Part shown: positions 1-64,000 of the stretch, one piece after another
Layout: the number at the start of each line of letters is the position of its first letter
Position numbering within the stretch: the stretch's first letter is position 1
Source of the DNA: Artemia franciscana
Taxonomy: Eukaryota; Arthropoda; Branchiopoda; Anostraca; Artemiidae
Direction of reading: 5' to 3'
DNA length: 64,000 nucleotides
Assembly: GCF_032884065.1 (NCBI RefSeq)
Contig: NW_027062662.1
Location: 1,418,552 to 1,482,551 of the forward strand
Position numbers and translations under genes: made by a program
The notes under the pieces: generated by a model
Told to the model about the DNA's origin: nothing
Database searches by the model: none
The model's input: the letters and a program-made list of their open reading frames with translations, nothing else

Positions 1-470
1 GGTTTTCAAATAGTGCATCATGTAAATAAAAAGAAATAAAAAGGAAAATGTTTGAACAAAACATGAGGTCAAATAATTCTTGAGAGTTTAATAATAACTT
101 TTATTTCTATGGCCCTTTTCACATGAATTAAGAGGCATATATACAGATTTAAGTGGCTATAGACATTATAGATGTACAGGTAGAAGCGGATATAATATAA
201 GCGGTATAGGGGTAATTTCAGGCTTCAGGGGTATGGATGGGAAGTGGTTAGAAAAAGTGTAAAAAATATAATATTACTATAAATTATTTGCCCCTCTGAA
301 CTTTTTTGTGCCACCACCTTCCATTCTCGAAAATTATGTTGTTGTTTTTTTGTTTGCTGAAAAATACAGCAAAATTGTCCCGCATTTTCCAGATTTTGAA
401 AAGTACATTTTCTTTGTATCTTCATTTAACCAAGCTTAAGAAGTACTTGCCCCATCCTTCTACATTTTCA
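1..470. other. Anonymous AT-rich DNA
   Basis: No gene, RNA or repeat unit is recognised. Short open frames overlap on both strands, lack splice context and resemble no family. Confidence 0.5.
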
Positions 471-1075
471 CAATTGACACCCCCTGATTGTTGGATTGAG
501 GGCATACCAGCCACAGTACAGACCTGCATATCTGTAGCGACAATCTTGCCAGTTGTTTTGTTTTTTAAAGCAGCACCTATTGGATTCAAATTATTTTATT
601 AAACATTTGTTTTTTTCCCTTCATCCAATAAATTTTAAAAGGTCGTTGCCCCGCCTCCCCTATATTCTTGTGAATTGGCACCCCTGATTGATAGATTGAG
701 ACCATACCACCCAGGGTGTAGCCCTACATATTTGTAGCAACAGTCCTGCCAGTTGCTTCATTTTTACAGCAGCTGTTATTTAATTCAAATTATTTCATTT
801 AAAATATATTTTTGTATCTTTATCGAAAAAATCCCCTTACATTAATGTTTTAATTTTTTTAATTAATTTTTAATGTTTATTAATTAATGTTTAATTAATT
901 TTTTTGGTTAGCCCCATCCCCTTACATTAATGTGAATTGACAACCCTGATTGATGGATTCAGAGCAATCCAACCAGGGTACAGCTTTGTATATTCGTAGC
1001 AAAAATCCTGCCACCTTCTTCGTTTTTGAAATAGTTGCTGTTTAATTCAAATAATTTGATTTAAAATTATTTAAT
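471..1075. repeat. Tandem array, three ~200-260 bp units
   Basis: Units start near 471, 671 and 934 with the motif AATTGRCAMCCCTGATTG, followed by similar blocks (a GATTGAGnncATACCA-like stretch, then TGTAGCnACAnTCnTGCCA, then ATTCAAATTATTT). Spacings are about 200 and 263 bp; the second unit is longer because of a low-complexity TTAATTAATTT insertion near 850-900. The copies are clearly diverged, so the array is old. No coding potential is seen. Confidence 0.7.
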
Positions 1076-2007
1076 GTGAAAGTACCCTAGAGCCCTCAAA
1101 TTTGTCTTCAGATGTCGTGCCGGCTGAATCTGATCACGCTTCATTATTTCATCATTTCTTTTTTTTTCCTTTTGTGAAGCAGACATAATGCCCCTGAATT
1201 TGGACACCTCTTATTCATTGAAACACGTGCCCTTTGACAACTAGTAATTTCAGCCTAGAAGTAAGTCTAACCACCATCCCGGAACCGATGTTTGACATAA
1301 TGTCTGATTATCTGCTTCAATTGAGATGCGGGGGAGGTAATAACCCCCTGTGAATGCTTCTAATTCAATAATGAAAGGGCGAGGGAAAATCTTTTCAGAT
1401 ATTTGCCTGAGAATAGAGAAGTTTTTCCTTAAAGGATTAAATTAAATTACTGCAGTAAATTAGACGATAGCCAGATATACATTTTTTTTTCAGCCCATTT
1501 ATCAGCCCAATGCCCATTTATCAGCAACAACTTATCTTCTTTGTTCTTAGCTGTCAATAAAAGTGTTAATTATTTTTCATGTAAAACAGAAACTGTAGAT
1601 TGTAAACAGTTTACAACTTTGAAACATTCAAAGGGAAATGAATTTTTTTTTTTTTTTTTAATAGGATTTTCCTAGGTTTTTCTTTTGGTTATTCCAAAGT
1701 TTTAAGTAAAACCTTCCATTCATGCTCATCCAATCGTTTAAATATTTGGATATTTTTGGCATCTTGAATTAAAATTTTCCGTTACCAGCAAATTTTTTTA
1801 TATTCTCTTACAAACCTTTTAAGTATTTTGTGTTTTTGGAAATCGATACAACATTGGCAATTATGCCTCAATCCCAAAAAACATCCTTGTAACTATTACT
1901 GGTGAAAATGACAAGGAAAAACAATACTAATATATTGTTTTCCGGACCATTCGGTATTTTTTATCTAGTTTCATAATCCCGTTATAGCCTATGTCGGTAA
2001 CTACCTA
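1076..2007. other. Anonymous AT-rich DNA
   Basis: No gene or repeat unit recognised. Contains a poly-T run near 1640-1660 and otherwise featureless sequence. Confidence 0.45.
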
Positions 2008-2666
2008 CCGACCTAACTGCCATAACCATCATAGTTTCATAATAAGGCTATGGAAATAAAACAACCAAAATTAGTCTGTAAATGACACTCCAATCATCTG
2101 ACGACCGTTCAGTAAACATCCAGAGCTGGTAATAAAGCACTTTACCGACAATTGCCAATTCTTGCGCCAATTCCGACCTAACTACCATAACCATCATAGT
2201 TTCATAATAAAGGTAAAGATAAAGGATACCGCATTAGACTTTACAGTCCGTACCGGCGGTACTGATCTCCGTTTCTTGGCCCTTCAGCCAGGAAGTGCAA
2301 TGGGGGGTTGGGGGCCAGCCATCCTGTGCTTTCGTACACCCTTCCTGTTTACCTTCCCCAGATTTCTCCAGGTGCCCATTTAGAGCTGGGTCGACTCTGG
2401 CTAAGCTTACAGAGTCACGCCACTGACCCCCGTCCCAAACTGAAGAATTGGGTACACTGGGATTCGAACCCGTGTCATCTCAGACAAGGGATCCCGAATC
2501 CAGCGCACCAACCCACTCGGCCAGAACGGCTATATATAATAAGGCTATGGAAATAAAACTACCAAAATTAGTCTGTAAATGACACTCCAATCATCTGACG
2601 ACCGTTCAGTAAACATCCAGAGCTGGTAATAAAGAACTGTACCGACAATTGCCAATTCTTGCGCCA
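2008..2666. repeat. 165-bp tandem duplication split by a SINE
   Basis: Copy 1 covers 2008-2172. Copy 2 starts at 2173 with the same CCGACCTAACT, is interrupted at 2210, and resumes at 2543 to about 2666 (GGCTATGGAAATAAAAC ... CTTGCGCCA). Only a handful of differences separate the copies, so the duplication is fairly young. The interruption is the tRNA-derived SINE at 2211-2535. Confidence 0.85.
2211..2535 (-). mobile_element. tRNA-derived SINE, apparently full length
   Basis: Read on the minus strand, the head (about 2530 down to 2450) is tRNA-like: A box GGCCGAGTGGGTTGGTGC at 2503-2522 and B box GGGTTCGAATCCC at 2459-2471, in a class II (Leu/Ser-like) arrangement. A non-tRNA body follows and the 3' end is a TCCTTTATCTTTACCTTT-type tail near 2211-2230. 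The element is flanked by the 7-bp direct repeat ATAATAA (2204-2210 and 2536-2542), a plausible target-site duplication. SINEs have no protein product and depend on a partner LINE. The open frames read on the plus strand here are antisense to the SINE and not genes. Confidence 0.85.
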
Positions 2667-2822
2667 TCTGACACCTTTTTAAAGCTTTCAAAATATTTAT
2701 GGACAAAACAATGTAATTCTGAATGAGCCTCTGATATCCTTTCTAAGACCCTCTAGCAGGCTGATGGCTGCAGGTTAGTTGTGGCTGTGTTGACCTGAAT
2801 CACCTCGACCATTTCTTGAAAT

Positions 2823-4440
2823 TCAGACAGTTCGTGGTAACGAACTGTAGTAAGGAGCGACCCGGCTCAATAGTAAACGAAACACTAAAAAACGGAATTT
2901 TGATGCTAAAAGATACATAAAAAGAATTAGATTTTCATGCTGATTTTAAATACATAAGTTTCATCAAATTTAGTCTTTGTCATCAAAAGTTACGAGCCTG
3001 AGAAAATTTGCCTTATTTTGGAAAGTAGGGGGAAACACCCCCTAAAAGTCGTAAAATCTTAAACAAAATCACACCATCACATTCGGCGTATCAGAGAACC
3101 CTATTACAAAAATTTCAAGGTCCTATATACAAATATGGGAATTTCGTATTTTTTGCCAGAAGACAAATCACGGGTGCTTGTTTATTTGCTTATTTTGTTT
3201 TTTTTTTCTCAGGGGTCATTGTATCGACTAAGTGGTCCTAGAATCTCGCAATAGGGCTCTTTCTAACGGAAATGAAAAGTTCTAGTGCCCTTTTTAAGTG
3301 ACCAAAAAAATTGGAGAAAACCTAGGCCCCCTCCCACGCTCATTTTCTTCCAAAAGTCAACGGATCAAAATTTTGAGATAGCCATTTTGTTCCGCATAGT
3401 CGAAAACCATAATGCCTATGTCTTTGGGAATGACTTACTCCCAATAATTCCTGGGGGAGGGGCTGCAAGTTACAAACTTTGACCAGTGTTTACATACAGT
3501 AATGGTTATTGGGAAGTGTAAAGACGTCTTCAGGGGGATTTTTTTGGTTTGTGGTAGGGTTGAGGGGAGGGGGCTATGTGGGAGGATCTTTTTTGGAGGA
3601 ATATGTCATGGAGAAATAAAAATTCAATGAAGAGGGCGCAGGATTTTCTGGCATTACTATAAAAAAAATGAAAAAATAAGCATGAAAACATTTTTCCAAT
3701 TGAAAGTAAGGAGTAGCATTGGAACTTAAAACGAACAGAGATTATTACGTATATGAGGGGTTCTAAAAATACTTTAGCATAAAGAGCGAGGTATTTAGGA
3801 GGATATAAATACCTCGCTCTTTATGCTAAAGTAATTTTAGTAGTTTCAACTATTTATTCTACGGTCTTTCTGACTCAGGGGTCATTCTTAAAGAATTAGG
3901 ACAAAACTTACGATTTAGTGTAAAGAGCGAGGTATTAACGAGGGTACAAAACCCCTCTAAGACAGAACAAAATATACGAACATAAAAGTTTGTTACGTAA
4001 GTTAATTCTTAAGTTACGTATATTTTTTACTAATAAGAATTTTCGTTACAAATTAAAAGTTTTAGTTGCCTTTTTAAGTAGCCAAAAAATTAGAGGGCAA
4101 CTAGGCCTCCTTCCCCACCCCTTATTTCTCAAAATCGTCTGATTAAAACTAAAAGAAAGCCATTTAGCCAAAAAAAGAATTAATATACAAATTTCATTTT
4201 AATAATTTATGTCCGGAGAGTCAAAATCAAACATCCATTAATTCAAAAACATTCAGAAATAAAATTAAAAAAAAACTAGTTTTTTTAACTGAAAGTAAGG
4301 AGTGACACTAAAACTTAAAACGAACAGAAATTACTCTGTGTATGAAAGGGGCTGTTTCCTCCCCAACGCCCCACTCTATAGGCTAATATTTGACTCTTTT
4401 TCTATTCTACTTTATTAAACAGTAAAAAACTTTAGCTTTT
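2823..4440 (+). mobile_element. GTAAGGAG-family repeat, copy 1
   Basis: Starts with a perfect hairpin at 2827-2848 (9-bp stem ACAGTTCGT, loop GGTA), followed by AGTAAGGAGCGACCCGG. About 1.4 kb of non-coding body follows, with blocks found in the other copies: GTTACGAGCCTGAG, ATCAGAGAACCCTA, GTGGTCCTAGAAT, TAGTGCCCTTTTTAAGTGACC, CCTAGGCCCCCTCCCACGCT. A perfect inverted repeat of the AAAGAGCGAGGTATTTA block lies at 3771-3832. The copy ends in only half of the terminal stem-loop block (4290-4435). No transposase is visible. The class is unknown; a non-autonomous DNA element is my inference. Confidence 0.7.
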
Positions 4441-4828
4441 TTACTAGCTTTTTTATTCCACGGTTACCACAGGCTCTAGTTTGAACTTTATGAGATTGCA
4501 GCTGCTGCATTAAATATGAAAAGCATCTTAAAATACTTTGAACCTAATCTGAAAATAGCATATTCCTTCAAGGTCTTTATGTATCTCACCTACACGAATG
4601 TAATCTTTATTACAATAAAATGTCCCTACAATAAAAAGGACGTTGTGATCCCTTTAGTATGTGGATGACAGTCAGGGACGCTGTCATCCCCATATTGCAT
4701 AGGAGCCTGATGTACAAGACATTTTAGGGTAGGGGTATAGATTCCCCAAATAGACTTTTTTATTCTCCCAGACGGCTTAGAACTTTTACATAAGGGTATC
4801 AGGCAATGGAACCAAAAAAAAACTGGTC
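4441..4828. other. Anonymous DNA
   Basis: No gene or clear repeat unit recognised. Confidence 0.4.
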
Positions 4829-5300
4829 TACTTCACTTCTAAAACACTTTTCTTTTCCGAGAAGGGAAATCCTAATGTACAAAACAAAATCCCGCTCGCG
4901 GGCCCATTTAAAAATGAACCTTTTTACCCACCGGCCTGGACTCGAAACTTATAGTCAGTGTTCTTGACAAAGTAAACAACAATACAAAAAAAAAGGAATC
5001 TAGACCCAGTTCACTTTTCAAAAGCTCTTTTTATATCTTGACGGCTTTCAACTTACCCCGTAGATCCTAGGACAGGGATACCTTAACTTACAAAACGAAA
5101 ATGGTACTTGCGGGCAGTTCTAGCAAGCAAGCATGTGTCCACAGACTTGAGCTTGCGGGAATTCTAGTTCACTTTTCAATAAAGTTTTTCTTTTCTTAAT
5201 GGCTAGAAACTTACACCCGTAGGTCTTAGGACAGAGGGAACCCTAGGGTACTAAACAAAATGCTACTTGCGGGCAAGGGCCTTTTAAATCGAACTTTGTT
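4829..5300. repeat. Degenerate tandem array, ~3 units
   Basis: Units beginning near 4829, 5010 and 5167 share TTCACTTTTCAA, then a CTTRACGGCTnnnAACTTA-like stretch, then CCGTAGRTCYTAGGACAG, and end with ACAAAACAAAATGCTACTTGCGGGC-like sequence in pieces. Period is about 160-180 bp and the copies are strongly diverged. No coding potential. Confidence 0.55.
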
Positions 5301-6750
5301 CTCAACAGGTCTGGAATTAAAACATACATCCATAAGTACCATGTATAGATTAAATAAATGGAATTGAATATGAAAAAAAACAAAGCAGGATAAAGCTGAG
5401 GAATCAGCAAAGAAGAGGTTTTTTTGTATTATGACAAGAAATACGGACCGGGGGCAATTTTTTTTTGCTTTTGTTTGTGCCTACGTAATGGTCACTTCCC
5501 AAAGATAAAATTGGAGAAAAAAATAGATTTAAGTTTTTGATTAGAAAATTTTGGGTAAAAGTTGGCAAATCTTTGGTTTGAAAAATCCTTAAGTGATGCA
5601 TAAAGACAACTGGAAATTGGTTCCAGTTCCCATGCAGTGAAATCAAGCTTTAGGTGGAATGTTTTTGATAATGGAAGTTGTGAATGCTATGCCACAACGT
5701 AAGCAAGTTAACACTGTTTGTTCTCACTCACAACAAAATTCCTGATCAATTCAAACATTTTTTAGCTCTAATCTTAAAGAAACTCAAGCATTTTTTTAAA
5801 CCTGGTTGCTAATGCGATCAGTTGCTTTTGAAATTTTCGTAATTTCAAAACCACCATAATTTTTTTTTTTTTTTTTTTTTTTGACATACATGCAATCAGA
5901 AATGGAAAAAATATAATTTTGATTTCTAAGAATGAATTAGAATTAATTTTAATTTATTAATCATTACTTTTAATTAATACAACATGAAATTAAATTTAAG
6001 AACTGATAGTTCTTTCTAGGCCAAAACTTGTAAATCCACTATATACAAAGCTTGAGAGCCCGAATCTAGATCAATCTTCTGGGATAAAGCCTCTGCAGGA
6101 AATGTTTTGGGTCTTCAGTTTGGTGATTTTAATTTTCAAATGGTTTAGAACCAGCAGAGGGAGCCAAAAAACACTATCTGAAATATTCAATGAACTGGGC
6201 AAATTCATAAACATGAACACATGCGCAATTTTTTCCAAACTTAGTTTTTGCAGCCTAATATCCCCAAATCTTCCCCATCGAAAATTGGGTTCTTTGCATC
6301 TCTATCAAAAACTTAACGTTCGCTATTGTGTGAGCGTTGAAACAAAAATGTATAAATCGTTAAAATGCGTTGCGATTTCAGAACTCAATTTTTTTCCGCA
6401 GTAGAAATTTGGGAATATTTCAAACCGGACTACATCCGTCGTAAAAGCGACGTCAAACCCGTCATGAAAAAATCTAAGACTAGTCTAAGACGAAATTCTC
6501 CATGGGGATTTTCCGCGGAAGAAGCTTCCCATTGGAGGGAGGGGGACTTCGGTTAAAAATTTTCCACGGAGAGGGGGAATTCCTACACGATTTGAAAGAC
6601 GATCAGAAATTAAATAAAAGCGCAATAAGAGCCCATCAAAACGAACTAACTGTGTACGCTGGGACACTGAAACAAGAATTAAAATCTATGCAGACTTTTC
6701 GAGGGAGCAAGTGAAAGATACAGAATGGACATGATAGTCTTTTAAGGGAT
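5301..6750. other. Anonymous DNA, including a poly-T run
   Basis: No gene recognised. A ~24-nt poly-T run lies at 5858-5882. The part around 6490-6580 carries TTTTCCnCGG...GAGG motifs resembling the GGAAAATACCCCC-type minisatellite found elsewhere in the window. The 100-codon frame at 6102-6404 resembles no family I know. Confidence 0.4.
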
Positions 6751-8462
6751 TAAATAAAAAAAACAAGTTTTTTTAACTGAAAGTAAGGAGCGACATTAAA
6801 ACTTAAAACGACCAGAAATTACTTCGTATATGAAAGAGGCTGCTTCCTCATCAACGCCTCGCTCTTTACGCTAAAGTTTGACTCTTTCTCTCAATTCTTC
6901 TTTTTAAAACAGTAAAAAACTTTAGCGTAAAGAGCGGGGCGTTGATGAGGAAGCAGCCTCTTTCATATACGAAGTAATTTCTGGTCGTTTTAAGTTTTAA
7001 TGTCGCTCCTTACTTTCAGTTAAAAAAACTTGTTTTTTTATTTAATTTCTGGACGTTTTTGAATCAATGCATGTTTTGATTTTGGCTCTCCGCAGAGGAA
7101 TAATTAAAACAAAATTTGCATTTTTTTTTTTTTTGGCTAAATGGCTTTCTCATAATTTTGATCGAATGATTTTGAGAAAAAAAGAGCGGGGGAGGAAGCC
7201 TAGTTGCCCTCCGGTTTTTTGGTTAATTAAAAAGGCAACTAGAATTTTTGATTTTTTACGAATATTTTTATTAGTAAAAGATTTATGTAACTTATAAATT
7301 AGCTTAAGTAAAGAACTTTTGTATTCTCATATTTTTATTACATATATGAGGGGGTTCCCCCCTTGTCAGATCCTCGCTCTTTACAATTAAAGCTTAAATT
7401 TTGTCCCAATTCATTAAGAATGACCCAGAATCACAAAAGCTGTAGAATAAATAGTTGAAATTACTAAAAATACTTTAGCGTAAAGAGCGAGGTATTAGGA
7501 GGAGGTGAGCCCCTCAAATGGGTAATAATTTCTGTTTGTTTTAAGTTTTAATGCTGCTCCTTACTTCCAGCTGAAAGAACTTTTTAATATTTATTTTTTC
7601 ATTTTTTTTTTTTAATAATGCTAGTAAATCCTGCGCTCCCTTCATGGAGATTTTCTTCCGCCATGACAAAATATCGATGGAAAGTTCCCCCAGCATATCC
7701 CCCTCTTCTCAACCCCTCCCCCAACCAGAAAAATCCTCCTGAAAACGCCTGTACGCTTCCCAATAACCATTACTATTTGTAAGCACTGGTGAAAGTTTGT
7801 AACTTGTTGCCCCTCCCACGGGGACTGTGGGGGAGTAAGTCGTCCCCAAAGACATAGTTATAAGGTTTTTCGACTACGCTGAGTAAAATGGCTATCTCAG
7901 AATTTTGATTTGTTGACTTTGGTAAAATAATTAGCTTGGGAGGGGCCTAGGTGCCCTCCAATTTTTTTGTCACTTAAAAAGGGCACTAGAACTTTTCATT
8001 TCCGTTAAAATGAGCCCTCTTGCAACATTCTAGGACAACTGGGTCGATACGATCACCCCTGGGAAAAAGAAAAAAAACAACAAAAAAACAAATAAACACG
8101 CATCCGTGATTTGTGTTCTGGCAAAAAATACAAAATTCCACATTTTTGTAGATAGGAGCTTGAAACTTCTACAGTAGGGTTCTCTGATACGGTGAATCTG
8201 ATGGTGTGATTTTCGTAAAGATTCTATGACTTCTAGGGGGCGTTTCCCCCTATTTTCTAAAATAACGCAAATTTTCTCAGGCTCGTAACTTTTGATGGGT
8301 AAGACTAAAATTGATGAAACTTATATATTTAAAATCAGCATTAAAATGCGATTCTTTTGATGTATGTATTGGCATCAAAATGCCAATACTATTTTTTAGA
8401 GTTTTGGTTACTATTGAGCCGGGTCGCTCCTTACTACAGTTCGTTACCACGAACTGTTTGAT
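6751..8462 (-). mobile_element. GTAAGGAG-family repeat, copy 2 (reverse)
   Basis: Minus-strand copy whose start is the perfect hairpin at 8436-8457 (9-bp stem, loop GGTA on the minus strand). All body blocks of copy 1 are found in reverse. It ends in a complete stem-loop block at 6752-7043: two arms of about 120 nt, almost perfectly complementary, around a loop of about 40 nt. The arms carry AAAGTAAGGAGCGACATTAAA and AAAGAGCGGGGCGTTGA motifs. No open reading frame of transposase type occurs. Confidence 0.75.
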
Positions 8463-8662
8463 TTAGCTGTCTTTTGCCGGTCATATTGCGTATTTCCTCA
8501 GTTAGAACAGTAAACCATCTTATTTAAACCCCTAGGTCATAAATAAAAGCCATTTTGTTGCAATGACAGTCTGAAGCAAATAAGAAAGAAAAAAATACGG
8601 TAAGAAAAAAAGATTCACAGGTCATCGGATTAATTTTTGAAATATTGCTCTTTACAGTCATT

Positions 8663-10022
8663 AAATAAAAAAGAAAATAACTGGAAGTAAGGAGCGATAC
8701 TAAGACTTAAAACGAACAGAAATTATTCCGTATATGAAAGAGGTTGTCTCCTCCTCAAAGCCCCGCTATTTACGCTAAGAATTGACTCTTTGTCAAAACT
8801 CTACTTTTTAAAACAATAAAAACGTAAAGAGCGAGGCGTTGAGGAGGGGACAACCTCTTTAATATACGAAATAATTTCTGTTCTTTTTAAGTTTTAATAT
8901 CACTCCTTATTTGCAGTTAAAAACAACTTTTTTTTATTTAATTTCTGAACGTTTTTGAATTAATGCATGTTTTGATTTTGGCTCACCGCACACGAATAAT
9001 TAAAACTAAATTTGCATATTAATTTTTTTTCTAAATGGCTTTCTCATAGTTCTGATTGAAAGATTTTCATAAAAATAGGGTGGGGGAGGGGGCCTAGTTG
9101 CCCTCCAATTTTTGGTTAATTAAAAATGCCACTAGATCTTTTTTTTACGAACGTTTTTGTTAATGATAAACATACATTCCTCACAAATTAACTTACGTAA
9201 CGAAATTTCATATTTGTGTATTTTTATTACGAATATGAGGGGGTTCACCCCCTCGTCAATACCTCGTTCTTTACGCTAAAGCTTGAATTTTATCTCAAAT
9301 CTTTAAGAATCACCGCTGAATCACAAAGTACATATAATAAATAGTCGAAATTACTAAAAATACTTTATCGTAAAGAGCGAGGTATTGTGGAGAAGACAGA
9401 CCCCCTTATATACGTAATATTTAATGTTCGTTTTAATTTTTAATGCTGCTCATTACTTTCAGTTAAAAAAAAAACATTTTTTTCTCATTGTTTTAATAAT
9501 GCTAAAAAATCCTGCACCCCCTTCATGGAAATTCTCTTCCCCCATGATGAATTCTTTCATGGAAAGATCCTCCCAGGTAACCCTCTCCACCCTATCCACC
9601 CCCACCCCAAAGCGAAAAAGTCCCCTTGAAAACGTTTGTACACTTTATAATATCCATTTCTATATGTAAACAGTGGTCAAAGTTTGTAACTTGCCTAGGC
9701 TCCCTCCACTTTTTTGGTCACTTAAAAATGACACGTGAACTTTTAATTTCCGTTAGAGTGAGCCCTCTCGCTATCAGTGGGTCGATAGGATTACCCCTGG
9801 GAAAAGGCGGTGTTTCTAGGGGGTATTTCCTCCTATTTTCTAAAATAAGGCAAATTTTCTTAGGCTCGTAACTTTTTATAGGTAAGGCTAAACTTGATGA
9901 AAATTATATATTTAAAATCAGCATTTAAATGCAATTCTTTTAATGTAACTATTGGTATCAAAATTCCGTTTTTAGTAAGGAGCCGGGTCGCTCCTTACTA
10001 CAGTTCTTTACCACGAACTGTT
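8663..10022 (-). mobile_element. GTAAGGAG-family repeat, copy 3 (reverse)
   Basis: Second minus-strand copy, immediately beside copy 2 and in the same orientation. Its start hairpin at 10000-10021 has one stem mismatch. The terminal stem-loop block is at about 8663-8945. The body is shorter than in copy 2: the stretch between about 9690 and 9800 lacks several blocks. Adjacent same-orientation copies could come from tandem insertion or duplication. Confidence 0.7.
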
Positions 10023-12139
10023 TGAAAAAGCGTCTAGTAGGACAGCTTCGACTACAAACTAAAAATAAAAAGGAACAACAAATATTGACATTCGTGACGG
10101 TTTATTGACTCTCAAATCAGGTAACGACATGACTTTGACTTTTCAAAAGTTGTGACTTCAGCAGGAAACTTAAATCAAGTCAAACATTGTGAAAAATTTC
10201 ATTCAGAGCACAAAGCACAGTGGCAAAAAATTAGCTGTGGAAGAGCATAGATAGGCCAAACCTCCCACCATTACAATAGACTAGTACTATTCTTAGGGGC
10301 TGCTTAAAGGGAGAAGTCAGAAACAGAATTTCGTGGATCTAGGAGTAGCTGGAACCTGAAAAATAGCGAGCCTCGGCCCAGAGTAACAGAAAATTATCAA
10401 AACCCTAATAACTTATTTACAGTCCTCCAACTCAAAAACCGTCTCAACGTAGAAGTAAGTTATTAACAATTTTATTTCTGGCTGTAGGGCCTGGTTCTAT
10501 TGGGCAGTACCTGTGCACTCTTAACTAAAAGGTCCGTAATCCTAATATTTACCTCAAATCTAATACTCGGAATCGGGCAGCCAGGCTCGTAAATAAGAAA
10601 GGGGCACCCAGACTCCCAGACACATTATAGTTTTGCGGACCAAGACTCTAAAGAAGGTAAGAAACCAAACAGATCTAAGAAACAGGATTATTTTGGTTTC
10701 AAGAAAATTCAAGTTCAACAGTAGCGAAATTTGAAGCATCGTTACCCAAAAACCCGCCTCACGGGTTTTAGTCACCTGTCCCACGAAACTGAAAATTTAA
10801 TAGCTCAATTGGCGGAAAATAGCCCAACCTGGCAACACAAATCGGTACTAGTCGGTTTTTGGAAACACATTCAAGAATTAGGCTTAGGTTACGTCTCAGA
10901 AAACCAGTGCCATAGTTACAAAACCAAATGATTGATGATACGTTGAATTGGACATGTATAATTTGGGTTATATATTTGCATATTAGGTGTGGAGTGGGGG
11001 CTAGGTTAGATTAGGTTACATTAAGTTAGGTTTGGTTGGGTTTGCATAATTTTGCATCTAAAGTATTATTTTATTATCATGTTTTGTTATTTTGCAATAG
11101 AATTAACCTAACGTCACTTTTTGGTTGTGTTTTCAATAGCTAACGAGTATCAAGGTATCAAATAGTCTCAAACACACAAAAAAATCTTGGAAAATAAGCA
11201 GTGAATTATAAGATTGAAACGAAACATCAGTGTTGCTTGGTTACTGTGAAGTGCTGCAATAATAATTTGTCGCTTCACCTACAGCAGTGTTATTTGATCA
11301 ACACACCTTTTCTATTTTGCCATTAAATGAATCCTAAAACTATCAGCCTCTAAAGAGTTACCAAAACTATGTTCAAAACTTTGGGTGTACCAACATTAAA
11401 AAAAAAAGAATAAAAATCACAGTGTGTTCCTTGAAGAGGGTCACAACTATCTTTTTTCTGCTTAAAACTAAGTTTATTCTTCATTTCCTGCACGAATCAT
11501 CATGGGGGTCAAAATACACCATGCATACAAGCTAATATGCATTACTTTACCCCAATATAAAACCTAACTTAATTTTTCGCTTCTAAAACTGCAGCGTGTA
11601 CGTACTAAGGCTATGTTACTGTTTCTTAAAAAATATGTTTTTTAACAGTATTTTAACTATTTATTCATTATATTTATTGACTAAACCTATTAAGTATATT
11701 TTTTTCAAATTAATTTGATTTTATGTCCATCAACTAGAACCCTGCGACAGCACACTGGATTTATCCTCTGCTTGAAAATTAAGAGTCAAGGCTTCGATTC
11801 CAGCCGCCGTGACATGCTTGATACCAGCCCTACAAAAAGTCCAGCAGATGAAAAGTTGATTTGACACCTTTTGTGCCATCAACAGCACTGGAGCATCACT
11901 ATCCTTATGTCCTATTACGCAGTGATCTTTGCACATCAACATTTTATTAACAACTCCGAAATGACGCTGTAGCGTTATGCTATTATATACATGTGCTATT
12001 ATTTGCGTGAAAACTTGTACGAAGACGATTTTCCCCGAAATGTGCTTTGGAACCGAATAAAAATCACATTTGAAGGAATTAAAGCTATATTCATATTTAA
12101 TTTGCTCTACAAATGCATTCAAGGTCTTCCATCGGTTTG
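10023..12139. other. Anonymous DNA
   Basis: No supported gene. A 130-codon minus-strand frame at 11730-12122 is the longest non-repeat frame here; it resembles no family I recognise and shows no splice-site support, so I do not call it a gene. A TTAGG-like stretch and one end of a small inverted-repeat element lie at 10963-11045. Confidence 0.4.
10963..11045. repeat. Lone MITE-like end followed by degenerate TTAGGTTAG motif
   Basis: TTTGGGTTATATATTTGCA at 10963 matches the terminal repeats of the small elements at 15721 and 16832. It is followed by AGGTTAGATTAGGTTACATT-like sequence up to about 11040, reminiscent of the arthropod telomere unit TTAGG but degenerate and interstitial. Confidence 0.45.
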
Positions 12140-12500
12140 ATACAGAGGGTTGAGTTACGGGGAATTGAGCTAAATGGGTGCTGAGTTAAGATGAATCGGG
12201 TAATTGCAGTGGACTGACTTGAACAGAGTTGAAGTGCATTGACTTTCACGGGTTTGAGTTGCATAAGGTTCAAACATATGAAGGTCAAATTAATTAGAAG
12301 TTGAATGAAATGGGGGTTAGGTTCCACAGAGGTTTGATTAAACTGGGTTAAATTAAATAGGAGTTGAGTTGCGTATGGTCTAATTGAATAGAGATAAGAT
12401 AAATGGATTTGAGTTGAATGGGGCCAAGTTCAAGGGAGTTTTATAGATCGAGTTAAATAGGGTGAGTTACAAGGGTTTGATTTGATCGGTTTATTTTAAG
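12140..12500. repeat. Degenerate short-unit repeat (GAGTTGAATGGG-like)
   Basis: Many diverged copies of GAGTTGMATRGGG and variants (GAGTTACGGGG, GAGTTGCATAAGG, GAGTTAAATAGGG) occur at irregular 15-25 bp spacing. The plus strand is purine- and T-rich and very poor in C. The frame read on the opposite strand is only a consequence of this composition. Confidence 0.6.
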
Positions 12501-12589
12501 TTAAGGGTGGACCTAACTCTATTTGCTAATTGAGTCCCTATTGCCAGGTGAGTGTGCTTGCTGAGAGTAGTTGCAAATTCAATGGCAAG

Positions 12590-12910
12590 CAATATTAAAA
12601 CGTAAAACGAACAGAAACCCTTCTGCATATGAGGGGGGCTACCCCTTTCTCAACTCTCACCCTTTAAGCTTACCTCTTGTCGTAATTGTTCAAAAAAGAC
12701 TGCTCAATCACAAGCGTCGTTTAATTTGAATGAAAATATTTTTTTTAATAACTTAAGAGTTAAGAGTAAAGAATTTTAGAGGTTAAAAGTCTAGTTAAGA
12801 GGTTTAAGAGTTTAGTGTAAACAGCGTGGGTTGAGGAAGGGTTAGCCCTCCTCATATATAAAATGATTCTTGTTTGTTTTAAGCATGAATGTCGCTCTTT
12901 ATTATTAGTT
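12590..12910. mobile_element. Old GTAAGGAG-family stem-loop block
   Basis: Diverged arms: ACGTAAAACGAACAGAAA then GCATATGAGGGGGGCTACCCC near 12600-12660, and the reverse counterpart GGGTTAGCCCTCCTCATATAT to GTTTTAAGCATGAATGTCGCTC near 12835-12900. This is the terminal block alone, without the rest of the element. Confidence 0.6.
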
Positions 12911-13589
12911 CAAAAAACTTGTTTTCTGTTTATTTTAATATAAAAGTAAAAGTCACGGGAAAATGTCATTTCAAAAGTAATATAAAAGCTACCTTTACCA
13001 ATGGATGCCATGCTAGAATTATCATTTGGGACGGTGGGTTCGGATCCTGATTTCGCAAACCTTTGGCTTTGTTCGGTGTTCGGTGGTGTAGCGCTGTTAG
13101 CTCAGCTGCCTTCAGTCTGGGGAGCTTAAGGTAAAAAAAAAGTAACTTCTGAATTTCAGATACAAGGTGGGGCCGAAAAACGGCCGGTAGTGGTGCAAGC
13201 CCAATTAAGTTAGGGCTTAAGGTTGTTTAACACTTAGAAGTTTAAGCGCACTGTTTAATTTTATAACTTAAAGTTTGAAATTAAAGTTAAGACCACCATA
13301 TACAATTAGGTAGTTTCAGGCTTAGCGGGTGCCAAGTTTGAAAATTAGAAACGTGTGTGAAAATGAGCAGAAAATGAGCAGAAAAACATATCATCAAAGA
13401 GAACTAGAACTGTTAAATTCCTGACTGTTTTAGCAATCGACAAGCCTACTGTAAATCTAGGCTATGTATTAATATGGATGTAATTACCATCAATGAAGAT
13501 TAGAAACTACAAATTTTTAATAAATTGACTCTTCTACAAAAACATATTTTTAGAAAGACCAATTCGGCCATTTTAGTCTGTTATGTTTA
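12911..13589. other. Anonymous DNA
   Basis: No gene, RNA or repeat recognised. Confidence 0.4.
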
Positions 13590-14480
13590 TTCATTTAGTT
13601 GAATATGTCAGCAATTTTTAGAAACCCGACGATAATGGGGATTAAAAACCTAAAAATGTATAAAAGAATATTTAATACGAAAATTTTACCCGTGATAGAA
13701 TATGGAGCAGAGACTTGGGGTGGAGAAACCGTGCAGCATCTGGAGTCCCTTCAGCTCCAGTACTATAAAAAGTGTTTGGTCTACATCAGACGACTCATTC
13801 ACAGATTCTGAAAGGTGATATGGGCTTGTTTTCTTTAAAGCAACGTAGGTATATTTCAATGCTTTGATTCTGGTTGAAGGTAACTAAGAGTAATGAAGAT
13901 AGACTAGTAAGAGGGACATATGATCAGGTGTTGAAAAGTGGTTTTAAAACCTCGTGGCCATCCCAAAATAAATCATTACTAGAAAAAGTAGGAATGCCTT
14001 ATTTATGGAATAATGGTCTTTGTCCTAGTGATATACCAACATATTTAGAAAGCCACGTACGATTTATATTAGAGAGTCAGGAAATTCAGCATTGGCAAGG
14101 GCTGGTTTTAGATTCTACAACTCTACAACATTATTTCAGGCAAAACCTAGTTTTGGAGAGGAGGTTTATTTTAGATTGAATTTACCGGCTATGATTCTAC
14201 GTCGTTGGATTCAGCTTAGGGCGAATTGTCTTCCAATCCAGAACAGGCAAAAAACGTTCGACAAATAAAAATGATAGTTGGTCCTGATAGGCGGTATGTT
14301 TGTCCCCTTTGTAAAGATGAGGATGAAAACTTGGATCATTTTCTCCGGAAATGCCCGGTTATGTTGGATTTACGGGGAATTTATTGCATGGGGTTAATTT
14401 GATGCTTCCGGGTATTCTGCAAAATAGTAACCCAACAACGATATTTTGAGTGGGAGTGTATATAGATAAATCCTTAGTAA
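13590..14480 (+). pseudogene. LINE ORF2 C-terminal relic with CCHC finger
   Basis: Pieces of the post-RT region of a non-LTR retrotransposon polyprotein in shifting frames. Near 13660-13780 it reads FNTKILPVIEYGAETWGG, the usual thumb-side motif; 13805-14179 gives a stretch including GLFSLKQRRYISMLRFWLK; near 14285-14370 CPLCKDEDENLDHFLRKCP fits the C-x2-C-x7-H-x4-C zinc knuckle at the C terminus of many LINE ORF2 proteins. Frameshifts and stops separate the parts (stop at 13809, frame change near 14180-14280). Dead; 5' truncated, lacking endonuclease and most of RT. Confidence 0.75.
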
Positions 14481-15720
14481 GAAGAAAAGTTTTATATGAT
14501 TAATTTCTTTTGTTATTAGATTAGGCATTTACGCGTTGTATTCTGTTCTTGTGCGTGTTTATAATTCGTACTGTTGTTTAATTTCCTTGTTTGTTATTTA
14601 TTTATATTTTTGTGCATATATGGCCCATGGGCTCTTGAAATACACATCTCTCTGTCTATCTATTGACATATAAATATAATTCCCATTTTCATCAGTTTTA
14701 AAAATGTCAATTTTATTACTTAATTGTTACATATTTCCGCTAGCCTGTATAAGTTTTATAATCTGACTAAACATAGTTAGTGCATCGTCTTACTGTTTGT
14801 TGTATTGCTCGACGATCACTTGCTGATAAATTAGGTGTTACAAACGTTTAGTTGGGGCTGTTCGTAAACAAGAAAAGGTCCCGCTTGTTTCTTTCACAAT
14901 TCAATTGTGGCAACAGTGGAAGGAATTTACACAGCAAAAAAATCTTAATCCGTGAATAGCAAGAGGTGTGATAGACAGAAGATGGAGCCAGGAGACAAAA
15001 ATGTTTTCATTTTGATGCCATTGGTACTTTAATAGAATGACTATAACCTTCCTATGAAGTTTGGCAACCTCTTCATCAAAAAAAAAAAAATCCCACAAAT
15101 TATAGGAAAACGTGATAAAAAAAACCTAATATTGTTAATTCGATTTGCCTTAGGTTTTAATGTTACTCTTATTTTGTGTTTTAAATCTTGTTTATTATCG
15201 AAAATTATAAAACAAAAGCTACAGCATCCTAGATGAGAGCTTGATAGCCAAAGCTGATAAGGTTGCAAATAATAAGATAACCCTTTCTTGGGAGGTCTTA
15301 CCCGTAATGTCCATTAAGAGTGAATTATCGATTGATCAATGTCAACGTTTTTGTTGTTACGATCCAACAACAGAACCTGGAAATGATTGAACCCTGCAAA
15401 ACATTCTTGAGAGGAAAAAAAACCTGAATGAAATAGGAAATAGAAGCGATCACAAGTTTTTCGGCCAATTGGACTTTTTCAAAAATATATTAGTTTACTT
15501 TCAAAAGCACTTTTAAATATTTTGTGGGATATTAACTGCAGGCAACCAGTTAATTACTACAAATTGCTATAATAATAATATTAGTTTGCTTATTTGGATT
15601 AAAACATTTGGTACTTCCGTATTAGCCAGTACACATCAAGAAGTGAAGTTTGATTAATCCTTATGAAATATACTAAAATATGCTGAAAATATAATACTTT
15701 AGTTTATATAACAATATAAT
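14481..15720. other. LINE 3' untranslated tail, then anonymous DNA
   Basis: About 14490-14680 is probably the LINE 3' region, ending in a CTCTCTGTCTATCTATTGA simple-repeat-like tail. From there to 15720 no gene is supported; overlapping frames at 15041-15268 fall on both strands of the same AT-rich DNA. Confidence 0.4.
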
Positions 15721-15811
15721 GTGGGCTATATATTTTTCACATTAGGAAGAGCAGGGGGGGGGGTAAATAACCTAACCTTAGACCCACCCCCTGTGCAAAT
15801 GTATAGCCCAA
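15721..15811. mobile_element. Small inverted-repeat element (MITE-like), copy A
   Basis: Starts TGGGCTATATATTTTTCACA and ends with the approximate reverse complement (GTGCAAATGTATAGCCCA), enclosing a G-run, AACCTAACC and a C-run. Total about 90 bp, which could fold into a stem along most of its length. The terminal repeat is shared with 16832-17004 and with the single end at 10963. Confidence 0.6.
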
Positions 15812-16600
15812 GTTATACAGGTTAAATGCATTCTGTCACCCTTCATTTGTCTTCGTGGCTAAAGAACTGATTTTCTTATTACTTATATTCAGCAAACTTC
15901 TCGAGTGTGTACTGGCTAATACAAAAGTACGAAACATTTTTTAGATGATTTGAATATGAAGTGCCAAGAAATTTCAGGAAACAATAAGCTTTTCTTCTTT
16001 GGGGGGTGGGGCAGAATTAGGCCCTTGCGTACGTAAACGAATCACATTACCATACAACTTGTTTGAAATCGATTAACTTCTTTCATTGCTCAAATCATGA
16101 CACCAGGGTTGCGAACTTCCTGAAATTTTTTAAAAGGCTTAGGGATTTCAGTCCTAAGCTCGGATTCTCGGCATTTGTTGTTATCTTTCTTCAATATGAA
16201 TCGGAGCTACCATCTCTTGTCATTTATCATTATTTTTAGTTGTTTTTTCATGTAATTTTATTTGGCTAGAGACTTTTAGCGATTTTTTGCTTTTATTCGA
16301 AACTTTTCCTAGAATTGCAAATAACTTGAGAATTCAAAGGGGAAAAGCAAATCAACACTGTATCTTATACCCCTTAACTTATACCCACATACCCCTTGTG
16401 TACAGTGTTCATCCTTATTATTACAGTGTTCATCCTTCCCTTAAGAAAAGCTTAGCAAATGTTGTTGTTTTTTTGTTTTTTTAATTACCTCAGAAGACTG
16501 TTTGAAAATATCAAACAGATATTTTGGCATAATAGCAACAATACATGTTCATATTATTTAATATTTTTGGGATTTTTAGGGATTCTTTAGAGATTCTAAT
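15812..16600. other. Anonymous DNA
   Basis: No gene or repeat family recognised. Confidence 0.4.
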
Positions 16601-16770
16601 ATCTGGGGAGGTTCTAGGCGTTTACTCCTTGGAAAAACTCTACGGAAGCCCCCCCAGAAACCCCACGGAAAATTCCCCCCGCTGAAAATACCTCCCCCAG
16701 GAAAATACCCCCGTGAAATGACCCCCGCGGAAAAAAAACCCTGAAAAATGAACAGTTTCTTCGGTTTTTT
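16600..16770 (-). repeat. GGAAAATACCCCC-like minisatellite, reverse arm
   Basis: About seven short units of the form CC(C)n-GnGGAAAAtnCCCCC spaced 15-20 bp. It is the reverse complement of the array at 17160-17375, so the two arrays face each other around the MITE at 16832-17004. Confidence 0.6.
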
Positions 16771-16831
16771 TTTTCTCAGCTTAGCGTGAGTCAAGACAAA
16801 GACAAGTGACAGATTATATGGGAAATACGTA

Positions 16832-17004
16832 ATTGGGGCTATATATTTGGACATAGGGGGGGGGGTAAAGTATTTGGACAGTTTGAAGTCAGAAAACAAA
16901 TTCTTTCTTCATAATATGCAGAAGAATTGTACGTAAAACATTTTGCATGCAGACCCGCTATGCTTTACCCCCCCCCCCCCCCCGCCTAATATCTATAGCC
17001 CAAA
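16832..17004. mobile_element. Small inverted-repeat element (MITE-like), copy B
   Basis: About 38-bp terminal inverted repeats: TTGGGGCTATATATTTGGACA then a G-run and TAAAG at the left; CTTTA, a long C-run, CCTAATATCTATAGCCCAA at the right. The internal ~95 bp is unrelated to copy A. No coding capacity, consistent with a non-autonomous DNA element. Confidence 0.65.
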
Positions 17005-17159
17005 TCTGTTTCTAAAGTAACGAAGAAACTAACGAAAAAACCGGTTTGTTCTCGAGTTTTACACAGCGTAAGCTCGAGTGAGTGGCAAATAATCCACAGG
17101 TAGCAAAATTCCTTCCCCCTACGGAAATTAAAAAAACAAAACTCATGTAAAATTCTCAA

Positions 17160-17375
17160 ATGTGGAAAGCCGTATTTTCCACGGGGGCATTTTCCGAAGG
17201 GGGTATTTTTCTCAGGGAGTTGTTTTCCACGGGGTATTTTCCATGGGTATTATCCGTGGGGGAGGGGGGTATTTCCGCAGGGGGCATTTTCCGTGTGGGG
17301 GTATTTTCCAGTAGGATATTTTCCACGGGGGTATTTTCAGGTGGGGGTGATAATCATTGGAGAGGGGGGGGGGGG
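17160..17375 (+). repeat. GGGGGTATTTTCC minisatellite, forward arm
   Basis: At least ten units of GGGGGTATTTTCCRYG type at about 15-20 bp spacing, ending in a G-run. Frames across it give repetitive Gly/Phe/Ser translations and are not genes. Related motifs occur inside several GTAAGGAG-family copies (for example 57780-58030 and 59970-60030), suggesting the array was amplified from such a segment. Confidence 0.65.
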
Positions 17376-18439
17376 TAAACGTCACCCACAATCTGGGGAT
17401 TTTATTTAGTGCTTGGTGGTTGCGCTGCTTGTAACAAATAGAAGAGCAGTTCAAGCCAACAAAGCTGGTGAGCCATATGACGCTTAAGTAAAGGACTATT
17501 CTGGCTTACGTAAAAAAAATATATATAAACTGTATGCCTATAATCCTTACTCTCCACGCGCTTTCATAATTGGAAATATTTGTACGCCAAATGTTTTCAA
17601 TTATTACAGTAAATTTAAAGTTGTTGTAACTTGAACAACTGCCATTTTGTTACATTAGCAGAGTCCGTACTCTCTCTTTTTCATAATATGAATACAAAAA
17701 AAAATCCCAAAATTCTAGTAGTTTTTCAGTTCATTGACTTGTTTTTGGCAAAATAAAATACTAGGCTTTTCTTCTTTTCGTTCTTAAATAGACATGTGAT
17801 GCGAAAGTCGGCTGCCTATTGGCTTCGAATAGTCCACGTACAATTTTTAGCACAGAAAATAGGATTCGCTTCTATTAATTTTTAACAAACTGAGAGAAGC
17901 GTGTACAAATTTTACCACAGATTTTCGTATACAGGGCGCATAATTTTATGTATTATACGCCTTGTTCAGTAGCGTGAACAAAAGACAAATTAATACAGAG
18001 AGTAGTTGGCTCAATTTGTCTGGAATGCCAACTGCCAGACTGCCATTTGACCAAAGAAATCCCTATACCTTCAATTTTAAATTTACTTTTTGCCCAGGGG
18101 CGCACGCAGGGGGGAGAAGGTCTCTGGGCCCGTATGCATCCCAAATTTTGAATTTATTCATATTTTTGGGTACTTCAGGTTCAGACTATCCTATAAATCC
18201 CCCCCTAAACAAATGTCTGTTTACGTGCCTTATTCTACCCTTGTTTTTTAGCTTTCATCAAGTTTGGGTTCAATCTCCATCTATGGAGGACCTGAGTCTC
18301 AAATACTGAGACAGGCTTTATATCCTTCATGCTAAATAGTGAGAACAAACTTTCCAAAAAAGGTTAAACTTTTTTCCATAGAAAACCATTTTCCAGAATT
18401 TCACTTACAGCTACAGGAAACAATAAATAGAATCCCAGG
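17376..18439. other. Anonymous DNA
   Basis: No gene recognised; the 115-codon frame at 17962-18309 overlaps an antisense frame and matches no family known to me. Confidence 0.4.
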
Positions 18440-18690
18440 TAGAAATATGACATTTTTATAAGTGTGCTTCAATGCCCAGATTGACAGAGAGACAAGCGTG
18501 GAAATACACCCTGGGCCTTCATATATTCCACGTTTTATATCTTCACTAGATTCAATATCTTCAATAATATTACTACCCAGGTATGTGAAGCTATCGAGTT
18601 GATTGATCTACTCGTTAATCAATACCGTTTCTATTCCCTCATTTGTTCCTAGTCACAACGACTTGTGGATGAGTAATGTACAAAATATGC
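18440..18690 (-). pseudogene. LINE reverse transcriptase fragment
   Basis: The minus strand reads LDSFTYLGSNIIEDIESSEDIKRGI near 18510-18605. This parallels the SFSYLGSIISKDGGSSEDVKSRI segment in the better-preserved LINE at 39062-40190, so it is the post-YADD segment of the same LINE lineage. Both sides decay rapidly and no longer frame survives. Confidence 0.55.
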
Positions 18691-18904
18691 ACTAACGGGG
18701 GCGATAGCTTTCTTTTTATTACTGAGATGAAAGTCCGTTTTGGAGAATTCTACATTAATCCAATAAGAAAATACACTAAACGACCCTATTTTTCTAAACG
18801 CATTGTTCGACAAAAGTTAAACTTTGAATTGAAAAGTTAGGTTTGAAGGAAGGAGGGTTGCAATTTTCAAATTTAGATACCCTGGCCATGGTATTAAAAA
18901 CAAA

Positions 18905-19239
18905 GAAAAAAAAATTTCAAACGAAAGTAAAGAGTGATATTAACAACAGTAAAATCACGGGACTGACCCTCCTCAACCCCTCATTTTTTACGCTAATTAG
19001 ATAAAAAAAAAAGAGTTTTTTTCAACCGAGATTAAGGAGCATGGTTAATTTTATAATGATCAAAAACTATTCCATATATGAGGGTAGCTGATCCTCTGTT
19101 TATGGTAAAGCCTAAAGCTCTTTAAAATAATTCTCATTCAAATTCAACGGTCCTTGTGTTTGAGAAGTTTTTCTCAAAGAACTGTGAAAAATAAGACAAA
19201 CTTCAACGTAAGGAGCGAGGTTGAGGAAGGGGCAGCCGT

Positions 19240-19338
<99 letters not shown>

Positions 19339-20392
19339 TATATATATATATATATATATATGAAATAATTGCTGCTGAATTTGAGATTAATTGTTGTTTC
19401 TAACTTTCAGGTGAAACAACTTATTTTTCTATTTAAATTCTTATCGTTTTTAAATCACACCAGGAAGTCCCCACACCTGTCATATAAGATTTCCCGTGAA
19501 ACTTCCCTTTCCGCGAACTATTTTCCCAGAGGAAAATCTCCCTCGCATCACTACATATGAACAATGGTCAATTTCTGTAACTTACAGCCCTTTCCCAAGG
19601 ATTATGATGTGTTAGGTCACCCCTAAAGTCATAGTTACTGGACCTTTTAACAATACTGAATCAAATGGCTACATCAAAATTATAGTCAATTGTCTTTGGG
19701 GGAAATAAGGAAAAAACTCCTTCCCCGAAAAACATCTCCATATTTCCCGATTAAAATACTATATACAAACAATGGGCAAATTTAATAACTGAATGTCCTT
19801 TCCCCATAAGCTATAGGGGACCATAGCATCCCGAAATGTATAGCTATTGAACTTTCAACAAAATGAAAAAAATAGCTATCTCAAAATTTTGATCGGACGA
19901 CTTTGGGGGAACAAGGAGCCTTGTAGAGGGGCTAGCTGCCATCCAATCTTTTGGTCACTTAAAAAGGTCTTTCGAACTTAAAATTTCCGTTAGAGTGATC
20001 CCTCTCAGGGTCTTTAAGAACTATTGGTTCGATCCGTCAACATTCTTCAGGCAAAGCATACAAAATTCCCCATTTTTGTCGATAGGAGCTTGATACCTCT
20101 ACAGTAAGGTTCTCTGATATGTTATTTGTAATTTTGTGATTTTTATTAATATCCCTTGACTCTTTGGGAGTATGTCTCTCCCTATTCCAAAATCTGGCAA
20201 GTTTTCTCAGGCTCTTTGCTTTTGAGGGTTACTTTAAACCCAATGAATTTTATATACTTTGAATCAGCGTAAAAAGATAATTTTCTTTGACGTATCTATT
20301 GTTATCAGAATTCCATTTTTTAGCGTTTCGGTTACAATTGGGCCGAACCGCTCCTTATTTACAATTCATTACCACCAACTATTTGATAATAA
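18905..20392 (-). mobile_element. GTAAGGAG-family repeat, copy 4 (reverse, decayed)
   Basis: Degraded minus-strand copy. The stem-loop block lies at about 18905-19430 but has been rearranged, and a (TA)n tract now fills the position of the short TATATG in other copies. Body blocks recur at 19900-20390 (TTTTGGTCACTTAAAAAGG, ATAGGAGCTTGA, GGTTCTCTGATA, TTTTCTCAGGCTC). The start hairpin near 20363-20384 is eroded (CAATTCATTACCACCAACTA). Confidence 0.65.
19242..19362. repeat. (TA)n microsatellite, ~120 bp
   Basis: Nearly pure alternating TA with one TATGTACATA interruption at 19331-19340. The Tyr-Ile open frames on both strands are artefacts. Confidence 0.98.
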
Positions 20393-20472
20393 GCTTTATT
20401 GTTTTATTGCTTAAGAACGGCCGATTAAGCGAAAGTGCACTTATAAATGCTTTCAACACAACCCTTTAAAGC

Positions 20473-22870
20473 TTAACCCTTTCATTCCGTAGGTAACCAC
20501 TCGTTCCTTCCATGAACCTAGTATCTTGTAGTTCAGATAACACTTTCGAAATTAAGACTATCAGATAGCACAAGTTCAGCCCTTCGTGCTGCAATACCTT
20601 TTAATCTCCGAGATGGCTCCGTAAGTCGTCAGTTGATCAGTGATCAGAGTAGTTTTTTGCCATGCCTAAAAAACGAAAATTAGCAGATTTTGACAGCGAT
20701 GTTGAAAACGATGCAGGTGAGTTTTCCTAGTTTTTATTATCTTGTTTCGTTCCTTAAACTCTCTTCTTTTAGCTTGTATTTATAAGAATATTTTTTGGTT
20801 TTATCTTCATCCCCCATTTGTGGTATTTTTTAACGGTTATTATATGGTAACCTCAGTTTTGAGACGGGTAATTTTGAAGATGCTTCTCTTATACTATTTT
20901 GTTTTTGCTGGATTTTTGTGCTCTAGATTCTTTCTTTTACTTCACTTTTTTTTCGTGAAACACTTCATTCTGATTTTTCTAATTTGACGAAGCAGAAGCA
21001 TCCATGCACAATTGGTCTGATCACAATTCTCTCTTCCAGAGACAGCGAGACTCTCTTATTCAACCGAGAATTCCAAACCAAGAAAAGGGGAGGAAAATGT
21101 TTTAAAGGAATGGAACGAACGTGTAAGAGGGAAGCTCAACCAAGAGCGAGCTGCAGAGACGACCCTGCTACCAGACAGCGAATCTGAGATGGAAATCATG
21201 TCTGATGATGACGACGTGTCTGATCCATTATGAATCCAACTTTGGTGACAGCATCAAATACGCCGCCCTACAGCCTGTTCGGCCAGCTAACGATCCTACT
21301 GAAAACTTACCTCTCAGCATGTTGAACCGTGCCAAAATTTTTACGGGTCACTCCCAAAAACAACTGAATTCACTTGCCCATCGATTTATTCAGAACTTTT
21401 ATCACTGATAGCATGGTTGATTGATTAGTTGACCAAACCAATTGACATGCAACGAGGAAAACAAACGATAGGATTGCCCTAGAGCTGACCCAGCATGAGA
21501 TGAACCAGTTGCTTGGAGTGCATATGCTCCTGAGTACTGTAAGGCTACCAGCTATGAGGGTGCAGTGGGAGCGTACCATTCGATACACTCCAATCGCAGA
21601 GGCTATGAGCGTTGAAAGATTTTTGACGATTCGGCAGTTTTTTCATGTCAATGACATTAGCATTACAATAAAAGTCCATCTGATCAAACTGGTCAAGATA
21701 AGCTGCACAAAATCATACCAATGTATGATGAGCTCAGTGAAAATCTAAAAAGCACACCGCCTGAGAGACAAAGTGTAGACAAACAGATGATTCCCTTCAA
21801 GGGTCGGCTAAATTTCAAACAGCAATTGAAAGACAAGCTTCATTTATGGCGTGTAAAAGTGTTTATAGAGCGGCCGTGAGTGGGATTGTCTATGACCTAG
21901 AAATCTATGCAGAAAAAGGCTTAGCTCCGGCTATTCCTTTGGGGCTGAGTGCTGACGTTGTACTTCGACTGATCGACGATTTGCCACAGGGAATGAATTT
22001 CAAGGTGTACTTCGATAATCTTTACACATCTGTTGACCTTATTCAAGCCTTACGCACCAATCACGGGATTGAATCATGTGGAACGATAAGGAGTAATTGT
22101 ATCAAATGTTCAATATTGGGAAGTAACGCATCATTGAAAAAGAAAGAGTGTTGAAGCTATGATTATAGGCTTGAGAGGCACACGAAAGTCTCCATTGTGA
22201 AGCGGTTCGACAATAAACCAGTACATGTGGCCTCATCGTACTGTGACGTAGCTCCGGTCAACCAGTGTCAAAGGTAGGACGGAAGTACTCGTAGCCATGT
22301 CGAAGTAGATCGCCCATGAGTTTCCCGTGAGTACAAAAAGTCAATGGGTGGCGTAGACTTGACTGATAAGCTTCTGGAGCTCTACCGCACGGATATACGG
22401 TCCAATAATTGGTACATACGGATAGTCTATTATTTCCTCGGCTTTTCTGTGAATAACGCTTGGTTTTTACGTAGGCGAGAGTGCGAAGACTTGGGTAGAC
22501 AGCATATGTACTTGATGCACTTCAAAATGAATATTTTCATATCCTTGATAGTGTCAAGTGTTGTCAATATCTCTCCTGCTGGTTGACCCACTATCAGTGC
22601 TCCTACAAAGCGAAAAACAAAAAACTACAGAAGCAGGCGTGCCCTCGGAATCAGTGCGATATGACACTGCTGGCCATCTACCCAGTACAGTCGAAAAGGG
22701 ACACTGCCGGTACAAAAAATGTGCAAGGGGAGCAAATAGCCGAATTCTCTGCGCTAAATGTAAGGTTTGGTTGTGTCTGAATGGAGACAGAAACTTTTTT
22801 TATGAACTTCCATATTAAGTGAAATGAATCTTTCTTATCCTAAGGTGACCATATGGTAACCATTTCCATT
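20473..22870 (+). mobile_element. piggyBac-superfamily transposon relic
   Basis: Left end candidate: target TTAA at 20473-20476 followed directly by CCCTTTCATTCCGTAGG; piggyBac elements insert at TTAA and begin with a CCC-type terminal repeat. The transposase relic begins at 20662. I could not find the matching right terminal repeat: beyond about 22870 the sequence passes into a GTAAGGAG-family copy, so the right end appears deleted or overwritten. Superfamily assignment rests on the transposase; the left boundary is inferred. Confidence 0.65.
20662..22818 (+). pseudogene. piggyBac transposase (DDE_Tnp_1_7) pseudogene
   Basis: Once encoded a nuclear cut-and-paste transposase. A short first exon (20662-20716, MPKKRKLADFDSDVENDA, with a basic nuclear-localisation-like start) is followed by a GT...AG intron (20717-20995); the next exon continues in phase with EASMHNWSDHNS. 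An acidic N-terminal segment ending SDDDDVSDPL reaches a stop at 21231. Core pieces follow: ELTQHEMNQLLGVHM near 21480, SVDKQMIPFKGR (first catalytic Asp) near 21775, VYFDNLYTSVDL (second) near 22007, GGVDLTDKLLELY (third) near 22348. The C-terminal Cys-rich domain, CRYKKC...CAKCKVWLC, ends at 22818. At least five frameshifts or stops separate the parts, so it is dead. Order and length match the family. Confidence 0.88.
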
Positions 22871-23470
22871 TCAGTTTGTAAATAAAATCCGGTGACTTTG
22901 GGAAAAGATGAGCGTGGGAGTGGGCCTAGGTACCCTCCAATTTTTTGGTCACTTAAAAGGGCACTAGAAATTTAATTTTCGTTAGATTGAGCCCTCTTAC
23001 GACATTCTAGGACCAATGGGTCGATACGATCACCCCTGGGGGAAAAAGAACAAAAAAATAACACGAATCCGTGATCTGTCTTTTTACAAAAATAGAAAAT
23101 TCCGCATTTTTGTAGATAGCAGCCTGAAACTTATACAGTAGGTTACTCTGATACGCTGAATCTGATGATGTGATTTTTGCTAAGATTCTGTGCCTTTTAG
23201 GGTGTATTTCCCCTTATTTTCTAAAATAAGACAGATTTTCTCAGGCTCGTAACTTTCGATAGGTAAGATTAAACTTGATGAAACTTACATATTTAAAATC
23301 AGCATAAAGGTGCAATTCTTTCGATATAAATGATGTAATCTGATGTAATCAGCATAAAAATGCAATTCTTTTGATGTAGCTATTGGTATCAAAATTCTAT
23401 TTTTTAGAATTTCGGTTACTATTGAGCCGGGTCGCTCCTTACTACAGTTCGTTACCACGAACAGTTTGAT
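22871..23470 (-). mobile_element. GTAAGGAG-family repeat, copy 5 (reverse, partial)
   Basis: Contains only the start-proximal ~600 bp of the family: GTGCCCTTTTAAGTGACC-type block, GTGGTCCTAGAAT-type block, ATCAGAGTAACC, GTTACGAGCCTGAG (all in reverse), and the start hairpin at 23443-23464 with one stem mismatch. A 22-bp direct duplication (TGATGTAATCAGCATAAA-type) occurs near 23328-23360. Confidence 0.7.
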
Positions 23471-23649
23471 AATGCTATCATTCACGTTCGAAAACAGTTC
23501 TCGTGTGTTTATGATCAATTATGTGGTTTTCATTTATTATATGCAAGTGATAAGCTGCAGCAGCATCTACAATTGTTTTACTAAATCATTTTTTGATTCT
23601 AATAATGTTACCGACTCTTTTTGTGTTGGTAAATTGACTCCTGTTCCGA

Positions 23650-23822
23650 AATTAAATGAAAAAAACAAGTTTTTTAAATGAAAATAAGGAGCAACATCAA
23701 AACTTAAAACGAACAGAAATTACTCCGTATATGAAAGGGGCTATTCCTCCTCAATGCCCCGCTCTTTACGCTAAAGTTTGACTCTTTCTCTTAACTCTAC
23801 TTTTTAAAACAGTAAGAAACTT
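23650..23822 (+). mobile_element. Half of a GTAAGGAG stem-loop block
   Basis: AAACAAGTTTTTTAAATGAAAATAAGG..., CGAACAGAAATTACTCCG and GCCCCGCTCTTTACGCTAAAG are the left arm and loop of the terminal block. The right arm is absent: the sequence changes abruptly into LINE coding DNA at about 23822. Confidence 0.7.
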
Positions 23823-24074
23823 CTCGTCCTTCGAGTCATGACGTCTCTCGTGCTTTCGATTCTGGTGTGCATTCTTATTTGCTGTATAATGCACAGCAGC
23901 GAAGTCTCAATCATCCAATTGTGCTAGTATTTAAAAATCTGTATGCAAGATTATGTGTTGTCGTGAAAGTACCTACTCGTCATGGTTACGTATTGAGTAA
24001 AGCCATAATTCCAGTTTGGAAAGGAATCTGCCACGGTGGGGTAACTTCGCCGCAAATTCTATAATAATAGTGTA

Positions 24075-24319
24075 GTTGCATCCCCCAGAAAAAGGCTAGA
24101 AATAGTTTTGTTTTTAAAACTTTGGACCTTTCCATACTCAATTACGCTGACGATATCCTGAATTTAAGTAGAACTGTATCGTCTGTAGAGGAAAATTTTT
24201 CTGTGCTTAGTAAAGGATATGCCGAAATTGGTCGCAATTTTAATGCTTTGAAGAGCGAGGTCCTTGCTTTCGGCAAATCTGTGAGTGATGTTTAATGTGG
24301 TTGCATCCCCCAGAAAAAG
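24075..24319 (+). repeat. 20-bp direct repeat flanking the YADD segment
   Basis: GTTGCATCCCCCAGAAAAAG occurs at 24075-24094 and again at 24300-24319, bracketing the YADD segment of the LINE. After the second copy there are further TTGCATCGATGTG repeats (24320-24358). This suggests local template switching or a small duplication. Confidence 0.75.
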
Positions 24320-24411
24320 TTGCATCGATGTGCATCGGTGTGGTTGCATCGATGTGTACAGTTGGGAAAGAAGAGTGTTCAGTTATCTGCTTGTATTAAG
24401 TATCTCAGTCT

Positions 24412-24539
24412 CCCGATAGGAGTAAGTGTAAAAACGCCAATGGCTCTCTTTATCTCTCATCTAAGTGAGAAACTTAGAAAAGCATTTGGGGTGATAGTTT
24501 ACTGTAAAGCTAGCTACAGCAGGCATAGGCTATTCTTGT
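24412..24539 (+). repeat. 128-bp direct repeat, left copy
   Basis: LINE thumb-coding sequence from CCCGATAGG to TATTCTTGT. About 10 differences separate it from the right copy at 24956-25083. The two copies bracket the Penelope-like fragment exactly. Confidence 0.85.
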
Positions 24540-24955
24540 TAACTATCCTGGGAAGGATTTAACCCGGGGAGATTTAGTTTGTGGGGTGTATAAAATCCCT
24601 TGTTCTTGTGGAAAGTTTTATATTGGTAGAACTCACCAAAAATTTACTGAAAGACTTATTGAGCATCGCAACTCAATAGAAAAAACCCTACAATTAAAAA
24701 AAAACCTCCTGAAACTTTTGTTTCGACTCTAGCTGAACATACATTCTTTCATCCCGAACATTTTATACAATTTGATGAGGCTACAGCTATTTCTAATGAT
24801 AGATGGTTTTCTCAGTGGGTGAGGGAGGCTATAGAAATTAAAAAACATATAGTTGCTAATCTTTCAATAAATAGAGACACAGGGAATTTAAATATTGACC
24901 CAATTTATGATTTTCTTATGAAAAATGAACCAATAATCAATAAGGGAATTACATC
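24540..24955 (+). pseudogene. Penelope-like element GIY-YIG endonuclease fragment
   Basis: From about 24558 the frame reads DLTRGDLVCGVYKIPCSCG and then KFYIGRTHQKFTERLIEHR: a GIY-YIG nuclease core in variant form (GVY and YIG), with the CxC between the two motifs and the Arg and His typical of Penelope-like retroelements. After a frameshift in the A-run near 24700 it continues as PETFVSTLAEHTFFHPEHF, FSQWVREAIEIKKH and NINRDTG-like (LSINRDTGNLNIDP) segments, matching the C-terminal extension of these proteins. The RT portion is absent, so it is 5' truncated. In family members the nuclease cuts target DNA for retrotransposition. It sits between the 128-bp direct repeats. Confidence 0.8.
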
Positions 24956-25083
24956 CCCGATAGGGGTTAGTGTAAAAACGCCAATTGCTCTCTTTGTCTC
25001 TCATCTAAGTGAGAAACTTAGAAAAGCGTTTGGGGTTCTAGTTTGCTCCAAAGCTAGCTACAGCAGGCATAGGCTATTCTTGT
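24956..25083 (+). repeat. 128-bp direct repeat, right copy
   Basis: Second copy of the LINE thumb segment; the LINE continues downstream from it (CCATGTGTACAACGCTTTT) and not from the left copy. Confidence 0.85.
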
Positions 25084-25455
25084 CCATGTGTACAACGCTT
25101 TTGCGATGCCTCATGTCCTCGCATTGACTCCATTTTAAAATGTATTTTAAAATTTCTCTTCGGTATAAACCTAAGGGCTAGAAAAAAAGACTGGTGTCAG
25201 CCTACGGGTAACTGAGCCACTAACCGTGGCTGAGGAGCGTCGAGGTCTCTATTTTTCTAAGCTTGATAGGACAAACATCCTCCATCCTGCTATGTATTAG
25301 TAAAAAAAATTTAATCTACTCTTTGAGGTATATGTTTCTTTGTGAGTGTGTTCTTTGTTTTGTTTTGATTTTATTTTTGTTTTTTGTCATCCCATCTACT
25401 CCATATTGAGCCCTTATTTGTTTTTTTGGGAAATAAATATATTGATTGATTGAAT

Positions 25456-26180
25456 ATTAATGAAATTTAAAAAATTGCATATTCATATACTTAAATGCAA
25501 ATTACAATTTAAACTAGGTGGTATTTAATAGGTACTCAATTTATATTTCAAATTGTGTTTTATCTTAGCTTTTTGCGTTATTTTCATTTTTATTTAGCTT
25601 TTCACGTAATTTTCATTATTTTCACGTTATTTTTCACGTTTTGTCTCAATAAAGAGAAACACAAAACAGTATGAAAGTTAATATTGTCGCTTTTAAGTTA
25701 AATTGCATTCCTGTATAAACTCGCTATATTACTTAACAAAGCACTTAGTAATAGGAATAATTACTACTGCTTGTCATGATAATAAATGAAGAAACTAAAG
25801 TCACGCTTTGATGAAAGGGGCTAGTAACCTCGCGAAAAAATAAATCCTTATTCAGAAGATACAATATTAATGAATATTTTCAAAATTAATTGGAAGGTAT
25901 ACTTGAGTATTTAACAATTTCACATCTCCTCGGCAATCTGATTCAGTAATCTCTGTTTTAGCAGTAGTCATAGCAGAACAACGCCATATCTGTGGCTTCG
26001 ATTATTTTCACAATGATAAAAGAGTTAAAAAACCACGATTTTCAGAATCACGATTTCCTTTATCTGTCAGAGCGTGAAACATACTTACCAAAAAATAAAG
26101 CTAAGTCAGTGGTGTAGTTAGAGAGGGCAGAGGATGCAATTGTTCAGGGTGAAAAATATGTTGGGGTGGAAATCATATGC

Positions 26181-26181
<1 letters not shown>
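25456..26181. other. Anonymous AT-rich DNA
   Basis: No gene recognised. A local TTTTCACGTTATTTTCA-type repetition occurs near 25560-25640. Confidence 0.4.

Positions 26182-26243
<62 letters not shown>
26182..26243. repeat. (TA)n tract, left flank of Helitron
   Basis: Pure TA run that stops exactly at the Helitron 3' terminus; the run resumes after the Helitron 5' terminus at 28277. Confidence 0.95.
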
Positions 26244-26244
<1 letters not shown>

Positions 26245-26250
26245 TAGCTG

Positions 26251-26277
26251 TTGGGGTGGCGCTTCGCGCCACCCCAA
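26251..26277 (-). other. Helitron 3' subterminal hairpin
   Basis: Stem TTGGGGTGGCGC / GCGCCACCCCAA with a 3-nt loop, separated from the terminal CTAG by a few bases. Such a GC-rich hairpin marks Helitron 3' ends and can resemble a terminator. Confidence 0.9.
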
Positions 26278-26280
26278 CAC

Positions 26281-26308
26281 CTAGTTGGTGGGGGCGCTTC
26301 GCGCCCCC
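26281..26308 (-). other. Second internal Helitron 3' end
   Basis: A GGGGGCGC / GCGCCCCC stem with a TTC loop (26290-26308), followed on the minus strand by CCAACTAG at 26288-26281. This repeats the hairpin-plus-CTAG arrangement of the outer terminus 37 bp away. Confidence 0.7.
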
Positions 26309-26417
26309 CCCAAGCCCCCCCGCGCGCGTAAGTCGTTACGCGCCATAATAGTTACGCGCCATTGTAGTTGTGTCCCTATGTCCCACCTGTGAATATAGAT
26401 AGATATATATATATGGT

Positions 26418-26620
26418 TTTAACTACGTAAAACTTGCGAATATACAACATTCTTTGCTGTCCCATTGTCTTTGCATATAAATAGATTGTCAGGTTTACCG
26501 ACTCTTGAACATGCAACATATAATGGTCCATGGGAAAACAATCTGTATTCAGATCTATACCTCATGATTCTAATGATTGCCCTTGAGCTTTGTTGATGGT
26601 GATTGCTAATCGACCATTCC
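26418..26620 (-). pseudogene. Helitron helicase C-terminal remnant
   Basis: On the minus strand, RLAITINKAQGQSLES (about 26614-26567) is helicase motif V of Pif1-type Helitron helicases. In a shifted frame, HGPLYVACSRVGKPDNLF (about 26535-26480) is motif VI with its Arg, followed by CKDNGTAKNVVY. A stop follows QSLES and there is a frameshift before FSHG. In intact elements this domain unwinds DNA during rolling-circle transposition; only the last ~65 codons remain. Fragments of the same motif V sequence reappear at 27240-27270 and 27773-27800. Confidence 0.88.
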
Positions 26621-26622
26621 CT

Positions 26623-27300
26623 GTCCCGGTGTCCCGGTCGTCATTTACATCCCCCTGTTTCCCCCGGTGTCCCCGTTGTAGTTGTGTCCCTGTGTCCCGG
26701 TCGTCATTTATATTCCCTGTGTCCCGGGTCCCGGTCGTCATTTGTATCCCGGTGTCCCGGTCTGTATATACATTCGTTTTTTAGTTTTGTTTTTCTCCTT
26801 TATTTTTTTCCTTTTTTTTCTTTTTTAGCTTATTTAGATTTTTAGATTTTTTAGTTTTTTTATTAGTTTTTAGTTTTTTTTTCTTTTTAGTTTTTTTGTC
26901 CCGGTCGTCATTTATATCCCCCTGTTTCCCCCGGTGTCCCCGTTGTAGTTGTGTCCCTGTGTCCCGGTCGTCATTTATATTCCCTGTGTCCCGGTCGTCA
27001 TTTGTATCCCGGTGTACCGGTCTGTATATACATTCGTTTTTTAGTTTTGTTTTTCTCCTTTATTTTTTTCCTTTTTTTTTTCTTTTTTAGTTTATTTAGA
27101 TTTTTAGATTTTTTAGTTTTTTTATTAGTTTTTAGTTTTTTTTTCTTTTTAGTTTTTTTGTAGTTTTTACCTTCTTTTTAGTTTTGTTAAATTTTTTTTT
27201 TACTTGTGTCCTGGTCGTCATTTATACTCCCTGTGTCCCGGTGCTTTGTTGATTGCTAATCGAACATTCCTTTTGTCCTGGTCGCTTTCTCTTTGAGTGT
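26623..27300. repeat. CCCGGTCGTCATTTAT tandem units within the Helitron
   Basis: Repeated GTGTCCCGGTCGTCATTTATAT units with CCCTGTTTCCCCCGG spacers, in two larger near-identical blocks (about 26630-26890 and 26900-27160), each ending in a T-rich TTTTTAG stretch. Pro/Arg/Ser- and Phe-rich translations of these are not genes. Confidence 0.75.
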
Positions 27301-28185
27301 CGTCATTTATTTTTTTCTTTTTTAGTTCTTTTAGTTTTTACCTTTTTTAGTTTTTTTTTAGTTTTTAGTTTTTTTAGTTTTTTACCTTTTTTTAGTTTTT
27401 TTAGTTTTTTTAGTTTTTTAGCTTTTTTATTTTTTTTATTAGTTTTTAGTTTTTTTGTAGTTTTTGCCTTTTTTTTAGTTTTTTTAGTTTTTTAGCTTTT
27501 TTATTAGTTTTTAGTTTTTTTTGTAGTTTTTGCCTTTTTTTAGTTTATTTAGTTTTTTAGCTTTTTTATTTTTTTTATTAGTTTTTAGTTTTTTTTGTAG
27601 TTTTTGCCTTTTTTTAGTTTTTTCAGTTTTGACGTCACCTGATCCAGTTTTTTCAGGTGACGTCACCTGATCCACGATCCACAGATCCACAGACAACTTA
27701 TTTTTATATATATAGATAGTTTTTTTTTTTTACTTATGTCCTGGTCGTCATTTATACTCCCTGTGTCCCGGTGCTTTGTTGATTGCTAATCGAACATTCC
27801 TTTTGTCCTGGTCGCTTTCTCTTTGAGTGTCGTCATTTATTAGTTTTTTCCTTTTTTTTTTTAGTTTTTTATTGGTTTTTACCTTTATTTTAGCTTATTT
27901 TTCAGTTTTTTCCTTTTTTTTAGTTTTTTTTTATTTTTTATTTTTTTTAGTTTTTTACCTTTTTTTAGTTTTTTTAGTTTTTTTAGTTTTTTAGCTTTTT
28001 TACTTTTTTTATTAGTTTTTAGTTTTTTTTGTAGTTTTTGCCTTTTTTTAGTTTTTTCAGTTTTTTTTTTAGTTTTTTATTGGTTTTTACCTTTATAGTT
28101 TTTTTAGTTTTTTAGCTTTTTTATTTTTTTTATTAGTTTTTAGTTTTTTTTGTAGTTTTTGCCTTTTTTTAGTTTTTTCAGTTTT
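27300..28185. repeat. TTTTTAG-type low-complexity arrays with 530-560 bp duplication
   Basis: Arrays of TTTTTTAGTTTTT, TTAGCTTTTTTA and GTAGTTTTTGCC. A larger unit is duplicated: the block beginning with CTGGTCGTCATTTATACTCC at about 27210 recurs at about 27742, and the GACGTCACCTGATCC element of 27630-27670 recurs at 28186-28230. In this way the Helitron 5' region was duplicated in tandem. Confidence 0.7.
27630..27716 (-). other. Internal Helitron 5' terminus
   Basis: Minus strand from 27716: TCTATATATATAAAAATAAG, then GTTGTCTGTGGATC repeats and a GGTGACGTCACC palindrome. It duplicates the outer terminus at 28276 and is likewise preceded by A. Confidence 0.75.
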
Positions 28186-28273
28186 GACGTCACCTAATCC
28201 AGTTTTTTCAGGTGACGTCACCTGACACATCCATCCATCCATCCACAGACAGACAACTTATTTTTATATATAT

Positions 28274-28276
<3 letters not shown>

Positions 28277-28308
<32 letters not shown>
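28277..28308. repeat. (TA)n tract, right flank of Helitron
   Basis: The TA run continues from the outer Helitron 5' end; with 26182-26243 it forms the split target tract. Confidence 0.85.
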
Positions 28309-28735
<427 letters not shown>

Positions 28736-28799
28736 ATGTCTACTCCCTATAAGCGAGCAACAATTTTGCATTTATGTAAAAAATGTCAAAATGTCTGAG

Positions 28800-29240
28800 C
28801 TATGTATAATGAAAATGAAGCACAACGAAATCTGTGGTTAGGACAGAAGCAACAGCAAGAATCATAGCGGATCTCAAACCGAAATAATTCACAACTAAAT
28901 ACACACTTAGAAGACTTGCGACAACAAGTATCAAAATGAATAGCAAATGAAAACAATTCACAACCAAAACTGTGGTTAGACGACAAGCAACGGCGAGAAT
29001 CATCATGAATTGCAGAAGAAAATCATGCAAAACGAAATCTGTGGTTAAAAAACATGAAACAGCGTGCATAACCAATCGAATAGGAAGAAAACACACACAA
29101 AATTATGTAAGGTGGAAAATGACTCCGAACAGCTTGGCAAAAGGAATGAAACAAGTGACAGCGAGAATCACATTGAATTGCAAACTAAAATGTCGGACAC
29201 CGACATCTGCGGTTAGAAGAACAATCAAAATTGCAATTTC
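28800..29240. repeat. ~70-bp tandem minisatellite, ~6 units
   Basis: Units carry CTGTGGTTAGRnGACAAGCnACnGCnAGAATC and ATTCACAACnAAA; starts near 28831, 28902, 28972, 29041, 29108 and 29208. A single related unit recurs near 30590-30625 and another near 31098-31140. The Cys- and Ser-rich frames on the opposite strand follow from the repeat. Confidence 0.65.
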
Positions 29241-29344
29241 ATTTAGAAATATACCAGATGATGAATGGATTAAAACATCTAGAGTAAAAGGCATGGGGAA
29301 ATTCCTGAGGTAAATGATGAACAAAAATGAAGCACAAAAAAATT

Positions 29345-30345
29345 AGCAGTTATCTATCACAAACTTTGTTATTTTCCTCTTTATCTTTTTCTGTAACTCT
29401 ATCCCTGTTTAAAACATTCTCAAAATGTTCTGCTCATCTCTTTTAACTCTTTCCTTACCACTAATTGTGGCCTGTTCTTATCCTTAACTGGGACGAGTCC
29501 TTGTTGACAACTCCCTTTCAATTTATTAACATGTTAGTACAATATTTTACTCTCATACCGTCTAGCTACATCTTCCAGATCCTTGACAATTTTATCCATG
29601 GTATCCACTTCACACCTTCTTAGTTCGTGTTTTAATACTTTCTCCTCTTTCTTTAGGTTCACGTCATTTTCATATGATCTATCACTCACACAATTCTTGT
29701 TAAAGCCCCTTTTCCTCTCTATTAAATATAAAGCATTTTCACTAATATTCCTAGCTACGTTCCTAAGTTTTTTTCCTAAGACACCATCAAATACTTCACT
29801 AACTATTTTCATAAGCATATTTACTTCCATCTTCTACATTGTCGAACTTTAAACTCTCCAGTTTAGTATTGACTGCTCCTGCAAAGTTTTTCTCAAATTC
29901 TCATCCTTGATTCTACCAAGGTCATAGATACCCGGAAGGTAGTTACCCTTCCGAAATTTCAACTTTAAATTAACCTAGATCGTGACATTTACTTTAGCAT
30001 CAAAAACACCAGTCCTATTTACCCTAATATCTTGTATTGAGCCTGCGAGTCTTTAGTCTACAATTAAATAATCAATAAGGTTATCTGTATTACCATCATA
30101 TGGATACCATGTTAACTTATGGGGCCATTTTATGACCAAATAATGTATTGGTTATAACTAAATTGTTATGCCTACAAAATTAACAGCAGTTTGTCGCCAC
30201 TACTTTTTTTTTCCTGTATCAAATTTACCTATGCTAGGATACCATCTATTCCTTTTTCTACTGACCTGGGCGTTAAAATCTCCTAATAAACACACCATGT
30301 TTCTAGCTGGGGCCCTATCTATTTGTTCCTGTAGCCGTAAGTACT
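29345..30345 (-). pseudogene. LINE endonuclease and linker relic
   Basis: The minus strand from about 30300 reads MVCLLGDFNAQVSRKRNRWY, the GDFN motif of the APE-type endonuclease found at the N terminus of LINE ORF2. Decayed frames follow, and at 29830-29534 a 98-residue stretch rich in Lys/Glu (ENALYLIERKRGFNKN, LKHELRRCEVDTMDKI), the linker between EN and RT, then VNKLKGS and LVPVKD-like remnants to about 29345. Multiple stops break it. It probably belongs to the same lineage as the RT fragment at 39062-40190, on the opposite strand. Confidence 0.7.
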
Positions 30346-31564
30346 GGATTCAATACCTGAATCTCACGAAGTTCAATCGGGAGTCCTGGTTGAACTTCGT
30401 TGTAGTAATGATTCTGGAACTATTTTGAATTTTTAGATCTTAGTTTTAACGGTCGCACTTCACTGTTATTCTTTTTTATTTGGTGTTTTCTTAGGAGAAC
30501 CCATAATTATAGGGTCCAAATAATATTCATTTGATGTTAGAGTAAGTTTCACTGTTTAAAAGAACTGTCTTAGAAACAAAAAATGTGCTAATAGAAGACA
30601 AGCGACAGCAAAAATGAGACCGAGTCAAAAATGAAAATGAAGAACAAAAGAAATGCTAAGATATAAGAAAAACGTCATCCCAATCTTTGACGCTAACGAA
30701 ATGTGGTGCAAAACCCAGTACCCATCTACAAAGATGCCTTAAACAACGCAACTCTTTATTGCAAGTCATTGGAACCCTTCAAAGTTCTATTTGTTCCCTG
30801 TGGAGCTCTCTATTTTCCTTGAGAAGGAGTAGAAAACACATCTCATTTATTTGGAGGTTGATACTTACCACGAGAATAAATATACACAAGCTTACCACTT
30901 GCCGAACATACAAGCTTACCACTTGCCGAATGCCGGGACCCTAGTCGAAATCGGATATTTAGTTGTTTTTTCTTTACTGGCATACTGACATTTCTGGCCA
31001 CTAAAACCGATCATAAAAGTTCACAACTTTAAGGAAGAGTGGTTCCCAGAGTGGTTATATCTAACCTATGGTGACGCCGAGACATGAAGAAGAGGCTCAC
31101 ATTGTCTGTGGTTACAAAATAAGTGACAATGAGAATCAAGATAGGCAAGCCTGTCGCGTAGAAATGACAGGGTCTGGCCTTGAAATTGGCTACATAGTTA
31201 ATTTTCTTCATAAAATAGGCAAATTGACATTTCAGGCCACAAAAACGATCTGAATAGGTCAAATTTTTAAGAAAGAATTCGTATTTTCCCCAGGGTCCCT
31301 GTATCGAGCCAGTGACCATATATATCCTGGTACTCTATATATGTTACCGTGAATGTCTGAAATATTGTTAATGTCAACATTCACTGATGAATTTTCAAAA
31401 TTCTACTTTCTCTGCTTGAATTCAATTAGCTTTACGAGTCAGCCTTTTCAGTCTATTGCAAGCTATGATGGTAAGGGTGAAAGTTATACTATGTTAGATT
31501 ATGTTACTTTAGGTTAGGTCAGGTTAGATTAGGTTAAATTTGGTTCTAAATATCAGAAATGAGT
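30346..31564. other. Anonymous DNA with degenerate TTAGG-like stretch
   Basis: No gene recognised. Contains a short duplication of ACAAGCTTACCACTTGCCGAA (30886-30930) and, at 31497-31540, ACTTTAGGTTAGGTCAGG followed by TTAGATTAGG, resembling the stretch at 11000. Confidence 0.4.
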
Positions 31565-32405
31565 TAAAAACGTTTTTTGTAGTACTACCTGTACCTTTAG
31601 AAACAAATGTGCCACCATATGGCATTACTGCCTCTGAAACTGGAGGCTCAATATGCGTCTAGTTTTTTGATAATTCTAAATCGATTAACTACCTTAGAAT
31701 TTTCTCACAATAGCTTTTTGGCCTTCTTTTGGCCACAACTGTTGTTTTGCACCAAAAAATGGCTGTAAACATCGCTTTGCTATGGGATAGTCTTTTTGGC
31801 AAAAATAGATGTCTGTGTTAACCGTTTATTTTTTAGGACTATAGAAACGAATGCGCTACTGTACGCCATTACTGCCTCTGAAACAACTGACTATCTCAGA
31901 ATTTTCGAACAATAGCTTTTTGGCTTTCTTTTGACTAGAATTGTTGGTTTGCAGCATGAAATGGTTGAGAACATTGCTTTGCTGTAGGAGTCTTTTTGAC
32001 CAAAATGAATGTCTATGTTACTAACTATTTTGTAGGACTACTTGCACCTTTAGAAACCAATGCGCCACCGTACAGCATTACTGCCTATGAAACTGGAGGC
32101 TCAATATACGTGTAGATTTTTGATAAGTCTAAATCAATTGACTATCTCAGATTTTTCACGCAATAGCTTTTTGGCCTTCTTTTGGCCACAATTGTTTTTC
32201 ACCCCGAAATTGCTGAAAATACACTTTTGCTGTGAGACACTCTTTTTGGCTAAAATAAATGCCTATGTTAACCATTCATTTTGTACGACTACCTGCAGCT
32301 TTAGGAACTAATGCGCCACCGCAAGATATTACGGTCTCTGAAACAGGAGGCTCAACATGCGTATAGTTTTTCAAATCAGTTGACCATCTCAGAATTTTCA
32401 AACAT
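31565..32405 (+). repeat. Outer array, left arm (4 units)
   Basis: Unit landmarks: GCGCCACCGTAnnnCATTACTGCC, GAAACTGGAGGCTCAATATGCG, AGCTTTTTGGCCTTCTTTTGG, CTTTGCTATGGGA. Landmark starts are near 31610, 31853, 32062 and 32312; the second unit has lost about 45 bp. Confidence 0.85.
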
Positions 32406-32417
32406 GGCCAATCTATA

Positions 32418-34340
32418 CCAATTTTTTTCTTCGTGAAACTTATTGTATGTTGATTTTTTCTTTATGAAACTTGTTATATGTTTATTTTATCTTCATAAAA
32501 GTTGTTTTATGTTGGATTTTCCTTCGTAAAACTTCTTGCAAATTGATTTTTTTTATTTTGTAAAACGTGTTCTACGTTAACTTTTTCTCTTCATGAAACT
32601 ACTTACATCTTGATTTTTTGTTAATGAAACATTTTGTATGTTGATTATTTCTTCGTGAAACCTGTTGCAGTATTTTTACCTCATGAAACTTATTGTTCTT
32701 TTAGTCTTTCATAATGAATGATTTTTTTCTTTCGTAAAACTTAATTAAACTAGATAATTTCCTTATAAAACAAGTCGCATGTTGGTTTTTTCTTCACGAA
32801 ATTTGTTGCACGCTGATTTTTTTGTTGGTGAAACTTGTTGTATGTTGATTTTTTATTCGTGAAACTTAATGTAACTTGATTTATTTTTCTTCATGGAAAA
32901 TGATGCCTGTTGGGTTTTGGTCGTGAAGCTTGTTGCATGCTCATTCTTCATTCGTGAAACATAATGTATGTCGATTTTTGCTTCTTGAAACTTATTCTAT
33001 GTTGGTTTTTCTTCTCGAAACTTAGTGTAGGTTAATGCTTTTTTGGTGAAACTCGTTGTGTTTTTATTTTATCTTCATGAAAGTTGTTTTATGTTAATTT
33101 TTTCGTGAAACTTGTTGTATATTGATTTTGTTCTTCGTGACATTTGATGTAAGTTAATTTTTCTCTCTTCTTAAAACTAATTGCATGTTGATTTTTTGTT
33201 CATGAAACATATTATATGTTGATCATTTCTTCGTGAAACCAATTGTATGTTAATTTTTCCTCCCGAAACTTCTTATACTTTTAGTTTGTCTTCGTGAAGC
33301 TTGTTGTACGCTGGTTTTTTCTTTCGTGAAACTTATTTATCTTAATATTTTCTTCGTGGAACATGTTACATGTAGGTTTTTTGCTCGTAAAACGTGTTGC
33401 ATGCTGATTTATTGTTCGTGAAACCTAATGTACGTTGATTTTTCTTCGCAAAACTTTTTGTAGGCTGATTTTCCTTCCTGAAACTTGTTGTATGTTAATT
33501 TTATTATTCGGAAAACTTGTTCTAGCTTTAGTTCTTCTTCATTAAACCTGCTGTTTATTGATTTTTTCTTCATGAAACTTGTTACCTGTTGGTTTTTTGA
33601 CTTTGAAACTTGTTGTATCTTGATTTTGTTTTCTTCGTGAAACTTGTTTTGCGATGGTTTTATCTTTATGAGAATTATTCTACGTTAATTTTTCTTTGTG
33701 AAACCTGTTGACTGTTGATTTTCCTTTTCTTCGTGGAACTGGTTGTTTTTGTTAATTATTTCCGCTCGTGAAACCTTTTTGTGTTGATTTTTTCTTTCTT
33801 TTTAAAACGTAATGTGTCTTGATTTTTTTTTCTGTCATGAAAGATGTTACAGGTTCTTTTTGCTCGTGAAACTTCCTGCATGCTGAGTTTTTGCTCGTGA
33901 AGTATATTATATAATGATTATTTTATTCTTGCAACGTCATGTATCTTGATTTTTTCTCAATGAAACTTGTTACATATATATTTTTCTTCCTGAAACATGT
34001 TACATGTTGACTTTTTGTTTGTGAAACATGTTGCGCGTGGATTAATTCTTCAAGAAACTCAATAAATGCCGAATTATGTTTTCGAGAAACATTTTATATT
34101 TTCATTCCTTCTTCGTGAAACTTATGGCATGATGATTTTTCACATCGTAAAACTTCGTACATTGATTTTTCTCCTCGTGAGACCGGTTTTGTTCATGGAA
34201 CTTTTTGTGTGCTGATTTTTTGTTTGTGAGACTTAATTTATCTTAATATTTTTCTACGTGAAACATCTTGCATGTGGATTTTTCTTCGTGAAACTTTTGT
34301 AGGGTATTTTTTTATTCGAAAAAGCTGCTATAAAAGCTGC
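32418..34340 (+). repeat. Inner minisatellite, left arm
   Basis: Degenerate ~33-bp units of TTCGTGAAACTTGTTGTATG followed by TTGATTTTTTC. Length suggests roughly 50-60 units. GTGAAAC is the most conserved core. No unique spacers, so it is not a CRISPR array. Confidence 0.9.
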
Positions 34341-34363
34341 GTGAAACATAAATTATGTTTCAC
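34341..34363. other. Palindrome centre
   Basis: GTGAAACATAA and TTATGTTTCAC separated by one base form a perfect hairpin tip. The inner unit inverts here with essentially no spacer. Confidence 0.95.
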
Positions 34364-35855
34364 GGACGATAAATGAACATGCAACAAGTTTCACGAACAG
34401 AAAAACAATATGCAATATGTTTTACGAAGAAAAATATTAAGATAAATTGAGCTTTACGAAAGAAAAATCAACGTAAAACCAGTTTCACGAAGGTAAACAA
34501 GAAGCACAATAAGTTTCCTGAGGGAAAAATTAACATGAAATAGGTTTCACGAAGAAATATTCAACGTACAACATGTTTCATGAACAAAAAATCAACATGA
34601 ATCTAGTTTAACGAAGAGAAAAAAATCCACGTACACGTTTCACGAAGAAAAAACAACACAAAACAAATTTCATGAAAACAAAATAAAAATACAACAAATT
34701 TCACGAAGAAAAAACTAACATACAATATGTTTCAAGAAGAAAAATCAACATAAAATAAGTTTCACGAAGAAAAACCGACATTTATCATGTTTCACGAATA
34801 AAGAATCGGCATGCTACAAGTTTCACGCCCAAATGCGAACGGGCATCATTTTTCACGAAGAAAAATTAAATCAAGATGTATTTTGATTTAATTTTTAAAT
34901 TAAAAATTGATTTAATTTAACTTGATGTATCAAGTTACACGAAAAAAATTGACGTACAACAAGATTCGCAAAGAAAAACTAAAGGTACAATAATTTTCGC
35001 GAATGAAAAATTAATATTAAATAGGTTTCACGAAGGAATAATCAATATACAATATTTTTCATGAGTAAAAAAATCAAAAAGGCGATTAGTTTCACGAACA
35101 GAAAAAAAAATTAACGTACAACAAGCATCACGAAGGAAAAAAAATCAACATGCAACATGTTTCACGAAGAAAAAATCAACATAAAACAACTTTCATGAAA
35201 ATGAAATAAAAATACAACAAGTTTCACGAAGAACAAATCAACATACAATAAGCTTCAAGAAGAAAAGTCAGCATACAATAAGTTTCACGAAGAAAAAATT
35301 TATCTACATTATATTTCGCGAATAAAGAATCAGCATGCAACAAGTTTCACGACCAAAAACCAAAAGGCATCATCTTTCACAAAGAAGAATGAAAGCTTCA
35401 CAAGAAAACAAAATCAACTGACAATAAGCTCCACGAACAAAAAATCAGCATGCAACAAGTTTCAAGAACCAAAAACCAATACGCAACATGGTTCACGGAG
35501 AAAAATATCAAGTTAAGTTAAGTTTCAGGTAGGAAAAAAATCAATATGCAAGAAGTTTCACACTGAAAGACTAAACGTACAATAAGTCTCAGGAGGAAAA
35601 AATGAACATGTAACAGGCTTCACGAAGAAATAATCAGCGTACAACATGTTTCATGAACAAAAAATCAACTTGGAACTAGTTTCACCAGGAGAAAAAAATT
35701 AACGTAGAATAATTTTCACGAAGAAAAAAAATCAATATGCAAGTAGTTTCATAAAGAAAACGTAAAACGACTTTCATGAAGATAAAATAAAAATAGAGAT
35801 TTCATGAAGAAAAATTAACATACAATAAGTTCCACGAAGAAAAAATCCTTATACA
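34364..35855 (-). repeat. Inner minisatellite, right arm
   Basis: The same ~33-bp unit on the minus strand (plus strand reads GTTTCACGAAGAAAAAATCA then ACATACAACAA). Confidence 0.9.
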
Positions 35856-35857
35856 TT

Positions 35858-38130
35858 GGCCTTGTTTGAGAATTCTGAGATAACCGATTGAACAGAAAAA
35901 CTATATGCACATTGAGCCTCCTGTTTTTTTTAGGCAGTAATGCCGTACGGTGCTGCATTTGATCCTAATGCTGCAGGTAGTCCTACAAAATAAAAACAGT
36001 TAATATAGAAATTTATTTTAGCCAAAACAGAGTGTGCCACAGCAAAATGCTGCTTTCAGCTATTTGGTGGTGCATAACAACAATTGTGGACAAAAGTAGG
36101 CCAAAAAGCTATTGTATGAAAATTCTTAGTTAGTTATTGGATTTGGAATTATCAAAAATCAACACGCATATTGAGTCTCCAGTTTCAGAGGCAGTACTGC
36201 TGCACGGTGGCGCATTGGTTACTATTAGTGCTGTAGGTAGTCCTACAAAATAAACAGTTAACATAGATATTTATTTGAGCCAAAAAAGAGTGTCTCGCAG
36301 AAAAGTGGCGTTTTCAGTCATTTTGCGGTGCATAACAATATTTGTGTTCAAAAGAAAGCCAAAAAGCTATTGTGTAAAAATGCTGAGTTAATTCGTTTGG
36401 AATTATTGAAAATGAATGCGCATATTGAGCCTCCACTTTCAGAGGAAGTAATGCTATACGGTTGCGCATTGGCTTCTAATGGCGCTGTAGGTTGTCTTAC
36501 AAAATATACGGTTAAAATAAACACTCATTTTAGCCAAAACAGACTGTACCACAGCAAAGCGGTGTTTTCAACCATTTCATGGTGTAAAACAACAATTTTA
36601 GCCAAAACAAAGCCAAAATGCTATTGTGTGAAAATTCTGAGACAGTCAATTAATTTAGAATCACCGAAAAACCATACGCATATTGAGCCTCCAGTTTCAG
36701 AGGCTGTAATCCTGTACGATGGCATATTTTTTTCTATTAAAGGTAGTCCTACAAAATAAAAGGTTAACGTAGACCTTTATTTTAGCCAAAAAGACTGTCC
36801 CACAGCAAAACGGCGTCTTCAGCCATTTTGTCGTGTAAAACAACAATTGTGGTAAAAATAATGCCGAAAAGCTATTGTGTGAAAATTCTGAGATAGTTAT
36901 TTGATTTAGAATTATCGAAAAACTATACGCATACTGAGCCTCAAGTTTCAGGGGCAGTAATGCCATACGGTGGCGCATTCATTTCTATAGATACAGGTAG
37001 TTCTACAAAATAATGGTTAACATAGACATTTATTTTAGCCAAAAAGACTGTCCCACAGCAAAGCGGCGTTTTCAGTCATTTTGTAGTGCAAAACGACAAT
37101 TCTAGCCAAAAGAAGGCCAAAAGGCCATTGTATGAAAATTCTTAGATACTTAATAGGTTTAGAATTATCAAAATCCAAACACACATTGAACCTCAAGTTT
37201 TAGGGGCAGTAATGCCGAAATATGGCAGATTTGTTTCTAATGATGCAGGTAGTCCTACAGATTAAACGGTTAGCATAAATATTTATTTTAGCCAAAAATA
37301 CAGTCGCACAACAAAGCGATGGCCTTAGTCGATTTGTGCGGCAAAACAACAGTTGTAGCCAAAAGAAGGCCAAAAAATCATTGTATGAATATTCTGAGAT
37401 AGTTAATTGATTTAGAATTATCGAAAAACTATGCGCATATTTAGCGTCCAGTTTCAGAGGCAGTAATTCCGTACGGTGGCACACTCGTTTCTAAAGGTGC
37501 AGGTAGTCCTACAAAGAACGGTTAAGAATTATCAAAACCATAAATCCATACATATAATGAACCTCTAGTTTTAGAGGCAGTAAGAACGTAAGATGGCACA
37601 TTCGTTTCTAATGGTGCAGGTAGTCCTACAAAATAAACGGTAAGCATAAACATTTATTTTAGCCAAAAAGGCTGTCCCACAGCAAAGTTGCGGTTTCAGT
37701 CGATTTGTGGGGCAAAACAACATTTGCAGCCAAAAGAAGGCCAAAAAACTATTGTGTGAACATTCTGAGAAAGTTAATGGATTTAGAATTATCGAAAAAC
37801 TATATGTGCACTCGTTTCTAAAGGTGTAGGTAGTCGTACAAAAACGTTTAACATAGATATTTGTTTTAGCCAAAAAGACTGTCCCATAGCAAAGTGGCGT
37901 TTTCAGCCATTTTATTGTGCAAAACAATAATTCTAGCCAAAAGAAGGCCAAAAAGCTACTGTGTAAAAATTCTGAGATAGTCAATTGATTTAGAATCATC
38001 AAAAGATTATACGCATATTAAGCTTCCAGTTTCAGAGGCAGTAATACCATACGGTGGCGCATTCGTTTCTAATGGTGCAGGTAGTCCTATAAAATAAAAG
38101 GCTACCATAGACATTTATTTTAACGCTTCA
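35858..38130 (-). repeat. Outer array, right arm (~10 units)
   Basis: Landmark GAGGCAGTAATGCCGTACGG recurs near 35934, 36190, 36443, 36702, 36954, 37205, 37459, 37575 and 38036, with a partial unit near 37800. The regular spacing is 251-259 bp; one unit near 37459 is shortened to 116 bp. Array ends about 38130. Confidence 0.9.
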
Positions 38131-38299
38131 TATGAGTAGATGATTCAGTTGAGCCTTGAAAATATTTTTTACTGTTGTATATAATAGACGTTCAGCTATT
38201 ATGGATAAGGTCCAGTGTTTCTTTGTGTATGTTGGGGGAGGAGTTTGCCTTAAGCGTCAAAAAGTGTGTGTCTAATTCTCAGTAGGTCTTATATGAACG

Positions 38300-38740
38300 T
38301 AGCCAAATTTTCAAGAGTTGCCACGTACAACACTAGTTCAGGGTATATTTAGCGACTTCATGACTGGATAAATAATGTGATTTCACGTAAGTTATAGGTC
38401 ATTACAAACTTCCAACTTGGATCGTGTTGCAGTATCAAGTGATTTGCAAGCCAATACAGTAAAGTTCGTGTTTGATTATTAATTATCTGACCATCATCCC
38501 ATAGCCTGCTCAATCACTTTGCTATCTTTTGGTCATCAAAGTACATCTCTCGGTCCTTCAGCAACTCTACACCGTCATGACTGGTCAAAAATCGATCAAG
38601 CGCTTTTTACTTCGTCGGTAGATTCAATTCTGGATAAAAATAAGCATCCCTTTTTATCACCTTTAGAAGTCACTCAAGTTACCTCAAAAAGAGAATTCGG
38701 ATTTTTCTATAGATATGTACTGATGCTGAAATCTTCCATC
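38300..38740 (+). pseudogene. LINE endonuclease C-terminal relic
   Basis: LDRVAVSSDLQANTVKFVFD near 38420-38480, a stop, then LSDHHPIACSITLLSFG from 38483. SDHHP is the conserved C-terminal motif of APE-type LINE endonucleases. HRHDWSKIDQALFTSSVDSI near 38577-38636 belongs to the EN-RT linker. It starts about 170 bp outside the palindrome. Broken by stops and followed by a minisatellite. Confidence 0.7.
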
Positions 38741-38880
38741 CCCTAGTGGAATTGGTGGCTAGGGGCCAGGCAGAATTGGATACTAGGGTTCCTGTGGAAT
38801 TAAGTGCTAGGGGCCCGGTAGAATTTCTTGCTAGGGCCCCCAGTGGAATTGCTTGCTAGGGTTCCGACCTTTCTTTAATT
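38741..38880 (+). repeat. ~30-bp minisatellite, four units
   Basis: Four units of GTGGAATTGSTKGCTAGGGbCC type at 38755-38872, directly following the LINE relic. Confidence 0.75.
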
Positions 38881-39040
38881 CATAGTTCCTACCCAAGAAT
38901 CTTGGGTAATGCCCGAGAGCGTCTTGGGCCCAAAAGAAACAAAGCGTATTGGGCAGAGATACTTGGTTCCTTTTTTATTATAGCGTCAATGGCCGTCTGT
39001 TTTGTAGCACAAAATCACTCTAAAAGATAAAACTAGTTGT

Positions 39041-39105
39041 AACTACTACTACTACTACTACTTTTCGATTCTGTTGAATCGATTCTGTTGAATCGATTCT
39101 GTTGA
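39041..39105. repeat. (ACT)n plus 14-bp triplication
   Basis: AACTACTACTACTACTACTA, then a 14-bp unit GATTCTGTTGAATC repeated nearly three times (39066-39105). The third copy runs into the LINE RT frame at the FDSVD motif. Confidence 0.85.
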
Positions 39106-40190
39106 CAAAAGAGCGTTAACAAAGGTCTTATCGTTATATGGTATACCAGAAAAATACACTAAAGTGATTTGTGCTATGTACGAGAATAATACTGCTCCGG
39201 TTAAGGCAGGATATGAGGTTAGCAACTGGTTTCATATTAAATCAGGAGTTAAGCAGGGTTGTGTTCTATCCCCATTTATATGGACCATTTTGATGAACTT
39301 CGTCTTAAGGAGCACAGGAAAGGCAATTGGAGACCATGGAATCAAATGGAGAGGAAGAACGCTCCTAGACTGAGATTACGCTGATGATTTAAGCATATTA
39401 GATGAAAGTGTGAGCAAAATGAATGAATTTTTTGAGGTTTTGCGAGTTCAGGGTGCTAAAATAGGCTTGAAAATTAATGTTAAGAAGACTAAGTCACTAA
39501 GGCTAGGAATAAGTGAAGATGAACAGGTGACATTAGGTAACGAAAAGATTGATCAGGGAGGTTAGCTTCAGTTACCTTGGTAGTATTATTAGTAAAGATG
39601 GTGGGAGCAGTGAAGATGTTAAAAGTAGAATAGCTAAGGCTCAGGGTGTTTTTTCACAGTTAAAAAAAAGTTTGGAAGAATAGAAAGATAAGTCTGCAAA
39701 CCAAGATTAGAATATTGGAAGCTACAGTGATGACAGTGGTCAAATATGGCTCTGAAGCATGGGCACTCCGAAAAGCAGATGAAATTTTACTAGATATTTT
39801 CCAGAGAAATTGCCTACGGATTGTTCTGGGTACCCGGCTGACTGACCGTATTTCAAACAGTAGATTGTACGAAAAATGTGGTTAAATCCGCTTTCTAGGG
39901 CTATAATGAAAGAAAGGTTGAGATGGCTAGGCCACGTTCTACGGATGAAGGATGACAGATTACCGAAGATTGTCCTTTTTGGCCAACCATCTGGGGCTAC
40001 ACGGAAAAAAGGTCGTCCTTGTCTGGGTTGGGAGGATGTCATAAATAAAGATTTAAAGGTAATGGGAACTTCCTGGGAGGGTGTAAAGAGGGAGGCTTTA
40101 AATAGATTAGGTTGGAGGAGGAGCGTGCGTAACTGTGTTGGCCTCAGGCGGCTTGGTGCTGCAGTGAGTTATTAGTAGTAGTAGTACTAG
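39062..40190 (+). pseudogene. LINE reverse transcriptase relic (motif A to C terminus)
   Basis: Starts at RT motif A (FDSVDKRALTKVLSLYG). IKSGVKQGCVLSPFIW near 39240 is motif B; DYADDLSILDESVSKMNEF near 39374 is the catalytic YADD box, with an in-frame stop just before it at 39371. SYLGSIISKDGGSSEDVKS (near 39575), KYGSEAWALRKADEILL (near 39745) and, after a frameshift and stop near 39882, ERLRWLGHVLRMKDDRLPK (near 39910) and a GRPCLGWEDVINKDL segment complete the C-terminal part. The last frame ends near 40173 and is followed by a (TAG)n tail. RT copies element RNA into the genome; this copy has at least three disruptions. Confidence 0.9.
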
Positions 40191-40740
40191 TAAGCTTTTT
40201 AACGTTTTGTTTTTTCGTTTATTGTGTCTTAATTGTTTTTTTCCATGTTTTAATAATGTTTGTAAATTTCTTTCTATTGATAATAAAAATTTAAATACGA
40301 TAAAATTTTGTATTTTAGATTTCTTGTTCCAGTATGAAACTTCGATAAGTAATCATTTACGTAATGAAATATCTATCGCCAACGCTATGTAACATCTGCC
40401 ATGTAACTTAACCTGCCTAGGTCATGTTCAACAATTAATAAAGCTGTAATACACAGGAGCATCTAATAGACGGAAAATCATTAGTATTGGGATGTTTGTG
40501 CGCTTTCAGGTGGAAAGAGTCGGAAAAATGGGAACCCTTCAGTCATTCTAGAAGATGAGCAGGGAATTCCTTCGCGCGTTCAATAGGTTATCGTGTAGAG
40601 AGTATCCCTCGAATCAAAATATTATAAATAGCTTGCCAACCAAATGGTTGAGACTCCTGTCTGGTCATTGGGGAAATTTCTAGTCTTATATTCAATTCCT
40701 AAGGCGGACAAAAATCTTTAGATTATAAAGATTCCCTGAA
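40191..40740. other. Anonymous AT-rich DNA
   Basis: No gene recognised. Confidence 0.4.
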
Positions 40741-40920
40741 AAAAAAGTCATAAAAGAAAGTGAAATCTAAAAGAAAGCCTTGAAAGAAAATGAAATCTCA
40801 AAGAAAAAAAGCTTTGAAAGAAACAATTAAATCCAGAAGAAAAAACCCATTGAAAGAAAACAAAACGCCTTGAAAGAAAATGATGTCCTTAATAAAAATG
40901 AAATGCTGAAGGAACAATCT
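40741..40920. repeat. A-rich minisatellite (TTGAAAGAAAATGAAATC units)
   Basis: Five to six degenerate units of CYTTGAAAGAAAATGAAATC followed by a short A-rich spacer, about 25-30 bp each. Confidence 0.7.
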
Positions 40921-41135
40921 TTTAGAGCATCTTGTAACTTCCCACGTGTGCAACGTCATTACGTGACGCCCCACGTGTGCGCTGCCATTAAGTAACATCT
41001 CACATGTGCACCACCATTACGTAACATACATGTGTGCACCGTCATTACGTAACATCCCACGTGTGCCCTGTAATTGCGTAAAATCCCAATTGTACACCGT
41101 TAATATATAACACCCATGTGTGCCCCCCTCAGTTT
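40921..41135. repeat. ~30-bp array of CACGTG and TTACGTAA boxes
   Basis: About six units of CCCACGTGTGCnCCGnCATTACGTAACAT type at 28-32 bp spacing. Intact CACGTG occurs in at least three units and TTACGTAA or ATTACGTRA in several; later units decay. These match palindromic bHLH and bZIP recognition cores, but a tandem minisatellite explains them without regulation. Confidence 0.8.
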
Positions 41136-41209
41136 TCAACCGGGGATTCCACGCTTGACTAGCGGACTGTAATAAGTCGTATTAGGTAACAAGCACCTGC
41201 GTCTCATAG

Positions 41210-41560
41210 AAAACATTCTATATTACGCAACAATCAAAGTTAAATAAACTCTATTGCTTAATTAATACCTGCTTCTCTAAGAAAACATTCTCTATTGCGT
41301 AACGGTCAAAAGGAAACCATCCCTATTACGCGACAACCAAAGAAATCATCATTTGGCCGGCCCCTGAAGGTTTTTTCAGGCCCTTGAGGTTTTTTTTAAA
41401 CAACCAAAGAAAATAACACTCTATTATGTAACATTTGCATAAGTAAACAAACCCTATTGCATAACTCAACAAACCTATTACGTAAGAACCAAAGAAACTC
41501 TGAAGCAAAGAAGCCCTGGCCCTAGTTGGTTTTTTAAACAATCAAAGAAAAAAAACTCCC
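41210..41560. repeat. Irregular CTATTACGTAAC / CCAAAGAAA repeat
   Basis: CTATTRCGYAACnnnCAAAG motifs recur near 41230, 41292, 41330, 41412, 41450 and 41475 at irregular spacing, with two partial copies of a GGCCCTGAAGGTTTTTT segment at 41355-41400. Confidence 0.6.
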
Positions 41561-41639
41561 AATTACATAACATGCATCTGCATGCATCATTACTAACCTA
41601 ATAACCTCTATGCATAAAGCGTTTAATTGAAACTCCTCC

Positions 41640-42735
41640 TAAATGTTCCCCAGAAGTTTTACCTTAATACCCCTAGCGTCATTAGTTACAGTAGCTGTAG
41701 TGGCAGTATTAAAAGTACACACATAGTGCTTTATGGCTAGTTCAAAATCCCCCAGAACTTGCCCTCAAAAGCCTATTTTAGTAATATAAGTTATTCTTCA
41801 CATATTGCTTTGTCAACTTTTTGAAAGTCCACATGCTCATAGTTTGTTTTAATTTAGTTCAACATCCTTCTAAATATTCCTTGAAAGCTTCACCTTAATA
41901 CCCTTAGCTTATGCAGCAAAAACAGTAGTAGTAGTAGCCTTAGTAGCAGTATACACATAGCACCTTTGGTTATTTAACATCCCCTTCAACACACGCTGAA
42001 ACTTTCAGCTTAATACCATCAACCGCTCCTGAAGCATTTCTGAGCGTCTGCTTGACAACCTGTGTGGGCATAGTGTGTTTGGAATTAATTCCATATAGTT
42101 TGTTTACATCCCAAATTTTTCTCCTTAATATCCGTAGTTTTAATAGCAGTAGTAGTAGTAGTAGCAGAACTAAATGCAATAGCTTAAACTTTACTGGCAA
42201 TAGTAGAGAGTAACATTAGCAGTAGTATGAGAAGAAACAGTAGCATTACGATGCAAATATTTTCCTTTGGTTCCTATTCCCTCACAACAAGCCCTGTTAG
42301 TTTCAATTTCACACACTAAACTGTTCCTAAGATATTGCTGTTGCACCCTTTTGACAACCTGCATACAGATGGCGTGTTGTGATTCAGTTCACCTTCTCCC
42401 CCTCATAATCACTTGAAAAATTTTCCCTTAACATACCTTAGGCATAGCTGTAATAGTAGTCCCAGTAGCAGTATTGATATCAGTAATAACAGTATTGAAT
42501 AGCGGTAGTACTACCAGTAGTAATTAACATATTCACTTTTGGTCAGTGGAACATCCCTCTCATCCAGTCCTGGAAATTTCAATTTAATACAATTAACCAT
42601 TGCTATGATATTGGTTATATGTCCCTTTGATAACCTTTAAGTTGACATACTTCTTGAAATTTTCATTTCAATGCTCTTAGCCTTACAAGTAGTTGCAATA
42701 GTAGTAGTAGTAGGAGCAGTAGTAAATATAACGTA
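41640..42735. repeat. Long-unit array with internal (AGT)n
   Basis: About five units of 230-300 bp. Each carries TTTCACCTTAATACCCTTAGC, then a (TAG)n-rich stretch (near 41690, 41925, 42140, 42450, 42690), then ACACATAGYRC or AACATCCC segments. Copies are diverged. Leu-rich antisense frames come from (AGT)n. Confidence 0.7.
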
Positions 42736-42739
42736 AAAA

Positions 42740-42965
42740 AAAATGTCTGGTGAGTGTGTGTGTGTGGGGGGGGGTTTAGTTGCCCTCTAATCACTTTCGA
42801 CTATTAAAAAGGGCACTGGCCCTTCCAATTTCCAATCGAATGAGCTCTTTTCGAAGTTCCTACGAGAATTCCTTCGATACGAAGTTCCCTGGTCTAAGAA
42901 AAAAAATAAATAAATAAATAAAAAAATTCTGCCCACATCGCTCTTTACGTAGGCAGCGCTATTCC
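42740..42965 (-). mobile_element. Old GTAAGGAG-family fragment
   Basis: TTAGTTGCCCTCTAATCACTTT, AAAAAGGGCACTGGCCCTTCC and GATACGAAGTTCCCTGG recall the mid-body blocks of the family in reverse. Followed by an AAATAAATAAATA run and CATCGCTCTTTACGT. Confidence 0.5.
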
Positions 42966-43099
42966 GCTGCCTGTGATACCTTGCTACTTCGATGACGCAG
43001 TAGGCTTTATGCTTCTACAATTAAGGAAGGGGGCAGTAGCCAATCACTTGTTCGTAGTGATTTTTCTTCGTTGTAAGTTTGATATGCATATTGAATTTA

Positions 43100-43400
43100 C
43101 GTTCTACTCGTTTTAAGATATATTTCTTCAGTTATATTAGTACAAATTGTGTCTTTGTTTGCTATGCTGGTTTATTTAATTTGTCTGTTTTGGGTTTCAT
43201 TTATTCTTTAATAGTAATTTCTGGTCGCTTTGAGTTGGAATTATTATAGGCTTTTATTTCTTTTGTTCTTAAGTTTAATATGGCCTTTACTTTTCTGTGA
43301 AAAACTATTTTTTCAGAATTTTTTTTATTAGTATCTTAAAAAGTGAAGCTTTTAAAACAAATGTTCTGCTCAAATGGCGAAGAAGAAGTGATTTAAGCCT
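43100..43400 (+). repeat. Dispersed repeat, partner at 61440-61650
   Basis: TTTTGGGTTTCATTTATT, GGTCGCTTTGAGTT, GGCTTTTATTTCTTTTGTTC and GCCTTTACTTTCTGTGAAA-type segments align in the same order with 61440-61650. Family unknown; no coding. Confidence 0.55.
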
Positions 43401-43780
43401 TGTACCTTTGCTCAATCTCAATTTACGAGGGTTATAAAAATCTGTAAATCTATTTCTTAGACATAAGAAAACAAAACCTTGATATGCCTTAAAATTCTAC
43501 TGAATTAACAGAAATTGTATTTTCAAAGACTAAGGCCAATAAAAAAGGGATTAAAACTAAAAAAAAAGGTTAAATATTTTTTGTCAGAAATCAGATAGGT
43601 GACCTGTCATGAATAGAGACCAAAATTCAGAATACGGATCTTTCCTGTATGCAATCATCTAAGCTCTAGAAAACAATAAAAGGGTATACATAGTAACTTA
43701 GCAATAACTTAGCGCGGTACACTTTCGTCCTTGACTTCATTCCTGAAAGTCTCATTCACCTAAATCAACTGCTCTGCAAG

Positions 43781-44640
43781 ATAGCGAGAAGCCTTTAAAC
43801 TAGGATTTTGCCCAGCATTTTAACAATGAACACAATCTGCTGCACCAAATCACCAAGGGTGAAGCAAGGATTTCTTTCGATTGTTATAAAATGGGAAACA
43901 AAAAAAAAGTTTTTAAAAAATCTGGGTTTTAAACTCAACTGCTTTGAAAGAAAACGAAAAGCCTTTAAACTAGGATTTTGCCCAGCATTTTAACAATGAA
44001 CACAATCTGCTGCACCAAATCACCAAGGGTGAAGCAAGGATTTCTTTCGATTGTTATAAAATGGGAAACAAAAAAAAAGTTTTTAAAAAATCTGGGTTTT
44101 AAACTCAACTGCTTTGAAAGAAAACGAAAAGCCTTTAAACTAGGATTTTAACCAACTTGTTAATAATCAACACAATTTGTGGCACTAAATCACCAAGAGG
44201 GGGGGGGGGAAAGGATTTCTTTCGATTGTTATGGGAAACACAAAAAAAAATTAAACCTGGGTTTTGAACTCAACTGCTATGCAAGATAGAGAGAAGCCTT
44301 TAAACTTTGATTTTATCCAACTTGTTAATAATCCTCACGATCTGTGGCACCAAACAACGAAAGGGGGGGGGGGAAATCAATGATTTCTTTCAATTGTTAT
44401 AAAATGGGAAACTCATAAAACGTTTTTGAAAAACATGGGTTTTTGAACTCAACTGCTTCGCAAGATAGCGAGAAACATTTAAACTAGGATTTAACCATCT
44501 TATTAATAATCAACACGATCTGTGGCACCAAATCACCAAGGGGGGGGGGAGCAAGGATTTATTTCGATTGTTATAAAATGGGGAACACAAAAAAATTTTA
44601 AAAAAACCTGGGGAGGGATATTTCTTTTAAATGAAGACAC
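43781..44640. repeat. 170-bp satellite, five units, two identical
   Basis: Unit landmark GCCTTTAAAC occurs at 43791, 43961, 44131 and 44295, with ACATTTAAAC at 44474. The first two units (43791-43960 and 43961-44130) are identical over 170 bp; later units have G-runs and indels (periods 164 and 179 bp). Unit ends in CTCAACTGCTTTGAAAG. Confidence 0.92.
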
Positions 44641-45785
44641 GAAAACGGTATTTGTAAAAAATCAGAAAGAGGGGAATTTTTATCCTTGATGTTTTTAAAA
44701 GAAACAAAACATTTTTTAAGATTAAAGGGGGCTTTTTTGCAGATTTGTTTTCTATTTGTTGATGACAATACCCAAAAAATGTATTTTAAAAATCTAGGGA
44801 GGGCAGTTACCCCCCTGTTCCCTACTAATTGGCAAACCATAACAAAATTCCGCATTGGTTAAACTTTCTTTAAGAGTAGACCCGCTGTAAATGAGAATAG
44901 TTGAAGATTCTTTGCTTCTATCTACCTATATAAACTATACTTCTATCTATCTACCTATATAAACCTACCTACCTACCTATCAATTTTTCAATAATCTAAC
45001 GTCGCCAAAATATGAGTTGATTCAATGTAAACAAATTGATGAAAAACCAGCAAGTCGATTTCATACAGTGCGTTAGAGTATCCCTTACCCCACTACCCCT
45101 AACTTCCCCGGATGCAACCCACAAGACATAACAACAAATACTTACCCGGCTACGTATTACTGAAATGCTTATTGACAATTAGGCAAATAACAACAATGAT
45201 AACGTGTATTCCAATAAAAACATAGCTTATTTACTGATTAATACTCAATAATACCGATTAAAATTATTAATACTGGTAAAAGCAGGTAATACTGATTTAA
45301 TATAGATTCAATGTAAACAAATTGATGAAAATCTTAACACATTCATTAAATAGTCACTCATGATTGGGATCACAACAATATTTTGTGACAATGACACATT
45401 ATCGTGAAAAACAAATTTGATTAGCCTGAAGCTGATTTATCTCATGTAAACAACACAAATAATTTATGTTTCCCGTGATCTGATCACGACATCGCCGTCC
45501 GTGTCATCAGGAGCATCTCATCAGATACTAAAAGAAAGCATAAAATAAAATTAAAAAAAATATATATATATATTAAAAAAATGCCTCTTTACACTAAAGT
45601 TTAATGGTTCTTTTACATTTTATTTCTGTTTTTCTTTGATTTTAGAACTCATTTTTTCTATTCATTTCTTTTACATTTTATTTGTTACTTATATTCGTTT
45701 TTCTTAACTATATAGTCAAGATTTTAAAGGAAATTAGAGGTAAAATCCCAAACGTATATTCAGTGAATATTCTAGTTTCTGTACG
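44641..45785. other. Anonymous AT-rich DNA with small microsatellite
   Basis: A CTATCTACCTATATAAAC / ACCTACCTACCT microsatellite is at 44920-44985. A short duplication of ATTCAATGTAAACAAATTGATGAAAA occurs in parts at 45020 and 45307. No gene recognised. Confidence 0.45.
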
Positions 45786-45789
45786 AATC

Positions 45790-46550
45790 TTACGTGATGT
45801 TTTTTACGTATGTGGCAAACAGTTTAAAGAGCCAGAACAAGCTACAACTGATAAGTCTACTAAAAAGTCACAAAAAGGAATTGACATTTTTATACGTAAT
45901 GTTGTAGGGTATGTGAAGAACAATCCAAAGAGCCAGAACGACTGATAAGTCTATTAAAAAGTCACTAAAAGGAATTGACATTTTTATACGTGATGCTGTA
46001 GGGTATGTGACGAACAATCCAAAGAGCCAGAACGAGCTACAACTGATAAGTCTATTAAAAAGTCACTAAAAAGAATTGACATTTTTATACGTGATATTGT
46101 AGGGTATGTGATGAACAATCCAAAGAGCCAGAACGAGCTACAACTGATAAGTCTATTAAAAAGTCACTAAAAGAAATTGACATTTTTATACGTGATGTTG
46201 TAGGGTATGTGACGAACAATCAAAGAGCCAGAAAGACCTACAACTGATAAGTCTATTAGAAAGTCACTAAAAAGAAATTGACATTTTATACGTGATGTTG
46301 TAGGGTATGTGACGAACAACCCAAAGAGCCAGAAAGAGCTACAACTGATAAGTCTATTAAAAAGTCACTAAAAGGAATTGACATTTTTATACGTGTTGTA
46401 GGGTATGTGACGAACAATCCAAAGAGCCAGAACGAGCTACAACTGATAAGTCTATTAAAAAGTCACTAAAAAGGAATTGAAGTTTTTACACGTGATGTTG
46501 TAGGGTATGTGGCCAACAGTCCAAAGAGCCAGAACAAGCTAAAAGCATAT
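45790..46550 (+). repeat. ~100-bp tandem array, 7-8 units
   Basis: TTGACATTTTTATACGTGAT starts recur at 45883, 45977, 46078, 46179, 46280, 46380 and 46479 (periods 94, 101, 101, 101, 100, 99). Each unit continues GTAGGGTATGTGACGAACAA, then AAAGAGCCAGAACGAGCTAC, then AAGTCTATTAAAAAGTCACT. Because ~101 is not a multiple of three, the reading frame changes each unit and no long protein results. The first unit is part of an 87-codon frame. Confidence 0.92.
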
Positions 46551-47225
46551 CAAGATTTCGTCAGATGAGAAACAATACGTTGCTGCAGCGACAAGAACGC
46601 GATGAATTCCCCTAGCAGTATCGACTGTTGGAGCAGTGGAACCCGCTGCTTTTATTCTTCACAAGCCACATAGAAGGTGACTCAGCTTAGGATCGAAGAC
46701 TAAAAGGAAGGACTTCAAAAGACCTTGCATTCGTAGGTAATATTTCAATGAGCGTTCGCTTGTCCTACACAAGATCAGTATACTTAACAAAGAGTTTCAG
46801 GACCTACAGGATCAACACAGATCTACAAAATTTCGGAGAATTTGCTTTTCAAGCGTTATATTAAACAAGAAGATAACTTGTGCAAGCGATCCGTTCAAAG
46901 TTGAGATAGCTCCAGCTCATCTTTTTGCGGTTGGATTGCAAAAAGCTGAGGTCAACGCCCTTGCTACCTGAGAAGCCTGAAAAAACAGCAACATAGAGAA
47001 AAATATTTAGAGGATGCTTCTGTTTTAAGGTCATCCGCAAAAAAAGTAACACAAAATCAAAGAATATTGTTGAAAGAGCAGTTTGGTTTTATGCTTAATT
47101 TGTGTGATTTGCCGCACTTGAGCGCATGTGCTGAACGGATTTTTAGCTCAAGAACCAGAAAACAAAGCTAGAAACAGACTGCAGACTGAGCCAGGATTGA
47201 TCTAGATGTTTCATTAATCCAAGTG
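46551..47225 (+). pseudogene. hAT-like transposase C-terminal relic
   Basis: Decayed frames directly after the ~100-bp array. LLEQWNPLLLFFTSHIEGD near 46627-46685 recalls the mid-C-terminal region of hAT-type transposases. Near 47081-47155 FGFMLNLCDLPHLSACAERIFSS fits the hAT dimerisation motif (LP-x-SA-x-AER-x-FS). Several stops and frameshifts occur between them. hAT transposases are nuclear DDE-type enzymes; no catalytic residue is identifiable here, so the assignment relies on the C-terminal motif. Confidence 0.5.
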
Positions 47226-47499
47226 CATTAGTTAACCTTTAGTATGTTAGCCATTTTTAAACAGGCTTTTTTCCAGAAAATAATAAAGTTCCAGAAAAAA
47301 TGTCCATTATTTTTCTTTTCAGAAATAAAAACTATTATGTGAAAATATGGCACAAAAATAAACCAATAGAGTTCAAGCACACTTTTTAACACGGATGTAT
47401 AGGACAAAGGAGGAAAGCCCAAGTTGATAGCGGCTATCTCGGCTTGTGACCAGTAGGCTACTGTGACGTTTAAAAAAATAATAGAGTGATTATTAGTCA

Positions 47500-48060
47500 T
47501 GTCTCAATTTATGGCCAGCAATGCAAAATTTGAAGAAGACAACGGCGCAGAACAAACAGTTAGTGCCCTTGTCAGTACACTGCAGCCAGTGGGCAGGCTT
47601 AATAGAATCGGCGTCTCAATCCGAGGCCAGTAATGTAAAACTTGAAGAAGACATAAAGATTCGACACAGATAATGGAAAAGCAGTACCCATGGAAAAGCA
47701 GTGTGGCCAGTGTCAATGTTATAGGTTGGGGTATTTCCATTTAAGCCAGTGACATAAAATTTGAATAAGACAATGTTACAGCAAAGATAACAGGTGTCCT
47801 TGTTAAAGCACTATAGCATGTGGGCATGCTTGTGACCAGGATATCTAACCTAGTGGCAAGTAATATAAGGTTTGAAAAAAAAAAACAATGGAAGAAAACA
47901 GACAAACTGGCCATCTCGATTAATGGCCAGTAATTCAAACATGAAGAAGAAAATAGTAAAGAATAGACAATGATTGCACTTTTCAGCATTGCACTGCGGC
48001 CTGGCATCTCAATTTGTATCCCGTAATGTAAGGTCCGAAGAAGACCATGGTACAAGAAAG
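47500..48060 (-). repeat. ~110-bp tandem array, ~6 units
   Basis: Landmark GGCCAGTAATGTAAAATTTG followed by AAGAAGACA recurs near 47512, 47622, 47744, 47851, 47924 and 48018. Units also share GTTAGTGCCCTTGT and GCAGTGTGGCCAGTG-type segments. The antisense frames are repeat translations. Confidence 0.75.
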
Positions 48061-48494
48061 ATAATTAGTACCCTTCTCTGGGACAATTTGAAATTAAATG
48101 CCAAGAAATCTAATTAATCGGTATAAGAATTTTCATCGTGTCCATTTTTCTCTTGTTGATACAATAAGGATTTCATAAAACACAGTCTACGAACAAAAAT
48201 ACTAATACAAAGGTACGTGCCCAAAAAAAGGGAGTAACAGGATGTGCTTCCCACAATATCTCAAAATGTCCACAAATTTTCAACAACAGGATTCTAGATT
48301 TGCTATTTCCTTCGTACTTTTTATGTTATTTTTTAATTGGCTCTCCCTATCCCAATGTTCTTTTATCCCTACCTTGCTCTCTCTATGCCTGCTTAGTTTA
48401 ACCAAAGAGAGAAAAAAAAGATTAAGTGATGAAAGTGGGCTTTAACTTTACTGATTTATTTTTATGACGTCAATCGCAATATTTTTTTAAGCGT
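48061..48494. other. Anonymous DNA
   Basis: Nothing recognised. Confidence 0.4.
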
Positions 48495-49110
48495 ATCAAA
48501 CAGTTAGCGAACTGTAAGTAGAAAGCGACTCGGATCAATATTAACCGAAACTCTAAAAAGAATTGGCTTTAGATATATCAAAAGAATTGGCTTTTTGTGT
48601 TGATTCCAAATATATTTATTGCATTAAGTTTACTGTAACCTATCAAAAACTAAGAGCCTGAAAAATTTTTCTTGATTTTTAAAAATGGGAAACACCCCAA
48701 AAGTCAAGCAATTTTAATAAAAATCGCACCATCAGGTTCAGCGTAGAACAAAGATCACGGATGCGAGTTTATTAGTCTTTTTGTTTGTTTGTTTTCACCC
48801 GGGATGATCGTATTAACCAATGGTCCTAGAATACCAGAAGAGCGCATGTTCTAACCAAAATCAGAAGTTCTATTGTCCTTTTTAAATTATCAAAAAGATT
48901 AAAACTTAAAAATGAACAGAGATTATTCCGTATACGAGGGGGTGGCCGCCTCCTAAACATTTTTCTCTTGATGCTAAAGTTTGGCTTTTTGTCCCGATTC
49001 TTTAATTCTCAGCGGCTTCTGAATCACAAGGCTGTTTAAATAGAATAAGATGTTTTTTTTTAATGTAGCTCCTTACCTCCAGTTGAAAAAACTGTTTTTT
49101 AATGTTAAAA
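48495..49110 (+). mobile_element. GTAAGGAG-family repeat, copy 6 (decayed)
   Basis: Starts TATCAAACAGTTAGCGAACTG (hairpin reduced) at about 48495. Shortened body with AAAACTAAGAGCCTGAAAA, GGTCCTAGAAT, GATTATTCCGTATACGAGG, then TAGCTCCTTACCTCCAGTTG at the end. Heavily diverged. Confidence 0.6.
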
Positions 49111-50450
49111 AGGGATGTCAAATAGTCCTGTCTTTTTATCGTTGTCGTATTTATTGTTGCTCTGTAAATTTATAAGCAAGTAAAAAGAAAGAAAAGTTTT
49201 CGATTCAAGATATTATTTATTTCTATGTTTCTTCGGTTTAATTTAGCCTAGAAATAACAATTTAACAAACACTGACAATTTTTTTCTTCAAAACCAACCA
49301 TCCTATTCCAGTACAGTGAAACATTTACGCAGGAAGAGGGACAGATTCTGCTGTCCGTTGTTGCGTTCACTTTTCACGTTCGCGTTTCAGTTCAAACATT
49401 CTCCTGTCCAATTTTCCCAAATTCTTTCCAGTATTTTTTAAAATAATTTACCACTTTGACAAATATTCCCCCCTCCAAGAAAATCCCTCATACATGCTTG
49501 TGAACAGCAAAGTTTATTTCCAATTAACACAACGAAATCCAATCCAGAAATTCCTTCACAAACCCTTGATAGCGTCCCTGTGGACATCTTGAACATTCGT
49601 TGGTTCTATCGCTAAATTGTAATCTCTTGATATAGTAATATTTGATAGTATAAATATTTGTAATAGTCGGTGGATTATAAATGATGGATAGATAGGTGGT
49701 GGATTACTTCGGATTTAGTTGTACATAAGCCCTGAAATTTAATTTTTGACCTATTTTCTACTAAAATGAATCAATAAAGAATGGGCCACTCACATAATTT
49801 GGGGCCCTGGCCCCTTTGGGTACGTGGTATCTTAAAATCCCGGATATTAGGTATAGACAGGGGATAGAAGAAGGGCTCTTCATACGTGCCTGTATATCAG
49901 CATAAGAATACAAACAAACAAAAAACAGGATAATCGGCAGGCCAAGTTCTTCTTCGGTGACCTTTTTTACAGTTATTACACGAGAGTAGTTCTTTATGTT
50001 GTTTTTGAAGTTTACTCCTCTGCTTCATTTCGTCGACTTCAACTTATTTTCATTTTTTTTTCTTTGCACTGAGGATGGCTGAGTGGAAATTTTTGGGTCT
50101 CGGATAGAATAATTACATTGTTTCTGTGTTTTTACAGGGGCTCGTTTTTGTTTCATTATTATTTTGTTTTGTACATTTTCTCTTATTATCAGCTTCTAAC
50201 CTTCAAATCATCGAAAAATATTCTGTTGTTGGCAAATTTGTTCCTACATAAAAAAAAACTATAGCGAAAAACAAACAAAATACCCTTAAACACCCCCTCC
50301 CCCTTAAAAAAAAAACATATTTGAAACATTGCTGATATTTTTCGTGCTTTTATACAACCCAGATGCTGTTTTTATTCCAAACAGGGTGAATTAACCTTCC
50401 GCTCGACATACTTGAATAGCAAGAACTTAAGGGAAATGGCAACTTTTTCC
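49111..50450. other. Anonymous DNA
   Basis: No gene or repeat family recognised. Confidence 0.4.
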
Positions 50451-50454
50451 CGAA

Positions 50455-50940
50455 AAAGTAATTAAAATAAAATATAAGCGAAAATTTTGGCTCTGTGCCC
50501 AGTAGTTGTCCGCAGTGAAATAGAGAGAAAAATAACGACGAACTAGAAACAAGGAAAGACAAACTGAGTTCAAATTTTAATGGACGATGGAAATGGGGAA
50601 GGAGGTTAAGACAAGATAATAAAATAGAGGGTTGAGAGAGGATAAAAAGAACAGAAGGGAAGTAAAAAGTTGGAATTTTATAGAACAAGAAAATAAAAGT
50701 TATTAAGAAGCAAAGTTGCCATCACAAATGATTTTATCACAATTTCAAGCGATTTTTCATATTATCTACAAAAATAACTAAATCAGCACATAAATCACGC
50801 ACATCGAGCGATTTTTCATATTATCTACAAAAATAACTAAATCAGCACATAAATCACTAGATTATTGAAGAAAATCACTAGATCGACCAAAGAATCACTA
50901 AAATCTAATGTTTTTGTCTCGACGGGTGACAACCCTGTTA
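50455..50940 (+). repeat. ~480-bp direct repeat, left copy
   Basis: From TAATTAAAATAAAATATAAG to GACAACCCTGTTAAAAAGCC. Contains an internal ~57-bp duplication (GCGATTTTTCATATTATCTA... at about 50750 and 50807) that is single in the right copy. The 112-codon antisense frame has no family resemblance. Confidence 0.85.
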
Positions 50941-50984
50941 AAAAGCCTTAGCAAATCAAGGCTTATAACTATAATTTGTTTATT

Positions 50985-51180
50985 CTCTTCTCAACGCCCC
51001 GCTCTTTACGCTAAAGTTTTTTACTGTTTAATAAAGTAGAATTGAGAGAAAAAGTCAAACTTTAGCGTAAAGAGCGGGGCGTTGAGAAGGGAACAGCCCC
51101 TTTCATACACGGAGTAATTTCTGTTCGTTTTAAGTTTTAATGTCGCTCCTTACCTTCAGTTAAAAAAAAAATAGTTTTTT
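50985..51180. mobile_element. GTAAGGAG stem-loop block between direct repeats
   Basis: Left arm TCTCAACGCCCCGCTCTTTA then CGCTAAAG; right arm CTTTAGCGTAAAGAGCGGGG followed by CGTTGAGAAGGG, then TCGTTTTAAGTTTTAATGTC and GCTCCTTAC. The left arm is only about 35 nt, shorter than the right. Confidence 0.75.
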
Positions 51181-51183
51181 TGT

Positions 51184-51625
51184 GTAATTAAAATAAAATA
51201 TAAAGAAAATATTTACTCTGTGACCAGTAGTTGTCCGCAGTGAAATAGAGAAAAAAAAAATAACGACGAACTAGAAACAAAGAAAGACAAACTGAGTTCC
51301 AATTTTAATGGACGATGGAAATGGGGAAGGAGGTTAAGACAAGATAATAAAAATAGAGGGTAGAGAGAGCATAAAAAGTACAGAAGGGAAGTAAAAAGTT
51401 GGAATTTTATAGAGCAAGAAAATAAAAGTTATTAAGAAGCAAAGTTGCCATCACTAATGATTTTATCACTATTTCAAGCGATTTTTCATATTGCCTCAGA
51501 AAAATCACTAAATCAGTACATAAATCACTAGATTATTGAAGAAAATCACTAGATCGACCAAAGAATCACTAAAATCTAATTTTTTGTTTCAACGGGCGAC
51601 AACCCTGTTAAAAAGCATTAGCAAA
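51184..51625 (+). repeat. ~480-bp direct repeat, right copy
   Basis: Matches 50455-50940 along its length with scattered substitutions, minus the internal ~57-bp duplication. Confidence 0.85.
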
Positions 51626-52765
51626 TCAGGGCTTATGACAGCAATTTTTTTTATTTCTTCATAAAAAGTTTTTTAACATCAGGCAATGTCTCAGTTATTA
51701 CTTACACTTCATCATTATGTGAGCTTATTCCCATTGAAAGAATAGCCTAATTTATGATGGTGTCTTTTTCATATGATCGCAAACGTTTAAAGTGAAGAAA
51801 AAACGAACATCAATTTCAGATTTATCGCAATTTTTATCTTCTGGATTCACCACAGGGCAAGTATGCTTAGCAGACCATGTGTTGTGCATCCCTGGCCAAA
51901 TATTTTGACCATCTAATGAATCTGAATTAACCGTAGCACGATGCGATCATGGTTATTACAAAGCAAAACAACGAGACAAAAAACATAATAGCTTTGAAAT
52001 TTTTTTTACAGCAATATTTTTCTCAAATTTTGCAAAGGTTTTATAATAATATAAGATTTGTAATACAATAACATAAAAATCTTTAAAGAAATCAAACAAG
52101 TAATAAATCAGTTATTAAGTCTAAAACCTCTAAATTAAACATGGCTAAGGATGTCTCCTTCCTCAAGCCTCATCACAATTATATATTTCATTTTGTTACA
52201 AATATTTTACAAACTTAACAACCTGACATAGCCCTCTTCCTCCCCCGAAGCCAATTACTACATGAAGCGTCTTAATTCGGTGGATAAGGTGTTTTCAAGG
52301 TTGAGGAAGAGTTTTGCTGTGGAGGTCATAGGGTGTATAAATAATACTCCGCCTTTTTAGTTCTTACCCCTACATCCCAGCCACCCAGAATAATTTTATG
52401 CATAGCTTCATGATTCTTTTTATGTCTTTTTTTTGCGAAGATACAAGAAAGTGTTTTTTAATCCCAGGGGGAACAGGGACGTACTCAAGAAGGAAGGATA
52501 CTCATGACCTGCCTCCCCCCAAAAAAAAAATTCCCCCGACTTATGGATTTTTCTACTTGAAATTATCCATACGTGCTTGACAAGAGGGGGGAATGTTTTT
52601 TCAATTCTTTGGCACCGCTACGTTTTCACTCTAGAGTGTTAATCATTTATCTTGGTCAACAGAGTAGGCAACTCACATAGAGGAAAAAGTTTGACAGGGC
52701 CAAAACACAAAAAATAAGGCAAAAGTAGGAAGAAGTAAAACCGAAAAAGAAATGAACCAGCCAAC
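51626..52765. other. Anonymous DNA downstream of the Awh exon
   Basis: If Awh has a further 3' exon it should lie here or lower on the minus strand, but I cannot identify one. No repeat family recognised. Confidence 0.4.
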
Positions 52766-52970
52766 CTTGAGTCGTTTCCATTGGAGTTGCGGGCTGATTA
52801 TGTGAATCATAATAAATTTGAGAATTGAACCCAGGACTGTGCATATCAGGTTGATCCATTCTTAACGTTGGAGGTTCTACCACAGAGGTAATGCTGCTTC
52901 CTCTTTGACGAGAATGTGGCTTGTTTGTGAGGTGCTTTTTGTGGCGGGCACGCATATTTTGAAACCATAC
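52766..52970 (-). CDS. Awh: Awh (Lhx6/8-type) homeobox exon, C-terminal part
   Basis: Exon begins after the acceptor TTATTTCCAG at 52971-52980 and in phase 0 reads VWFQNMRARHKKH, the DNA-contacting end of homeodomain helix 3 with the invariant W, F, N and R. It continues as a polar tail (LTNKPHSRQRGSSITSVVEP, then QPDMHSPGFNSQIYYDSHNQ) to TTQ. The following in-frame residues become hydrophobic and intron-like, so I end the exon at 52766, with a weak donor CAAG|GTTGGC; reading on would stop at 52656. RARHKKH matches vertebrate Lhx6/8; Met after WFQN is unusual (Ser or Cys in relatives I know). The product would be a nuclear transcription factor of the LIM-homeodomain class. Exon start is secure, exon end less so. 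Confidence 0.85.
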
Positions 52971-53589
52971 CTGGAAATAATCACTTATAAATCACCATTT
53001 GGACATTAAGAATTTATAAGAAAAACAATCATAATTCGTGACTAAATCGTACAATTAGTCCAAAACAATCAGTCAAAATATTTATTCATTAAATATTAGT
53101 CAATAAAAATTCTTTAGCATAATCAAAAACTATTAGTATAATTATATTGTTGTTATTATTGTTATTAAATCACAGCTAAATTATTACAATAAAAAGTTTT
53201 GTCAATAAAAAAAAATAAACCAGTTAATTTTAAAGAAATAATTAAATGCAAAATTAGTTAAAAATGTCAAATGTAAAAATGTCAAAAATGTCAAATGTTG
53301 GATCTGCAAATTTTGAGTTTGCAGATCCAACGGTTAGCTTTGTAAATTATTTTAAGTTCTATACAATATTTTATTTAGCTAAGCAAGTTACATTGGTCAT
53401 AAAGATAGTCATAGTTAAAACTTATTTAGTTATTTTTGTCGTTTATAAGATTTTGTTACATTTATTTTACTTTAAATTTTTATTCAGTTATAAAAATAAT
53501 TTGGTTATATAAATAATATTTAGTTAAATATATATTAGTTTGCAACTGCATCTGTTGTATTTACTTTTTTATTGACACATTTTTATGTT

Positions 53590-55280
53590 GATGTTATCAA
53601 ACAGGTAAGGAGCGACCCGGCTCAATAGTAAACAAACTCTAAAAAACAGAATTTTACTGCTAAAATATCCATCAAAAGTTACAAGTCTGAATAGTACTTT
53701 GTCATCAAAAGTTACAAGTCTGAAAAAAGTTGCCTTAATTTAGAAAATAGGGGAAAACACCCCCTAAAAGTCACATAATCTTAACGAAAATCACACCATT
53801 GCATTCGGCGTATCAGAGAACCCTATAGCAAAATTTTCAAGCTCCTATCTACACAAATGTGGAATTTCATATTTTTTGCCAGAAGACAAATCACGTGTGC
53901 GTGTTTATTTGTTTGTTTGTGTTTTTTTTTCCCAGGAGTCATCGTATCGACCAAGTGGTCCTAGAATGTCGCAAGAGGGCTCATTCTAACAGAAATGAAA
54001 AGTTCTAGTGCCCTTTTTAAGTGACCAAAAAATTGGAGGGCACCTAGGCCCCCTCCCACGCTGATTTTTTCTCCAAAGTCAACAGATCAAAATCTTGAGA
54101 TAACCATTTTGTTCCGCATAATCAAAAACCATAATAACTATGTCTTTGGGAATGACTTACTCCCCCAGAGTCCCTGGGGGAGGGGCTACATGTTGCAAAC
54201 TTCGACCAGTGTTTACATATAATAATGGTTATTGGGAAGTGTACAGTCGTTTTCAGGGGATTTTTTTTTGGTTTTGGGGGTGGGGTTGAGGGGAGGGGGC
54301 TATGTGGGAGGATCTTTCATAGGAGAAATATGTCATGGGGGAACAGAAATTCAATGAAAAGGGCGCAGAATTTTCTAAAATTACTATAAAAAAACAATGG
54401 AAAAATAAACATGGAAGTTTTTTCAATTGAAAGTAAAGAGTAGCATTGAAACTTAAAACGAACAGAGATTATTACGCATATCGGGGGTTCTAAAAATACT
54501 TTAGCATAAAGAGCGAGGTATTTAGGAGGAGATAAATACCTCGCTCTTTATGCTATAGTATTTTTAGTAATTTCAACTATTTATTCTACGGCCTTTCTGA
54601 TTCAGGGGTCATTCTTAAAGAATTGGGACAAAACTTACGATTTAGTGTAAAGAACGAGGTATTAACGAGGGTACAAAACCCCCTTATATACATAATAAAA
54701 ATTAAAGAACATAAAAGTTTGTTACGTAAGTTAATTCTTAAGTTACGTATATTTTTTACTAATAAAAAAATTCGTTAAAAATTAAAATTAATAGTTGCCT
54801 TTTATGTAACCGAAAAATTGCATGGCAACTAGGCCTCCTTCCCCATCCCTTATTTCTCAAAATTGTCTGATCAAAACTAAGAGAAAGCCATTTAGCCAAA
54901 AAAGGAATTAATATGCAAATTTCATTTTAATAATTAATGTGTGGAGAGCCAAAATCAAACATGCATTAATTCAAAAACGTTCAGAAATTACATAAAAAAA
55001 CTAGTCTTTTTAACTGAAAGTAAGGAGCAACAATAAAACTTAAAGCGAACAGAAATTACTCTGTATATGAAATGGGTTGTCCCCTCCGCAATCCCTCGCT
55101 CTTTACGCTGAAGTTTGACTCTTTGCCACAATTCTGCTTTTTAAAACAATTAAAAGCTTTAGCGTAAAGAGCGAGGGATTGCGGAGGGGACAACCCAGTT
55201 CATATACGGATTAATTTATGTTCGTTTTAAGTTTTAATGTCGCTCCTTACTTTCAGTTAAAAAAAAACTGTTTTTTTTGT
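53590..55280 (+). mobile_element. GTAAGGAG-family repeat, copy 7 (in the Awh intron)
   Basis: Nearly complete copy inside the 52971-56613 intron, opposite to the gene. The start has lost the hairpin: TTATCAAACAGGTAAGGAGC at 53596 joins the flank directly to GTAAGGAGCGACCCGG. The body matches copy 1 over most of its length, including the inner inverted repeat (54498-54562). The terminal stem-loop block at about 54995-55275 is complete, with long arms. A short duplication (CATCAAAAGTTACAAGTCTG, at 53671 and 53703) is private to this copy. Confidence 0.8.
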
Positions 55281-56370
55281 GTAATTACCTCAAACACGAA
55301 GCCACTCAAATCAAGAAATACTATCATAACATCCTAAATATTTTTTAATATCATTATTCTGACTACACGAAAATTTATCCAAAAAGTCAGGGTTACACGC
55401 ACTAAGTATAAATATAAGGGGAGGGAGGGAGTAAACAATTTACAGTATAGAGAATTGTTACAGGAGAAAGGAGGAGTAAACACACAAGTTATACCCAAAT
55501 AAAAGAAGACGAGACGCTTTGGTAAGTATAAAGATTAAACCCCACACATGAACTTAAAGAATGAAGGGTTGTTAAACAGTAATTTGATCCATATTCCTTG
55601 ACAATACCACCTAACCAATATATAGTCAATGTCCATGAGTCTGGACAACGAGCCACAATCATCAACGTATCTATAAAGTTTTCCTAGACGGACAGAACCT
55701 TAGACATGGAAAAAAATTTAAAGTTTCAGGTTTAAAAGTACTTCCTTATTAGCTAGAACACACTCGAGGATTTTGATTGCAAAGATCAGACAATTACCGG
55801 TTTTTACCTTCTGTCTACCAGACAATTAGCTTTGGTTCCGTAGAGATTTGCGTTGCAGGTATATTTTTGTAAAATATTTAATATATAAAGATGGTACTTT
55901 GGGTAGGTTAGGTTTTTAATATAATGAGTTCTGAGCGGCCCCCCGTCCATAATTTTGTGATGTAGTTTCCAAAATTTTTTTACTAAACTAATATATTTTC
56001 ATCATATTTTGGTATTTTCATTATGATTAACCTAAATTAAATTCTTGAGTGTGCACTAGTTAACAAGGAAGTACTGCTTTAAATTTTCTCTTGGGGATCT
56101 TTCAAGGGGGGGAGGGAGACGAGTTTAATCGACAGAATCGTCCCAAGGTACCATCCATAATCGGCCCTGTGTATATGCATGGCTACGGTCATTGTCTTTT
56201 TAGAAAAAAACAACTTTTTTTTTACGTGCGAAGAAAATAAAAATATAGTTTTACTTTTCCATTCCGTGAAATATAAGCGATGTTGTACACCATAATTTAT
56301 GATCCAAAGCACAATGCAAATACATGTGTATATTAGCAAATATACCTCTCACCATACGAAAATTTTTTTA

Positions 56371-56371
<1 letters not shown>
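55281..56371. other. Awh intron, anonymous part
   Basis: Intron sequence without recognisable coding. A TTGGGTAGGTTAGGTT stretch occurs at 55899-55915. Confidence 0.45.

Positions 56372-56427
<56 letters not shown>
56372..56427. repeat. (TA)n microsatellite
   Basis: About 55 bp of TA alternation in the Awh intron. Confidence 0.97.
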
Positions 56428-56431
<4 letters not shown>

Positions 56432-56613
56432 CCTGAAAACTATATCATATATCTTATGTTTAGAATTTAGTTTCTATGTAAATACTAAAAAGGATGAATT
56501 TATTAAAAAGCAAGCTTACATGAGGGTTGGGACAACAAAATCTCGATTCACAATACAGTAGTATACAGTGCAATACAATATAGAAGAGGGAAAATGACAT
56601 AAAATGAGATTAC

Positions 56614-56780
56614 CTGTGTAACTCTTTTTGATAATCCGGTTAAATTTGCTATCCTTTCAAGGTCTTGGCCATCTGGATTGGAATCAAGAACGAAATTGGC
56701 TTGGAGTACAGCCAACTGCTCTTCAGTAAAAGTAGTTCGGACCCGTTTGGACTTTGAGTTGGCTCCCAATTCATCACCAT
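56614..56780 (-). CDS. Awh: Awh (Lhx6/8-type) homeobox exon, N-terminal part
   Basis: Exon runs between acceptor TATGTAATTTCAG and donor CACAG|GTAATC. After a split first codon it reads GDELGANSKS and then the homeodomain KRVRTTFTEEQLAVLQANF, VLDSNPDGQDLERIANLTG, LSKRVTQ. That is helices 1, 2 and the start of helix 3 (about residues 12-55 of the exon); the rest of helix 3 is encoded by 52970-52766. SNPDGQDLERIA...TGLSKRVTQ is characteristic of insect Arrowhead. LIM-homeodomain proteins bind AT-rich sites and pair with LDB-type cofactors through N-terminal LIM domains; those exons are not found up to 64000. Both splice sites keep phase (167 bp: two bases plus 55 codons). No disruption is seen, so the gene is probably functional. 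Confidence 0.93.
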
Positions 56781-57195
56781 CTGAAATTACATATGTTGCA
56801 TTTTCATCAACTCTGAATGTCCCTAACCCCGCAGCAAAATCCCACAGGTGAAAGACATAAAAAACACTTATTTCCAAGTCCGATAATATTATTTCCAAGT
56901 CCGATAACAAGACAAAAAAAATCAACGACTATCAAATAAACAGGAACAGAGAGGAGAGTTAAACTTACCATTTTCTCCCAATAAAAATGAGAGGGCGGTT
57001 TGAGCCCAAAAAGCCCTCCCCAAAACAAAACAAGAAAATCTCAATGTTCGATCCTAAAGACTTGAGACAAAATTTGTTACCCTCAACAATAAATTGAACC
57101 CATCCCCCCCCCAAAAAAAATGTTTCAACTCGATCCTCCAGCTGTGACGCTTACCAAAACTAGGTATACAGTTTGTCGGTATTTTCAACATATCA
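56781..57195. other. Awh upstream intron, anonymous
   Basis: Includes a short tandem duplication (TTATTTCCAAGTCCGATAA, at 56870 and 56890). The frame that runs on from the Awh exon into this DNA is intronic. No LIM exon is visible. Confidence 0.5.
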
Positions 57196-58420
57196 AAAGA
57201 TTCAGTTTTTATGCTGATTTTAATAGAAGCTTCATTAAGTTTATTCTTACCCATAAAAGGTAACGAGCCTGAAAAAATTCCCTTATTTTCGAATAAAAGG
57301 GGGAAACACCCCCTAAAAGTCACAGTATCTTAAAGAAAATCACACGATTAGATTCAACGTATCAGAGAACCCTGTTGTCGAGGTTTCAATTTTCTATCTG
57401 CAAAAATGGGGAGTTTTGAATTTTGTGTCAGAAGAAAGATCACGGATGCGTGTTTATTTGTTTTCTTTCCCAGGGGTGATGGTATCGATCCAGTGGTCCT
57501 AGAATATTCTGAGAGGGCTCATTCAAACGGAAATTAACAATTCTACTCCCCTTTTTAAGTGACCAAAAATATTAGAGGACAACAAGGCACCCTCTTCCAC
57601 TCCTTTTTCCCTAACGTACTCCGATTAAAATTTTGAGATATAACATTACCTTTGGATATAACATGACCCCCTTCCCCACAACCCCAGAAAAAAGGTCTTT
57701 AAGATATAAAAATTGCCCATTTTTTACGCATAGTATTTGTTATTGGGAAGCATTTTGGGGTAGAGAGGTGAATTTTCAGCTGTTTTTTTACGGGGGAACT
57801 TTCCATGGGGAGGGAAGTTTCCAGGAGGTGAACTTGTCGGAGGAAATTATACGCTGGGGAAATTTGCCAGAACTCCTATACAAAATTCTTTTTATATCTC
57901 TTGCTTTCTCTTTTCTGTCTCAATTTTACGCGTGGAGTTGTTAAAGGTAATTGTCCTAGGTAAATTTTCACCGAGATTGAATTGTCTAGAGTATATATCC
58001 GTGGGGAGGGTATTTCTCCGTGGAGGTGGGACTAGATTTCCTAGGATTATAAAAAAAACATGAAGAATTAAATAAAAAAAACAAGATTTTTCAACTGAAA
58101 GTAAAGAGCGAAATTAAAACTTAAAACGAACAGAAATAATTACGCATATGAAGGAGTTGCATTCTCCTCAACACCTCGGTCTTTAAGCTAAAGCTTGAAT
58201 TCTGTCCCAATTATGAAAGGAAGATTCCTGAAACATAAGGGTTGTTTAATTGGAACAATATTAAACTTTTTTCCAAAAGTACTAAAAAACTTTAGCGTAA
58301 AGAGCAAGGTATTGAGGAGGAGGCAGTCCCCTTCATATACGTATTAATTTCTGATCGTATTAAGTTTTAATTTTGCTCCTTACTTTCAGTTGAAAAAATT
58401 TGTTTTTCTTTTGTTTAATT
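57196..58420 (+). mobile_element. GTAAGGAG-family repeat, copy 8
   Basis: 5'-truncated copy beginning at ATTCAGTTTTTATGCTGATT; body blocks ACGAGCCTGAAAAAATT, ATCAGAGAACCCTG, GTGGTCCTAGAATAT, then GTAAAGAGCGAAATTAAAAC. A complete but diverged stem-loop block closes it at about 58080-58400. The 57780-58030 segment carries TTTCCnnGGGGAGGG motifs like the minisatellite at 17160. Confidence 0.7.
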
Positions 58421-58539
58421 TCTGATCGTTTTTTTAAATAACACTTAAATAATACATTTAAATAAATAATACTATAAGCTTGATAATACAGGGCACAGGT
58501 TTCTATCCCAAGAGCAAGAGGGCCGGAAATCACATTGAG

Positions 58540-58980
58540 AATAAGCATTAGCAGAAGCAAATAATCAACAAAGAGGAAGTGGAAGTTTCAAGTCTTAATA
58601 TTGCATAGAAAATGTGTATTAGCGCCTCTAAATAATTAAACAAGAAGAAGAAGAAGCTCCTTTCTAAATAACAAATTTAGCAGATGAAGAATATTGCATG
58701 GAGAATGTGCATTAGCGCCTCCAAACAATTAAAGAAACAAGAAGAAGAAGCTCCGTTTTCAGTAGCAAATTTGATAGATGGGAAAAATGGCATTGAGAAT
58801 ATGCATTAGCGCCTCCAAAAATTATACAAGAAGAAGAAGAAGTTCCTTTTCAAATAACAAATTTTACAGATGGAGAATATTGCTTGGAGAACATGCATTA
58901 GCGTCTCCAAATAATTAAACAAGAAGATGAAGAAGCTCCGTTTTATGTAGCAAATTTGGTACATCAAGAAGAAATTCCGA
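58540..58980. repeat. ~94-bp tandem array, 4-5 units
   Basis: Landmark GCATTAGCGCCTCCAAATAA recurs near 58616, 58707, 58803 and 58897 (periods about 91-96), with an imperfect first unit near 58546. Each unit carries AACAAGAAGAAGAAGAAGCT, CCTTTTCAAATAACAAATTT and AGATGGAGAATATTGCATGG segments. Confidence 0.88.
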
Positions 58981-59530
58981 TGAGATTCACTGCATCTCTA
59001 GGGCCTGCAATTTATACATACGCATTGAATGTTAGGCCTGATTCACGCCTTAGGTTTGATCAGTAGCAGGATATTAATAGGGATGTGAAACGTGCTTCCA
59101 ACCAACAAAAAGATCATCCCAGATGAACTGCATGTTCTCAGACGTAGATGAAAATGGGTCATCTACAATTGAATTTGATAATTCTAGGGATGATGAAGCC
59201 GGTATGGTTACTAAATATTTTTATATTACACAAAAATCTAACTCAAACTAAACTAACTCAAAAGAAGACCGGATGATATTACTGCTCGTATTTTTTCTCT
59301 ATTTTTATTTCTTTTTAAACCAGTGTATAACAATTCAATGGTTACAGTTGTTGTCATTTTGTATTCAAAACTAGTCGGGGATACTGTAAGAAGACAAACC
59401 TTTCACAATAACCATCATCCCATAATGTTCTTGAATCAAAACTATAAATCTCACTCTTTTATAACAAATAGAGCTTAGCAAATGCACAGTTCGAGGTAAA
59501 AAAAAGTTACGATTTTAATCTAGGTCGAAC
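58981..59530. other. Anonymous DNA
   Basis: No supported gene. A possible short exon-like segment ending in GATGATGAAGCCG|GTATGG near 59200 has no partner. Confidence 0.4.
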
Positions 59531-60070
59531 AGTCCGATTCAGCATATCAGAGAACCCAACTGTAGAGGTTTCAAGTTCTTATCTAAAAAAGTGTAGAATT
59601 TTATATTTCCTGAACAGAAGAAAAATAAGGGATGCGTGTTTATTTGTGGTTGTTTTTTATCCCAGAGAAGACTATATCGAACCAATGGTCCTAGAAGTTC
59701 GGAAGAGAGCTCACTCAAACCAGAATTAGAAGTTCTAATGTCCTTTTTAAGCGGCAAAAAAGATTGGAGGGCACCTAGCTCCCCTCCTTCGACTTTTTCT
59801 CTAAAGACACCTCATCAAAATTTTAAGATTACCATTTGATTCAGCATATTTGAAAGGTCCAGCAGTTAAGTCTTGACGTGACCCTCCACAGTTCCTGGGG
59901 AAAAGGGGCTGAAATTATTTGCCCCATTGTTCACAGATAGTATTTTTTATTGGGAAAAATACAGAAAGTTTTCCCATGGAAATGTTCCAGAGTAATTTTA
60001 CACGGGGGAGGTAAGGGAAAAGCAAAATTTTCCCTGTGCCTTCTAAAGACCAGAGTTTAACTTTCACTTT
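59531..60070 (+). mobile_element. GTAAGGAG-family repeat, copy 9 (partial)
   Basis: Middle section only: CAGCATATCAGAGAACCCAA, TGGTCCTAGAAGTTC, TCCTTTTTAAGCGGC, GGAGGGCACCTAG. Both ends are missing. Confidence 0.65.
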
Positions 60071-60111
60071 GCTTAAAACAGAATACATTTGAAATATTTC
60101 CTCTTCTTCAA

Positions 60112-61175
60112 ACAGTTCGTTCGTGGTAACGAACTGTAAGCAAGAAGCGGCTCAATAGTAACCGAAACTCTAAAAAACAGAATTTGATATCAATCGATAA
60201 ATAAAAAAATAGATTTATATGCTGATTTCAAATACACAAGTTTCACCGAGTTTAGTCTTGCCCTTCAAAAGTTACGAGCCTGAGAAAATTTGCCTTATTT
60301 TCGAAAAAAGGGAGAAACATCCCCTAAGAGTCATAGAACCTTAATGAAAATTACACCATCAGATTCAGCGTATCAGAAAACCCAACTGTAGAGGTTTCAA
60401 GCTCCTATCTGCAAAAATGTGAAATTTTATATTTTTTGCCAGAAGAAAGATCACGGATGCGTGTTTAATTGTTTGTTTTTTTGTTTTTTTTCTTGTTTGT
60501 TTGTTTTTTTTTCTCCAGGGGTGATCGTAACGACAAAGTGGTCCTAGAATATCGCGGGAAGGCTCATTCAAACAGAAATTAAAAGTTCTAGTGCCTTTTT
60601 TAAGTAATGTTTACACCAAAATGTTTAGATATAATATTCGTTCTTGGGAAGAATACAGACGTTTTCAGGGGGGGGTTCAGGTAGTTGGAGGGTCGGGGTT
60701 TACGTGGGTGGATCGTTTCGTGGAGGAAGATTTCATGGGAGAAGGGACATTGCTATGAAAGGACGCAGGATTTCCCAGTATTACTTAAAAACGATCAGAA
60801 TTTAAAAAAAAGAAAAACAAGTTTTTACAACTGAAACTAAGGATCAACACCAAAACTTAAAACGAACAAAAAATATTACATATATGGGGGGGTTCGACCC
60901 CTAGTCAATACCTTGCTCATTGCACAAAGGTATTTTAGTACTTTCTTAAGAGCTATTTATTCTAATTAAACGGCCTTTATGATTAAGGGGTAATTCTTAA
61001 TGAATTGGAATAGAATTCAAACTTTAGCGTAAAGAGAGAGGTTTTGACTAGGGGGCGAACTCCCTAATATACTTAGAGCGAGGCGTTGAGGAGGAGACAA
61101 CCCCTTTCATATAAGGAATAATTTTTGTTCGTTTTAATTTTTAATGTCACTCCTTACTTTTAGTTAAAAAAACTT
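60112..61175 (+). mobile_element. GTAAGGAG-family repeat, copy 10
   Basis: Starts with the hairpin at 60112-60137, with a duplicated TCGT enlarging the loop side. Then CTCAATAGTAACCGAAACTC, ACGAGCCTGAG, ATCAGAAAACCCAA and GTGGTCCTAGAATAT. The middle is deleted near 60600. It ends with GAGCGAGGCGTTGAGGAGG and TCACTCCTTACTTTTAGTTA near 61150. Confidence 0.7.
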
Positions 61176-62284
61176 GTTTTTTTAATGAATCCAAAGTTAT
61201 TAAGAATTTCAGGAATGAATATCAGTTTATATGTACTAAACGGTCAATCCACATTCACTTGTTTTTTTTTGTTTTTTTTTCAGTAACCTTGGTATGATGG
61301 TGTTTTGTTTCATTCTTATTTTTTTACATTATAAGAAATAGAAACATTCAACGCAAAATAAGGTTGTTTCCTGTAAAATCCAAATTATGTTCTGGTCTTT
61401 AGAAGGGATAGCCCTTCTCACATTAGTTCCTGCTCCTTTGTGTTTGACTCGGTTATTTATTGTAATTTCTTTTCGTTTTGGGTTTCATTTATTTATTGAT
61501 GGTGATTTGTGGTAGTTTGTCGCTTGGAAAATTATTTGCCTTTATTTGTGCTTAATTTTTGTTTAGTGTAGCTTTTACTTTCTTTAGAAAACTTCTTTTG
61601 TGGAATTTTTTTTAATTAGTTCTATAAAACTTAGCTAAACAAAATTAGTTAGAAAAACCCTGGTCTTGTAAGTTTTTTTTTATACTCAATTCCGACAAAT
61701 TAAGCTTACAATTTTATATAAATGAAAAAAAGTTGTTTAATTGAATTCATTTTCAGTTTCTTCGTTTAACTTAAACTTATTGGGCATACATACTCGGCTA
61801 AGGAGACCTCAACTAAGACAAACAGATTTTGTTTTATAAGTTATTGTTTACTCCGTGTTGCCGACAGGTGGTATCAGAAAGACAAACTTTTAAAATAATT
61901 AGAAATAAAGTATTATTTAAAAATAAAACTAAGAAACAAAGAAAACCAATGCATTTTAAAACGGTCCTCGTTCAATGGTCATAGGTTGTGGTCGTCAATC
62001 GTCCAATGGTCGTGGTTAAAATGGTAGAAGTGTTGAAATAAACCTGAATGCTATTCTTAGAAAGAAAATAAATTATTTTCGTAGGAAAAGACTGCTTTAT
62101 CAACATAATCTTAAATAAATATTAATTTGCAACAGCCTAAAATTATTCTTTATAATTTTTGTGGCCAAAGAGAACCCGATGCACATAACTAAATTGCACG
62201 CTCATCCTCCACTACACTATCTTCACTCTCCACCTCCCATCAAGTTCAAATTTCTTTTGGTTTCTTCCTTGTTGTCCGCAGCCG
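61176..62284. other. Anonymous AT-rich DNA with dispersed repeat
   Basis: 61440-61650 is the partner of 43100-43400 (TTTTGGGTTTCATTTATT ... GCTTTTACTTTCTTTAGAAA). The rest is unrecognised. Confidence 0.45.
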
Positions 62285-62375
62285 TCCTAAACTAGCGGAG
62301 TGGTTAGCACCCTATACTTGCAATCCTATGTCTTTCGGAACAGAGGTTCAAGTCCTGGTGTCAGAAGCTATGATT
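62285..62375 (+). other. tRNA-like sequence (SINE head or tRNA pseudogene)
   Basis: A-box-like TAGCGGAGTGGTTAGCACC at 62293-62311 and B-box GGTTCAAGTCC at 62345-62355 are correctly spaced for RNA polymerase III. CTTGCAA is in the anticodon-loop position, but its flanks do not pair well and the acceptor stem cannot be completed, so this is not a functional tRNA gene. The following ~100 bp may be a SINE body. Confidence 0.6.
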
Positions 62376-64000
62376 ATTTATTTTGTAATAGGATTCAGAG
62401 GCACGATTCTCTCAGTTTAGCTCCAAACGGGGATCAGGAGGAGTCTGAAAAAGGTAGACAGGAAGGAGCACTTTTCACATTTACTTTTTTTCTTCCTTAT
62501 TACCTTTAAACTCCCCATTCGAGGACAAGTTGTTTTTATTTAGACCCAGATGAACGGCCAAAAACCCAGATCTTCAGCAATCTGTCTTCCTGAATCCGTA
62601 AAATGAAGCCTGGCCATCTAGATGAGGAAAATGTTAAACTTAGGTGATCCTTTCAAAAAGGCAAATTTATTTCCGCTATTCTCATGTTATTAAACATGAG
62701 GTAATAACTCAAGAAAAAACTTTATTCACTCATTGGTAAACCGGAACTTTTACAAACCAAATTTAAACATTTTACATTAACCAAATGTTAAATTTACAAG
62801 ACTTCCAAACTTGAAAAACTCTGCTTCTCAGCAGGTTTCAACGCGCTAAATCCTCCTACCCGCTTCTGCCCCTACCGTGAAAAGAGTAATAATTTGTATG
62901 AACACAGTGGGGTATGAGACTTTTTCCTACCCACAGGCTCAGAGGAGATTCACACGAACCGCGGTACATTCTGGCAAAGAAACTGATAAAGAAATTTTTC
63001 AGCTCAACAATAGTTTAGTGATATACAATTACTGAAGGCCATACCCCGGGTAGGAGGAGGGGGAAGCTACGGGTTTAGACCCCCTGAAACTTTTGCCCAA
63101 TTCGTAAAAATATGACAAAAATGCATGTTAACAAATTTTGTATGCAATTTTTTTTAATTTGTTACCGAACCGAAATCCTGGATGGACCCTTGCATTTACT
63201 TCAAAATAACAAAGACAAGTCACTTCGTGAATGCTTTAGCCCAGGCGCGTAAAAATTATTCTGGATTTTTTGGGGGAAAGATGGGATTCAATACGTACTT
63301 AAAATACAGTTTAATAAATTTAAGGAGACGTTTCGAGATTTCAAAAGAAAGATCACGGTCTAAAGATACGATTCCCAGAACACATATCTATTTTGGTTCA
63401 CCTAAGCATCCAGTTTAGTGTCAGATAATACACATCGTCGAAGGGGGGTGTAAATCGCGATACGAAGTGGGGGCTTCTGAAATATAAAAATGTAGCTAAA
63501 GATGAACAAGCTATTATGAAAGTGATTAGAAATTCAACAATTCTTCTAGAGCTCAATGCTGTAAATTACATGTCAGATTTTTCAAGGAAGCGGTGGAATG
63601 GTGTATTTAAACATTCTGATGACTGATACCATGAACATATCCAGGATTTTTTTTTCGGCAGGAGAGTTACAAAAAACTTTAAAAAAAGCATAAAAAATTT
63701 GTTTACATTCATTTTGTTACGTTTTTACGAACGTGACAAACGTTTCGGAAGGGGGATTGACACTTCTAACCCCCACACTGGGTATGGTCTTGACTGATAC
63801 ACTTGGAGATCAAAACATGGTCTTACCAGATTATTGGAATGATTTTTACAAGAAAATAAGACATTTCAAGGCATTAATAATTTTCAGTACAATTCCTTAT
63901 ATTTTCCGCGCAAGTAACTTCTTTCATAGCGTTTTTATCGGAAATGCTCCCTCCACAGCTCCAAAACCAATTCTAGCATACACGCGCGTTTGTATGATAA
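62376..64000. other. Anonymous DNA to window end
   Basis: No gene supported. Frames such as 63182-63418 resemble nothing I know. Weak facing motifs (GGCCATACCCCGGG near 63039; CACTGGGTATGGTCTTGAC near 63776) could be the ends of a decayed inverted-repeat element. Confidence 0.4.

Follow-up and report, generated by a model that had tools for sequence, protein, structure and literature searches.

The diverged palindrome at positions 31565-38121 of a 64,000-nucleotide stretch of Artemia franciscana DNA (the window, by which we mean the whole stretch analysed) represents a single decayed copy of a mobile element that is widely scattered and built largely of satellites. It belongs to a dispersed family characterized by one common terminus, target duplications of 6 bp, and arms in which tandem arrays are layered. 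We think it likely that this copy, decayed and truncated on its left, represents a mobile element of the Polinton/Maverick type that is non-autonomous and foldback-shaped.

The palindrome orders its tandem arrays as outer (∼254-bp unit), inner (∼31-bp unit), inner, and outer. On the forward strand, the left outer array occupies 31565-32405, with its outer side truncated at 31565, and the left inner array follows at about 32421-34340. The axis, placed from the sequence and the inverted match, falls near 34343 (34341-34344) without a unique middle; beyond it, on the reverse strand, lie the inverted arrays of the right arm, inner at 34345-35845 and outer at 35861-38121. The top inverted match pairs 31575-33912 with 36756-34348 at 73.1% over 2464 columns and scores 1366 bits, versus a maximum of 45.5 bits among inverted matches in 20 random sequences from a Markov-2 model. 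The palindrome is thus far above chance. A preliminary description of this DNA had proposed both this array order and unequal unit numbers between the arms, and both are borne out, the outer unit having 4 matches in the left arm (2 partial) and 10 in the right (3 partial). The inner period measures 31 bp rather than the ∼33 bp given there, and the absence of a unique middle holds for the window copy but not for C7, C12, and C17, which possess middles. The low likeness of the arms (only ∼73%) and the presence of the arrangement at other places make an assembly artefact unlikely.

The same description had taken 31565-38130 as the limits of the element and its arms as two-tier, but the right arm reaches about 41594, and the outer and inner arrays are only part of a multilayer arm. 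Module A (38122-38888), which is common to other loci and present in both arms of C3 and C7, is separated from module B (40191-40600) by a putative insertion of LINE-type retrotransposon sequence at 38889-40190, recognized by comparison with C3, where the two modules lie near each other. Within this interval, 39093-40184 is found again elsewhere, and a reading frame at 39092-39370 is reverse transcriptase-like as judged by eye only. Farther out are short arrays of 30-36-bp and 29-bp units (40739-41126) and, on the reverse strand, subterminal units with TTACGTAATAGGG-like motifs (41180-41570); six matches to the motif (≤2 mismatches) lie at 41290-41558, and the terminus profile gives a partial match at 41210-41180 (E 0.0021). 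The probable right end of the element, 41571-41594 on the reverse strand, reads AGTAATGA inward and was placed partly by eye. It was not reported by the full terminus profile and reads AGTAAT, not the consensus AGTAGT. AACCTA at 41595-41600 is a candidate duplication whose left counterpart is missing from the window. Left of 31565, module A, module B, and the terminus were all searched for within the window without a match, and no left terminus was found in the window.

The outer unit occurs at 36 other places among the matches listed. The outer-inner-inner-outer order recurs at a second locus, C17, a check that the preliminary description had named, and C6 has this order as well with one short inner array. 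Family ends read AGTAGT, a consensus taken from 20 fetched ends (18 independent) around which individual ends vary; AGTAGTGA is common to these ends. A conserved 26-mer has 143 + 160 occurrences with ≤3 mismatches, and its reversed control has 0 + 0; the family ends number at least 303. Precise boundaries with target duplications, also named as a check, exist in the family: nine bracketed copies have 6-bp flanking duplications in which 45 of 54 positions are identical, versus 1.75 of 6 across loci (permutation test, 0 of 20,000 permutations). Two of these copies match at 6/6 positions, five at 5/6, and two at 4/6, with several end registers set by eye. The outer array is present in three of the nine (C3, C12, and C21b). 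Copies are of two structural kinds, asymmetric ones, whose short inverted ends span a few hundred bases, and long palindromes, and the feature of the foldback class, long inverted arms of tandem repeats with little or no unique middle, is present. In the palindromic loci that we read, the only coding frames recognized belong to nested retrotransposon sequence.

Mavericks have (AGT)2 ends and 6-bp target duplications, and Polinton/Maverick inverted repeats span 46-1,447 bp, as given in the part of PMC8097293 drawn on here. Our family matches the (AGT)2 or (AG)3 end motif of this group through its AGTAGT consensus, and its nine bracketed copies show the 6-bp duplication; the window copy lacks its left end. 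Of the foldback mobile element first proposed, the shape and the mobility stand. The lineage does not: both the AGTAGT ends and the 6-bp duplications indicate one of Polinton type rather than the classical foldback lineages. The genome has 44 PolB (PF03175) matches, and three of the five terminus-side PolB flanks that were read have AGTAGT ends. The family terminus profile had no match in the flanks of PolB elements at E ≤ 10, and past AGTAGT the similarity between family ends and PolB flanks is weak (P 0.007-0.012). None of 62 family ends has a PolB match in the 20 kb inward of it, no polymerase or integrase was found between family ends, and the enzymes that would move the family were not found at these 62 ends. 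Although expected for a non-autonomous derivative, this lack of PolB and rve inside is why we do not claim full Polinton membership; the copies may have been made and inserted in trans by a protein-primed polymerase and an integrase of Polinton type.

One bracketed copy (L061) contains a capsid-like frame, a fragment, and in a Polinton of the same genome (L055) a relative of this frame lies next to PolB and an rve integrase. Capsid-like matches lie within 15 kb inward of 3 of the 62 ends and outward of none, with 0.11 expected. The capsid-like proteins may correspond to the minor capsid/penton, pX, and MCP. A Pfam search with the L061 frame gave no confirmation of a capsid-like protein, nor did Pfam and PHROGs searches with its relatives (best E 0.049). 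A solved-structure search returned unrelated proteins (best E 0.072), and the predicted structure was unusable (mean pLDDT 31). Among viral contigs, 41 pattern matches to the capsid-like family included no relative, and the exact terminus pattern was not found. No capsid-like gene was found in the window.

Each array had been supposed to expand after inversion. The units give this no support, since identity is 77.5% within the same arm, 77.4% between opposite arms, and 76.8% between loci (88 full units, 11 loci), and these near-equal values rule out homogenization of the arrays after inversion. C2 has units that correspond in mirror order; in the window, C3, and C17 they do not. Inverted duplications with other axes occur in C2 (near module B) and L063, and C103 has an inverted duplication beside capsid-like genes. 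For the palindrome step only, the chance is close to even that chromosomal template switching or ectopic recombination lengthened a short inverted repeat, with no replication error. In the text drawn on from PMC3573991, such extension is described for Galileo and Polinton inverted-repeat expansion is cited as already reported, and the lack of mirror-order correspondence in the window, C3, and C17 favors the same route; the differing axes (inner array, C2, and L063), however, fit recurrent replication error at least equally. Under replication error, one end of a linear element would have been copied into an inverted duplicate, through snap-back of the displaced strand during protein-primed replication or through template switching, and the resulting palindromes would then have been inserted and have decayed without homogenization of their arrays. 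More tentatively, it is possible, if doubtful, that the palindromes are fossil defective genomes, that is, snap-back by-products of Polinton-type protein-primed replication that were inserted by the integrase and then frozen. The differing axes (inner array in the window, near module B in C2, and in C103) would then be the footprint of the replication error, and the layered satellites would be amplified end sequences of a Polinton-type element.

We consider it unlikely that the family is instead a cut-and-paste foldback lineage whose inverted repeats were lengthened by tandem duplication and inverted recruitment of neighboring sequence, which would make the Polinton-like ends and capsid-like pieces coincidental or nested. 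Its anatomy is near that of Tetris, whose arms combine a flanking domain and an inner domain with a ∼220-bp tandem domain; Tetris as excerpted is also non-coding, and its neighboring repeats resemble each other no more than they do distant copies (PMC4079207). Galileo lengthens its inverted repeats (PMC3573991, in part), and no PolB was found near the 62 family ends. Set against these points are duplications of 6 bp rather than the 8-10 bp of Tetris or 7 bp of Galileo in those same excerpts, the Maverick-like (AGT)2 end motif, and the capsid-like fragment within a bracketed copy. A window copy without a left end or a duplication pair would suit either an assembly artefact or the inversion in situ of an ordinary satellite block that does not move, but both are very improbable, given the dispersal of the outer unit, the recurrence of the array order at other loci, and arms too dissimilar for a misassembled fold-back, and the common precise ends, duplications, and dispersal rule out a simple immobile satellite array.

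If the Polinton-type reading of this foldback family is true, satellites and giant palindromes would have a virus-like source too, and the family would offer a large dispersed set of inverted duplications for direct study of errors in eukaryotic protein-primed replication.

Among known systems, the sea-urchin TU elements are the subject of a 1983 paper cited in PMC4079207. They are reportedly modular foldbacks whose arms have an inner domain and a tandemly repeated outer one, and our family shares these two arm domains and the tandem outer one. Foldback transposons are mostly assigned to Mutator, with exceptions such as Galileo (PMC4079207, in part). For Galileo and Tetris, the excerpts drawn on describe growth of the long inverted repeats through tandem duplication and through recruitment of inverted flanking sequence (PMC3573991, PMC4079207). 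Tetris, a Drosophila virilis foldback assigned to Mutator by its authors, resembles our family in its three-domain arms, in its non-autonomy, and in that neighboring repeats are for the most part no closer to each other than to distant copies; the portion of the description used does not present its inner domain as a second tandem array, and its 8-10-bp duplications rule out a Tetris-like Mutator foldback (PMC4079207). Galileo, a Drosophila element of the P superfamily with a P-type transposase, is similar in that its inverted repeats are long and variable, contain tandem repeats, and undergo extension, and membership is ruled out by its 7-bp duplications, as excerpted (PMC3573991). Ginger2 has TGTNR ends and 6-bp AT-rich targets (RTATAY) in the text consulted (PMC2836005) and is ruled out by the AGTAGT family ends. 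AAV snapback genomes, as partly described in PMC8235507, are defective viral genomes of inverted-duplicate shape and offer an analogy for origin only, being of another virus group with another replication mode. From Polintons/Mavericks, the family differs in its layered satellite arrays, in that no polymerase or integrase was found between its ends, and in palindromes that far exceed their inverted repeats (PMC8097293, in part), whereas it resembles them in its (AGT)2-type ends, its 6-bp duplications, the few-hundred-base inverted ends of its asymmetric copies, and the fragment of a capsid-like gene that one bracketed copy carries.

The outer-inner-inner-outer palindrome reported in the preliminary description is real. 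The window spans G000:C76:1418552-1482551, and in it Tandem Repeats Finder and self-comparison place the outer arrays at positions 31565-32405 and 35861-38121; the inner ones occupy approximately 32421-34340 and 34345-35845. The best inverted match of the window with itself scores 1366 bits (73.1% over 2464 columns), whereas 20 Markov-2 random sequences give at most 45.5 bits. Beyond the outer array the right arm carries two further layers, module A (38122-38888) and module B (40191-40600), which are split by a retrotransposon-like insert (38889-40190); both modules recur in other loci with further short arrays, in some loci on both arms. We note that GTTAGATTAG-type short repeats, telomere-like by eye, adjoin the truncated left arm at 31493-31545.

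Precise ends with target duplications, which that description proposed to look for, were found for the dispersed family but not for the window copy. Twenty fetched family ends align to a consensus that starts AGTAGTGA, and 18 of them are independent because L036/L037 and L038/L039 have common flanks. With up to 3 mismatches allowed, the genome (1.27 Gb, 6468 contigs) holds 143 forward and 160 reverse occurrences of a 26-mer taken from the conserved stretch, and 0 and 0 of the reversed 26-mer used as control. In the nine copies with both ends read, the 6-base flanks agree at 45/54 positions: 6/6 in C3 and C9; 5/6 in C12, C21b, C17b, L061 (on C8) and the miniature L065 (on C17); and 4/6 in L060 (on C82) and C10. 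Flanks compared across loci agree at a mean of 1.75/6, and 0 of 20,000 permutations reach 45/54, a test that does not fully allow for the register having been chosen by eye at several decayed ends. Insides were read for all of the nine bracketed copies but C9, C10 and C17b: the outer array is present in three (C3, C12, C21b), and L060, L061 and L065 are other family members. The right end of the window copy probably lies at about 41594, which is a judgement because the full terminus profile does not report that end. There, AGTAATGA reads inward from 41594, six TTACGTAATAGGG-like units occupy 41290-41558, and the profile matches partially at 41210-41180 (E 0.0021). A left counterpart was sought throughout the window and not found, and the left arm therefore stops at 31565 by truncation or rearrangement.

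A search with the 501 bases at the start of the left outer array yielded at least 163 genome matches (40 of 764 candidates scored), and by our own count among the matches listed the outer unit occupies the window and at least 36 other places. Ten of these 36, chosen non-randomly from the matches listed, were fetched as 20-kb stretches; outer arrays face each other in five (C7, C3, C17, C6, C21a). Inner arrays flank the middle on both sides in C17 and also in C6, where one is short, so that the order on whose recurrence the proposal of a new foldback element depended exists at a second locus. C3 has one inner array, none was found in the stretches from C7 or C21a, and C2 has the reversed order, inner-outer-outer-inner. 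In C3 the two sides mirror each other all the way to sharply defined ends, one at 5853 and one at 17410, and AATTAG borders both. A separate complex satellite block at window 26630-28185 (TTTTTTAGT-type arrays, 262-bp unit) is dispersed too, because parts of it match C21a 965-2191 and C17 3991-4425 at about 70-86%; in C17 its relative sits between the inner arrays. Two further tandem arrays lie at window 43761-44612 (~170-bp unit) and 45808-46541 (~101-bp unit), the latter about 90% homogeneous and therefore much younger than the palindrome.

L061 is a bracketed copy of 4.0 kb with a 5/6 duplication and ~280-bp inverted ends. One of its frames, at 701-1084, has six matches among database proteins (P0001-P0006), of which P0003 leads to a family of 19 proteins of up to 273 residues. 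The frame may encode a minor capsid (penton) protein of the Polinton type, but this identity was not supported by Pfam, PHROGs or solved structures, no relative was found in viral contigs, and the predicted structure model was unusable. P0003 has at least 197 genome matches (150 of 1816 candidates scored). Many of the 1816 first-look candidates have internal stop codons, against only 44 matches for PolB (PF03175), and the candidates would make up an abundant set of virus-like copies in decay. When 62 end places (30 + 40 rows less 8 repeats) were compared with 150 of the at least 197 P0003 matches, three pairs among the matches listed (C103, C21, C12) fell within 15 kb inward of an end versus 0.11 expected, and none within 15 kb outward. 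On C20, a terminus is followed by module B, module A and the outer array, and the contig also has, some 9 kb further along and with a retrotransposon between, frames that we read as capsid-like and, presumably, pX-like and MCP-like. These may be two neighbouring elements.

Nine elements were measured for inverted self-match as a percentage of length. Three asymmetric copies (C12, C21b, L061) have inverted ends of about 210-400 bp and 14-24% self-match, and L060 reaches 51% with 363-bp inverted ends and internal inverted arrays. The palindromic elements are C7 (52%), C17 (62%), the window copy from 31565 to 41594 (65%), C3 (66%) and the 0.9-kb miniature L065 (G000:C17:9021190-9022205; ~340-bp inverted ends, 80%). 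In C2, five outer-unit pairs correspond in mirror order (0.89-0.95); in L063 (G000:C103:1393400-1397900), which a family end precedes by 5-10 kb on its outer side, a capsid-like cluster is inversely duplicated (418-1462 versus 4419-3422, 75% over 1058 columns). Inverted duplications therefore occurred at different axes. No mirror-order correspondence of units was seen in the window, C3 or C17, and identities among 88 full outer units from 11 loci (77.5% within an arm, 77.4% between opposite arms, 76.8% between loci) fit a single burst after which the copies decayed independently. The palindrome may have arisen by snap-back replication, and the inverted-duplicate form of AAV snapback genomes, as excerpted, offers an analogy only. 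Chromosomal extension of inverted repeats is a live alternative; the excerpt of PMC3573991 describes it for Galileo and says that it is reported for Polintons too.

We consider it likely that the window palindrome is a copy of a Polinton-type, foldback-shaped family, and hold back from a firmer statement because the enzymes moving the family were not found. No PolB lies within 20 kb inward of any of the 62 end places, two of the 150 listed capsid-like matches, both weak, lie within 10 kb of PolB, and the family terminus profile has no match in eight stretches beside five PolB matches at four loci. Three of five terminus-side PolB flanks end in AGTAGT (L049, L050, L052); that of L053 is altered at this point, and in that of L056 alignment to the other flanks is limited to the initial 307 bases. 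Beyond AGTAGT, PolB and family ends show weak similarity (P 0.0065-0.0115, 2000 shuffles each). PolB in L055 has two notable neighbours: an rve integrase (6.6e-10) and a relative of the capsid-like protein P0007 (40% over 67 residues, 5e-9). Literature topics covered foldbacks with satellites and Polintons with tandem repeats, satellites, palindromes, foldbacks and non-autonomous forms. Among the papers listed, titles and abstract openings yielded no foldback-shaped Polinton family, and exact-phrase searches for palindromic or non-autonomous Polintons had no match, which is weak evidence of absence because the papers were open-licence only. Among known systems, vertebrate Mavericks, in the excerpted text of PMC8097293, have ends of (AGT)2//(ACT)2 or (AG)3//(CT)3, and their duplications measure 6 bp and their inverted repeats 46-1,447 bp.
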